From positions 1-36,733 of the forward strand of contig RECZ01000072.1 in assembly GCA_007693765.1 (NCBI GenBank): a DNA stretch of 36,733 nucleotides. The letters are read 5' to 3'. The notes below the pieces were generated by a model that searched no databases, was not told the origin of the DNA, and worked only from the letters and a program-made list of their open reading frames with translations. This DNA is from Phycisphaerales bacterium. Lineage in GTDB: Bacteria; Planctomycetota; Phycisphaerae; Phycisphaerales; UBA1924. This document shows positions 1-36,733 of the stretch, one piece after another (position 1 is the first letter of the stretch; each line of letters opens with the position of its first letter). The position numbers were made by a program, and so were the translations under genes.

Positions 1-2562
1 GCGCACGCGGCGCGCCTGCGCGAGAGCCATCAGCAGCTCCGCGCCCTGTTCGACGTCGGGGGCGACGCGATGATCGTGTTCGACCGCGAGTCGCTGCGCA
101 TCACCGACTGCAACCCCGCCGCGGAGGCGCTCTTCGGGCGCCCGCGCGAGGACCTGCTGCGCCTGTCGGTCGATTCGCCCGAGATCACGCCCGTCTATCA
201 GTCGGAGGGGCGGCAGTCGGGGGTGCTCATCCACGCCGAGGTGCGGGCGCTGAGCGAGGGGGCCCGGGTCGTGCGGCGCGAGTGGACGCACCTGCGCGCG
301 AACGGCGCCCCGCTGATCGCCGAGGTCTCTCTCTCGCGGATGCGACGGGGGGGTCGCGAGCATGTCGTCGCCGCGATCCGTGACGTGACGGAGCGGGTCG
401 CGATGGAGCGCGATGTGCGCGAGAGCCGCGAGCGTTTGCAACGCATCCTGCAGCACATGCCCGTGTTGCTCGACGCCATCGACGAGCGGGGGATGGTCTG
501 TCTCTGGAACGCGGAGTGCGAGCGCGTCACGGGGTGGTCGTCGGAGGAGATCGTTGGGAACCCGCGGGCGTTCGAGCTGCTGTACCCGGACCCGGACTAC
601 CGGGAGCGGATGCTGCGCGAATGGCGGTGCGTGCGGGGATCCGAGTACCGCGACTGGGAGTGGGAGATCACCTGCAAGGACGGCTCGAAGCGCATCGTCG
701 CGTGGTCCAACATGTCCGGGCAGCACCCGATCGAGGGCTGGTGCGATTGGGGCACGGGCGTGGACGTCACGGAGCAGCGGCGCACAGAGGCGGCGCTGCG
801 CGACAGCGAGCGCCGCCACCGCGAGCTCTTCGAGTCGAGCCGCGACGGGATCAGCGTCACCGACAACGCGGGCCGGATGCTGCACATGAACGAGGCCGCG
901 GCGGAGGTTCTGGGCTACCCGCGCGAGACGCTGCTCACGATGAACGTCGCCGATCTGCGCGCCCCCGAGGGCGCGCCCACGATCGCCGAGCAGTACGAGT
1001 CGTACACCCGCGTCGGCGCCCGTATCGGGGAGTTCCGCCTGCTCCGCCCGGATGGAGCGGTGCGGATCGTCGAGTACACGGCGCGTCGCGTCGACGACGA
1101 CACGCACATGACCATCCTGCGCGACGTCACCGAACGCCGCGCCGCGGAGGAAGAGCGTCGCGTCGCCATCGAACGCTTCGAGTGCGTCGTCAAGGCCACC
1201 GAGGACGTCGTCTGGGACTGGGACCTCACCACCGACACGATCGAGTGGAGCGAGGCGTTCACGCGCGTGTACGGCTACGAGGAGACGGTCCTCAAGGACG
1301 CCACGGCGTGGGTCAAGGAGCACATCCACCCCGACGACCGCGAGCGCATCGAGCGCTCGGTGTTCGGCGTCTTCAAGAGCGACGACAACCACTGGGAGTC
1401 CGAGTACCGGTGGCGGCGGGCGGACGGCACGCACGCCGTCGTGTACGACCGCGGCTACGTGATCCGCGACGAGCACGGCAGGCCCACGCGGATGATCGGC
1501 GCGATGATCGATTTCACGCAGCGCCGCGCCGCCGAGCAGTCGCTTCGTGAGAGCGAATCTCGGTTCCGCGCCATGGCCGACTCGTCGCCCATGATGATCT
1601 GGGTCTCGGACGAGGCGTGTCAGTGCGTCTACTTCAACCGCGCGTGCATCGAGTTTACGGGGTGCGCGCCCGAGTCTTTGCTCGGGCGTCGGTGGATGGA
1701 GCGCGTCCACCCCGGCGACCTCGAGCGAACAAAGGCCTCGCTCGAGCGGTCATGGGCGCTGCGGGAGCGGTTCACGGTCGAGTACCGCTCCCGGCGGCAC
1801 GACGGGGAGTATCGCTGGCTGCTCGACTCCGGGGCGCCGCGGTACCTCGACGACGGCTCCTTCGCCGGATTCGTCGGCTCCTGCACCGACATCACCGAGC
1901 GCAAGCGCTCCGAGGAGCACCTGCGGCTGCTCAACCGCGAGCTCAATCACCGGGTGAAGAACAATCTCGCCGCGATCCAGGTGCTCGCGGAGCGCACCGC
2001 GGCGTGCTCACCCACGCTCGACGCGTTCCGCGCATCCTTCGCGGGCCGCGTCGGCGCCCTGGCGCGCATGCACGACCTCATGATGCGCACACCCGGGGAG
2101 GCGACCTCGCTCCGCGCCGTGATCGATCAGAGCCTCGAGGCGTATATCGGCGGCGGGGAGTCGGATGTGCGCAGCGTCGGCGCGAGCGATGTGTACATCA
2201 GCAAGAGCGCGGCCTCCACGCTGCACATGATCCTGCACGAACTGGCGACCAACGCCGTCAAGCACGGCGCCCTCGCGCGCCCCGCCGGGAGCATCGTCGT
2301 GGACTGGCAGGCGTCGGACGACGATGCGCCGATGTTCCGGCTGACGTGGACCGAGCACGGCTGCGCGCTGATGGAGCAGCCCGGCCCCCGCGGGTTCGGC
2401 ATGGAGTTCATCGAGGGGTTGGCGGCGCACGAACTCGGCGGCGGCGCGACATGGGATTTCGCGGCCGACGGGCTGCGTTGCGTGATCGACGCCCCGCTGT
2501 CCTCGGTCGTCGCCGCGACGGGCGTGCTGGCGTCGCGCTTCCCTGCGTCCATCGCCACGTGA
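1..2562 (+). CDS. Multi-PAS sensor histidine kinase, HWE family (5' end outside window)
   Basis: The reading frame is open from base 1 and the first PAS domain is already under way (RLRESHQQLRALFDVGGDAM), so the start lies to the left. 853 residues are visible. Five PAS/PAC units follow one another, each ending in a DVTER/DVTEQ/DFTQR/DITER-type junction helix (near residues 125, 260, 380, 510 and 635). The C-terminus is an HWE-type transmitter: ELNHRVKNNLAAIQ carries the phospho-accepting His at about residue 650, HELATNAVKHGAL holds the ATP-binding Asn at about 751, followed by WTEHG and RGFGMEFIEG. No membrane segment or receiver domain is visible, so this part looks cytosolic. Such kinases sense redox, light or small ligands through PAS and phosphorylate a separate regulator, which is not in this window. 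The stop is 40 bp from the convergent nuoI stop. Confidence 0.9.
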   Translation, partial: AHAARLRESHQQLRALFDVGGDAMIVFDRESLRITDCNPAAEALFGRPREDLLRLSVDSPEITPVYQSEGRQSGVLIHAEVRALSEGARVVRREWTHLRANGAPLIAEVSLSRMRRGGREHVVAAIRDVTERVAMERDVRESRERLQRILQHMPVLLDAIDERGMVCLWNAECERVTGWSSEEIVGNPRAFELLYPDPDYRERMLREWRCVRGSEYRDWEWEITCKDGSKRIVAWSNMSGQHPIEGWCDWGTGVDVTEQRRTEAALRDSERRHRELFESSRDGISVTDNAGRMLHMNEAAAEVLGYPRETLLTMNVADLRAPEGAPTIAEQYESYTRVGARIGEFRLLRPDGAVRIVEYTARRVDDDTHMTILRDVTERRAAEEERRVAIERFECVVKATEDVVWDWDLTTDTIEWSEAFTRVYGYEETVLKDATAWVKEHIHPDDRERIERSVFGVFKSDDNHWESEYRWRRADGTHAVVYDRGYVIRDEHGRPTRMIGAMIDFTQRRAAEQSLRESESRFRAMADSSPMMIWVSDEACQCVYFNRACIEFTGCAPESLLGRRWMERVHPGDLERTKASLERSWALRERFTVEYRSRRHDGEYRWLLDSGAPRYLDDGSFAGFVGSCTDITERKRSEEHLRLLNRELNHRVKNNLAAIQVLAERTAACSPTLDAFRASFAGRVGALARMHDLMMRTPGEATSLRAVIDQSLEAYIGGGESDVRSVGASDVYISKSAASTLHMILHELATNAVKHGALARPAGSIVVDWQASDDDAPMFRLTWTEHGCALMEQPGPRGFGMEFIEGLAAHELGGGATWDFAADGLRCVIDAPLSSVVAATGVLASRFPASIAT

Positions 2563-2602
2563 TCGGGCGTCCCGCGATCGGGGCCCGGGGTGGCCGGACG
2601 GC

Positions 2603-3172
2603 TTACATGGGCTTCTTGTCGATGGTCACATCGTAGACGTTGAGCAGCTTTTCCTTGTCGAACACCATCTCGTTGCGGCTCAGGCCCACGATGTCGTACT
2701 CGTGCGTGAGCTCGATGGCGTCCACCGGGCAGGCTTCCTCGCACATGCCGCAGAAGATGCAGCGGAGCTCGTCGATCTCGAACTTGGCGGGGTACTTCTC
2801 CCGGTCGTCCCAGGGGGACTCCGCCGCCTCGATGTGGATGCAGTTGGCGGGGCAGAGGGTGGGGCACATCATGCAGGCGACGCACTTGACGCGCCCCTGC
2901 TCGTCGCGGTTGAGGCGGTGCACGCCGCGGAAGTTGCCCTTGTACTGCCCGCCCTCCTCGATGGGGAGGTGCTCGCGCCGCTCCTCGGGGTACTGCATGG
3001 TGCGCGTGGTCTTGGAGCGACCGACGACCGGCAGCTTGCTCTGCCCGAAGGACGTGAAGAAGTGGCGCATCGTCGTGCCCATCCCCTTGACGATCTCGGG
3101 GATGTAGACCGACTCGCTGCGGTTCAGCCTCGGGGCCTCGATGCGGATGATGTCTTCGTCGCGGATGGTCAT
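2603..3172 (-). CDS. nuoI: NADH-quinone oxidoreductase subunit I (NuoI), 2x[4Fe-4S]
   Basis: A 189-residue protein with two ferredoxin-type motifs: CVACMMCPTLCP (Cys 97, 100, 103, 107) and CIFCGMCEEACP (Cys 138, 141, 144, 148). Together with the context IEAAESPWDDREKYPAKFEID these are typical of NuoI/TYKY, which carries clusters N6a and N6b in the peripheral arm of complex I and passes electrons towards quinone. The ATG at 3172 is chosen because the sequence upstream in this frame is Arg/Pro-rich and non-coding in character. A TACAAT hexamer (bases 3237-3232, minus strand) lies about 60 bases upstream and is a plausible -10 box. No other nuo genes are in the window: the upstream neighbour is glycerate kinase and downstream is a convergent kinase gene. 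It could also serve another NuoI-containing complex. Confidence 0.88.
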   Translation of the reverse strand: MTIRDEDIIRIEAPRLNRSESVYIPEIVKGMGTTMRHFFTSFGQSKLPVVGRSKTTRTMQYPEERREHLPIEEGGQYKGNFRGVHRLNRDEQGRVKCVACMMCPTLCPANCIHIEAAESPWDDREKYPAKFEIDELRCIFCGMCEEACPVDAIELTHEYDIVGLSRNEMVFDKEKLLNVYDVTIDKKPM

Positions 3173-3270
3173 GGGCCTCACGCGCTGGGTTCGGGGGGAT
3201 GGAAACGGGCGGGCGCGGCCCGCGGGGCCGGATTGTAGCCGGGGGGCGAGGACGCGTGTCCCGGTCGGCT

Positions 3271-4464
3271 TCACAGCCTCCCGGCGCGCACGAGCCGCTC
3301 CACGATCCTCGCGGCGTGGGCCTCGAGATTCGCGCCGCCCCGCTTGATGTTGGCCGCGAGGCTCGCGTCCGGGTCGGCGATGACCACCACCTCGTCGAAG
3401 GGCCCGCCCCGGGCGCGCGTGGCCCGTTCCCAGCCCTCGCCCGTCGCGCCGACGAGGGCGACGCACAGCGCCCCCGCCTCCGCGGCACGACGCGCCGCCT
3501 CGAAGGGCGCCTTGCCCCCGAGCGACTGCGCGTCGAGGCGCCCCTCCCCCGTGATCAGCAGGTCGGCGCGCAGCAGTCGCCGGTCGAATCCCAGCGCATC
3601 AAACGCAATGACCGCCCCCCGCGCGCTCGTCGCGCCGAGGAACGCGCGCGCGCCGAACCCCACGCCCCCCGCCGCGCCGCTGCCCGGCTCGTCCGGGTCG
3701 GCGTCGATCCCCGCCTCGGCGCAGCGCTGCGCGAGGGCGCGCAGACCGTCATCGAGCGTGCGCACCTGCTCGGGCGTCGCGCCCTTCTGCGGCGCGAAGA
3801 CGAACGCGGCGCCGCGCGGCCCGAACAGCGGGTTGTCCACATCGCACGCGACCACCACGCGCGTGCGCGCCAGCCGCGCGTCCCGCGCGCCCGCGTCGAT
3901 CCGTGCGATGCGCCCGAGGTCCGCCCCCGTCGGGCGCGCGATCGGCGCGCCCTGCGCATCGAGGAACCGCACCCCCAGCGCCGCGGCCATGCCGGCGCCC
4001 GCGTCGCACGTGGCGCTGTTGCCGATGCCCAGCAGCACCGTCCCGGCGCCCGCGTCCAGCGATCGGGCGATCAGTTCGCCCACGCCGAACGTAGTCGTGT
4101 GGGTCGGGTCGCGACGATCGCGGGGCACGAGCGCCATGCCCGCGGCGGCGGACAACTCGACGACCGCGGTCGCCTCACGCTCGCCCTCGCCCGGGGGCAG
4201 CAGGCCCCACTGGGCCTCGACCGGCTCGCCCAGCGGGCCGGTCACCCGGTCGCGTCGCGTCTCGCCGTTGCGCGCCGCGACGAGGGTGTCCACGAAGCCC
4301 GCGCCGCCGTCGCTCAGGGGCGCGAGGTCGCACTCGATGCGCACACCGGCGCGCTCCGCGCCCAGCGCGACGCCCCGCGCGATGGCGATCGCCGCGTCGC
4401 GGGCGCGCAGGCTCTCCTTGAACTCGTCTGGCGCGATCAGAACGACGAGCGGGCTCTGGGGCAT
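3271..4464 (-). CDS. Glycerate kinase, type I (GarK/GlxK family)
   Basis: A 397-residue protein starting MPQSPLVVLIAPDEFKESLR, the characteristic N-terminus of class I glycerate kinases. Further family signatures are APLSDGGAGFVDTL, VELSAAAGMALV, TTTFGVGELI, LLGIGNSATCDAGAGMAAALG, VACDVDNPLFGPRGAAFVFAPQKG and LITGEGRLDAQSLGGKAP. It phosphorylates D-glycerate (to 2-phosphoglycerate in GarK-type enzymes), feeding lower glycolysis; GpmI, encoded elsewhere in this window, acts next to it in metabolism. Length fits the family. No Shine-Dalgarno is seen; a CACAAT hexamer ends six bases before the ATG, suggesting a leaderless message. It lies 98 bp upstream of nuoI on the same strand, without evidence of functional linkage. 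Confidence 0.9.
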   Translation of the reverse strand: MPQSPLVVLIAPDEFKESLRARDAAIAIARGVALGAERAGVRIECDLAPLSDGGAGFVDTLVAARNGETRRDRVTGPLGEPVEAQWGLLPPGEGEREATAVVELSAAAGMALVPRDRRDPTHTTTFGVGELIARSLDAGAGTVLLGIGNSATCDAGAGMAAALGVRFLDAQGAPIARPTGADLGRIARIDAGARDARLARTRVVVACDVDNPLFGPRGAAFVFAPQKGATPEQVRTLDDGLRALAQRCAEAGIDADPDEPGSGAAGGVGFGARAFLGATSARGAVIAFDALGFDRRLLRADLLITGEGRLDAQSLGGKAPFEAARRAAEAGALCVALVGATGEGWERATRARGGPFDEVVVIADPDASLAANIKRGGANLEAHAARIVERLVRAGRL

Positions 4465-4470
4465 GGGGGC

Positions 4471-4476
4471 ATTGTG
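4471..4476 (-). promoter_or_regulatory. -10-like hexamer CACAAT, 6 nt before glycerate kinase ATG
   Basis: Read on the minus strand, CACAAT is followed by GCCCCC and then ATG. With the usual 6-8 base gap from -10 box to transcription start, transcription would begin on the start codon. One of several such cases in this window. No convincing -35 box was found. Confidence 0.3.
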
Positions 4477-4500
4477 CCCGCCGCGGGGGCGGGCGTCGGC

Positions 4501-5232
4501 TCACTTCGTGGCGCAGTTCGTGCCGAAGTTGGCGAGCACCTCGCTGAGGTCGGAGAACTGGTACGTCGTGCCGAACTCGCCGAGCACCACGCTCAGATCG
4601 GCGAAGTCGACGACGAGGTCGCCGTTGAAGTCGCCCGGGCAGGGCGTGCCGCCGCCGCCGAGGGTGGTGGTCGTGCCGTCGGTGCGGGTGGGGGAGTTCA
4701 CGGCGATCGCCCAGCCGATGGAGTTGTCCATCGAGGTGTTGACGCGGGTCAGGGAGTGAACGCCGTCGGTGGGGAGGGGCTGTGGGAAGGGGTCGCCGAA
4801 GTTGCCGTTGCCCGCGGAGTAGGCGCCGTAGGCAATCGAATCCACGGCGGCCGCGGTGTTGCGGCGGAAGAGCACGCGACCGTCGGGGGAGAAGATGAGC
4901 GAGTTGGCGGGCATCACGAAGTCGGGCGCGAAGCCGGCCACGGCCTCGAAGCCGGGCGTGGCGACGAGCAGCGTCTGGCCGTTGGACCACGCGTAGCTCT
5001 CAACGAAATCGAAGAGGATCGTCTCGTTGCCGTTCGTCTCGTCGCGGGCAACGATGCGCGTGGCGCTCAGGTTTGTCTGGTTGTTGGCCAGAGCGATCAA
5101 CTCCACGTACTGCACCGTGCCGTCGGCGTTGGAGTAGACCTCGTTGATCTGCACCAGGTGGAACGACGCGAGCGCGGGAGCGCACAGCGCACAGAGCCCG
5201 GTCGTGGCGAGAAGGTGTCGGATCATGGTCAT
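4501..5232 (-). CDS. Secreted protein with lamin-tail-like N-terminal region and C-terminal dockerin-like domain
   Basis: A 243-residue protein. The ATG at 5232 is preceded by AAGGAG seven bases upstream, favouring this start over the ATG two codons later. A signal peptide is clear (MTMIRHLLATTGLCALCAPALA, cut before SFH). The mature part, VQINEVYSNADG followed by QYVELIALANNQTNL, resembles the beta-rich lamin-tail (LTD) fold found in bacterial surface proteins; this is a resemblance only. After a Gly/Thr linker comes a dockerin-like tail (about residues 197-243): CPGDFNGDLVVDFADL then DLSEVLANFGTNC. The first calcium loop keeps Asp/Asn/Asp/Asp positions; the second repeat lacks the loop. The tail matches the end of the subtilase at 14049-17051 and the protein at 5406-6467. 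Role unknown; probably cell-surface or exported. Confidence 0.82.
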   Translation of the reverse strand: MTMIRHLLATTGLCALCAPALASFHLVQINEVYSNADGTVQYVELIALANNQTNLSATRIVARDETNGNETILFDFVESYAWSNGQTLLVATPGFEAVAGFAPDFVMPANSLIFSPDGRVLFRRNTAAAVDSIAYGAYSAGNGNFGDPFPQPLPTDGVHSLTRVNTSMDNSIGWAIAVNSPTRTDGTTTTLGGGGTPCPGDFNGDLVVDFADLSVVLGEFGTTYQFSDLSEVLANFGTNCATK

Positions 5233-5405
5233 GGCGGTTCTCCTTGGTGGGCGGGTGTCCCCGTGCGTGCGTGGGGGTGTCGGTTCATCGAGCGCCGGCG
5301 CGGCGCAGGCGATGCCTCAACGGTACACCCGCGCGGTATCCGCACAAAGCAAAAAATCCGATAAACCTTCGCCGCAACCGCCCCGGAGCGGGGCGCCGGC
5401 TCACC

Positions 5406-6467
5406 TCACTCGGGGTTGCAATCCGTCCCGAAGTTGCCGAGCACGATGCTGAGATCTGCGAAGTCGACCTGGCCGTCGCCGTTGAGGTCGCCCGGGAGGC
5501 CGGCGCCCGATTGCCCGAACGCCCCGAGCACGATGCTCAGGTCATTGAAATCGACGAGGCCGTCGCCGTTGGCGTCGCCGGGGCAGGGGTCGGCGATGGT
5601 GACCACGAGGTGCAGTTGCGGGGCGAAGAAGAAGGGGTCGCCGCCGAACTTGTTCTCTCGGGTGGCGAAGATCGGGAAGTTCACGGCGATGCCGCGGTCG
5701 GGCAGCAGCCCGATGCCGGGGTCCTCGGCGGGGTGCAGCGAGGAGACGATGAACCGCAACCGACCCTCGTTCAAGCTCTGGCGCAGGTACGCGAGGGCGT
5801 CGGGGTTGGTGAGGTCGATGTCGAAGGTGAGGTGCGTGTTCGAGGGCACGAACTGCCCCGGCGTGAGCGCGGCGTTCTTGCCGATGGCGAAGGGGACGGT
5901 CTCGAAGCCGAAGCGGACATTGTTCGAGACGTCGTCGGGCTCGCCGCCGGCGAAGTCGGTGGCGAAGGCGTTGCGCACGCCGAAGTTGAGGGCGGGGCCG
6001 TGGGGCGATGTCTCGAAGAAGGTCGCGGCCGTGAACCCGTTGCGGAACCCGACGCCGTAGAGCTCGACCGGGCGCCCGGCGTCGGCGTCGGGCAGGTAGT
6101 CGGGGTGGGTCGTGGGCAGGTAGGTGCGGTAGGAGTCGTACGTGGGGTCGTAGCGGAAGGCGCCGCCCTCGAGGACCGTCACGCGGATCCGGGCTTCTTG
6201 GATCTGGTATCGATTCACCCCCTCGCCGGTGGGCACGAGGCCGAAGGTGTCGAAGCCGACGAGAAATTGGGCATCGCGGTTGTCGAACCGTGCATCCTCG
6301 AAGACCCCGAACGTCGACGCCGCCGGCCGCTGGCCGGGCGTCGGGTTGAAGGGGTACATCCAGCGGTCCAGCGTGGGCTGGTTCATATCGACGACGATCG
6401 TCCCGGCGTGGGCGAACGGGGCGGCGGCGGCGAGGACGGCGATGAGAAGGCAGCGAGGAAGGGGCAC
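5406..6467 (-). CDS. Secreted protein of unknown function with intact double dockerin-like calcium repeat
   Basis: A GTG start at 6467 gives VPLPRCLLIAVLAAAAPFAHA, a clean signal peptide, with AGGAG six bases upstream; the longer in-frame extension has neither. The protein is 353 residues. The body is beta-rich and aromatic (e.g. GTIVVDMNQPTLDRWMYPFN, RYDPTYDSYRTYLP) and is not recognised. The C-terminus (about 300-353) has two calcium-loop repeats, DANGDGLVDFNDLSIVLGAFG and DLNGDGQVDFADLSIVLGNFG, framed by Cys residues (CPGD at the start, TDC at the end). Unlike the neighbouring protein at 4501-5232, both loops are complete. The two genes lie in tandem with about 170 bp between them that hold no recognised feature. 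Probably exported; function unknown. Confidence 0.8.
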   Translation of the reverse strand: MPLPRCLLIAVLAAAAPFAHAGTIVVDMNQPTLDRWMYPFNPTPGQRPAASTFGVFEDARFDNRDAQFLVGFDTFGLVPTGEGVNRYQIQEARIRVTVLEGGAFRYDPTYDSYRTYLPTTHPDYLPDADAGRPVELYGVGFRNGFTAATFFETSPHGPALNFGVRNAFATDFAGGEPDDVSNNVRFGFETVPFAIGKNAALTPGQFVPSNTHLTFDIDLTNPDALAYLRQSLNEGRLRFIVSSLHPAEDPGIGLLPDRGIAVNFPIFATRENKFGGDPFFFAPQLHLVVTIADPCPGDANGDGLVDFNDLSIVLGAFGQSGAGLPGDLNGDGQVDFADLSIVLGNFGTDCNPE

Positions 6468-6611
6468 GGGAGGCTCCTGGGGAGGGTCGATCCGCTGCCC
6501 GGTGAATGAGCGTGCATCCGGGCGGGGATTGTGGATGAATCTACTGTAGGACCGTATTCTGTTCTGGGAGGCAGCAAAGTCCACGGACTGGACACTGGAA
6601 ATAATCCAACG

Positions 6612-6640
6612 TTGAGACTCGGTCTCAGCGAGAGTATGCT
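6612..6640 (+). promoter_or_regulatory. Sigma70-like promoter for the pseudopilin gene, with internal palindrome
   Basis: TTGAGA (6612-6617), a 17-base spacer and TATGCT (6635-6640) match the housekeeping consensus at 5/6 and 4/6 positions. Expected start near 6647, leaving a leader of about 48 bases before the ATG at 6695. The spacer contains GAGAC-TCG-GTCTC (6614-6626), which could be an operator or chance. Confidence 0.6.
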
Positions 6641-6694
6641 CCTGTTCTGCCCCGAGGTCAACCGTCCGAACCCCCGCACAGGACGCCCGCGAAG

Positions 6695-7585
6695 ATGCCC
6701 AGCCACCTGACGACGCCGCAGCGAGCCCGAGTCGGGCACACCCGCCTCCGCGCGGAACGCTGCGCGTTCACGCTCATCGAGCTGCTGGTGGTCGTGGCGA
6801 TCATCGGGCTGCTGATCGGGGTGCTGCTGCCGACGCTGAGCGGCGCGCGGGACGCGGCCAAGCTCGTCGTGCAGCAGGGCAACGCCCGCCAGTTGATGAT
6901 GGGGTACGCCGAGTACGCGATCGATCGCCGCGACTACGTGCTTCCCGCGATGATCGACGGCAACGGTTTCCCCGATGAGATCCGCGTGGCGCCGCGCGAC
7001 GCCGCGGGCAACCGCATCCCGCTGAGCACCCAGCCGGGTCGTCGCTGGTTCTGGCACCTTGCGCCGTATCTCAACGACGCGTACGACGTGATGTACCGCG
7101 ATCAGGACCTACTCGAAGACCTGTACGGCCGCAACGACTACTACGAGATGACGCTGTACCCCGGCTTCGGGATCAACCAGCGCTTCGTGGGCGGCATCTC
7201 GGCGTACCGCACCAACCCGCTCTACGGGCGGTCGTGGGGTCGCTCGTGGTACGTGCAGCGCACGTACGACGCCAAGCGCCCGAGCGGGCTGATGGTCTTC
7301 GTCTCCTCCGCCTTCACCTCGGGCCCGACGGGGTTCCGCGACGGCTACTTCCGGGTGGAGCCGCCGTATTTCACGGCGCAGAACTGGACGACCATGAACG
7401 CCCCGGGCAAGGGCGACGAGCCGACGCAGTCGCGCAACGTCTGGCCCGTGGCGCGTGGGCGCGTCGTGGCCGGGTTCATGGACGGGCACGCCGAGGCGAT
7501 GGAGTGGGGCCGCGCCAGCGATATGCGGCTCTGGGCGCCCGACGCCGACGCCCCCGATTGGCGCATGCCCCCCCTCACCCCCTAA
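6695..7585 (+). CDS. Type II secretion/type IV pilus-like pseudopilin of planctomycete type
   Basis: A 296-residue protein with a prepilin signal at residues 20-47: ERCA followed by FTLIELLVVVAIIGLLIG. Processing is expected just before the Phe, with the conserved Glu at +5, followed by one hydrophobic helix that acts as membrane anchor and assembly interface. The rest is a globular domain rich in Tyr/Trp (YNDAYDVMYRDQDLLEDLY near residue 110-130) and ending with VVAGFMDGHAEAMEW, resembling the DGH-type C-terminal motif of the many planctomycete prepilin-like proteins. These paralogues are very numerous in planctomycetes and their jobs are mostly unknown; no secretion-machinery genes are adjacent. 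A good promoter precedes it; the Shine-Dalgarno (GCGAAG) is weak. Confidence 0.85.
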   Translation: MPSHLTTPQRARVGHTRLRAERCAFTLIELLVVVAIIGLLIGVLLPTLSGARDAAKLVVQQGNARQLMMGYAEYAIDRRDYVLPAMIDGNGFPDEIRVAPRDAAGNRIPLSTQPGRRWFWHLAPYLNDAYDVMYRDQDLLEDLYGRNDYYEMTLYPGFGINQRFVGGISAYRTNPLYGRSWGRSWYVQRTYDAKRPSGLMVFVSSAFTSGPTGFRDGYFRVEPPYFTAQNWTTMNAPGKGDEPTQSRNVWPVARGRVVAGFMDGHAEAMEWGRASDMRLWAPDADAPDWRMPPLTP

Positions 7586-7590
7586 CCCCC

Positions 7591-7616
7591 CCCCCGGAAG
7601 TTGCCCCCGGAAGTTG
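7591..7616. repeat. Two tandem copies of a 13-bp C-rich unit
   Basis: CCCCCGGAAGTTG occurs twice head to tail immediately after the pseudopilin stop, followed by related CCCCGGGCATTGCC and GCGGGCATTGG. A near copy (CCCCCAGAAGTT then CCGCCCCCGGAGG) lies inside gpmI at 27011-27035. Confidence 0.6.
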
Positions 7617-7694
7617 CCCCGGGCATTGCCAGCGGGCATTGGCCGCCGCGCATCAGCGCGGTGAGCCGCGGCGTCCTGTGCGCGCTCGGGCTGG

Positions 7695-7700
7695 TATCGT
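7695..7700 (+). promoter_or_regulatory. -10-like hexamer TATCGT, 9 nt before tyrS ATG
   Basis: TATCGT ends nine bases before the tyrS ATG and there is no Shine-Dalgarno in between, consistent with a leaderless or near-leaderless transcript. The same TATCGTCCC string occurs at 18377-18385, before the vWA gene. Confidence 0.35.
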
Positions 7701-7709
7701 CCCCGCGAT

Positions 7710-8996
7710 ATGCCCGAAGCACCGAGCGATTTGCTGCACGAACTGAAGTGGCGCGGCCTGCTGCATCAGGCCACCAGCGAGGACGACCTGCGCGCCCACC
7801 TCGCCGAGCCGCGTCGGATCTACTGCGGCTTCGACCCCACAGCGCCCTCGCTCACGATTGGCAACCTGGTGCCCATCATGCTGCTCCGGCACGCGCAGCG
7901 GGCCGGGCACACGCCGGTGGTCATCATGGGCGGCGCCACGGGCCTCATCGGCGACCCCTCCGGCAAGTCGGAGGAGCGCCGGCTGCTCACGCCGGCGCAG
8001 GTGGACGAGCACATCGCCGCCCAGCGGCGCATTTTCGAGCGCACGCTCGACCTCACCGGCGAGCGCGCCGCCGTCATCCTGAACAACCACGACTGGATCG
8101 GGCGCCTCAGCTTCATCGAGGCGCTGCGCGATGTGGGCAAGCACTTCTCCGTGAACGCGATGATGCAGAAGGACTCCGTCCGCGACCGCCTGCACAACCG
8201 CGAGCAGGGCATCTCGTACACCGAGTTCAGCTACCAGATCCTCCAGTCGTACGACTTCCTGCGCCTGCGCTGGGACCAGAAGGTCACGGTGCAGTGTGGC
8301 GGGTCGGACCAGTGGGGCAACATCATCGGCGGCGTCGACCTGGTGCGCCGCGTGCTGCGCGAGGAGGTCTTCGGCTTCACCGCGCCCCTCGTCACCAAGG
8401 CCGACGGCGGCAAGTTCGGCAAGAGCGAGGCGGGCGCTGTGTGGCTCACCGCCGACCGAACCTCGCCCTACGCCTTCCACCAGTTCTGGTTCAACTGCGA
8501 CGATCGCGACGTCGGGCGCTACCTGCGCATGTTCACCTTCCTCACCCTCGAGGAGATCGAGGCGCTGGAGGCCGACCACGCCGCCAACCCCGGCGCCCGT
8601 TCGGCGCACCGGGCGCTGGCCAACCATGTGACCGAGTTCGTGCACGGCGAGGCGGAGCGCCTCCGCGCCGAGCAGGCGGCGCAGGCGCTCTTCAGCGGCG
8701 ACGTCGCCGGCCTCGACGCCGCGACGCTCGACGAGGTCTTCGCCGGCGCGCCCTCCAGCGAGCACCCGCTGGGGCGCCTCGCGGGCGAGGGCGTGGGCAT
8801 GGTGGACCTGCTGGTGGAGACGGGGCTCGCCAAGAGCAAGCGCGAGGCGCGGGAGTTCCTGCAGAACGGCTCCGTCAGCGTCAACGGCGACCGCGTGGGC
8901 CCCGACGATCGTTTGCGCGAGTCATCGCTCATGCACAAGACCGTCGCGCTGCTCCGCCGCGGCAAGAAGACGTGGCACGTCACGCGCTGGCGCTGA
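7710..8996 (+). CDS. tyrS: Tyrosyl-tRNA synthetase (TyrRS)
   Basis: A 428-residue class I aminoacyl-tRNA synthetase, co-linear with E. coli TyrS. Landmarks: YCGFDPTAPSL (residues 38-48), GGATGLIGDPSGKSEER, NNHDWIG, DVGKHFSVNAMM, QGISYTEFSYQILQSYDF, CGGSDQWGNIIGG (tyrosine and ATP site), KFGKS (235-239, the KMSKS loop) and a C-terminal S4-type RNA-binding domain (about 360-425) ending RRGKKTWHVTRW. It activates tyrosine with ATP and loads tRNA-Tyr in the cytosol. The HIGH motif reads TIGN (49-52), so both histidines are replaced; the second is often Asn in other bacteria, the first is less usual. The start has no Shine-Dalgarno but a -10-like TATCGT nine bases upstream. Confidence 0.97.
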   Translation: MPEAPSDLLHELKWRGLLHQATSEDDLRAHLAEPRRIYCGFDPTAPSLTIGNLVPIMLLRHAQRAGHTPVVIMGGATGLIGDPSGKSEERRLLTPAQVDEHIAAQRRIFERTLDLTGERAAVILNNHDWIGRLSFIEALRDVGKHFSVNAMMQKDSVRDRLHNREQGISYTEFSYQILQSYDFLRLRWDQKVTVQCGGSDQWGNIIGGVDLVRRVLREEVFGFTAPLVTKADGGKFGKSEAGAVWLTADRTSPYAFHQFWFNCDDRDVGRYLRMFTFLTLEEIEALEADHAANPGARSAHRALANHVTEFVHGEAERLRAEQAAQALFSGDVAGLDAATLDEVFAGAPSSEHPLGRLAGEGVGMVDLLVETGLAKSKREAREFLQNGSVSVNGDRVGPDDRLRESSLMHKTVALLRRGKKTWHVTRWR

Positions 8997-9065
8997 GCGG
9001 ACATGACCATCCGCAACGCCCAGCGGTGCGCGCACGCGACGCGTGAACGGCGACCGCATGGTCGC

Positions 9066-9332
9066 CTAGGCGCTGAGGGTCGCCGCGAGGCGCGCGAGTT
9101 CCTCGATGTTGCGCGACGAGAGCACCTTCGCGGCGGTCTTGGGCTCCACTTTGGCGCCCTTGATGGCGGTTTCGGCGCGCTTCCAGAGCCGTTCGCGTTT
9201 GGCGTCGGTGTCGGCGAGGGCGAGGTCGGAGGCGATCTCGCACAGGCGCTGCGCAAGGATGGTGTCCTTGTGCTCGTAGTAGCGGTTGATGATGCCCTTC
9301 TGCGCTCGTGAGTAGTGCTGACCCTTGGCCAT
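9066..9332 (-). CDS. Small basic conserved-looking protein of unknown function (88 aa)
   Basis: An 88-residue, lysine/arginine-rich, almost entirely helical protein: MAKGQHYSRAQKGIINRYYE, then LAQRLCEIASDLALADTDAK and WKRAETAIKGAKVEPKTAAK. It recalls a short uncharacterised planctomycete family beginning MAKGxxYSxxQxxxIxRYY, but that is from memory. Basic charge and helicity suggest a nucleic-acid or ribosome partner; this is inference. It is not ribosomal protein bS20, whose N-terminus differs. The ATG at 9332 is chosen because the in-frame extension upstream is compositionally different. It is convergent with tyrS; a 7-bp hairpin (GGCGACC-GCAT-GGTCGCC, 9049-9066) sits in the gap and touches its stop codon. 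Confidence 0.7.
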   Translation of the reverse strand: MAKGQHYSRAQKGIINRYYEHKDTILAQRLCEIASDLALADTDAKRERLWKRAETAIKGAKVEPKTAAKVLSSRNIEELARLAATLSA

Positions 9333-9534
9333 CGCGTTGTGTCGCCTCGATTTGTGGGGTGAAAAAACCGTGCCGGAGGGGTTATTGCGGGCGTTTGCGG
9401 GCACTATCCGAATATTTCTCTGGACTCTTCGCCCGCGAAGGAGCACACTGTAGCAGCGGAGAGAGACAGATCGGGCCGCGCAGGAGGGGGCGGCCTGGTT
9501 TCACACCGCCGAGTGCGCGGGAAAGGAAGTCCTC

Positions 9535-9981
9535 ATGCCTCGAATCGAAGACCTGCTCAAAGCCAAGGCCGAATCGTCGGCCCCCACCGTGGTGAGCGTG
9601 CGCCCAGACGAATCGACGCTGGTCGCGGCCAAGCGCATGAACGAGCACCGCATCGGTTCGCTCGTCGTGCTCGACGATCGCTCACACCTCACAGGCATCA
9701 TCTCCGAGCGCGACATCCTCACCAGAGTCGTCGCCTCGGAGCGGGACGCCACGCGGACACGGGTGGCGGAGATCATGACGCGCGACGTCATCACCTGCGC
9801 CCCAGAGGACCGCCTGCAGGACCTCCGTCGCATCATGCGCGAGCGCCGGGTGCGCCACGTGCCCGTGGTGCGCTCCGGGCGTGTGGTCGGGATGGTCTCG
9901 ATCGGCGACCTCAACGCGGCCGAGGCCGGCGTGATGAGCGAGACGATCAAGTACCTCGAACAGTACATGACCGCGCTCTGA
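9535..9981 (+). CDS. CBS-domain pair protein
   Basis: A 148-residue stand-alone CBS pair. The first domain spans about residues 18-70 (VVSVRPDESTLVAAKRMNEH, GIISERDIL) and the second about 78-135 (EIMTRDVITCAPEDRLQDL, RRVRHVPVVRSGRVVGMVSI). Such modules bind adenine nucleotides (AMP, ATP, NADH or SAM) at the domain interface and act as energy or ligand sensors, but the partner of this protein cannot be told. A GGAAAGGAAG Shine-Dalgarno lies before the ATG. It is divergent from the 88-residue gene (202 bp between) and convergent with the DUF971 gene; a 6-bp hairpin, GGCACG-ATCG-CGTGCC (9983-9998), fills the 23-bp gap to the latter. Confidence 0.9.
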   Translation: MPRIEDLLKAKAESSAPTVVSVRPDESTLVAAKRMNEHRIGSLVVLDDRSHLTGIISERDILTRVVASERDATRTRVAEIMTRDVITCAPEDRLQDLRRIMRERRVRHVPVVRSGRVVGMVSIGDLNAAEAGVMSETIKYLEQYMTAL

Positions 9982-10004
9982 GGGCACGATCGCGTGCCGC
10001 GTGG

Positions 10005-10355
10005 TCAGGCGTCGTCTTTGTTCGGGTCGATCTCGCGCAGATACGCCCACGAGTAGATGCCCGTGTCGTGCCCGTCGCTGAAGCGGATGCGCAGGGCGTA
10101 GTTGCCGACGAACTCGGCGCTCTCGGCGAGCAGGGGGCTCGACGAGGCCGGCGCGCCGCCCGAGGGCAGCACCGTCAGGGGGTTGCGGGCCATCTCCTCG
10201 CGCAGTTGCCGCGATTCGGCGCTGGGCGACATGCGACGGAGATACGCGATCGTGTAGTACGAGACGCGCCCGTCGGGCCACTCCACGTGCAGGCCCTTGT
10301 CCTTCACGAGGTCGAGTTTTCGCGGCGGTGGGGCGTCGGTGCGGTCTGCGGCCAT
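10005..10355 (-). CDS. DUF971 / GBBH-like N-terminal domain protein
   Basis: A 116-residue protein with the DUF971 pattern: LHVEWPDGRVSYYTIAYLRR near residues 23-42 and NYALRIRFSDGHDTGIYSW then AYLREIDP at the C-terminus. The domain also occurs as the N-terminal part of gamma-butyrobetaine hydroxylase and fused to Mrp-type iron-sulfur carriers, so a link to iron-sulfur protein assembly is often proposed; nothing here proves it. GAAGGA lies nine bases upstream of the ATG at 10355, supporting this start. The middle (PSGGAPASSSPLLAESAE) looks like a flexible insertion between the two halves. Confidence 0.8.
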   Translation of the reverse strand: MAADRTDAPPPRKLDLVKDKGLHVEWPDGRVSYYTIAYLRRMSPSAESRQLREEMARNPLTVLPSGGAPASSSPLLAESAEFVGNYALRIRFSDGHDTGIYSWAYLREIDPNKDDA

Positions 10356-10456
10356 GGCGGTGCGTCCTTCGGTGCTCGGGCGCGGTAGCGTAGGATGCCG
10401 CGGGCGCGACGGCGCGCCCCGCGCTCCAGCCACGTTTCATGAACAAGGATCACAGC

Positions 10457-11428
10457 ATGACGAACCCCGCCCGCACAGCGCGCCCGTTCGAACTCCTCCA
10501 ACGCGTTCTGCCGCTGCTGGCGGCGGCGCTGTTCGCCTTCGCGTGCTCGCCCCCGGCGCTCGCGGACGCCCCCGGCATCGGCCACGTCGAGACGATGGGC
10601 GAGGGCGAGAAGACGCTGATCCTCGTGCCCGGCCTGGGCTGCGACTGGACGGTCTGGCGCGCCTTCATGGAGCGCAACAAAGACCGCTACACCATGCACG
10701 CGATCACCCTCGCCGGCTTCGGCGACACCCCACCGCCGGCCGACCCCGGCCACGACGAGGGCACGCCGTGGCTCGACGGCGCCATCGCGGCCATCGGCGC
10801 CCACATCGATGCGCACGGGCTGGATCGCCCGATCCTCGTCGGCCACTCGTTGGGCGGGCACCTGGCGCTGCGGTTCGCGGCGGAGCGTCCCGGCGTGCTC
10901 GGCGGCGCGGTGTGCGTGGACGGCCTGCCCGTCTTCCCGCTCGGCATCCCGATCCCGGCCGACCAGCGCGAGGCGTTCGTGAACCAGAATATCGCCCCGC
11001 AGCTCCGCGGGATGAGCGACGAGATGTGGGCGATGCAGCAGCGTCAATCCGTCGAGGGGATGGTGCGCGACGAGGCCCGCCGCGCGGAACTCGCCGCGAT
11101 GATCCTCGAGCCGTCGCGTGAGGTCACCGTGCGGTACCTGCTCGAGCTGTTCAAGTCGGACATCGTCGCCGACCTCGCGCAGATCGCCGATCCCGCGCTG
11201 CTCATCGGCGCCGTGCCGGGCGAGAACGTGCCCGGCGCCGCCCAGATCGCGGCGATGATGCGCGAGGTGTGGCGCGACTCGGAAAAGGCGTCGGCGCACC
11301 TGCGCGTGGTGACGCTCAAGAACACCGGCCACTTCGTGATGGACGACGCCCCCGACCGGCTCGACGCCATGGTGCGCGCCTTCGTCGCCGGCGAGGATGT
11401 GCGCCCGCTGGGGGACGACGCCCGGTGA
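10457..11428 (+). CDS. Secreted alpha/beta-fold hydrolase
   Basis: The ATG at 10457 is preceded by AAGGA seven bases upstream; another in-frame ATG six codons earlier has no such site. From 10457 the protein has 323 residues. A signal peptide is visible (VLPLLAAALFAFACSPPALA, cut before DAPG), so it should be periplasmic or secreted. Hydrolase landmarks: ILVPGLGCDWTVWRAFM (oxyanion region), the nucleophile elbow LVGHSLGGHLALRFA with the catalytic Ser, and the catalytic His in LKNTGHFVMDDAPDRL. Substrate cannot be predicted; esterase or lactonase-like activity is plausible. Its TGA overlaps the GTG start of pyrF (GTGA), so the two are probably translated together, though no shared pathway is evident. 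A TAGCGT hexamer at 10392-10397 may be the -10 box. Confidence 0.88.
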   Translation: MTNPARTARPFELLQRVLPLLAAALFAFACSPPALADAPGIGHVETMGEGEKTLILVPGLGCDWTVWRAFMERNKDRYTMHAITLAGFGDTPPPADPGHDEGTPWLDGAIAAIGAHIDAHGLDRPILVGHSLGGHLALRFAAERPGVLGGAVCVDGLPVFPLGIPIPADQREAFVNQNIAPQLRGMSDEMWAMQQRQSVEGMVRDEARRAELAAMILEPSREVTVRYLLELFKSDIVADLAQIADPALLIGAVPGENVPGAAQIAAMMREVWRDSEKASAHLRVVTLKNTGHFVMDDAPDRLDAMVRAFVAGEDVRPLGDDAR

Positions 11429-12306
11429 CGCACGCCGAGCCCTTCGCCGACAAGCTCCGGCACGCCGTCGCGTCCTGCGCCGGGGCCCCGGTCTGCGTGG
11501 GGCTCGACCCGGTGTTCGAGCGGCTGCCCCCGCGCCTCGGCGCCGATGCGCCGGACCCGGTCGCGGCCATCGAGCGATTCTGCGTGGGGGTCATCGAGGC
11601 CACCGTGGGCGTGGCGGGCGTGGTCAAGGCGCAGAGCGCGTGCTTCGAGCGCTACGGGGGCGCCGGCTTCGACGCCCTGCGGCGCGTGCGCGATGCGGCC
11701 GGCGCGCACGGGGCGCTGTTCATCCTCGACGCCAAGCGCGGCGATATCGGCGTCTCCGCGGAGCACTACGCCGCCATGGCCTTCGGCGCCCTGGACGCCG
11801 ACGCACTGACCGTCAACGCCTACATGGGCGCCGACACCGTCGGGCCCTACCTCGACGCCGCCCGGTGGGGGCGGCGCGGCGTCTTCGTGCTGGTGCGCCC
11901 CCGCCACCCCCGCCGCCCCGCCCAGCAAACCGCGCGGCTCGACTCCCGCGCGACCCTCGCCCCCCCCCTGGCCCGCGCCGTGGCCGCGCTCGGGGCCGGG
12001 CGCCTCGGCGCGTGCGGGTACAGCGACGTCGGCGCCGTGGTCGCCGCCACGAAGCCGGGCGACGCTGCCGACCTGCGGGCGCGGATGAAGGAGCAGGTCT
12101 TCCTCGTTCCGGGGTTCGGCGCCCAGGGCGGCGACGCCGCGAGCGTGCGCGCGCTCTTCGACGCCGCGGGCTTCGGCGCCGTCGTCACCGCGAGCCGTTC
12201 GGTGATCTATCCGCGCCTCGACGCGGGCGAGTCGTGGCGCGACGGCGTGCGCCGGGCGGCGGGGGAGTTTGCGCGCACGGTGTCGAGCGCCGCGGGCGTG
12301 GCCTGA
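11425..12306 (+). CDS. pyrF: Orotidine 5'-phosphate decarboxylase, type 2 (PyrF)
   Basis: A 293-residue protein: VCVGLDPVFERLP near the N-terminus, IEATVGVAGVVKAQSACFER, the catalytic signature FILDAKRGDIGVSAEHYA (Asp-Lys-Asp residues), LTVNAYMGADTVGPYLD, FLVPGFGAQGGD and VTASRSVIYP. These define the longer bacterial type-2 OMP decarboxylase, which makes UMP in pyrimidine synthesis. The GTG start overlaps the stop of the hydrolase by four bases. One oddity: where the family normally has LVRTSNPG, this protein reads LVRPRHPRRPAQQTARLDS, a basic proline-rich loop. The stop is 7 bp from the convergent holB stop. Confidence 0.93.
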   Translation: MTHAEPFADKLRHAVASCAGAPVCVGLDPVFERLPPRLGADAPDPVAAIERFCVGVIEATVGVAGVVKAQSACFERYGGAGFDALRRVRDAAGAHGALFILDAKRGDIGVSAEHYAAMAFGALDADALTVNAYMGADTVGPYLDAARWGRRGVFVLVRPRHPRRPAQQTARLDSRATLAPPLARAVAALGAGRLGACGYSDVGAVVAATKPGDAADLRARMKEQVFLVPGFGAQGGDAASVRALFDAAGFGAVVTASRSVIYPRLDAGESWRDGVRRAAGEFARTVSSAAGVA

Positions 12307-12313
12307 GCGGGCG

Positions 12314-13369
12314 TCAGCGGCGCGCGAGCTGGGCCGCGAAGTTATCCATCGCGATCCCGATGTTCACGTTGCGGTCGATCGCGGACTCGGTCTCGAAGAC
12401 GAGATCGATGGCGCGGACGCGGTGTATGCGCTCCGGGGCGTTGCGGGCCTCGTGCAGGCGCCGTCGCGCCCACGACGCGAAGAGCGCCATGAGCATGCGC
12501 ACGCCGTCCTTGTTGGCGGCTTCCTTGCTGGCGTTGGGGTGCGCTTTGACCCATTCGTTCGCCCACCCCTCGACGAGCTTGGTCATCGTGCCACCGAGTT
12601 CGGCGGGGAAGGCGCCCTGCTCCATGCGGTCGAGCAGGGGCTGCAGCGTCTTCGCCCAGTCGTACAGCCCCGCCTCGTGCGCGCGGAGCGCCTCGCCCGG
12701 CGAGCCCTGTGCGAAGGCGAGCACCCAGTCGCGGTGATCCGGCGCGAGGCCCAGCCCCGAGCGGGTGTACCACGCCCGCATCGCCTCGTCGTCGAGCGGC
12801 GCGAAGGCGACCCGCTGGCACCTGCTGCGGATGGTGGGCGGCAGATGGCTCTCGCGATCGGTGAGCAGGATGATCGTGACGCCCGGCGCGGGCTCTTCGA
12901 GCACTTTCAGCAGCGCGTTCGCGCCCTCGTGGGCCATCAGGTGCGCCTCTTCGATGATGAAGACGCGCGAGGCCAGCGCGCCGTGGCCGGCCGTCTTCCC
13001 CAACTGCGCCGGGCGCACGACGTGCTCCTTGATGACGTCGAGCGGGATGAACTTCTGCTTGCTGTTGCGCACGCGCACATCGCTCGAGTATTCCGCCAGT
13101 TCCTTGCGCACGATCCGGAGGTCCGGGTGCGTGCCGGCGGCGATCATCCGCTGCGTGTGGCTGTCGGGGTCGGGTTCGAGCTCGCCGGCGAGATTGGGGG
13201 CGAGGCCGGGCTCGAGCAGCGTCGCGCCGAAGGCCTGCGCGGTCGTGCCCTTGCCGACGCCCTTGGGCCCGTAGAAGACCCACGCGTGGTGCAGCCGCCC
13301 CGAGGCGATGCACGAGCGCAGCACCTGCACGGCGCGGCCTTGGCCGAGGATGTCGTTGAGAGAGGGCAT
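12314..13369 (-). CDS. holB: DNA polymerase III delta' subunit (HolB-like clamp-loader ATPase)
   Basis: A 351-residue AAA+ protein: NDILGQGRAVQVLRSCIASG then LHHAWVFYGPKGVGKGTTAQ (Walker A), VFIIEEAHLMAHEGANALLK (Walker B-like, clamp-loader specific), LEEPAPGVTIILLT, and RSRCQRVAF, the SRC motif of clamp-loader subunits. The C-terminal part is the usual helical collar. It opens and loads the beta sliding clamp with the delta and tau/gamma subunits. The zinc-binding cysteine cluster that normally follows the Walker A helix is missing; the stretch (EPGLAPNLAGELEPDPDSHT) has no Cys. No Shine-Dalgarno; a TACCCT hexamer lies eight bases before the ATG. The gene order 13731 to 12314 suggests that it could also be read through from the small unknown upstream. 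Confidence 0.88.
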   Translation of the reverse strand: MPSLNDILGQGRAVQVLRSCIASGRLHHAWVFYGPKGVGKGTTAQAFGATLLEPGLAPNLAGELEPDPDSHTQRMIAAGTHPDLRIVRKELAEYSSDVRVRNSKQKFIPLDVIKEHVVRPAQLGKTAGHGALASRVFIIEEAHLMAHEGANALLKVLEEPAPGVTIILLTDRESHLPPTIRSRCQRVAFAPLDDEAMRAWYTRSGLGLAPDHRDWVLAFAQGSPGEALRAHEAGLYDWAKTLQPLLDRMEQGAFPAELGGTMTKLVEGWANEWVKAHPNASKEAANKDGVRMLMALFASWARRRLHEARNAPERIHRVRAIDLVFETESAIDRNVNIGIAMDNFAAQLARR

Positions 13370-13377
13370 CCGTGTTC

Positions 13378-13383
13378 AGGGTA
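13378..13383 (-). promoter_or_regulatory. -10-like hexamer TACCCT, 8 nt before holB ATG
   Basis: Minus strand reads TACCCT, GAACACGG, ATG, with no Shine-Dalgarno between. It fits the TANNNT pattern seen ahead of several other starts here. Confidence 0.35.
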
Positions 13384-13410
13384 CCCACCCGCGCGCGGGC
13401 GCGGGGCGGA

Positions 13411-13731
13411 TCACGCCGAGACGTCGAGCGTGCGTCCGACGGTCACATCGGTCGCGACCGCATTGCGCTGCGCCGGGTGGTGGTACATGGGCAGGGTTTC
13501 GGCGGCTCGCTTCGGGGCGGGCGCGTCGAAGGAGACGCGCCCCGGCACTTCCGCCGCGACGATCCGCTCGATGTGCGAGCGCGCCCGCGCCGACTCGGCG
13601 CGGGAGACGGCGTCGGAGCGGTCCAGCGCCCGCGTGTTCGCGGCCGCCTGCGGCCCCTGCGTGGGCGAGGGACGATGGGCGGCGTAGGCAAGGCGGAGGT
13701 GGTGGGCGGCGTTGAGGGGGCCGATTTCCAT
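13411..13731 (-). CDS. Small hypothetical protein (106 aa)
   Basis: MEIGPLNAAHHLRLAYAAHR begins a 106-residue protein rich in Ala/Arg with two predicted helices (ANTRALDRSDAVSRAESARA and HIERIVAAEVPG) and no Cys. Not recognised; the layout of a short polar N-terminus and amphipathic helices faintly recalls FlgM-like anti-sigma factors, but there is no firm motif. Support for its being real: it sits 41 bp upstream of holB on the same strand and has a TACCCT hexamer nine bases before its ATG, the same arrangement as holB itself. Against it: short, high-G+C frame with no Shine-Dalgarno. Confidence 0.5.
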   Translation of the reverse strand: MEIGPLNAAHHLRLAYAAHRPSPTQGPQAAANTRALDRSDAVSRAESARARSHIERIVAAEVPGRVSFDAPAPKRAAETLPMYHHPAQRNAVATDVTVGRTLDVSA

Positions 13732-14048
13732 GTGCCCGACAGGGTAGCGGGGCGGCCCCTAGGGCGTCCAGCGGCGGGTCGAAGCCCGGCGTGCGAGGGC
13801 CGTCCCGGCGGCGGCACGCGGCCACGACGGATCGCTCAGTTGTGTTCGTCGACCCCCCCAAAAGGGGCAACTGACGGCGTGGAGCGTCCGAAAACTGCGA
13901 TTCATGGCCGTATTTCGTGATTTTGGGGTTCCATTCCCGGAGCCATGCCGTACAGTGTCCGATGCATTGTTCGCGCACCGCGCGCTCCCACCGCGTCGGG
14001 GCCACCGCACCCACATTCCTCAAAAGATCAGAGGAGAGGACCCAACTC
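13732..14048. other. Gene-free divergent region between the small unknown and the subtilase
   Basis: About 317 bp. It holds a TACCCT hexamer for the minus-strand gene (13746-13741), a short CCCC-AAAA-GGGG hairpin around 13856, a less G+C-rich patch at 13890-13940, and the candidate subtilase promoter (13929-13956). No credible small gene was seen. Confidence 0.5.
13929..13956 (+). promoter_or_regulatory. Candidate promoter for the subtilase gene
   Basis: TTCCAT (13929-13934), 16-base spacer, TACAGT (13951-13956). The -10 matches 4/6, the -35 is weak. It would give a leader of about 86 bases that includes the GAGGAGAGGA ribosome site before the ATG at 14049. Confidence 0.35.
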
Positions 14049-17000
14049 ATGCATTCAGGACGACGTCACCCTAACGCGACCCGTCGGGCCGCGATGGCCA
14101 TCGCCACGGCGGTCGGCCTTGCCTGCGCCGCCGGCGCCCAGCTCGAGAAGGCCGGCCCGGCCTTCGTCGACTTCGGCAACCCCAACTCGCTCCAGCTCCA
14201 GTCCGCGTTCGTCGACCTGACAGAGGCCAAGCAGGGCTTCGGGGCGATGGCGTCGCGCGCGGTTGCGAACAAGGCGTACGTGATCCATCTCGACGGTCCG
14301 ATGACCGAGGTGCGCCGCGCTCGTCTCGAGGCCGCCGGCGTTTCGATCGGCGATTACCTCCCGGTCAACGCCTTCATCGTCACGATCAACCCCGAGGCCG
14401 TGAACCCCCGCGCCGCGCAGGATCTCGACTTCGTGCGCTGGTACGGCGAGTTCCAGGACACGTGGAAGATCGCCCCCGACGTCGGCGTGCGTGAATACGC
14501 ATCGCTCGAGCGTCAGACGCTCGCCGCGCAGGGCAAGGCCGCGGTCGTGATCAACCTCTTCTCGCACGCCACCGACGCCGAGGTCGCCGACGCGTTCGCG
14601 TCGCTCGAGGCGATGGGCGCCGTGATCACCGGCCGCGACACGATCGGCGACAACGTCGTCATCATGGCGGAGTTGGGGATGAACCGTCTCGAGAACGTCG
14701 CCGTGCTCGACAGCGTGCAGTTCATCGAGGACGTGCCCGAGGTCACCCTGCGGAACCAGAACGTCCGCTGGGTCGTGCAGTCCAACATTTCCGGCGTGAA
14801 CACGCTGCACGACAAGGGTCTGCGCGGCGAGGGCCAGATCGTCGGCGTGCTCGACTCCAAGCTCAACGCCAACCACTGCGCGTTCGTCGACACGATGAAC
14901 CCGATCGGCCCCAATCACCGCAAGATCCTCGCGTACAACACCTCGCAGGGCTCTTCCGGTCACGGCTCGCACGTCTCCGGCACCGTCGCCGGCGACGACG
15001 GCGGCACGGGCAACAACCGCGGCGTCGCCTACCTGGCGAGGATCGTCTTCAACGACATCCCCTCCTTCAATGAGACGGCCGTGGTCAACGTGCTGCAGCA
15101 GCACCACAACCAAGGCGCCCGCGTCCACACCAACTCGTGGGGCAACGACGGCACCACCGCCTACGACAGCCTCGCCCGCGGCTTCGACGTCTTCTCGTGG
15201 AACAACGAGGACAGCCTCAGCACCCTCGCGGTGACCAACCAGAGCAACCTCCGCAACCCCGAGAACGCCAAGAACCTTCTCGCCTGCGGCGCCACCAACC
15301 CCGCCCCCAACCAGCACAACCACTGCACCGGCGGCGTCGGCCCGACCATCGACGGCCGGCGCAAGCCCGAGGTGTACGCCCCCGGTTGCTCCACGCAATC
15401 GGCGAACACGAGCACCTGCGGCACGTCGTCGTCCAGCGGCACCTCGATGGCCACCCCGGCCATCGCCGGCGTCGCCTTGCTGGCCCGCCAGTACTACATG
15501 GAAGGCTTCTACCCCGGTGGCTTCTTCAACCCCGGCGACGGCTTCACCCCCACGGGCGCGCTGCTCAAGGCCACCGTCGTCAACAGCGCGCAGGACATGA
15601 CCGGCGTCGCCGGCTACCCGAGCAACCTCGAGGGCTGGGGCCGCATCCTCGCGGACAACACCCTGCACTTCCAGGGCGACTCGCGCCGGCTCATCGTCGA
15701 GGACGTGCGGCACAGCGCGGGCCTGACCACGGGCGCCGTGCAGGAGCTCGACTTCAATGTCAACGGTTCGGGTGAGCAGCTCCGCGTCACGATGGCGTTC
15801 ATGGACGCCCCCGGCGCGGCCGGCTCGTCCAACCCCGTCGTGAACAACCTCGACCTCGAGGTCGTCTCCCCCACCGGGCAGGTGTACCGCGGCAACGTGT
15901 TCTCCGGCGGCGTCAGCGTCACCGGCGGCTCGTTCGACGCCATAAACAACGTCGAGCAGGTCCACATCACCAACCCGAACCCGGGCCAGTGGACGGCCCG
16001 CGTCATCGGCGCCGCGGTCAACGCGGTCCCCTCGGGCGAGCCCGGGCAGGGCTACGCGCTGGTCATCACGGGCGACGTGCAGGCCGGCCCCGCCTCGCTC
16101 TCGATCTTCGCCGCCGGCGTGCCCGAGCTCATCGCTCCCGGCGACACGACGGACATCAACGTGACCATCAACGAGGGCGACGACGCCCTCGTCCCCGGCA
16201 CCCCCACGATGCACCTGCGCACCGCTGGCGGTTCCTTCGCGACCACGCCCCTCACGCACGTCGGCGGCAACACTTGGCAGGCCACCCTGCCCGCGTTCGG
16301 CTGCGACGATGAGCCCGACTTCTACTTCTCCGCCGAGGGCGTGACCACCGGCCTCCGCACGACGCCCTTCGGCGCCCCGGCCAACTTCTTCAGCGCCGAC
16401 GTCGGCACGCTCGAGATGGTCAACGTCTTCTACGAGAACTTCCCCACCGGCTCGCTCTCGGGCGGCTGGACGGCCAGCGGTCTGTGGAACATCACTGACC
16501 AGTGCGGCTCCGGCGGTTGCGACGGCTCGTTCTTCGCCTACTACGGCCAGACCTCCACGTGCACGTACAACTCCGGCGCGGCCAACACCGGCGACCTGAC
16601 CTCGCCCTCCATCACGCTCCCGAACGTCCCCGCGGGCGGCTCCATCACCCTCACCTACTGCTCGCGTCGTGAGTCGGAGAGCCTCCAGACCTACGACCTC
16701 AGCCGCCTCTACATCGGCACGACCATCGTCGATCAGCCCGTCGGCAACAACCTCACCTGGGAGACGCGGACCGTCGACCTGACCCCCTACGCCGGCCAGA
16801 CCATCCAGCTCCGCTTCAACTTCGACACCCGTGACAACATCCTCAACGACTTCCTCGGCTGGCAGGTCGACGGCATCAACATCACCGCAATCGCTCCCGC
16901 GTGCGAAGACGTCGACTGCCCCGGCGACCTCAACGGCGACGGCGTCGTCGACTTCGACGACCTGAGCGAGGTGCTCGGCTCCTTCGGGACGACGTACAGC

Positions 17001-17051
17001 TTCGAGGACCTCAGCGAGGTGCTCGCCAACTTCGGCGCCACCTGCAACTGA
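14049..17051 (+). CDS. Secreted subtilisin-like serine protease (S8) with C-terminal dockerin-like domain
   Basis: The ATG at 14049 follows GAGGAGAGGA and gives a signal peptide (AAMAIATAVGLACAAGA, cut before QLEK); the protein is 1000 residues. Residues 32-240 look like a propeptide. The S8 core (about 245-600) has the complete triad: Asp269 in GQIVGVLDSKLN, His305 in GHGSHVSGTVAG, Ser466 in SSSGTSMATP. The oxyanion Asn is probably N397 in LAVTNQSN, where the family usually has AAGN. A KP-43-like beta barrel follows (about 600-710), then Ig-like or jelly-roll modules (710-950) with NFPTGSLSGGWTASGLWNIT. The end is CPGDLNGDGVVDFDDLSEVL then DLSEVLANFGATCN, a dockerin-like tail with one full calcium loop. 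Probably an extracellular scavenging protease retained or sorted by its tail. A strong terminator follows. Confidence 0.93.
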   Translation: MHSGRRHPNATRRAAMAIATAVGLACAAGAQLEKAGPAFVDFGNPNSLQLQSAFVDLTEAKQGFGAMASRAVANKAYVIHLDGPMTEVRRARLEAAGVSIGDYLPVNAFIVTINPEAVNPRAAQDLDFVRWYGEFQDTWKIAPDVGVREYASLERQTLAAQGKAAVVINLFSHATDAEVADAFASLEAMGAVITGRDTIGDNVVIMAELGMNRLENVAVLDSVQFIEDVPEVTLRNQNVRWVVQSNISGVNTLHDKGLRGEGQIVGVLDSKLNANHCAFVDTMNPIGPNHRKILAYNTSQGSSGHGSHVSGTVAGDDGGTGNNRGVAYLARIVFNDIPSFNETAVVNVLQQHHNQGARVHTNSWGNDGTTAYDSLARGFDVFSWNNEDSLSTLAVTNQSNLRNPENAKNLLACGATNPAPNQHNHCTGGVGPTIDGRRKPEVYAPGCSTQSANTSTCGTSSSSGTSMATPAIAGVALLARQYYMEGFYPGGFFNPGDGFTPTGALLKATVVNSAQDMTGVAGYPSNLEGWGRILADNTLHFQGDSRRLIVEDVRHSAGLTTGAVQELDFNVNGSGEQLRVTMAFMDAPGAAGSSNPVVNNLDLEVVSPTGQVYRGNVFSGGVSVTGGSFDAINNVEQVHITNPNPGQWTARVIGAAVNAVPSGEPGQGYALVITGDVQAGPASLSIFAAGVPELIAPGDTTDINVTINEGDDALVPGTPTMHLRTAGGSFATTPLTHVGGNTWQATLPAFGCDDEPDFYFSAEGVTTGLRTTPFGAPANFFSADVGTLEMVNVFYENFPTGSLSGGWTASGLWNITDQCGSGGCDGSFFAYYGQTSTCTYNSGAANTGDLTSPSITLPNVPAGGSITLTYCSRRESESLQTYDLSRLYIGTTIVDQPVGNNLTWETRTVDLTPYAGQTIQLRFNFDTRDNILNDFLGWQVDGINITAIAPACEDVDCPGDLNGDGVVDFDDLSEVLGSFGTTYSFEDLSEVLANFGATCN

Positions 17052-17087
17052 TCGCGAGCCCCGCTCGCTTCTTTACGCACTCATGAC

Positions 17088-17122
17088 ACGGGCCCGGCCT
17101 TTCCACAGGCCGGGCCCGTTTT
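17088..17122 (+). terminator. Rho-independent terminator after the subtilase
   Basis: A perfect 13-bp stem ACGGGCCCGGCCT / AGGCCGGGCCCGT with a six-base loop TTCCAC, followed by TTT. It lies 36 bp after the subtilase stop and between that gene and the convergent tRNA-Leu, so it may stop transcription from both sides, although the minus strand has no U tract. Confidence 0.92.
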
Positions 17123-17133
17123 CATGCGCCGAA

Positions 17134-17217
17134 TGCGGGCGACAGGAATCGAACCTGCACGGCCTCTCGGCCACGGGAACCTAAATCCCGCGCGTCTGCC
17201 AATTCCGCCACGCCCGC
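17134..17217 (-). tRNA. tRNA-Leu, anticodon UAG
   Basis: The minus strand folds as a class II tRNA of 84 nt: acceptor GCGGGCG pairs with CGCCCGC, discriminator A; D-arm GGCGGAATTGGCAGACGC; anticodon stem CGGGA/TCCCG around loop TTTAGGT (anticodon TAG); long variable arm TGGCCGAGAGGCCGT; T-arm with GGTTCGATTCC. It reads CUA and, by wobble, other CUN leucine codons. CCA is not encoded (the next bases are TTC). Confidence 0.96.
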
Positions 17218-17388
17218 GGGGGCGCCCCCGCGACGATTCTCCGCGTGCAGCGGCCCCAACGCCAATCGCCGGGGTCGAATGAATCGGGTCGCGGGTCTCG
17301 ACGGTACGATATGAGATACGGACGGCCCCGCCGCACGTGACGACGGGGAGCCTTCTACCGCCGATCGCCCCGATCCAGAGGTGGCCCG

Positions 17389-18303
17389 ATGGGACTCCGC
17401 ACGTCGCTCGCGTTCAATGTCACCCCGCTGCTCCTCCGCGCCGCGCTGGGCGTCACGTTCGTGTGGGCGGGGTGGGGCAAGGTCATGGTGGACGCACCCT
17501 TCGAGCCCGCGCAGGCCGCGGCGCTGGCCAACATGGGCGTCTCTGGCGCGGTGTCGCAGGCCCGCTCCGCGACCGGGGCTCCCAGGAACGCACAGAACGG
17601 CGCCCGTGCGCCGGAGACCCGCCCCCCCGAAAGAACCCCGGAGCGTCCGCCGGAGCGCACGACGCAGCCCGCGCCCGATGCGCCGCAGCAGCCGCTCCCC
17701 GAGCCGCCCGACGCCGTTCGCGCCGCCGCCGAATCGGATTCCCACCGCGTGGTGCTCGTGCGGCAGGAGGCCGAGGAAGCGCCCGTCGCGGCCGCGCGGA
17801 CGTACCGCGCAGAAGATTTCGATGGCCCGATCGAGCTCCGCGGCCTCTACAACCTCAGCCTGCTGCTCGTCGCGGTGTCTGATCGCGGGCCGGACAAAGT
17901 CACGCTCTGGCCCGAGGCGCTCGCGAAGGACGGCTGGCCGGTCCGCATGGCGTGGGCGGCGGGGCTGACGGAGTTGATCGCCGGCGCGCTGGTGTTCATC
18001 GGGTTCCTTACCCGCTTCAGCGCGCTCTCGCTCGCCGGCGTGATGTTCGTCGCGATGTGGTTGACGCAGATCGGCCCCAACATCGGCGCCGACGGGGCGT
18101 TCCTGGGCGTGCTGCCCGCGTTGAACAACTTCGCGCCCTCGGCCTGGCAGACGCTGCTCTGGCAATTTGTGCTCGCGATGGCCGCGTTGGGCGTCTTTTT
18201 CAGCGGCCCCGGCTGCCTGAGCCTCGACAGGTTCGTGTTCGGCCCCGCGCACCGTGCCCCTCCACCGGTCGGCGCCGGGGCGTCGAAGCCGCGTCAGGCG
18301 TGA
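17389..18303 (+). CDS. DoxX-family membrane protein with a long proline-rich insertion
   Basis: A 304-residue protein. Residues 12-34 (VTPLLLRAALGVTFVWAGWG) match the first helix of DoxX; further membrane helices are at about 152-164 (YNLSLLLVAVS), 186-207 (AWAAGLTELIAGALVFIGFL), 212-226 (ALSLAGVMFVAMWL) and 252-271 (LLWQFVLAMAALGVFFSG). DoxX proteins are usually 130-150 residues; here about 100 residues (50-150) separate helix 1 from the rest, with a Pro/Arg/Glu low-complexity part (TRPPERTPERPPERTTQPAP). DoxX relatives are linked to redox and thiol stress responses; the exact role here is unknown. AGAGGTGG precedes the ATG, and a TACGAT (17305-17310) may be the -10. It is followed by the vWA gene 97 bp later on the same strand. 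Confidence 0.8.
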   Translation: MGLRTSLAFNVTPLLLRAALGVTFVWAGWGKVMVDAPFEPAQAAALANMGVSGAVSQARSATGAPRNAQNGARAPETRPPERTPERPPERTTQPAPDAPQQPLPEPPDAVRAAAESDSHRVVLVRQEAEEAPVAAARTYRAEDFDGPIELRGLYNLSLLLVAVSDRGPDKVTLWPEALAKDGWPVRMAWAAGLTELIAGALVFIGFLTRFSALSLAGVMFVAMWLTQIGPNIGADGAFLGVLPALNNFAPSAWQTLLWQFVLAMAALGVFFSGPGCLSLDRFVFGPAHRAPPPVGAGASKPRQA

Positions 18304-18376
18304 CACGGGCGTTCCCGCCGCGGCGGGCGCCAACGCGGGCACGCTGCGGCACGCGAAACCGCGGGACGGGCGCGCG

Positions 18377-18382
18377 TATCGT
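18377..18382 (+). promoter_or_regulatory. -10-like hexamer TATCGT before the vWA gene
   Basis: TATCGTCCC, identical to the string before tyrS, ends 18 bases before the ATG at 18401; there is no Shine-Dalgarno. It could give a short leader of about 12 bases. Confidence 0.3.
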
Positions 18383-18400
18383 CCCAATACTCACGCGCCG

Positions 18401-19453
18401 ATGACCTCAGCCAACGATCACAGCCAACGCCTCGCGCCGCCGCCCCCGGGCGTGTCCCGGCGTGGCGCCCTGCGCGAGGGGGCGCCGTGGATCGTTTCGG
18501 TGTGCGCACACGCGGCGGCGCTGCTCATCGCTTTCGCGGTGGCGCGTCCGGTGGAGCCGGCGTGGACGGCGCCCGGCGTCGCGGTCACGTTCGGGGAGGC
18601 GTCGGCGCACGATGAGACGCTGGACATCCGCCTCGACGATATGGCCACTCCCGACGCCGATCGGGTGACGCTGGACGCCCCGGTCTTCGACGCGGCCCCG
18701 GTGCGGCTCGCACGCGGCGCGGACGACACGGAGCGCTTCGACGGCTTCGGCGATGCCTTGGCCGCACCGACACCCGCGCGCGACGCGTCTCCCGGTCTCG
18801 TGGGTGAGGCGGTCGAGGGCGGCGGCACGGACGATCTGGTCGCGATGGCCCCGGCCCGCGTCGACCTGTTCGGCGTGGCGGGCGAGCAGAACGCGATGCG
18901 GATCGTCTACGTGGTGGACGCCTCGGGTTCGATGCTGCCGGTGATGCCGGTCATCCGCGCCGAGTTGCGGCGTTCGATCGAGACGCTGGACGCGAGCCAG
19001 TCGTTTCAGGTGCTGGCCTTCACCAACGGCGGCGTGCGCACGATCACCGGGCTCTCGGGGGCGCGCGACGGGGCGATGGTGCGCGCCACGCGCGCGAACA
19101 AGCGGGCCGTGGCGTCGTGGTTCGACACGGTGGACGCCGGCGGCGTGGGCGACCCGATGGGGGCGCTCGAGCACGCCCTGCGCCTGCGCCCCGACGCGGT
19201 GTTCCTGATCTCCAAGCGGCTCACCGACACCGCGTGGACGGCCGAGGGCGCGCGTCAGCGCGTCGACGAAGCGCTGGCGCGGCTCGATACGCTCAACCCG
19301 CGCGACCCGCGCTCGGGGCTGCGCCCGGCGAGCATCCGCGTCGTGCACTTCTACGACGACGAGCCGTGGGACATGCTGCGGATCATCGGCGAGACGCACG
19401 GCGGCGAATCGGGGTACGTCTTTGTGCGTCGCGGCGAGGCGTGGGCGCGGTGA
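18401..19453 (+). CDS. Membrane-anchored von Willebrand factor A domain protein
   Basis: A 350-residue protein starting MTSANDHSQR. One hydrophobic segment at about residues 29-48 (PWIVSVCAHAAALLIAFAVA) should anchor it to the inner membrane. A charged Ala/Asp-rich linker leads to a vWA domain (about 155-345): MRIVYVVDASGSMLPVMPVI contains the MIDAS metal motif DASGS at 173-177; SFQVLAFTNGG and DAVFLISKRLTD are typical core strands. vWA domains bind partner proteins through a metal ion. Its TGA overlaps the GTG of the next gene (GTGA), so the two are almost certainly co-translated and probably act together at the envelope. This vWA pattern after an N-terminal helix is common in planctomycetes; function unknown. 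Confidence 0.82.
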   Translation: MTSANDHSQRLAPPPPGVSRRGALREGAPWIVSVCAHAAALLIAFAVARPVEPAWTAPGVAVTFGEASAHDETLDIRLDDMATPDADRVTLDAPVFDAAPVRLARGADDTERFDGFGDALAAPTPARDASPGLVGEAVEGGGTDDLVAMAPARVDLFGVAGEQNAMRIVYVVDASGSMLPVMPVIRAELRRSIETLDASQSFQVLAFTNGGVRTITGLSGARDGAMVRATRANKRAVASWFDTVDAGGVGDPMGALEHALRLRPDAVFLISKRLTDTAWTAEGARQRVDEALARLDTLNPRDPRSGLRPASIRVVHFYDDEPWDMLRIIGETHGGESGYVFVRRGEAWAR

Positions 19454-21822
19454 GGCGTCTGTGGGCGACGCTTGTCGCGGCGGCGTTCACGCTCAGTGCG
19501 CCGTGCCTGTCGGCGTCGGAGGGCGCGCACACCGATCGAGACTCCATCACACAACGCGCCGAGCGGGCGTACGCGGCCCTCGACGAGCGCGTGCAGCGCC
19601 TCGGGCCGACGCTGCCGGAGCGCATCATCGCGCCCCCCCTCGGCGGCGACGCGCCAGGCGCGGACGAGGCGGGGACGCTCCCCGATCTCGCGGCCGCCGC
19701 CCGCCTCGCCCTCGATGCGGCCGTCATCGGCCTCGAAGCCGGCGACGACGCCGACACGCGTGATGCGCTGCGGCGGGCGCTGCTGCTCCGCGACAGGGCC
19801 CTGCCGCTGCTCGAGGCCGAGGCCGCGCTGCTCGCGGGGACCGCGACGCTCGACCCGGGCCTGCGCGCCCGCGCGGGCGCTGACGCCCGCGAGCGCATCG
19901 AGGACCTGCGCTACGGCGCCGATCTGGCGGAGCGCCGCCGTCTGCGCCTGCTCGGCGTCGCGTCGTTGCTCTCGGGCGACGCCGCAGGCGCGCTCGACGC
20001 CTTTGCGCAGGCCGGCGAAGACCCGGCGGACACCGAGGCCGCGATGCTGCGCACGCTGGCGGTGCTGGGCGCCGAGGGGCCAGAGCGGGCCCGTGCGGCG
20101 TGGCGAGCGGCGGGGCAGCATCGGGTCGCGCCGGGTTCGGCGTCCGCGCTGCTCCGCGCCGATGTGCGATTCGTGATCGAGGTCGAGGAAGCGCGTCGTG
20201 CCGCCAACGCCAACGCCCGCGCGCTCGCCCTCCGCGACGCGTACGAGGCGTATCTCGAACTGGCGCAGGCGTGCGCCGCGGGGCCCGACCCCGCCGCGTG
20301 CGTGGGTGTGATCGGCGAGCGCCTCGGGTCGACGTCGCGGCTCGCGGCGTCGATGGAGGAGGCGTTGCCGCCGCTGGGCCTGGTGGGTGTTTCTGCCCAA
20401 GCCGAAGGCGGCGTGCGCCACGCAGAGCGTGTGCGGCGGCTCGCACGGGCCGTGGGTGATGCGTCGTCGCTGGACCGCCTCGGCCCCTTCGCGCTGTGGG
20501 CGACGAGTCTCTGCCTCGCGGCGACACTCGAGAGCGACGACGAGACGGCCCGCCGGCACGGGCCCGCTGCGGTGCAGGCCGCGGTGCGCACGGCGGGGCA
20601 CGTGAACAACGGCGGGTTGCTCGGCGATGCGGCGCGGCTGCTCGACCGCATCGAAGCGATCGACGATGCGGCCCCGGCCGAGCATCTGTCGCGGCTGCGT
20701 GAGGGTGTGCTGCGTGCGCAGTTGCGGCACGCGTCGGCCGCCGGCGAGCGCAGCGCGAGCGCGTGGCGGCTCATCGAGATGCTCGTGCGGGAATCCCGCT
20801 GGGACGACGCGTGGGCGGCGCTGGCCGATGCGCAGGCCACGGGCGCCGTTCCACCCGGAACGCTCGCGGCGTGCGCCGGGTACATCGGCGCTGGACAGAT
20901 CGCCGGCGCATCGAGCGATGCGGAGCGCGCGCACGCGGCGCGGGTGGTCGGGGCGCGGCTCGGCGAGGGCGGCGCGGCGCACGTGTCACTGGTCGAGCTT
21001 GGGGAGATGGTGGACGCTGGCGCCCTGTCGCTGGAGCAATTCTCACAGCACGTCGGGGCACGGGCACAGGCGGCCGCCTCGCTCAGCGACGATGCGCACG
21101 CCGTCGCGATCGTGACGGGGGCGTTCGACAGACTCGACGCCACCACGCGGCGGAGCCAAGGGGCGCAGCCGATGCTGCGCATCGGCGCGCGCAGCGCGTG
21201 GCGTGCGGAGGACGCGGCGGCGCTGCGGGCGCTGCTCCCGGGAGCGCTCGCCGCGGGTGGCGTCGGTGGCGTGGCGGCGGACGCCGCGGCGGAAGCGCCC
21301 CGGCTGACCGAACGCGCGCTGCACGATCCCGACCCGCACAGCGCACGGGCGCGGTCGGCGTGGGTGCTCGAGAGCGTGCGTACGGTGATCGCCGGTGCGC
21401 AGGACGCATCGCCCGCGGTCCTCGACGCCCTGCGGCTCGCCGAGGCGGAGGCGTGCATCGTGCTGGGCGACGGCGAGGGCGCCCTGGGCGCGATGGGCGC
21501 CATGGGCGAAGACGCGCTGCGGTCGGCCCGGGCGGTCGTCTGCCGCGCCGAAGCGCTGCGCCTCACCGGGGACGGCGCGGCGGCGTTCGCCCCGTTGCGT
21601 TCGGTGGCGACGGCGCTGGAGCGTGCGCAGCGGCACGACGGGCTCTACTGGCGCGCATGGGCGTCGATGCTGGAGATCCTCGACGCGAACAACAAGGACG
21701 GATCGCGCAGCGAGACGATCCGGCGCGAGGGGGCGCGACTCCGTCTGCTGGACGCGGGACTGGGTGGGCCGCCGTGGTCAGCGCGCATCGAGCGCGTGAT
21801 CGAGCGTTCGGCGACGCGGTGA
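19450..21822 (+). CDS. Secreted helical-repeat (TPR-like) protein, partner of the vWA protein
   Basis: A GTG at 19450, overlapping the vWA stop, gives VRRLWATLVAAAFTLSAPCLSAS, a signal peptide; a GAGG lies ten bases upstream. The mature protein, about 765 residues, is almost all helix, extremely Ala-rich, with repeated helical hairpins of TPR/SEL1 flavour (LAERRRLRLLGVASLLSGDA then GALDAFAQAGEDPADTEAAM; VLDALRLAEAEACIVLGDGE then GALGAMGAMGEDALRSARAV). No catalytic motif is seen. Likely a periplasmic scaffold or binding surface for the membrane-held vWA protein; this is inference from coupling and localisation. Repeat identity is weak, so the family is not certain. The stop is 9 bp from the convergent solute-binding protein gene. 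Confidence 0.75.
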   Translation: MRRLWATLVAAAFTLSAPCLSASEGAHTDRDSITQRAERAYAALDERVQRLGPTLPERIIAPPLGGDAPGADEAGTLPDLAAAARLALDAAVIGLEAGDDADTRDALRRALLLRDRALPLLEAEAALLAGTATLDPGLRARAGADARERIEDLRYGADLAERRRLRLLGVASLLSGDAAGALDAFAQAGEDPADTEAAMLRTLAVLGAEGPERARAAWRAAGQHRVAPGSASALLRADVRFVIEVEEARRAANANARALALRDAYEAYLELAQACAAGPDPAACVGVIGERLGSTSRLAASMEEALPPLGLVGVSAQAEGGVRHAERVRRLARAVGDASSLDRLGPFALWATSLCLAATLESDDETARRHGPAAVQAAVRTAGHVNNGGLLGDAARLLDRIEAIDDAAPAEHLSRLREGVLRAQLRHASAAGERSASAWRLIEMLVRESRWDDAWAALADAQATGAVPPGTLAACAGYIGAGQIAGASSDAERAHAARVVGARLGEGGAAHVSLVELGEMVDAGALSLEQFSQHVGARAQAAASLSDDAHAVAIVTGAFDRLDATTRRSQGAQPMLRIGARSAWRAEDAAALRALLPGALAAGGVGGVAADAAAEAPRLTERALHDPDPHSARARSAWVLESVRTVIAGAQDASPAVLDALRLAEAEACIVLGDGEGALGAMGAMGEDALRSARAVVCRAEALRLTGDGAAAFAPLRSVATALERAQRHDGLYWRAWASMLEILDANNKDGSRSETIRREGARLRLLDAGLGGPPWSARIERVIERSATR

Positions 21823-21831
21823 GCGTCGGCG

Positions 21832-22902
21832 TCAGTGCGGCAGCACGATGTGCAAGCGGGAGACGCCTTCGCGGGCGTTGGCGATGATCGAGTGCGTGTC
21901 GACCGGCGCGGGCTCCTGCCCCTCGAGCGTCTCGCCGGCGCCGCTGGCGTCGAGGACGCCGGGCGTTTCACCGAGCATCCGCTGGGCGCTCTCGCCGAGA
22001 GCGAATTCGATGAATGCGTCGGCGAGGGCGGGGCTGGGCGCGTTGGCGGGGCGTGCGCAGATCATGGGCACGAGCACGGGGCCGATGGGGTTGGCCACGT
22101 TGCCGTCGCGGTCGGCCAGGTCGTGGCGCATGAGCAGGCCACGCACGGGCCAGCCGTTGCGTTTGCCTTCCTCAACGATGTCGGAGTCGGTGAAGCCGGA
22201 CAGTGCTTCGAGCGTGCCCACGGCGCGCACGACCTGGTGCTCATCCTCAACGATGCGCACGCGCTGCCGCTGCATCTGGCCCGCCCACCGGGTGACATCG
22301 ATAGGGCTGGTGACGGTCAGGAACGCGCCGAGGTGTGCGCGCATGGAGCCGTGCTCGGGACGCGCGAAGAGGAACGCCCCGTCGCCGAGGGTCGGGTTCC
22401 AGGCGTCGTAGATCGATCTGGGCTCCGAACGCTCGCCGCCGGGTCGCTCGACGATGATGGCGTGGTCCGAGTTGACGACGAAGACCCGCGCCCGATGCGC
22501 GGCGACGATCCAGTTCGCATCGGCATCGCGTTGTGTCGCGGGCGCGGCGGCGGCGTGCTCGCCGGTCAGTGGCGCGAGGTGGTCGCTGTTAGCCAGTTCG
22601 GGAGCAAGCAGGGGGTCGCGGAGCCAGAGCACGTCGATATCGCCAGCGCCGAGGCGCGAGCGAATCGCCGCGGCGTCGAGCAGGGGCTCTGCGATGGTGA
22701 CGACGCGCACGCCGGTGGCGCTCTGATACGCCTCGGTCAAGGCGTTGATGGCCGGGTCGGCGCGCTGAGCGAGGACGGTAATGGTGCGCGTCTCACTCTG
22801 CGCGAGCGCGGGCGTGGCCGCGAACGCGGCGCAGGCCGTCAGGAAGAGCGCGATGAGCGGGCGGAGGACGCGGGTTGCGGGGGGGAGCAGTGTTCGTCCC
22901 AT
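21832..22902 (-). CDS. Periplasmic substrate-binding protein (ABC transporter type)
   Basis: A 356-residue protein with a signal peptide LRPLIALFLTACAAFAATPALA. The cut could be after ALA or, because LTAC is a passable lipobox, at Cys24 giving a lipoprotein. The mature N-terminus TRTITVLAQRADPAINALTE then AYQSATGVRVVTI and DIDVLWLRDPLLAPEL, with NPIGPVLVPMICARPANAPS and DAFIEFALGESAQRMLGET towards the end, follow the periplasmic binding protein type 2 pattern of iron(III)- or oxyanion-type receptors. No permease or ATPase gene is adjacent, so the cargo is unknown and it may serve a distant transporter. No Shine-Dalgarno before the ATG at 22902. It lies downstream of rpiB on the same strand with a 137-bp gap. 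Confidence 0.82.
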   Translation of the reverse strand: MGRTLLPPATRVLRPLIALFLTACAAFAATPALAQSETRTITVLAQRADPAINALTEAYQSATGVRVVTIAEPLLDAAAIRSRLGAGDIDVLWLRDPLLAPELANSDHLAPLTGEHAAAAPATQRDADANWIVAAHRARVFVVNSDHAIIVERPGGERSEPRSIYDAWNPTLGDGAFLFARPEHGSMRAHLGAFLTVTSPIDVTRWAGQMQRQRVRIVEDEHQVVRAVGTLEALSGFTDSDIVEEGKRNGWPVRGLLMRHDLADRDGNVANPIGPVLVPMICARPANAPSPALADAFIEFALGESAQRMLGETPGVLDASGAGETLEGQEPAPVDTHSIIANAREGVSRLHIVLPH

Positions 22903-23039
22903 ATTCTGTCTCGGGTGCTGGTGGGGGCGTGTCGTTGTTTCGGAAGATCGGAAGATACCCGCGGCGTGTGCAGCCAAGGGGCGTGGTTTCGACGCGTTGT
23001 GGGCCCCTGAGTTCCGGTGGTGGGCGCCGCGTGGGGCCC

Positions 23040-23501
23040 TTAGGCGGGGCTGGCGGGGTTTTCGCCGCGCTCGATGGCGGCGATCTTCTCGTTGCGCCGG
23101 GCGTGGCGTCCGGCGCTGAAGGGGGTGTTGAGGCAGGTCTCGATAATCGCGAACATGAGCCGCACGCCGAGGAGATCGGCGGGGAGGCAAACGACGTTGG
23201 CGTCGTTGTGCGATCTGGACATCTGCGCCGAGAGTTCGTCGTTGAGCAGCGCCGCCCGCACGCCGCGGACCTTGTTGGCGGCGATGCAGGAGCCGATCCC
23301 GGTGCCGTCCATCAGCACGCCGAACTCGGCCTCGCCGGCGGCGACGGCGGCGGCGACGAGATACGCGGCGTCGGGGTAGTCGCACGTCTCGTGCGCATCG
23401 GGGCCGAGGATGCGCACATCGTGGCCCTTGCTGCGCAGGTGGTCGGCGATGTGTTTGAGGGAGTCGAACCCACGGTGGTCGCTGCCCATGGCGATGATCA
23501 T
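23040..23501 (-). CDS. rpiB: Ribose-5-phosphate isomerase B-type sugar isomerase (RpiB/LacAB family)
   Basis: A 153-residue protein co-linear with E. coli RpiB: MGSDHRGF (Asp8, His9), CDYPDAAYLVA, GVLMDGTGIGSCIAANKVRG, SRSHNDANVVCL (His98) and AGRHARRNEKI. RpiB interconverts ribose 5-phosphate and ribulose 5-phosphate. The catalytic Cys of the E. coli enzyme (CGTGVG) is Asp65 here, and the position used by Glu in the mycobacterial type is Ser71; Cys72 is next to it. So the base may differ, or the substrate may be another phosphosugar. The ATG overlaps the stop of the upstream fusion gene (ATGA), indicating translational coupling, echoing the ywlE-ywlF order of Bacillus. Confidence 0.87.
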   Translation of the reverse strand: MIIAMGSDHRGFDSLKHIADHLRSKGHDVRILGPDAHETCDYPDAAYLVAAAVAAGEAEFGVLMDGTGIGSCIAANKVRGVRAALLNDELSAQMSRSHNDANVVCLPADLLGVRLMFAIIETCLNTPFSAGRHARRNEKIAAIERGENPASPA

Positions 23502-24646
23502 GCCGTCGCGCTCCTGGCGCCCGGCGCGGCGAGTTCCTGAAGCCGAAGGCGGATCATCTCGCGCATGCGCCGGGCCGTCTCACGATAGACCTCGGAGCCC
23601 TGACCTATCGGGTCGTCGATGTCGTTCCCCTCGGGGTCGAGGAGGTGGGCCCGGGCGGCCGCGTCGGGCGCGAAGTCGAGTAGAGCGAGCCGGTGCGGCT
23701 CGGTCATGAGGTAGATGGACTCGGCCTCGTCGATCTGGGCGCGGGTGACGGGCCGCGATCGGTGGTCGGAGGGGTCGATTCCCATCTCGCGCAGCGCCTC
23801 CGCCGCCTCGGGCGTCATCGGGGCGCCCTCGCCGGCGCTGACGCCCGCGGAGCGGACGACGGTGGGCACGCCCGGCAGCCCATCGCGGTGCTCGAGCTCG
23901 TGGCGGGCGATGGCCACGGCCATGGGGCTGCGGCAGGTGTTGCCGGTGCAGACGAAGAGGATGGTCCGCGCGATGCGTTTCTCGATGAAGCGGGCGTCGA
24001 CCGCGCCCTCGCGGGCCACGCTGTAGCCGCCGGCGAGGGTGAGGCGGATCGTGGTGGAGTGCTTGCGGCGCTGCGTTGGCCCGTCGTCGAGGATGAGCGC
24101 GACGCCCTCGCGGGCTTCGGCGCGGAGGTCCTCGACGCGGGGCGCCGTCTCGCCGGCGCCGGCGAGCGCGCTGGCGCCGACCATCACCACTGGCACGCCG
24201 GCGTGTTCGAGGATCCGTTGCGTGAGGGTGTGGTCGGGAACCCGGAGCAGGGCCGTGGCGCCGTCGTCCGCGGCGCCCCGCGGCAGGTCGGTGCGCTCGT
24301 GCAGGGCGCCGAGTCGCTGGGCGTCGAGCTCGAGGAGCAGCGTGACCGGGCCGGGCGTGAGACGTTCGATGATGCGCGCGTGCACGGGGGGCGCGGGGTC
24401 GAGGGCGCGCAGGGCGTGGTCGCCGGAGGGCGCGTGCCACGCGAGGGGCGTTGCGGGGTCGAGGGCGCAGAGCGCGCGGAGCCGTTCGAGGGCGTCGGCG
24501 TCCGCGGCGTTGGCGCCGACGCCGTAGAGCGTCTCAGTGGGTAGCACTACAAGTGAACCCTCACGCAGCAGCCGAGCGGCCTCTGTGGCCGCGTGGGCAC
24601 GCGCCGCCTGGTCGAGGGCGCGCAGATCTGTACGGAGGGGGGGCAT
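23498..24646 (-). CDS. Fusion: Sua5/YrdC-like domain + YwlE-type protein-arginine phosphatase
   Basis: A 382-residue protein. Residues 15-215 follow the Sua5/YrdC/YwlC fold that makes threonylcarbamoyl-AMP: SLVVLPTETLYGVGANAADA, LTPGPVTLLLELD, HSTTIRLTLAGGYSVAREGA. However the KxR motif is replaced by CAL (ALCALDPATPL) and the SxN motif (TSANLSG) by ASALAG, so catalysis is doubtful. Residues 226-372 are a low-molecular-weight phosphatase: VCTGNTCRSPMA with Cys233 and Arg239, and Asp345 in DDPIGQ. Thr237 matches the Thr that gives Bacillus YwlE its specificity for phospho-arginine; tyrosine phosphatases usually have Ile. It overlaps rpiB by four bases. No Shine-Dalgarno; a CATACT hexamer ends six bases before the ATG. 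Confidence 0.87.
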   Translation of the reverse strand: MPPLRTDLRALDQAARAHAATEAARLLREGSLVVLPTETLYGVGANAADADALERLRALCALDPATPLAWHAPSGDHALRALDPAPPVHARIIERLTPGPVTLLLELDAQRLGALHERTDLPRGAADDGATALLRVPDHTLTQRILEHAGVPVVMVGASALAGAGETAPRVEDLRAEAREGVALILDDGPTQRRKHSTTIRLTLAGGYSVAREGAVDARFIEKRIARTILFVCTGNTCRSPMAVAIARHELEHRDGLPGVPTVVRSAGVSAGEGAPMTPEAAEALREMGIDPSDHRSRPVTRAQIDEAESIYLMTEPHRLALLDFAPDAAARAHLLDPEGNDIDDPIGQGSEVYRETARRMREMIRLRLQELAAPGARSATA

Positions 24647-24652
24647 CGCAGG

Positions 24653-24658
24653 AGTATG
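24653..24658 (-). promoter_or_regulatory. -10-like hexamer CATACT, 6 nt before the fusion gene ATG
   Basis: Minus strand reads CATACT, CCTGCG, ATG, with no ribosome-binding sequence. Consistent with leaderless initiation of the fusion-rpiB unit. Confidence 0.3.
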
Positions 24659-24742
24659 GCCGGGGTGGGGCCGCGGTTCAACGGGCGGGCGCCCTCGGCG
24701 CGATCGGGGGGGTGTGTGGGGCGGGCGCGGCCCGCTGCGGTG

Positions 24743-24772
24743 TTGCGTCGGTTGCGCTGGTGTGGTTACAGT
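24743..24772 (+). promoter_or_regulatory. Candidate promoter for the unknown gene at 24802
   Basis: TTGCGT (24743-24748), 18-base spacer, TACAGT (24767-24772). The -10 matches 4/6 and the -35 3/6. Transcription would begin near 24779. Confidence 0.35.
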
Positions 24773-24801
24773 GCTCTCGTGCTGGCGACCCGGCACGAAC
24801 G

Positions 24802-25410
24802 GTGCTTCCTGTGGAGTTTCTCGAGTACAAGGCGTTTGTGGACGAGCTGCGCACGGGGCACGTTGTGCCATCGGGCGACGCCGACCTGACGCGGTTCTCG
24901 ATCGAGACGCCCGACGACACCGACAACCCACGCGTGCAGATCCATCGCCTGCTCTTCGCCCCGGCGGCCTTGTGTGGCGACGTTGGTGAGGGCGTGCGCG
25001 TCATCGAGACGCCCGCCGAGCAAGTGCCAGAGCGGCTCGATGCGCTCATCCACGCGGCGAGGCTGCCGGAGGTCGCGATCATCCCCGCCGGCCTGTGGCG
25101 CACGGTGATGGACCTCGTGGCCTACGAGTTGGCGACGGACGAATCCTGGCTGGATGTCGACGCCGAGGCCGCGCTGCACGTGAACACCCGCGACCCGCTG
25201 CTGCTGCTGCCGCCCGACCTGCACCTCCTGCGCACGCTGGCCAGCGCGCTGCTGACGGCCGTGCAGAACACCGGCGGCGGAGAAGCGGCGCAGGACCTGA
25301 GCATCGTGGCGCCCGGATCGGCGATGGTGTTCGAACTCGACCACCGCGGCGCGATCCGCGTGCAGTGCGCCAATGGGAACGTGGCGGACCACCTGGCGAG
25401 CGTGGGGTAG
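24802..25410 (+). CDS. Hypothetical protein (about 200 aa)
   Basis: Not recognised. The reading frame is clearly coding from VEFLEYKAFVDELRTGHVVP onward. Start is uncertain: GTG at 24802 (202 residues) or GTG at 24811 (199 residues); neither has a good Shine-Dalgarno. No signal peptide or membrane helix is visible, so it is probably cytosolic. The sequence alternates acidic helices and strands (LAPAALCGD-like region LLFAPAALCGDVGEGVRVIE, AARLPEVAIIPAGLWRTVMD, LLLLPPDLHLLRTLASALLT) and ends with IVAPGSAMVFELDHRGAIRV. It is divergent from the Sua5-like fusion gene with 155 bp between, and is followed by the first copy of the 236-bp repeat. Confidence 0.7.
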   Translation: MLPVEFLEYKAFVDELRTGHVVPSGDADLTRFSIETPDDTDNPRVQIHRLLFAPAALCGDVGEGVRVIETPAEQVPERLDALIHAARLPEVAIIPAGLWRTVMDLVAYELATDESWLDVDAEAALHVNTRDPLLLLPPDLHLLRTLASALLTAVQNTGGGEAAQDLSIVAPGSAMVFELDHRGAIRVQCANGNVADHLASVG

Positions 25411-25452
25411 GCGGCGGCGCGCACGTGCGCGCAAGAGCGGGCCGTCTTGCCT

Positions 25453-25687
25453 CCTCTCCCATCCGCAGGATGGGAGAGGCCGGGCGAGGGCTCCTGCATC
25501 GCTTCGGGCCTACCGCGCCTCGTCTTTGCGACAGTGAACGCTTCGCGATGCGGCGCGAATGAAGAAGTGAGTGTCGTGGTTTGTGCGCGATTGCGGTCCG
25601 CGTGCGCTGTTGGACAGAGGAGGCTTTGTAGGTTGGGGAGCGAGGCGGGAGCCCTCTCCTTGCCTCTCCCGTCTGCGACGGGAGAGG
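25453..25687. repeat. Intergenic repeat element, copy A (235 bp), bounded by inverted hairpins
   Basis: The left end is a perfect hairpin CCTCTCCCATCC-GCA-GGATGGGAGAGG (25453-25479), the right end CCTCTCCCGTC-TGC-GACGGGAGAGG (25663-25687). Next to each hairpin, inwards, lies GAGGGCTCC (left) or its inverse GGAGCCCTC-like GGGAGCCCTCTCC (right), so the element has imperfect terminal inverted repeats of about 40 bp. The inside is about 80% identical by eye to copy B at 29757-29993. It fills almost all of the 291-bp gap between the unknown gene and gpmI. No transposase is encoded, so it resembles a MITE or REPIN. Confidence 0.85.
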
Positions 25688-25701
25688 TAGGCGTTTCGTC
25701 C

Positions 25702-27393
25702 CTACGCCAGCAGCGTGCGCCCCGTCATCTCCGGGGGGGGCTTGAGGCCCAGCATGTCGAGCATGGTGGGGGCGATGTCGGCGAGGCGTCCGCTCTCGCG
25801 CAGGGTGCGCCCCTTGAACGGATCGCCCACGATCGTGAGGGGCACGTCGAACGTGGTGTGGGCGGTGTGGGGGGCGTTGGTTTGGGGATCGAACATCTGC
25901 TCGGCGTTGCCGTGGTCGGCGGTGACGACGGCGCAGCCGCCCCGCGCGAGCGCGGCTTCGAGGATGGCGCCGACGCACGCGTCCACGCACTCGCAGGCTT
26001 TGACGGCCGCGTCGAGGCTGCCGGTGTGGCCGACCATGTCGCCGTTGGCGAAGTTGACGACGATCAGCGGCTCGCAGTCGTCGGCGCGCAGGCGCTCCAG
26101 CACCGCGTCGCGCACGCCGTGGGCGCTCATTTCGGGCTGCTGGTCGTAGGTGGAGACGCGCGGCGACTGGATGATCGCGCGACGTTCACCGGGGAAGGGC
26201 TCGTCGCGGTAGTCGTTGAAGAAGAACGTGACGTGGGGGAACTTCTCCGTCTCGGCGCAGCGGAACTGCGACAGGCCCAGCGCGGCGAGGTATTCCCCGA
26301 GCGTGTTGCGCATCTTCGGCGCCTTGGGGAACGCGACGCGCATCAGGGGCAGCAGGTCCTGGGCGTAGGCGGTCATGCCCACGACGCGGATGTTCAGGCG
26401 CTCGCCCCGGTCGAAGCCCCGCGCGCCGGTGTCGGGCGAGGGGACGACGGCCGCGGCGCCGTGGAACTCGGGGTAGAGGAAGGCACGGAGGATCTCGCGC
26501 GGCCGGTCGCCCCGGTAGTTGAAGAAGATCACGCTGTCGCCGTCCCGGATGCGGGTTTGCAGGGCGTTTTCGCGCGAGTCGCCGATCATGGTGGGCACGA
26601 CGAACTCGTCGCCTTTGCGCGAGGGTTCGGTGGGGGCGTCGTAGTAGGTGCGCAGCGCGTCGAGGGCGGTGGGGGCGAGTCGGGGCTCGGCGGACCGCTC
26701 GCCGCGCCCGGTGAGGCAGGCGTAGGCGAGGGCGACGCGCTCCCAGCGGTTGTCGCGGTCCATGGCGTAGTAGCGCCCCATGACGGATGCGACCTCGCCG
26801 ACGCCGATCTGCGCGGCGCGGGCCTCGATGGCGCGCACGAAGCCCTCGCCGGTGAAGGGGCCGGTGTCGCGCCCGTCGGTGAAGAGATGCAGATAGACGC
26901 GCTTCTGGCTCATGCGCTTGCAGAGTTGGAGCGTGGCGTAGAGGTGATCGAGCAGGCCGTGGACGCCGGCGTCCGACGCGATGCCCATGACGTGGACAGC
27001 CCCGCCCCCACCCCCAGAAGTTCCGCCCCCGGAGGCCTTGTCGCTTCTGCCTCCGCCCCCGGAGTGAGCCTTCGCGTGTTCGATCGCCTCGCGCAGCGCG
27101 GCGTTGTCGAAGAACGAGCCGTCGCGGATCGCCTTGGTGATGCGCACGGACTCCTGATCGACGATGCGCCCCGCCCCGATGTTCTGGTGCCCGACCTCGC
27201 TGTTGCCCATCGTGCCCTCGGGCAGGCCGACGTCCTCGCCGCTGGTGCGGATGAGCACGGTGGGCCACTCACGCTCGAGCCGATCGGCGACGGGCGTGCG
27301 CGCGATCTTCACGGCATTGAAGGCGTCGTGCTCCGGGTGGGGGTTGCGGCCCCAGCCGTCGCGGATGATGAGGATGACAGGTGAGTTATTCAC
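25702..27393 (-). CDS. gpmI: 2,3-bisphosphoglycerate-independent phosphoglycerate mutase
   Basis: A 563-residue alkaline-phosphatase-superfamily enzyme: VILIIRDGWGRNPHPEHDA (metal Asp12), GTMGNSEVGHQNIGAGRI with the phospho-Ser65, LFTDGRDTGP, GRYYAMDRDNRWERV, IFFNYRGDRPREI, VVNFANGDMVGHTG, VVTADHGNAEQM and PHTAHTTFDVPL. It interconverts 3- and 2-phosphoglycerate in glycolysis with two Mn ions. The start is GTG at 27393; no Shine-Dalgarno is obvious. Residues 111-131 (SGGGGRSDKASGGGTSGGGG) form a Gly/Ser-rich insertion between two conserved blocks; at DNA level it resembles the C-rich repeat at 7591-7616. The orphan gene of the AT-rich island ends 18 bp upstream on the same strand. Confidence 0.95.
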   Translation of the reverse strand: MNNSPVILIIRDGWGRNPHPEHDAFNAVKIARTPVADRLEREWPTVLIRTSGEDVGLPEGTMGNSEVGHQNIGAGRIVDQESVRITKAIRDGSFFDNAALREAIEHAKAHSGGGGRSDKASGGGTSGGGGGAVHVMGIASDAGVHGLLDHLYATLQLCKRMSQKRVYLHLFTDGRDTGPFTGEGFVRAIEARAAQIGVGEVASVMGRYYAMDRDNRWERVALAYACLTGRGERSAEPRLAPTALDALRTYYDAPTEPSRKGDEFVVPTMIGDSRENALQTRIRDGDSVIFFNYRGDRPREILRAFLYPEFHGAAAVVPSPDTGARGFDRGERLNIRVVGMTAYAQDLLPLMRVAFPKAPKMRNTLGEYLAALGLSQFRCAETEKFPHVTFFFNDYRDEPFPGERRAIIQSPRVSTYDQQPEMSAHGVRDAVLERLRADDCEPLIVVNFANGDMVGHTGSLDAAVKACECVDACVGAILEAALARGGCAVVTADHGNAEQMFDPQTNAPHTAHTTFDVPLTIVGDPFKGRTLRESGRLADIAPTMLDMLGLKPPPEMTGRTLLA

Positions 27394-27411
27394 CGAGGTG
27401 GTGATGCCTTG

Positions 27412-28053
27412 CTACTTGCACGTCGAAAGCGATTCGCCGGGGATGTTGTGGTCCTTGTCCGGGACAGCGGGGCCGTACCGGCCACTTGGATAGGATCTTT
27501 CATGGTCATCGTGATTTGGGGCTAAGCCATCGATATGAGTGAAGGAGCCAGCTCCTTCCGGTTTTTGAGGAGGAACTCCAATCGTGTAGCCGGGCTGTTC
27601 GTGTTCCGGTGGCGAAGTCACGGCTGGGCCGGCACCGCGCTTCTTCTTCTTCTTCTTCTTCTTTTGCTGCGGCTGCCGCCGCCACTTCTCGTCCCGCTGT
27701 TCATGCTCGCGTAGGGGGAGCTGTAGTTCGTGTTGCAGCTTCAGATGAGCTTGGACAGTTTTGCCGGGTTCTTGGCACGCGAGGAACAGTACGGGGCGAC
27801 CCTCGGAGCGGCCAACGATGTGTCGGTATACCTGCCTTCGCAACTTCGGATCGGGGATGGAAGGAATGACCACTACACAGCCGCTCGGTCGCTTCAACTT
27901 CAGCCATCTAAACGCATCGATTCGCTGCTTGCTCACTTCGAACCGTCCTTTGCTGGTGGCAATTCGCATGCGATTGCTTGCCGGGATCGAGGTGCGGCTG
28001 ACGCCCGCAAAAAAACATCCCTCTCTATAATTACGGGCGAAGTTTGTGAGCAC
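27412..28053 (-). CDS. Orphan hypothetical protein, lysine-rich, in AT-rich island
   Basis: Up to 213 residues; the start could be the ATG at 28053 or the one at 27969 (MRIATSKGRFEVSKQRIDAF). Not recognised. The N-terminal half is basic and well mixed (LKLKRPSGCVVVIPSIPDPK, RHIVGRSEGRPVLFLACQEP), and looks like a small folded domain. Then comes a highly charged linker containing eight consecutive Lys, encoded by a perfect (AAG)8 tract, and a disordered Pro/His/Asp tail (PPEHEQPGYTIGVPPQKPEG). Base composition is far lower in G+C than the neighbours, so recent acquisition is likely. Plus-strand frames also cross this region, but their translations are less protein-like. Function unknown; nucleic-acid binding would fit the charge. 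Confidence 0.5.
   Translation of the reverse strand: MLTNFARNYREGCFFAGVSRTSIPASNRMRIATSKGRFEVSKQRIDAFRWLKLKRPSGCVVVIPSIPDPKLRRQVYRHIVGRSEGRPVLFLACQEPGKTVQAHLKLQHELQLPLREHEQRDEKWRRQPQQKKKKKKKKRGAGPAVTSPPEHEQPGYTIGVPPQKPEGAGSFTHIDGLAPNHDDHERSYPSGRYGPAVPDKDHNIPGESLSTCK
27640..27663. repeat. Trinucleotide microsatellite (CTT)8
   Basis: Eight uninterrupted CTT units, read as AAG (Lys) codons in the minus-strand orphan gene. Slippage would change Lys number without breaking the frame. Confidence 0.9.
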
Positions 28054-28245
28054 TAGCGGAATTTACGCTAACATATACCTTTCAAGGAAGTGGCACCCCG
28101 ATTTTCATTGCCATAAGAGGGGTAAATTATTTTTGGTTGGAGTTGGATGCGCTATATTTGTTAGGTTTCCACCTCGGTGGGACTGCGGCAGCACGCTGAT
28201 GTGCGCGCTGTTGACGCCGGTTTGGGTCTGAAGAGCCGGATTAGC
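28054..28245. other. AT-rich intergenic region upstream of the orphan gene
   Basis: Hand count gives about 42% G+C for 28021-28140 against roughly 70% in the window. On the minus strand TTGAAA and TAATTATAG occur ahead of the second possible start of the orphan gene and could be promoter parts. No gene is supported here; a short plus-strand frame (28046-28231) has no ribosome site or recognisable content. Confidence 0.5.
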
Positions 28246-28728
28246 TCAGGAGATCGCCGCGAGGAGTTCGTCGTTCTTCACGGCGTCCTTGAGTTCGCGG
28301 GCGTTGACCCATTTCACCACGCCGTCGGGGCCGATGACCACGGTGCCGCGGGCGGCGCAGTTGAGCGGGGGGAAGTAGAAGCCGTAGGCCTTGCAGACCT
28401 CGCGGTGCATGTCGGCGAGGAGGGTGGTCTTGAGGCCCAGGGTGTCGGCCCACGCCTTGTGGGCGAAGAAGGAGTCGCAGGAGATCCCCACGACGGTGGC
28501 GCCCTTCTGCTCGAACTTGGCGATGTCGCCGGTGAAGCACTGCATCTCGGTGGTGCAGACAGGCGAGAAGTCGAAGGGGTAGAACGTGAGGACGACGTCG
28601 CCGCCCTTGCTCAGCAGGTCTTTGGTGAGGTTGATCTCGTTCTTGTCCTGATCGGTGAGGGTGAAGTCGGGGGCGCGTTCACCGACCTTGATGGGGGTGT
28701 CGCGCGGCGTGAGGTCGGAGTTGGGCAC
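28246..28728 (-). CDS. Peroxiredoxin (AhpC/TSA family, Bcp/AhpE-like)
   Basis: GTG start at 28728, preceded by GAGGA eight bases upstream, gives a 160-residue protein, the usual length; a longer in-frame extension lacks such a site. Landmarks: VGERAPDFTLTDQDKNEINL, VVLTFYPFDFSPVCTTEMQC with the peroxidatic Cys58, Thr55-like neighbourhood (PVCTTE), GISCDSFFAHKAWADTLGL and RGTVVIGPDGVVKW. It reduces hydrogen peroxide and organic peroxides using a thiol donor. Cys64 and Cys84 are candidates for the resolving Cys. It is divergent from the YggS-family gene with 191 bp between. No upstream regulator is nearby. Confidence 0.92.
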   Translation of the reverse strand: MPNSDLTPRDTPIKVGERAPDFTLTDQDKNEINLTKDLLSKGGDVVLTFYPFDFSPVCTTEMQCFTGDIAKFEQKGATVVGISCDSFFAHKAWADTLGLKTTLLADMHREVCKAYGFYFPPLNCAARGTVVIGPDGVVKWVNARELKDAVKNDELLAAIS

Positions 28729-28919
28729 GGGGCGGTCCTCGTGGGGGTGGGGTACGGGGTGCGTGAGCGCGGGCGCGGCTGCGCCCGCCTTGAATCGGGT
28801 ACGATAGCGGTTGGACGCGAGCGGATGCGCGGCGATGTGCGCCACGCGGTAGGATGTGGCGTCGGGCACGAGGCTCGGCGCCGGGTCGGAGACCCGGATC
28901 ACCGAAGCGAGGAGTGCGC

Positions 28920-29732
28920 ATGGCGACCGTCGCGACGCTCAAGGACCGGTACACAGAGGTGACGCAGCGCGTCGCCGAGGCCGCGAAACGCGCGGGTCGA
29001 TCCCCGGCCGACGTGCTGGTCGTGGCGGTGACCAAGTACGCGGAGCCGGAGCAGGTCCGCGAGCTTATCCAGCTCGGCCACATGGATTTCGGCGAAAACA
29101 AGGTGCAGCAGCTCGCCCAGCGGGCGGCGATGGCGCAGGAGTTCCTCGAACGCAGCATCTCGCTGCGCGACTCCGGCGGCGTGCCCACCAGCGCCAACCT
29201 GCCCGAGAGCGTGCGCTGGCACATGATCGGGCGGCTCCAGCGGAACAAGGTGCGCAAGGCGATCGAGTGCGCCCGGCTCATCCACGGCGTCGACTCGCTG
29301 CGGCTGGCGGAGGAGATCCAGGCGATCGCCCTCAAGCGCGACGTCACGGTGGACATCCTGCTGCAGGTGAACTGCTCGGGCGAGAAGACCAAGGGCGGCG
29401 TCGCCCCGCCCGCCGCGCGGCACCTGGCGGAGCAGATCGACACCATGGTCAACGTGCGCCTCCGCGGCCTGATGACCATGGCCCCCCACAGCGACAACCC
29501 CGAGGACTCGCGCTTCACGTTCACGCAGTGCCGCGAACTGTTCGAGGACCTGCGCGCGTACAACCTCGCCGAGGGGGCGTTCAATATTCTTTCGATGGGG
29601 ATGACGGGGGACTACGAGGTCGCCATCAGCGAGGGGGCGAACGTGGTGCGCATCGGCTCGGCGCTCTTCGGCGAGCCGGCGGAGCACACGCCGGACGATG
29701 ATGATGACGGGGAGGATGAGGGGGAGGAGTGA
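28920..29732 (+). CDS. YggS/PLPBP family pyridoxal-phosphate homeostasis protein
   Basis: A 270-residue alanine-racemase-fold protein: VLVVAVTKYAEPEQVRELI with the PLP-binding Lys39, FGENKVQQL, RWHMIGRLQRNKVRKAI, IHGVDSLRLAEEI, ILLQVNCSGEKTKGG, RGLMTMAP, FNILSMGMTGDYEVAISEGA and VRIGSALFGEP. The family binds PLP without a known enzyme reaction and keeps B6 vitamer and amino-acid pools balanced. It is about 40 residues longer than E. coli YggS owing to an insertion near residue 80-95 (SLRDSGGVPTSANLPESV) and an acidic tail (DDDDDGEDEGEE). GAGGAG lies six bases before the ATG at 28920, deciding the start; TAGGAT near 28850 may be the -10. Confidence 0.92.
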   Translation: MATVATLKDRYTEVTQRVAEAAKRAGRSPADVLVVAVTKYAEPEQVRELIQLGHMDFGENKVQQLAQRAAMAQEFLERSISLRDSGGVPTSANLPESVRWHMIGRLQRNKVRKAIECARLIHGVDSLRLAEEIQAIALKRDVTVDILLQVNCSGEKTKGGVAPPAARHLAEQIDTMVNVRLRGLMTMAPHSDNPEDSRFTFTQCRELFEDLRAYNLAEGAFNILSMGMTGDYEVAISEGANVVRIGSALFGEPAEHTPDDDDDGEDEGEE

Positions 29733-29756
29733 GGGGAGAAGCGGGGTGGTCTGTCT

Positions 29757-29993
29757 CCTCTCCCATCGCGACGCGATGGGAGAGGCCGGGTGAGGGCTCC
29801 TGCATCGCTTCATCCCTACCGCGCCTCATCTTTGCAACAGTGAACGCACTGCACTGTGGCGCGAATGAAGAAGAGTGTGTCGTGGCTTGTGCGCTCACGC
29901 GGTGCGCGTGCGCTGTTGGACAACTGAGGCGCAGTTGGTTTGGGAGCGAGGCGGGAGCCCTCTCCTTGCCTCTCCCGTCTGCGTCGGGAGAGG
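29757..29993. repeat. Intergenic repeat element, copy B (237 bp), bounded by inverted hairpins
   Basis: Left end hairpin CCTCTCCCATCGC-GAC-GCGATGGGAGAGG (29757-29785); right end hairpin CCTCTCCCG-TCTGCGT-CGGGAGAGG (29969-29993). The interior matches copy A at 25453-25687 throughout (shared blocks include GAGGGCTCCTGCATCGCTTC, GTGCGCTGTTGGACA and GGGAGCGAGGCGGGAGCCCT). The stem of the left hairpin differs between copies but is self-complementary in both, i.e. compensatory change. It occupies most of the 346-bp gap after the YggS-family gene; the rest holds a short palindromic repeat (30013-30049). Confidence 0.85.
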
Positions 29994-30012
29994 TGGGGAG
30001 AGAAGCGGAGGC

Positions 30013-30049
30013 GGGGTAGGAGACGGGCGGGACGCCCGTCCCACTAGGG
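30013..30049. repeat. Short palindromic repeat (REP-like), copy 1
   Basis: Core hairpin GACGGGCG-GGA-CGCCCGTC (30022-30040) preceded by GGGGTAGGA and followed by CCACTAGGG. The 28-bp centre is identical in copies at 34295-34331 and 34902-34929. Confidence 0.85.
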
Positions 30050-30078
30050 TTGGTAGTGGGGGGATTACGCTTGGGGGA

Positions 30079-30435
30079 TCACACCGGTTTTTCCCACGCG
30101 ATGTCCTTGTCCTTCGCCAGCGCGGTCGATGCTTGTCGGATGCAGCGTTTGCAGATCCATGCGTCGTCGTACGCGGGTGAGCGCCACATGAGGTCCTCGC
30201 GGTGTTCGAGGCACATGGTGCACTTGGGGCCGTGGGGGTCGGGGCCTTCGTAGGCGGGGGTGGGGAGTTCGTCGAGGACGACGTCGCGGTAGGCGAGGGT
30301 GAGGCACTTGCCGCAGACGAGGCTGCCCTGGTGGCCCTCGACGATGGGGAGGTCCTCCGTCCACGGGCGACGGCAGTAGTCGCACCAGAAGTCGGACATC
30401 TGGAGGTCGTTTTCGTCGGCGTTGGGGTTGCGCAT
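30079..30435 (-). CDS. Small zinc-ribbon-like protein (four CxxC pairs)
   Basis: ATG at 30435 gives 118 residues; an in-frame ATG at the MSDFWC position is an alternative. Four CxxC knuckles are seen: CDYC, CGKC, CTMC and CKRC, spaced as two treble-clef or ribbon pairs (about residues 18-46 and 72-96), so one or two zinc ions are expected. Between them lies YRDVVLDELPTPAYEGPDPH. Not assigned to a named family; zinc-ribbon proteins of this size act in nucleic-acid or protein contacts. The ribosome site is weak. Downstream on the same strand only repeats follow, and upstream is trmB, separated by 238 bp that contain hairpin repeats. Confidence 0.75.
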   Translation of the reverse strand: MRNPNADENDLQMSDFWCDYCRRPWTEDLPIVEGHQGSLVCGKCLTLAYRDVVLDELPTPAYEGPDPHGPKCTMCLEHREDLMWRSPAYDDAWICKRCIRQASTALAKDKDIAWEKPV

Positions 30436-30507
30436 GGTCAAGTAATTCCGGGCGCCACTGCTGACCCGTCAGGGCGGCAGTGGTTGAGTGTTGTTTGCAC
30501 AGGGTAC

Positions 30508-30659
30508 GTCCGGCACGCCTGCCGCTGCGCGGTCAGGCGTGGCACCCGGACAAGATGTCAGGAGTCGAGTTCGTATGTGTGAGTGTGTTGTGGGTCGAGC
30601 ACACCACAGCCTTTGGCTGTGGTGTGGCACCCGGACAAAGAAGCGTGGCGCCCGGAGAA
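30508..30659. repeat. Cluster of hairpins each followed by GTGGCACCCGGACAA
   Basis: Three copies of the 15-mer GTGGCACCCGGACAA: 30539-30553, 30624-30638 and a variant GTGGCGCCCGGAGAA at 30645-30659. The first two overlap the right arm of a hairpin: CACGCCTG/CAGGCGTG (30514-30541) and the perfect 12-bp CACACCACAGCC-TTT-GGCTGTGGTGTG (30600-30626). They sit between trmB and the zinc-ribbon gene and could form transcript-level structures. Confidence 0.7.
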
Positions 30660-30673
30660 GTAGGTGGCGCTGT

Positions 30674-31390
30674 TCAGTTCGGTGGCGGTGGGTGGATCGG
30701 GTTTTTGCGGAGGGTTGCGGCGTGGAAGGGGCGGCCTTCGCGGCGGTACTTGCGTTCGAAGTTGGTGCCGACGACTTCGCCCTCGCCGGCGGAGGGGGGC
30801 GGCGCGAAGTTGTGGCGTGTGAAGGGGCCGTCGCCGGTGGGGGGAGCCCACCGGGCGAAGTGGTCCTCCATCCACGCCCAGTAGTCGTCGTGGTCGGTGA
30901 CGATGCGCAGCTCGCCCTCGTCGGTGAGCACGCGCCAGGCGTCGGCGAGGAAGGCGTCCTGCACGACGCGGCGTTTGTGGTGGCGCGACTTGGGCCACGG
31001 GTCGCTGAAGTAGAGATGCACGACGCGCGCGCACGACGCGGGCACGCGCCAGCGGAGGAATTGCGTGGCGTCGGCGTGGAGGGCGCGCACGTTGCGCAGG
31101 CCGCGTCGCCGGAGGCGGTCGGCGATGTAGGCCCAGAACTCCTTGGCCCACTCGATGCCCAGGAAGTTGGTCCCGGGCTCGAGCTCGCCCTGCTGCACGA
31201 GGAACGCGCCCTTGCCGGAGCCGATCTCGATCTCGAAGGGGCGCTCGGGGTGTTCGAACCACGCGCGGGGGTCGAGGCGGGCGGCGTCCGGGTTGGCCGC
31301 GAGGCCGTCGGGGAGGGGGGGGAGGTCCTCGGCGCGCAGGCCGGCGGCGGAGGTGTCGAGTGTGCGGCCGCGTGAGAGTCCGAAGCTCAT
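30674..31390 (-). CDS. trmB: tRNA (guanine-N7-)-methyltransferase TrmB
   Basis: A 238-residue SAM-dependent methyltransferase: PFEIEIGSGKGAFLVQQGEL (SAM-binding motif I), NFLGIEWAKEFWAYIADRLR, VRALHADATQFL, HLYFSDPWPKSRHHKRRVVQ (the TrmB signature), GELRIVTDHDDYWAWM and TNFERKYRREGRPFHAATLR. It makes m7G46 in the variable loop of tRNAs. The sequence ends in a proline-rich tail. No Shine-Dalgarno; TAGAGT lies exactly six bases before the ATG, the leaderless pattern seen elsewhere here. It is divergent from prkA with 223 bp between. Confidence 0.94.
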   Translation of the reverse strand: MSFGLSRGRTLDTSAAGLRAEDLPPLPDGLAANPDAARLDPRAWFEHPERPFEIEIGSGKGAFLVQQGELEPGTNFLGIEWAKEFWAYIADRLRRRGLRNVRALHADATQFLRWRVPASCARVVHLYFSDPWPKSRHHKRRVVQDAFLADAWRVLTDEGELRIVTDHDDYWAWMEDHFARWAPPTGDGPFTRHNFAPPPSAGEGEVVGTNFERKYRREGRPFHAATLRKNPIHPPPPN

Positions 31391-31396
31391 GCGTCC

Positions 31397-31402
31397 ACTC
31401 TA
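31397..31402 (-). promoter_or_regulatory. -10-like hexamer TAGAGT, 6 nt before trmB ATG
   Basis: Minus strand reads TAGAGT, GGACGC, ATG. No Shine-Dalgarno and no clear -35 box. Same geometry as the thioesterase (TACACT) and glycerate kinase (CACAAT) genes. Confidence 0.35.
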
Positions 31403-31613
31403 CCCCGGCGGGGCGTGCGATCGCGCGTGAGGGGCGTGTGGGGGCGTGGAAACGGGGGCGCGTCGTGCACGTCCGGGAACCCTGCGCGGGCGGAGGCGTA
31501 GGATTGATCAGGAGCGCTCCACGGCGGGCCGATAGCACAGGATGCCGAGGCGCCGCGACGGGCGCACCCCACGCCGCACGACGCAGTGAACGCGTCGCCA
31601 GGAGGAAGGCATC

Positions 31614-33743
<2,130 letters not shown>

Positions 33744-33751
33744 GGGCGGCG

Positions 33752-33779
33752 TTGCCCGGCGGCGCATCGTCGCTACACT
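33752..33779 (+). promoter_or_regulatory. Promoter placed for leaderless start of the thioesterase gene
   Basis: TTGCCC (33752-33757), 16-base spacer, TACACT (33774-33779), then six bases and GTG at 33786. Both boxes match the sigma70 consensus at 4/6. Transcription would start on or next to the GTG. Confidence 0.45.
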
Positions 33780-33785
33780 CGCGCC

Positions 33786-34256
33786 GTGACCAGTTCATCC
33801 GAGCCCGCCTCCGAACAACCTTTCGCCCCGCCCCGCCCCGTGCCCATGGAAGGCTCGGTGCGTGTGCGCGTGCGATACTGCGAGTGCGACCCGATGGGGT
33901 ACGTGCACCACTCCGTCCACCCGGTGTGGATGGAGATCGCCCGCACCGAGACGCTGCGCGCCAGCGGCGTGTCCTACAAGCACATGGAGTCGCAGGGCGT
34001 GTTCCTGGTGGTGGCGCACCTCTCGATCGACTACAAGCGCCCGGCCCGCTACGACGACGAGGCGCTGATCAAGTGCCGCGTCACGGGCACGGGCCGGGCG
34101 AAGCTGGAGCACGCGTACGAGTTGTGGCGGAACGTGGGCGAGGACGGGGTCGGGGGCGAGCTCTTTGCGACGGCGCGCACGGTGCTGGCGTGCGTCGGGG
34201 CTGACGGCCGGCCGCGCCCGCTGCCGGATTGGCTGACGGCGCAGCGGCATGGGTGA
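33786..34256 (+). CDS. Hotdog-fold acyl-CoA thioesterase (YbgC/4-HBT-like)
   Basis: From GTG 33786 the protein has 156 residues; from ATG 33846 it has 136, closer to the bare domain. Landmarks: [20 protein letters not shown] with the catalytic Asp region, [40 protein letters not shown] and [10 protein letters not shown]. It hydrolyses acyl-CoA thioesters; the natural chain is not predictable. The GTG start is preferred because a promoter-like pair ends just before it, but neither start has a Shine-Dalgarno. It follows prkA by 42 bp and is followed by a palindromic repeat. Confidence 0.88.
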
Positions 34257-34294
34257 GGGTGGGGGGGAGCGCTGGGAAGCAAGAAAGCAGAGAG

Positions 34295-34331
34295 GGGGTA
34301 GGAGACGGGCGGGACGCCCGTCCCACTAGGG
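34295..34331. repeat. Short palindromic repeat (REP-like), copy 2
   Basis: Same GACGGGCG-GGA-CGCCCGTC hairpin and same flanks (GGGGTAGGA, CCACTAGGG) as copy 1. It lies between the convergent thioesterase and cupin genes and could act as a bidirectional terminator-like hairpin. Confidence 0.85.
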
Positions 34332-34376
34332 AAAGAGTGAAGAGTGTGCGCGTGGGTGTCGCAACTGGTGTTGCCT

Positions 34377-34859
34377 TCAGGCTTGCGTGGGCGGCTCGAC
34401 GACTATGCCGTTGGCGGCGCAGGCCCGGAGTAGTTTCTCGATCGCTTCATCGTTCACCGGCGCCGGCTCGCGTGCGCCGGGCGCCAAGGGCGCGCCCGCC
34501 TCGGTGAAGACACGGTCCACGCCACCGGGGGTGGTGAAGAAGAGCATGCGCACGGGGGCGGTCGTCGCGTTCTTGAAGGCGTGCAGGCTGCCGCGCGGCA
34601 CGAAGGCGAAGGCGCCGGGGCCGATGCGGTGCGACTCGTCGCCCAGCGTCAGGTCCAACTCGCCCTCGATCAGGAAGAACGCCTCGTCGTCGTGCAGGTG
34701 CGTGTGCGGCGGCGGGCCGCCACCGGGAGGGACGATCGCGTGCACCACGGTGAGCGAGCCGCCCGTGTCCTCGGCGCGCGCGAGCAGGGCGTAGACATCG
34801 CCGACGACGGAGACGGTGGGGGCGTCTTCGACGGTGCGGGTGTATGGGGTGGTCGTCAT
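34377..34859 (-). CDS. Cupin-domain protein
   Basis: A 160-residue single-domain cupin. Motif 1 is GGGPPPHTHLHDDEAFFLIEG (His52, His54 or His56, Glu59) and motif 2 is GPGAFAFVPRGSLHAF (His93), together the usual metal-binding set of germin/quercetin-dioxygenase-like cupins. The C-terminal extension (about 105-158) is helical (VNDEAIEKLLRACAANGIVV). Substrate is unknown; relatives act as dioxygenases, isomerases or sensors. It is flanked on both sides by copies of the same palindromic repeat. No Shine-Dalgarno before the ATG. Confidence 0.87.
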   Translation of the reverse strand: MTTTPYTRTVEDAPTVSVVGDVYALLARAEDTGGSLTVVHAIVPPGGGPPPHTHLHDDEAFFLIEGELDLTLGDESHRIGPGAFAFVPRGSLHAFKNATTAPVRMLFFTTPGGVDRVFTEAGAPLAPGAREPAPVNDEAIEKLLRACAANGIVVEPPTQA

Positions 34860-34901
34860 GGTTGGTGTTTCGGGGTGTGTGCGGGGAGGGAAGAGGAGAG
34901 A

Positions 34902-34929
34902 GGGTAGGAGACGGGCGGGACGCCCGTCC
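34902..34929. repeat. Short palindromic repeat (REP-like), copy 3
   Basis: GGGTAGGA followed by the GACGGGCG-GGA-CGCCCGTC hairpin. The right flank differs from copies 1 and 2 (TTAGATTGG instead of CACTAGGG). It lies between the tandem nitroreductase and cupin genes. Confidence 0.85.
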
Positions 34930-34967
34930 TTAGATTGGGAGTGGCGGCGTGAGCGCGTTCTGCACCG

Positions 34968-35672
34968 TTATGCCTCGCCCCGGTTCACCACCATGATCTT
35001 CTCCAGCGGTTTGCGCTGGATGTCCGGCACGACGCAGTCGTCCGCCGGGTAGCCCACGGGGACGAGCAGGAACGGGCGTTCGTGCTCCGGGCGGTTGAGC
35101 ACGCGCGCGAGGAACTTCATCGGGCTGGGCGTGTGCGTGAGCGTGGCCAGGCCCGCGTGGTGGGCCGCGGCCAGGAGCATGCCCACCGCGATGCCGACGG
35201 ATTCCTCCGCGTAGTAAACCTGCCCCTGTGCGCCCGGCGCCATTCCGGGGGCCGGGTCGGGGTCGTCCTTGGCGAGTTTGAAGACGACGATCAGCCACGG
35301 GGCGATCTCGAGGAACGGCTTGTGCTCGTCGGTGCCGAAGGGGTGCAGGTCGTGCAGCCAGCGGTCGCTGGCGCGCCGGTGGTAGAACTCGCGCTCTTCC
35401 TCCTCCGCCGCGACGCGGATCTCGCGCTTGAGGGCGGGGTCGTTCACGCACACGAAGCGCCAGGGCTGCTTGTTCGCGCCCGATGGCGCCGTGCCCGCGG
35501 CGAGGACGATGGACTCGATCGTCTCGCGCGAGACGGGCCTGTCCGAGAACATGCGGACAGTGCGCCGGGTGCGCATCGTCTCGTAGAACCGGCGCGCTGC
35601 GGCCTCGGGGGGCTGGCCGGGGTCGTAGCGGCGGAGGGGGACCATCGGGGGTTGGGCGTGCGTATCGCTCAT
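34968..35672 (-). CDS. Nitroreductase-superfamily flavoprotein, iodotyrosine-deiodinase (IYD) type
   Basis: A 234-residue FMN protein: RRTVRMFSDRPVSRETIESI, AGTAPSGANKQPWRFVCVND (FMN site), YYAEESVGIAVGMLLAAAHH, THTPSPMKFL and PVGYPADDCVVPDIQRKPLE. It aligns with human IYD from end to end. The active-site lid residues that hold the zwitterion of halotyrosine, Glu-x3-Tyr-x20-Lys, are present as Glu93, Tyr97 and Lys118 (EEEREFYHRR and GTDEHKPFLE) with identical spacing. Reductive dehalogenation of halotyrosines is therefore predicted; NADPH-dependent nitroreduction is the alternative. It is soluble, lacking the N-terminal membrane helix of the animal enzyme. The start has no Shine-Dalgarno. Confidence 0.9.
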   Translation of the reverse strand: MSDTHAQPPMVPLRRYDPGQPPEAAARRFYETMRTRRTVRMFSDRPVSRETIESIVLAAGTAPSGANKQPWRFVCVNDPALKREIRVAAEEEEREFYHRRASDRWLHDLHPFGTDEHKPFLEIAPWLIVVFKLAKDDPDPAPGMAPGAQGQVYYAEESVGIAVGMLLAAAHHAGLATLTHTPSPMKFLARVLNRPEHERPFLLVPVGYPADDCVVPDIQRKPLEKIMVVNRGEA

Positions 35673-36074
35673 GGGGCGGCTCTCGGACGCGCGGGGGGTG
35701 GGAGTCGGTCGCGGCCCCGGCGGTGCGAGGGTACACCGGGGGCGGTTGTGTCGTTCGCCAAATGACGGGGCCGCGTCGGCGGCGTCGGCTCGCGCTCACG
35801 TCCGATGATTTCGCCTGCCTCGCGGCCCGATGGGAGTTGTGCGGCATACGAACGCGATGCGAACAGGCCCGCTGTGCGGCCCGCAACGGCGCCGCCGAGA
35901 CGGTTTGTACCGTGGAAACGGGGGCGTACGGGCCGGAGGGCCTCGGACAAGGGCGAAAAAGTATGGATCGACCGCCCGGCGGTCCGTAGTATTCAGCGTA
36001 GGAACAGCGCCGACGCGATTGGGGAGCGTGTCGCAGGTGCGCCGTTCGATCCGCCTCCGACCGAGAGGACCCGC
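35673..36074. other. 402-bp divergent intergenic region
   Basis: No gene is supported. Its right part holds the TAGTAT/palindrome control region at 35970-35992 and the ribosome site GAGAGGA before the ATG at 36075. A TACCCT (35733-35728, minus strand) could be a -10 box for the IYD-type gene. The middle has nothing I can identify. Confidence 0.5.
35970..35992 (+). promoter_or_regulatory. Palindrome abutting a -10-like TAGTAT
   Basis: GACCGCC-C-GGCGGTC (35970-35984) is a perfect 7-bp inverted repeat around one base, ending two bases before TAGTAT (35987-35992). It would occupy the promoter spacer, a classic repressor position. Leader to the ATG at 36075 would be about 76 bases. Confidence 0.4.
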
Positions 36075-36377
36075 ATGGGACTCGACTTCGCGATCGAAGA
36101 ACTCTACGCGACCGGGTGGTCCACGCTGGACACCCGCGACTGCGCGCACACCGCCAACGGGCGCGTGTACCCGCTGGTCGATCGCGTGCGTCGTGAGTTC
36201 GAACGCGCGGGCTACACGCTGACCATCCGCTTCGTGCAGCTCTTCGACTGCCACCGCGCCGAATGGAGCGACGCCGCCGGCGCCCCGGTCGGCGCCGTGG
36301 TGGGCCAGTCGGACCAGGAAGCCGCGGTCTACGCCCTCGCCCAGATGCGCCGCCAGTCGGCGCGCGTCGGCGCCTGA
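36075..36377 (+). CDS. Small hypothetical protein (100 aa)
   Basis: MGLDFAIEELYATGWSTLDT begins a 100-residue soluble protein; GAGAGGA lies seven bases upstream, deciding the start. Mixed alpha/beta: NGRVYPLVDRVRREFERAGY is a basic helix, TLTIRFVQLFDCHRAEW a strand and turn, and AVYALAQMRRQSARVGA a C-terminal helix. The His/Cys residues (RDCAHTANG, LFDCHRAEW) could bind metal, but this is speculative. Not recognised. Transcription probably comes from the TAGTAT region upstream. Confidence 0.72.
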   Translation: MGLDFAIEELYATGWSTLDTRDCAHTANGRVYPLVDRVRREFERAGYTLTIRFVQLFDCHRAEWSDAAGAPVGAVVGQSDQEAAVYALAQMRRQSARVGA

Positions 36378-36678
36378 GGCCGCGGCGCCTTCAAAAACAT
36401 CCCCAAGAGGCGTGCGCCACTCCCGAACGCGGCCGCCGCACCGCGTCACGGCATGGGCGCGACCGCCCCGCGCCGGGTCGGATCGGCACGCGGGTCTCGC
36501 CGAGCGGTGTCGGGGCGGGCCGGGTGCTTCCGGCCAGCGTCCGGGGGGGGGCGTGTTCCCCATGTAGTCGAGGCATTCTGCGAGCCGCCTTGGCGGCAAG
36601 GGTGGATTTGACCCCCGCGTGGCTCCGCGTACCATGACGACCCGCCGCAGAGAACCACCAGCGGCAGCAAGACACGAC
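36378..36678. other. 301-bp gene-free stretch before tRNA-Glu
   Basis: High-G+C sequence without a supported gene. Only the promoter-like pair at 36608-36635 could be identified. Confidence 0.5.
36608..36635 (+). promoter_or_regulatory. Sigma70-like promoter for tRNA-Glu
   Basis: TTGACC (36608-36613, 5/6), 16-base spacer, TACCAT (36630-36635, 4/6). Predicted start near 36642, 37 bases before the tRNA 5' end. Confidence 0.6.
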
Positions 36679-36733
36679 GGCCCCATCGTCTAGTCTGGTC
36701 CAGGACGCCAGGTTCTCATCCTGGAAACCGGGG
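36679..36733 (+). tRNA. tRNA-Glu, anticodon CUC (3' end outside window)
   Basis: The visible 55 bases show the 5' acceptor strand GGCCCCA, the tRNA-Glu D-arm start TCGTCTAG, GGACG, and an anticodon stem CCAGG/CCTGG around the loop TTCTCAT, giving anticodon CTC. GGGG at the edge begins the T-stem region. It reads GAG codons. The T-arm and acceptor 3' strand are cut off. Confidence 0.9.

Follow-up and report, generated by a model that had tools for sequence, protein, structure and literature searches.

The window, a stretch of 36,733 nucleotides from contig RECZ01000072.1 of a Phycisphaerales bacterium, encodes on its minus strand a protein in which a TsaC/Sua5-fold domain is joined to a low-molecular-weight phosphatase of the YwlE type. 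The locus raises the question of whether the N-terminal domain, which lacks the ATP-binding residues of TsaC/Sua5, still works as a threonylcarbamoyl-AMP (TC-AMP) synthase or has become a non-catalytic part of the phosphatase. The features of the locus are as follows.

23498..24646, minus: coding sequence of the TsaC/Sua5-fold and YwlE-type phosphatase fusion, 382 aa; ATG at 24646, stop at 23498-23500
24005..24571, minus: TsaC/Sua5-fold domain (PF01300), residues 26-214, read as a putative pseudoenzyme (Pfam; fold Z 25.6 to 6f89)
24461..24469, minus: CAL, residues 60-62, at the KxR site of TsaC/Sua5, lost (alignment)
24170..24178, minus: GAS, residues 157-159, at the SxN site of TsaC/Sua5, lost (alignment)
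23555..23962, minus: LMWPc domain (PF01451) of the YwlE type, residues 229-364 (Pfam, fold match)
23930..23950, minus: P-loop C233-T-G-N-T237-C-R239, its Thr237 occupying the position associated with a preference for phospho-arginine (sequence; rule from the available text of PMC8001253; 110/110 fusions)
23609..23614, minus: D345-P346, general-acid loop of the phosphatase (sequence; alignment)
23040..23501, minus: RpiB (ribose-5-phosphate isomerase B), downstream of the fusion and overlapping it by ATGA

Architecture of the fusion and its known relatives

The fusion of a Sua5/YrdC-fold domain with a YwlE-like phosphatase, as proposed in the original prediction, was borne out by the Pfam matches (PF01300, 99 bits for the whole protein; PF01451, 85 bits) and by the fold matches of both parts. 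The two-domain model was confident (mean pLDDT 94.4, pTM 0.89) and was assessed by its confidence, its secondary structure and the alignments, the structure alignment comprising 58 entries (the window protein and 57 of the 74 references listed). Residues 2-226 matched Sua5 of P. abyssi (6f89) with a Z of 25.6 and 2.3 Å over 209 residues, and the C-terminal part from residue 226 matched YwlE entries at Z 22.4-25.4. Foldseek also matched the full length of the protein to Sua5, at rmsd 13-17 Å; these matches were rejected as proof that the phosphatase occupies the place of the SUA5 domain.

The window protein has the fold and the T37, S197 and R212 positions in common with TsaC/Sua5 (P. abyssi 6f87/6f89, T. 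maritima TsaC2 9dsq), but it lacks KxR/SxN and its C-terminal partner is a phosphatase instead of the SUA5 domain. With YwlE (4kk3, 4etn, 4pic, 1zgg) it shares the fold, the Asp-Pro loop and the C-x4-CR-S loop, whose fifth residue is Thr, whereas YwlE stands alone, at about 150 aa, and the phosphatase of the window bears an N-terminal domain of 225 residues. YciO (1k7j), a stand-alone protein of the TsaC fold, matched the N-terminal domain at Z 23.8; in the available text of PMC3223725 it is described as a TsaC-fold paralogue unable to replace TsaC. Membership of YciO was rejected by sequence, since the window protein scored 33.5 bits against 1k7j and 47.8-56.8 bits against stand-alone TsaC/Sua5 chains (1jcu 56.8, 9d3h 55.3).

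Within the family of the window, the protein was matched in 157 of the 163 genomes, and among the 150 match rows listed 120 started at query residue 100 or before and therefore spanned both domains; the fusion is thus no chance arrangement. Of 77 related loci, 62 have RpiB after the fusion; four of the other 15 have fewer than 700 bases of sequence remaining. In B. subtilis, sua5 (ywlC), ywlE and rpiB (ywlF) stand in the order found here, so that a fusion within the operon would be the natural origin of the protein. The PDB entry 4egs is named "Ribose 5-phosphate isomerase RpiB" and yet is a low-molecular-weight phosphatase by its sequence and entry title; it may belong to a fusion of YwlE with RpiB, which would carry the joining of genes in this order one step further. 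Two ordinary neighbours in the window were identified by eye from their translations, a phosphoglycerate mutase of the GpmI type (25702..27393, minus) and a peroxiredoxin (28246..28902, minus).

Loss of the ATP-binding tetrad

According to the available text of PMC10321239, P. abyssi Sua5 binds ATP by K56/R58 together with S143/N145 and threonine by T33/S181/R195, and yeast Sua5 is stated to need every one of the KxR/SxN residues. When phmmer aligned the window protein with P. abyssi Sua5 (6f87), C60/L62 lay under K56/R58 and G157-A158-S159 under S143-A-N145, and a second alignment agreed at both sites, confirming the predicted loss of the two signatures; the threonine-binding positions T37, S197 and R212 were all retained. 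The stretch ASALAG had been placed at the SxN site about one residue out of register. The absence of SxN holds all the same, because the stretch contains no Asn and SxN is restored by no register. Against the synthase model TIGR00057 the window protein scored 103.1 bits, below the cut-off of 123.2, and three other damaged fusions scored 60.4-92.2; the cut-off was passed by the stand-alone TsaC of the window genome (190.9) and by four intact fusions (142.9-173.2). The domain thus has the YrdC-like fold of TsaC/Sua5 and is without the tetrad and a TIGR00057 score above the cut-off.

Residue counts were made for groups of fusions, with L048, L205, L208, L209, L212, L060, L103, L104, L117 and L206 and the rows retaining three of the four tetrad residues (L070, L071, L116) set aside. 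Among the 30 family members counted, the tetrad was kept rarely (K60 in 2, R62 in 4, S157 in 5, N159 in 0), and the counts on the threonine side were 28 for T37, 29 for S197 and 11 for R212. The active-site residue H71 and also P98, R135 and G206 were present in all 30, while H71 was found in only 32 of the 45 intact fusions. A different pattern was seen in 22 damaged fusions from elsewhere in Planctomycetota, with T37 in 19, S197 in 5, R212 in 19 and H71 in 0. The positions of CAL and ASALAG, whose conservation had been suggested as a check, varied freely in the family and formed no new conserved motif. The nucleotide-sensing role once proposed for the domain is unlikely, since the residues lost are those that bind ATP; of the three residues that bind threonine, two persist in almost every family member.

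A stand-alone TsaC and an arginine kinase in the same genome

PF01300 had two matches in the window genome, the fusion and a stand-alone TsaC on contig C76 (204 bits), which carries KGR and SAN. The canonical Sua5/TsaC expected elsewhere in the genome was therefore found, and TsaD is present on contig C75. Given the tetrad loss and this canonical enzyme, the best reading of the sequences is that the Sua5-like half would no longer be a TC-AMP synthase, as the original prediction held.

The search for McsB was also successful. The gene on contig C154 encodes the NEEDH motif and scored 398.3 bits against NF002194 (protein arginine kinase; cut-off 385), and directly upstream of it lies an McsA-like gene with a UVR motif, scoring 128 bits against the McsA model, below its cut-off of 210. 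A kinase of the McsB type was found in 59 of the 61 genomes searched, that of the window included, and arginine phosphorylation is likely to occur in this planctomycete order, as judged from gene content. The two genomes in which no McsB was found, G005 (L209) and G030 (L212), both have a fusion with a heavily eroded N-terminal domain; G015 and G019 have eroded members too, but McsB is present there, and G005 is only 87% complete.

In the phosphatase half, the claimed catalytic residues Cys233, Arg239 and Asp345 and the neighboring Thr237 were all confirmed and were present in 110 of the 110 aligned fusions. The loop reads C(X)4CR(S/T) as in YwlE (C233, R239, S240), with the catalytic Asp at D345 and Thr at the fifth loop position (T237). 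At this position Thr favors phospho-arginine and Ile phosphotyrosine, according to the available text of PMC8001253. Because of T237 and the McsB of the genome, the best assignment of the window phosphatase is a probable protein arginine phosphatase. A search of viral contigs gave one phosphatase-only relative (L041, an IMG/VR contig, 2001-2393), 37% identical to residues 221-363; the contig is classed as viral and may be a host stretch.

Tetrad state and second TsaC across genomes

The scan of named genomes covered the best 80 loci, a sample that leans to the relatives of the window; these loci were nearly all from Planctomycetota, the exceptions among the fusions including two from Omnitrophota and one from Aerophobetes. 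The comparison comprised 110 fusions, mostly planctomycete, counted without L112, L115 and L119 (no full fusion) and without L046, L049 and L053 (the same proteins as L014, L022 and L030). The tetrad was complete in 45 of them and damaged in 65, three of the latter still having three of the four residues. Where the tetrad is damaged, 61 of the 65 genomes yielded a separate TsaC, versus 2 of the 45 where it is intact. For this survey all other PF01300 matches of each genome were collected, the candidates were read and doubtful ones were checked against NCBIfam. Sixty of the 61 second copies were read and carry both KxR and SxN; the remaining copy, from the L045 genome, is a fragment at a contig edge with SAN only. 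Extra PF01300 matches in genomes with intact fusions were suspected to be second TsaCs, and those read proved to be HypF (by model or motif) and one NodU-like protein; a 34-residue fragment in G107 is presumably HypF-like by its motif. Further matches in such genomes were weak (G084, 36.5 bits) or below the cut-off (G097, G128).

The damaged fusions with no second copy found were L080 and L121, whose tetrad is fully lost, and L070 and L116, which retain three of the four residues. A repeat search of the two genomes with a fully lost tetrad and no second copy, G094 and G132, by means of the TsaC of the window genome gave only the fusion. An assembly gap is likely, because their nearest relatives on the tree have a second copy. 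L078 and L122 combine an intact tetrad with a second intact TsaC in the genome and are candidates for the stage before the loss of the active site.

Fisher's test of tetrad state against second TsaC gave 2e-23 with kinship ignored. On the tree, at least 8 changes of tetrad state are needed, and a tree-aware sign test on only 5 well-supported independent pairs was not significant (median p 0.5), the second copy going in the same direction in 2.3 and in the opposite direction in 0.0 of these pairs on average. In a quick, unrooted tree of TsaC domains, 62 stand-alone copies formed one clade (SH-aLRT 99) apart from the 105 fused domains, so the second TsaC belongs to a different lineage and is no recent copy of the fused domain. 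The 30 members of the window family also formed one clade, all damaged (SH-aLRT 98), for which a single loss of the tetrad at or before the base of the family is the simplest reading.

The original prediction had missed the many intact fusions outside the family, most of them in genomes that yielded no other TsaC. These intact fusions (such as L023, L025 and L118) have the identical domain order and mostly the RpiB neighbor too; unlike the window protein they keep KxR and SxN, and no other TsaC was found in 43 of their 45 genomes. With 45 intact tetrads, mostly in the sole TsaC found, many fusions are probably bifunctional, acting as TsaC and phosphatase. The best reading of the comparison is that the fused domain would have been retired where another TsaC exists. 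The different residues kept in the other damaged lineage argue against one new ligand shared by both lineages.

Selection on the damaged domain

In ten close pairs, dN/dS was 0.06-0.29 for the damaged domain and 0.05-0.17 for the phosphatase. These pairs are those of the 18 computed with dS below 1 in both domains, eight with dS of 1 or more being left out; they come from five genera plus the pair L020/L048, and pairs within a genus are not independent. The eight distant pairs gave 0.35-0.58 for the damaged domain versus 0.22-0.45 for the phosphatase, poorly measured at dS above 1, and an earlier set of 14 pairs, mostly with higher dS, showed the same trend. The window protein has no close relative here, and its comparison with the nearest match (0.44; phosphatase 0.31) is saturated with dS above 1. 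An intact domain can likewise give a high ratio, as in that earlier set the TsaC domain of the intact pair L023/L025 had dN 0.24 and dS 0.53. The low ratios in the close pairs suggest that the damaged domain is under purifying selection, somewhat relaxed, and is kept by selection, not carried as junk.

Over longer distances, the divergence of the damaged domain relative to the phosphatase was 1.42 in the window family and 1.53 in the other damaged lineage. For intact fusions the ratio was 0.91 and 1.06, and for the four eroded ones (L205, L208, L209 and L212, treated as a group of their own) it was 2.07. Among 20 further loci read, four had a strongly eroded N-terminal domain and at least 6 of the same family were stand-alone phosphatases, so the domain is dispensable in some lines, while others maintain it.

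Alternative explanations for the damaged domain

The faster divergence of the damaged domain, the eroded remnants in four family members, its absence from at least 6 others and the higher, poorly measured ratios of the distant pairs would all suit a decaying leftover without function, carried only because frameshifts would destroy the phosphatase. The low ratios of the ten close pairs and the four residues invariant in all 30 family members speak against such a leftover, the selection test weakening it, and we consider it quite unlikely. Continued TC-AMP synthase activity, or a new adenylate-forming activity whose catalytic residues have moved elsewhere in the domain, could explain the retained fold (Z 25.6) and the conservation of T37, H71 and S197; moreover, the related YrdC-fold protein YciO gives traces of TC-AMP in vitro, as the available text of PMC12506659 has it. 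That the domain remains catalytic is nevertheless highly improbable, with no conserved replacement residues at the KxR or SxN sites, a canonical TsaC elsewhere in the genome, and the requirement for all these residues in yeast Sua5 (PMC10321239, in its available text).

Retention of T37, S197 and H71 alongside loss of the ATP residues would also fit a domain that senses threonine or a similar amino acid and tunes arginine dephosphorylation. This idea seems unlikely to us, as only 11 of the 30 retain R212, the third residue of the threonine site, the other damaged lineage shows a different pattern, and the conserved residues may be structural. Its more specific form, in which the dead TsaC domain, as a sensor of threonine or a small amino-acid-like ligand, would set arginine phosphatase activity and so link protein quality control to supply in the t6A pathway, we regard as a doubtful conjecture.

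The explanation that we favor, and hold to be probable as a whole, combines descent from a bifunctional fusion, loss of the tetrad and selection on the domain as a pseudoenzyme part of the phosphatase. The ancestor would have been a bifunctional fusion of TsaC (threonylcarbamoyl-AMP synthase) and a YwlE-type arginine phosphatase, a form apparently still widespread in Planctomycetota. In the family of the window, the separate stand-alone TsaC would make the t6A precursor, and the fused domain would have lost the four residues that bind ATP, a single loss at the family's base being the simplest course. What is left is presumably a pseudoenzyme, a non-catalytic part of the phosphatase kept by purifying selection. 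The dead domain would most likely serve as a scaffold or act allosterically, and may still bind a small ligand on its old threonine side, while the predicted task of the phosphatase half is to dephosphorylate arginines that McsB has phosphorylated.

Significance

In the literature search no paper was found in which Sua5 and YwlE appear together, and no paper on the fusion came up, as judged by titles and the starts of abstracts, when Sua5/YrdC was combined with phosphatase and Planctomycetes, or McsB with Planctomycetes. The fusion is probably present as a domain architecture in public databases. The terms threonylcarbamoyl and arginine phosphatase co-occur in one paper, apparently a B. subtilis RNA-seq study. 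A large survey of TsaC/Sua5 filtered its matches for the tetrad, as described in the available text of PMC10321239, so damaged fusions would have been passed over.

These fusions provide a natural experiment on the passage from enzyme to pseudoenzyme, as the active site of the same fusion is mostly kept in genomes that yielded no other TsaC and mostly absent where a second TsaC exists. Our results suggest that the damaged fusions should not be named TC-AMP synthase, and that in many Planctomycetota the t6A precursor comes from an enzyme fused to a phosphatase.
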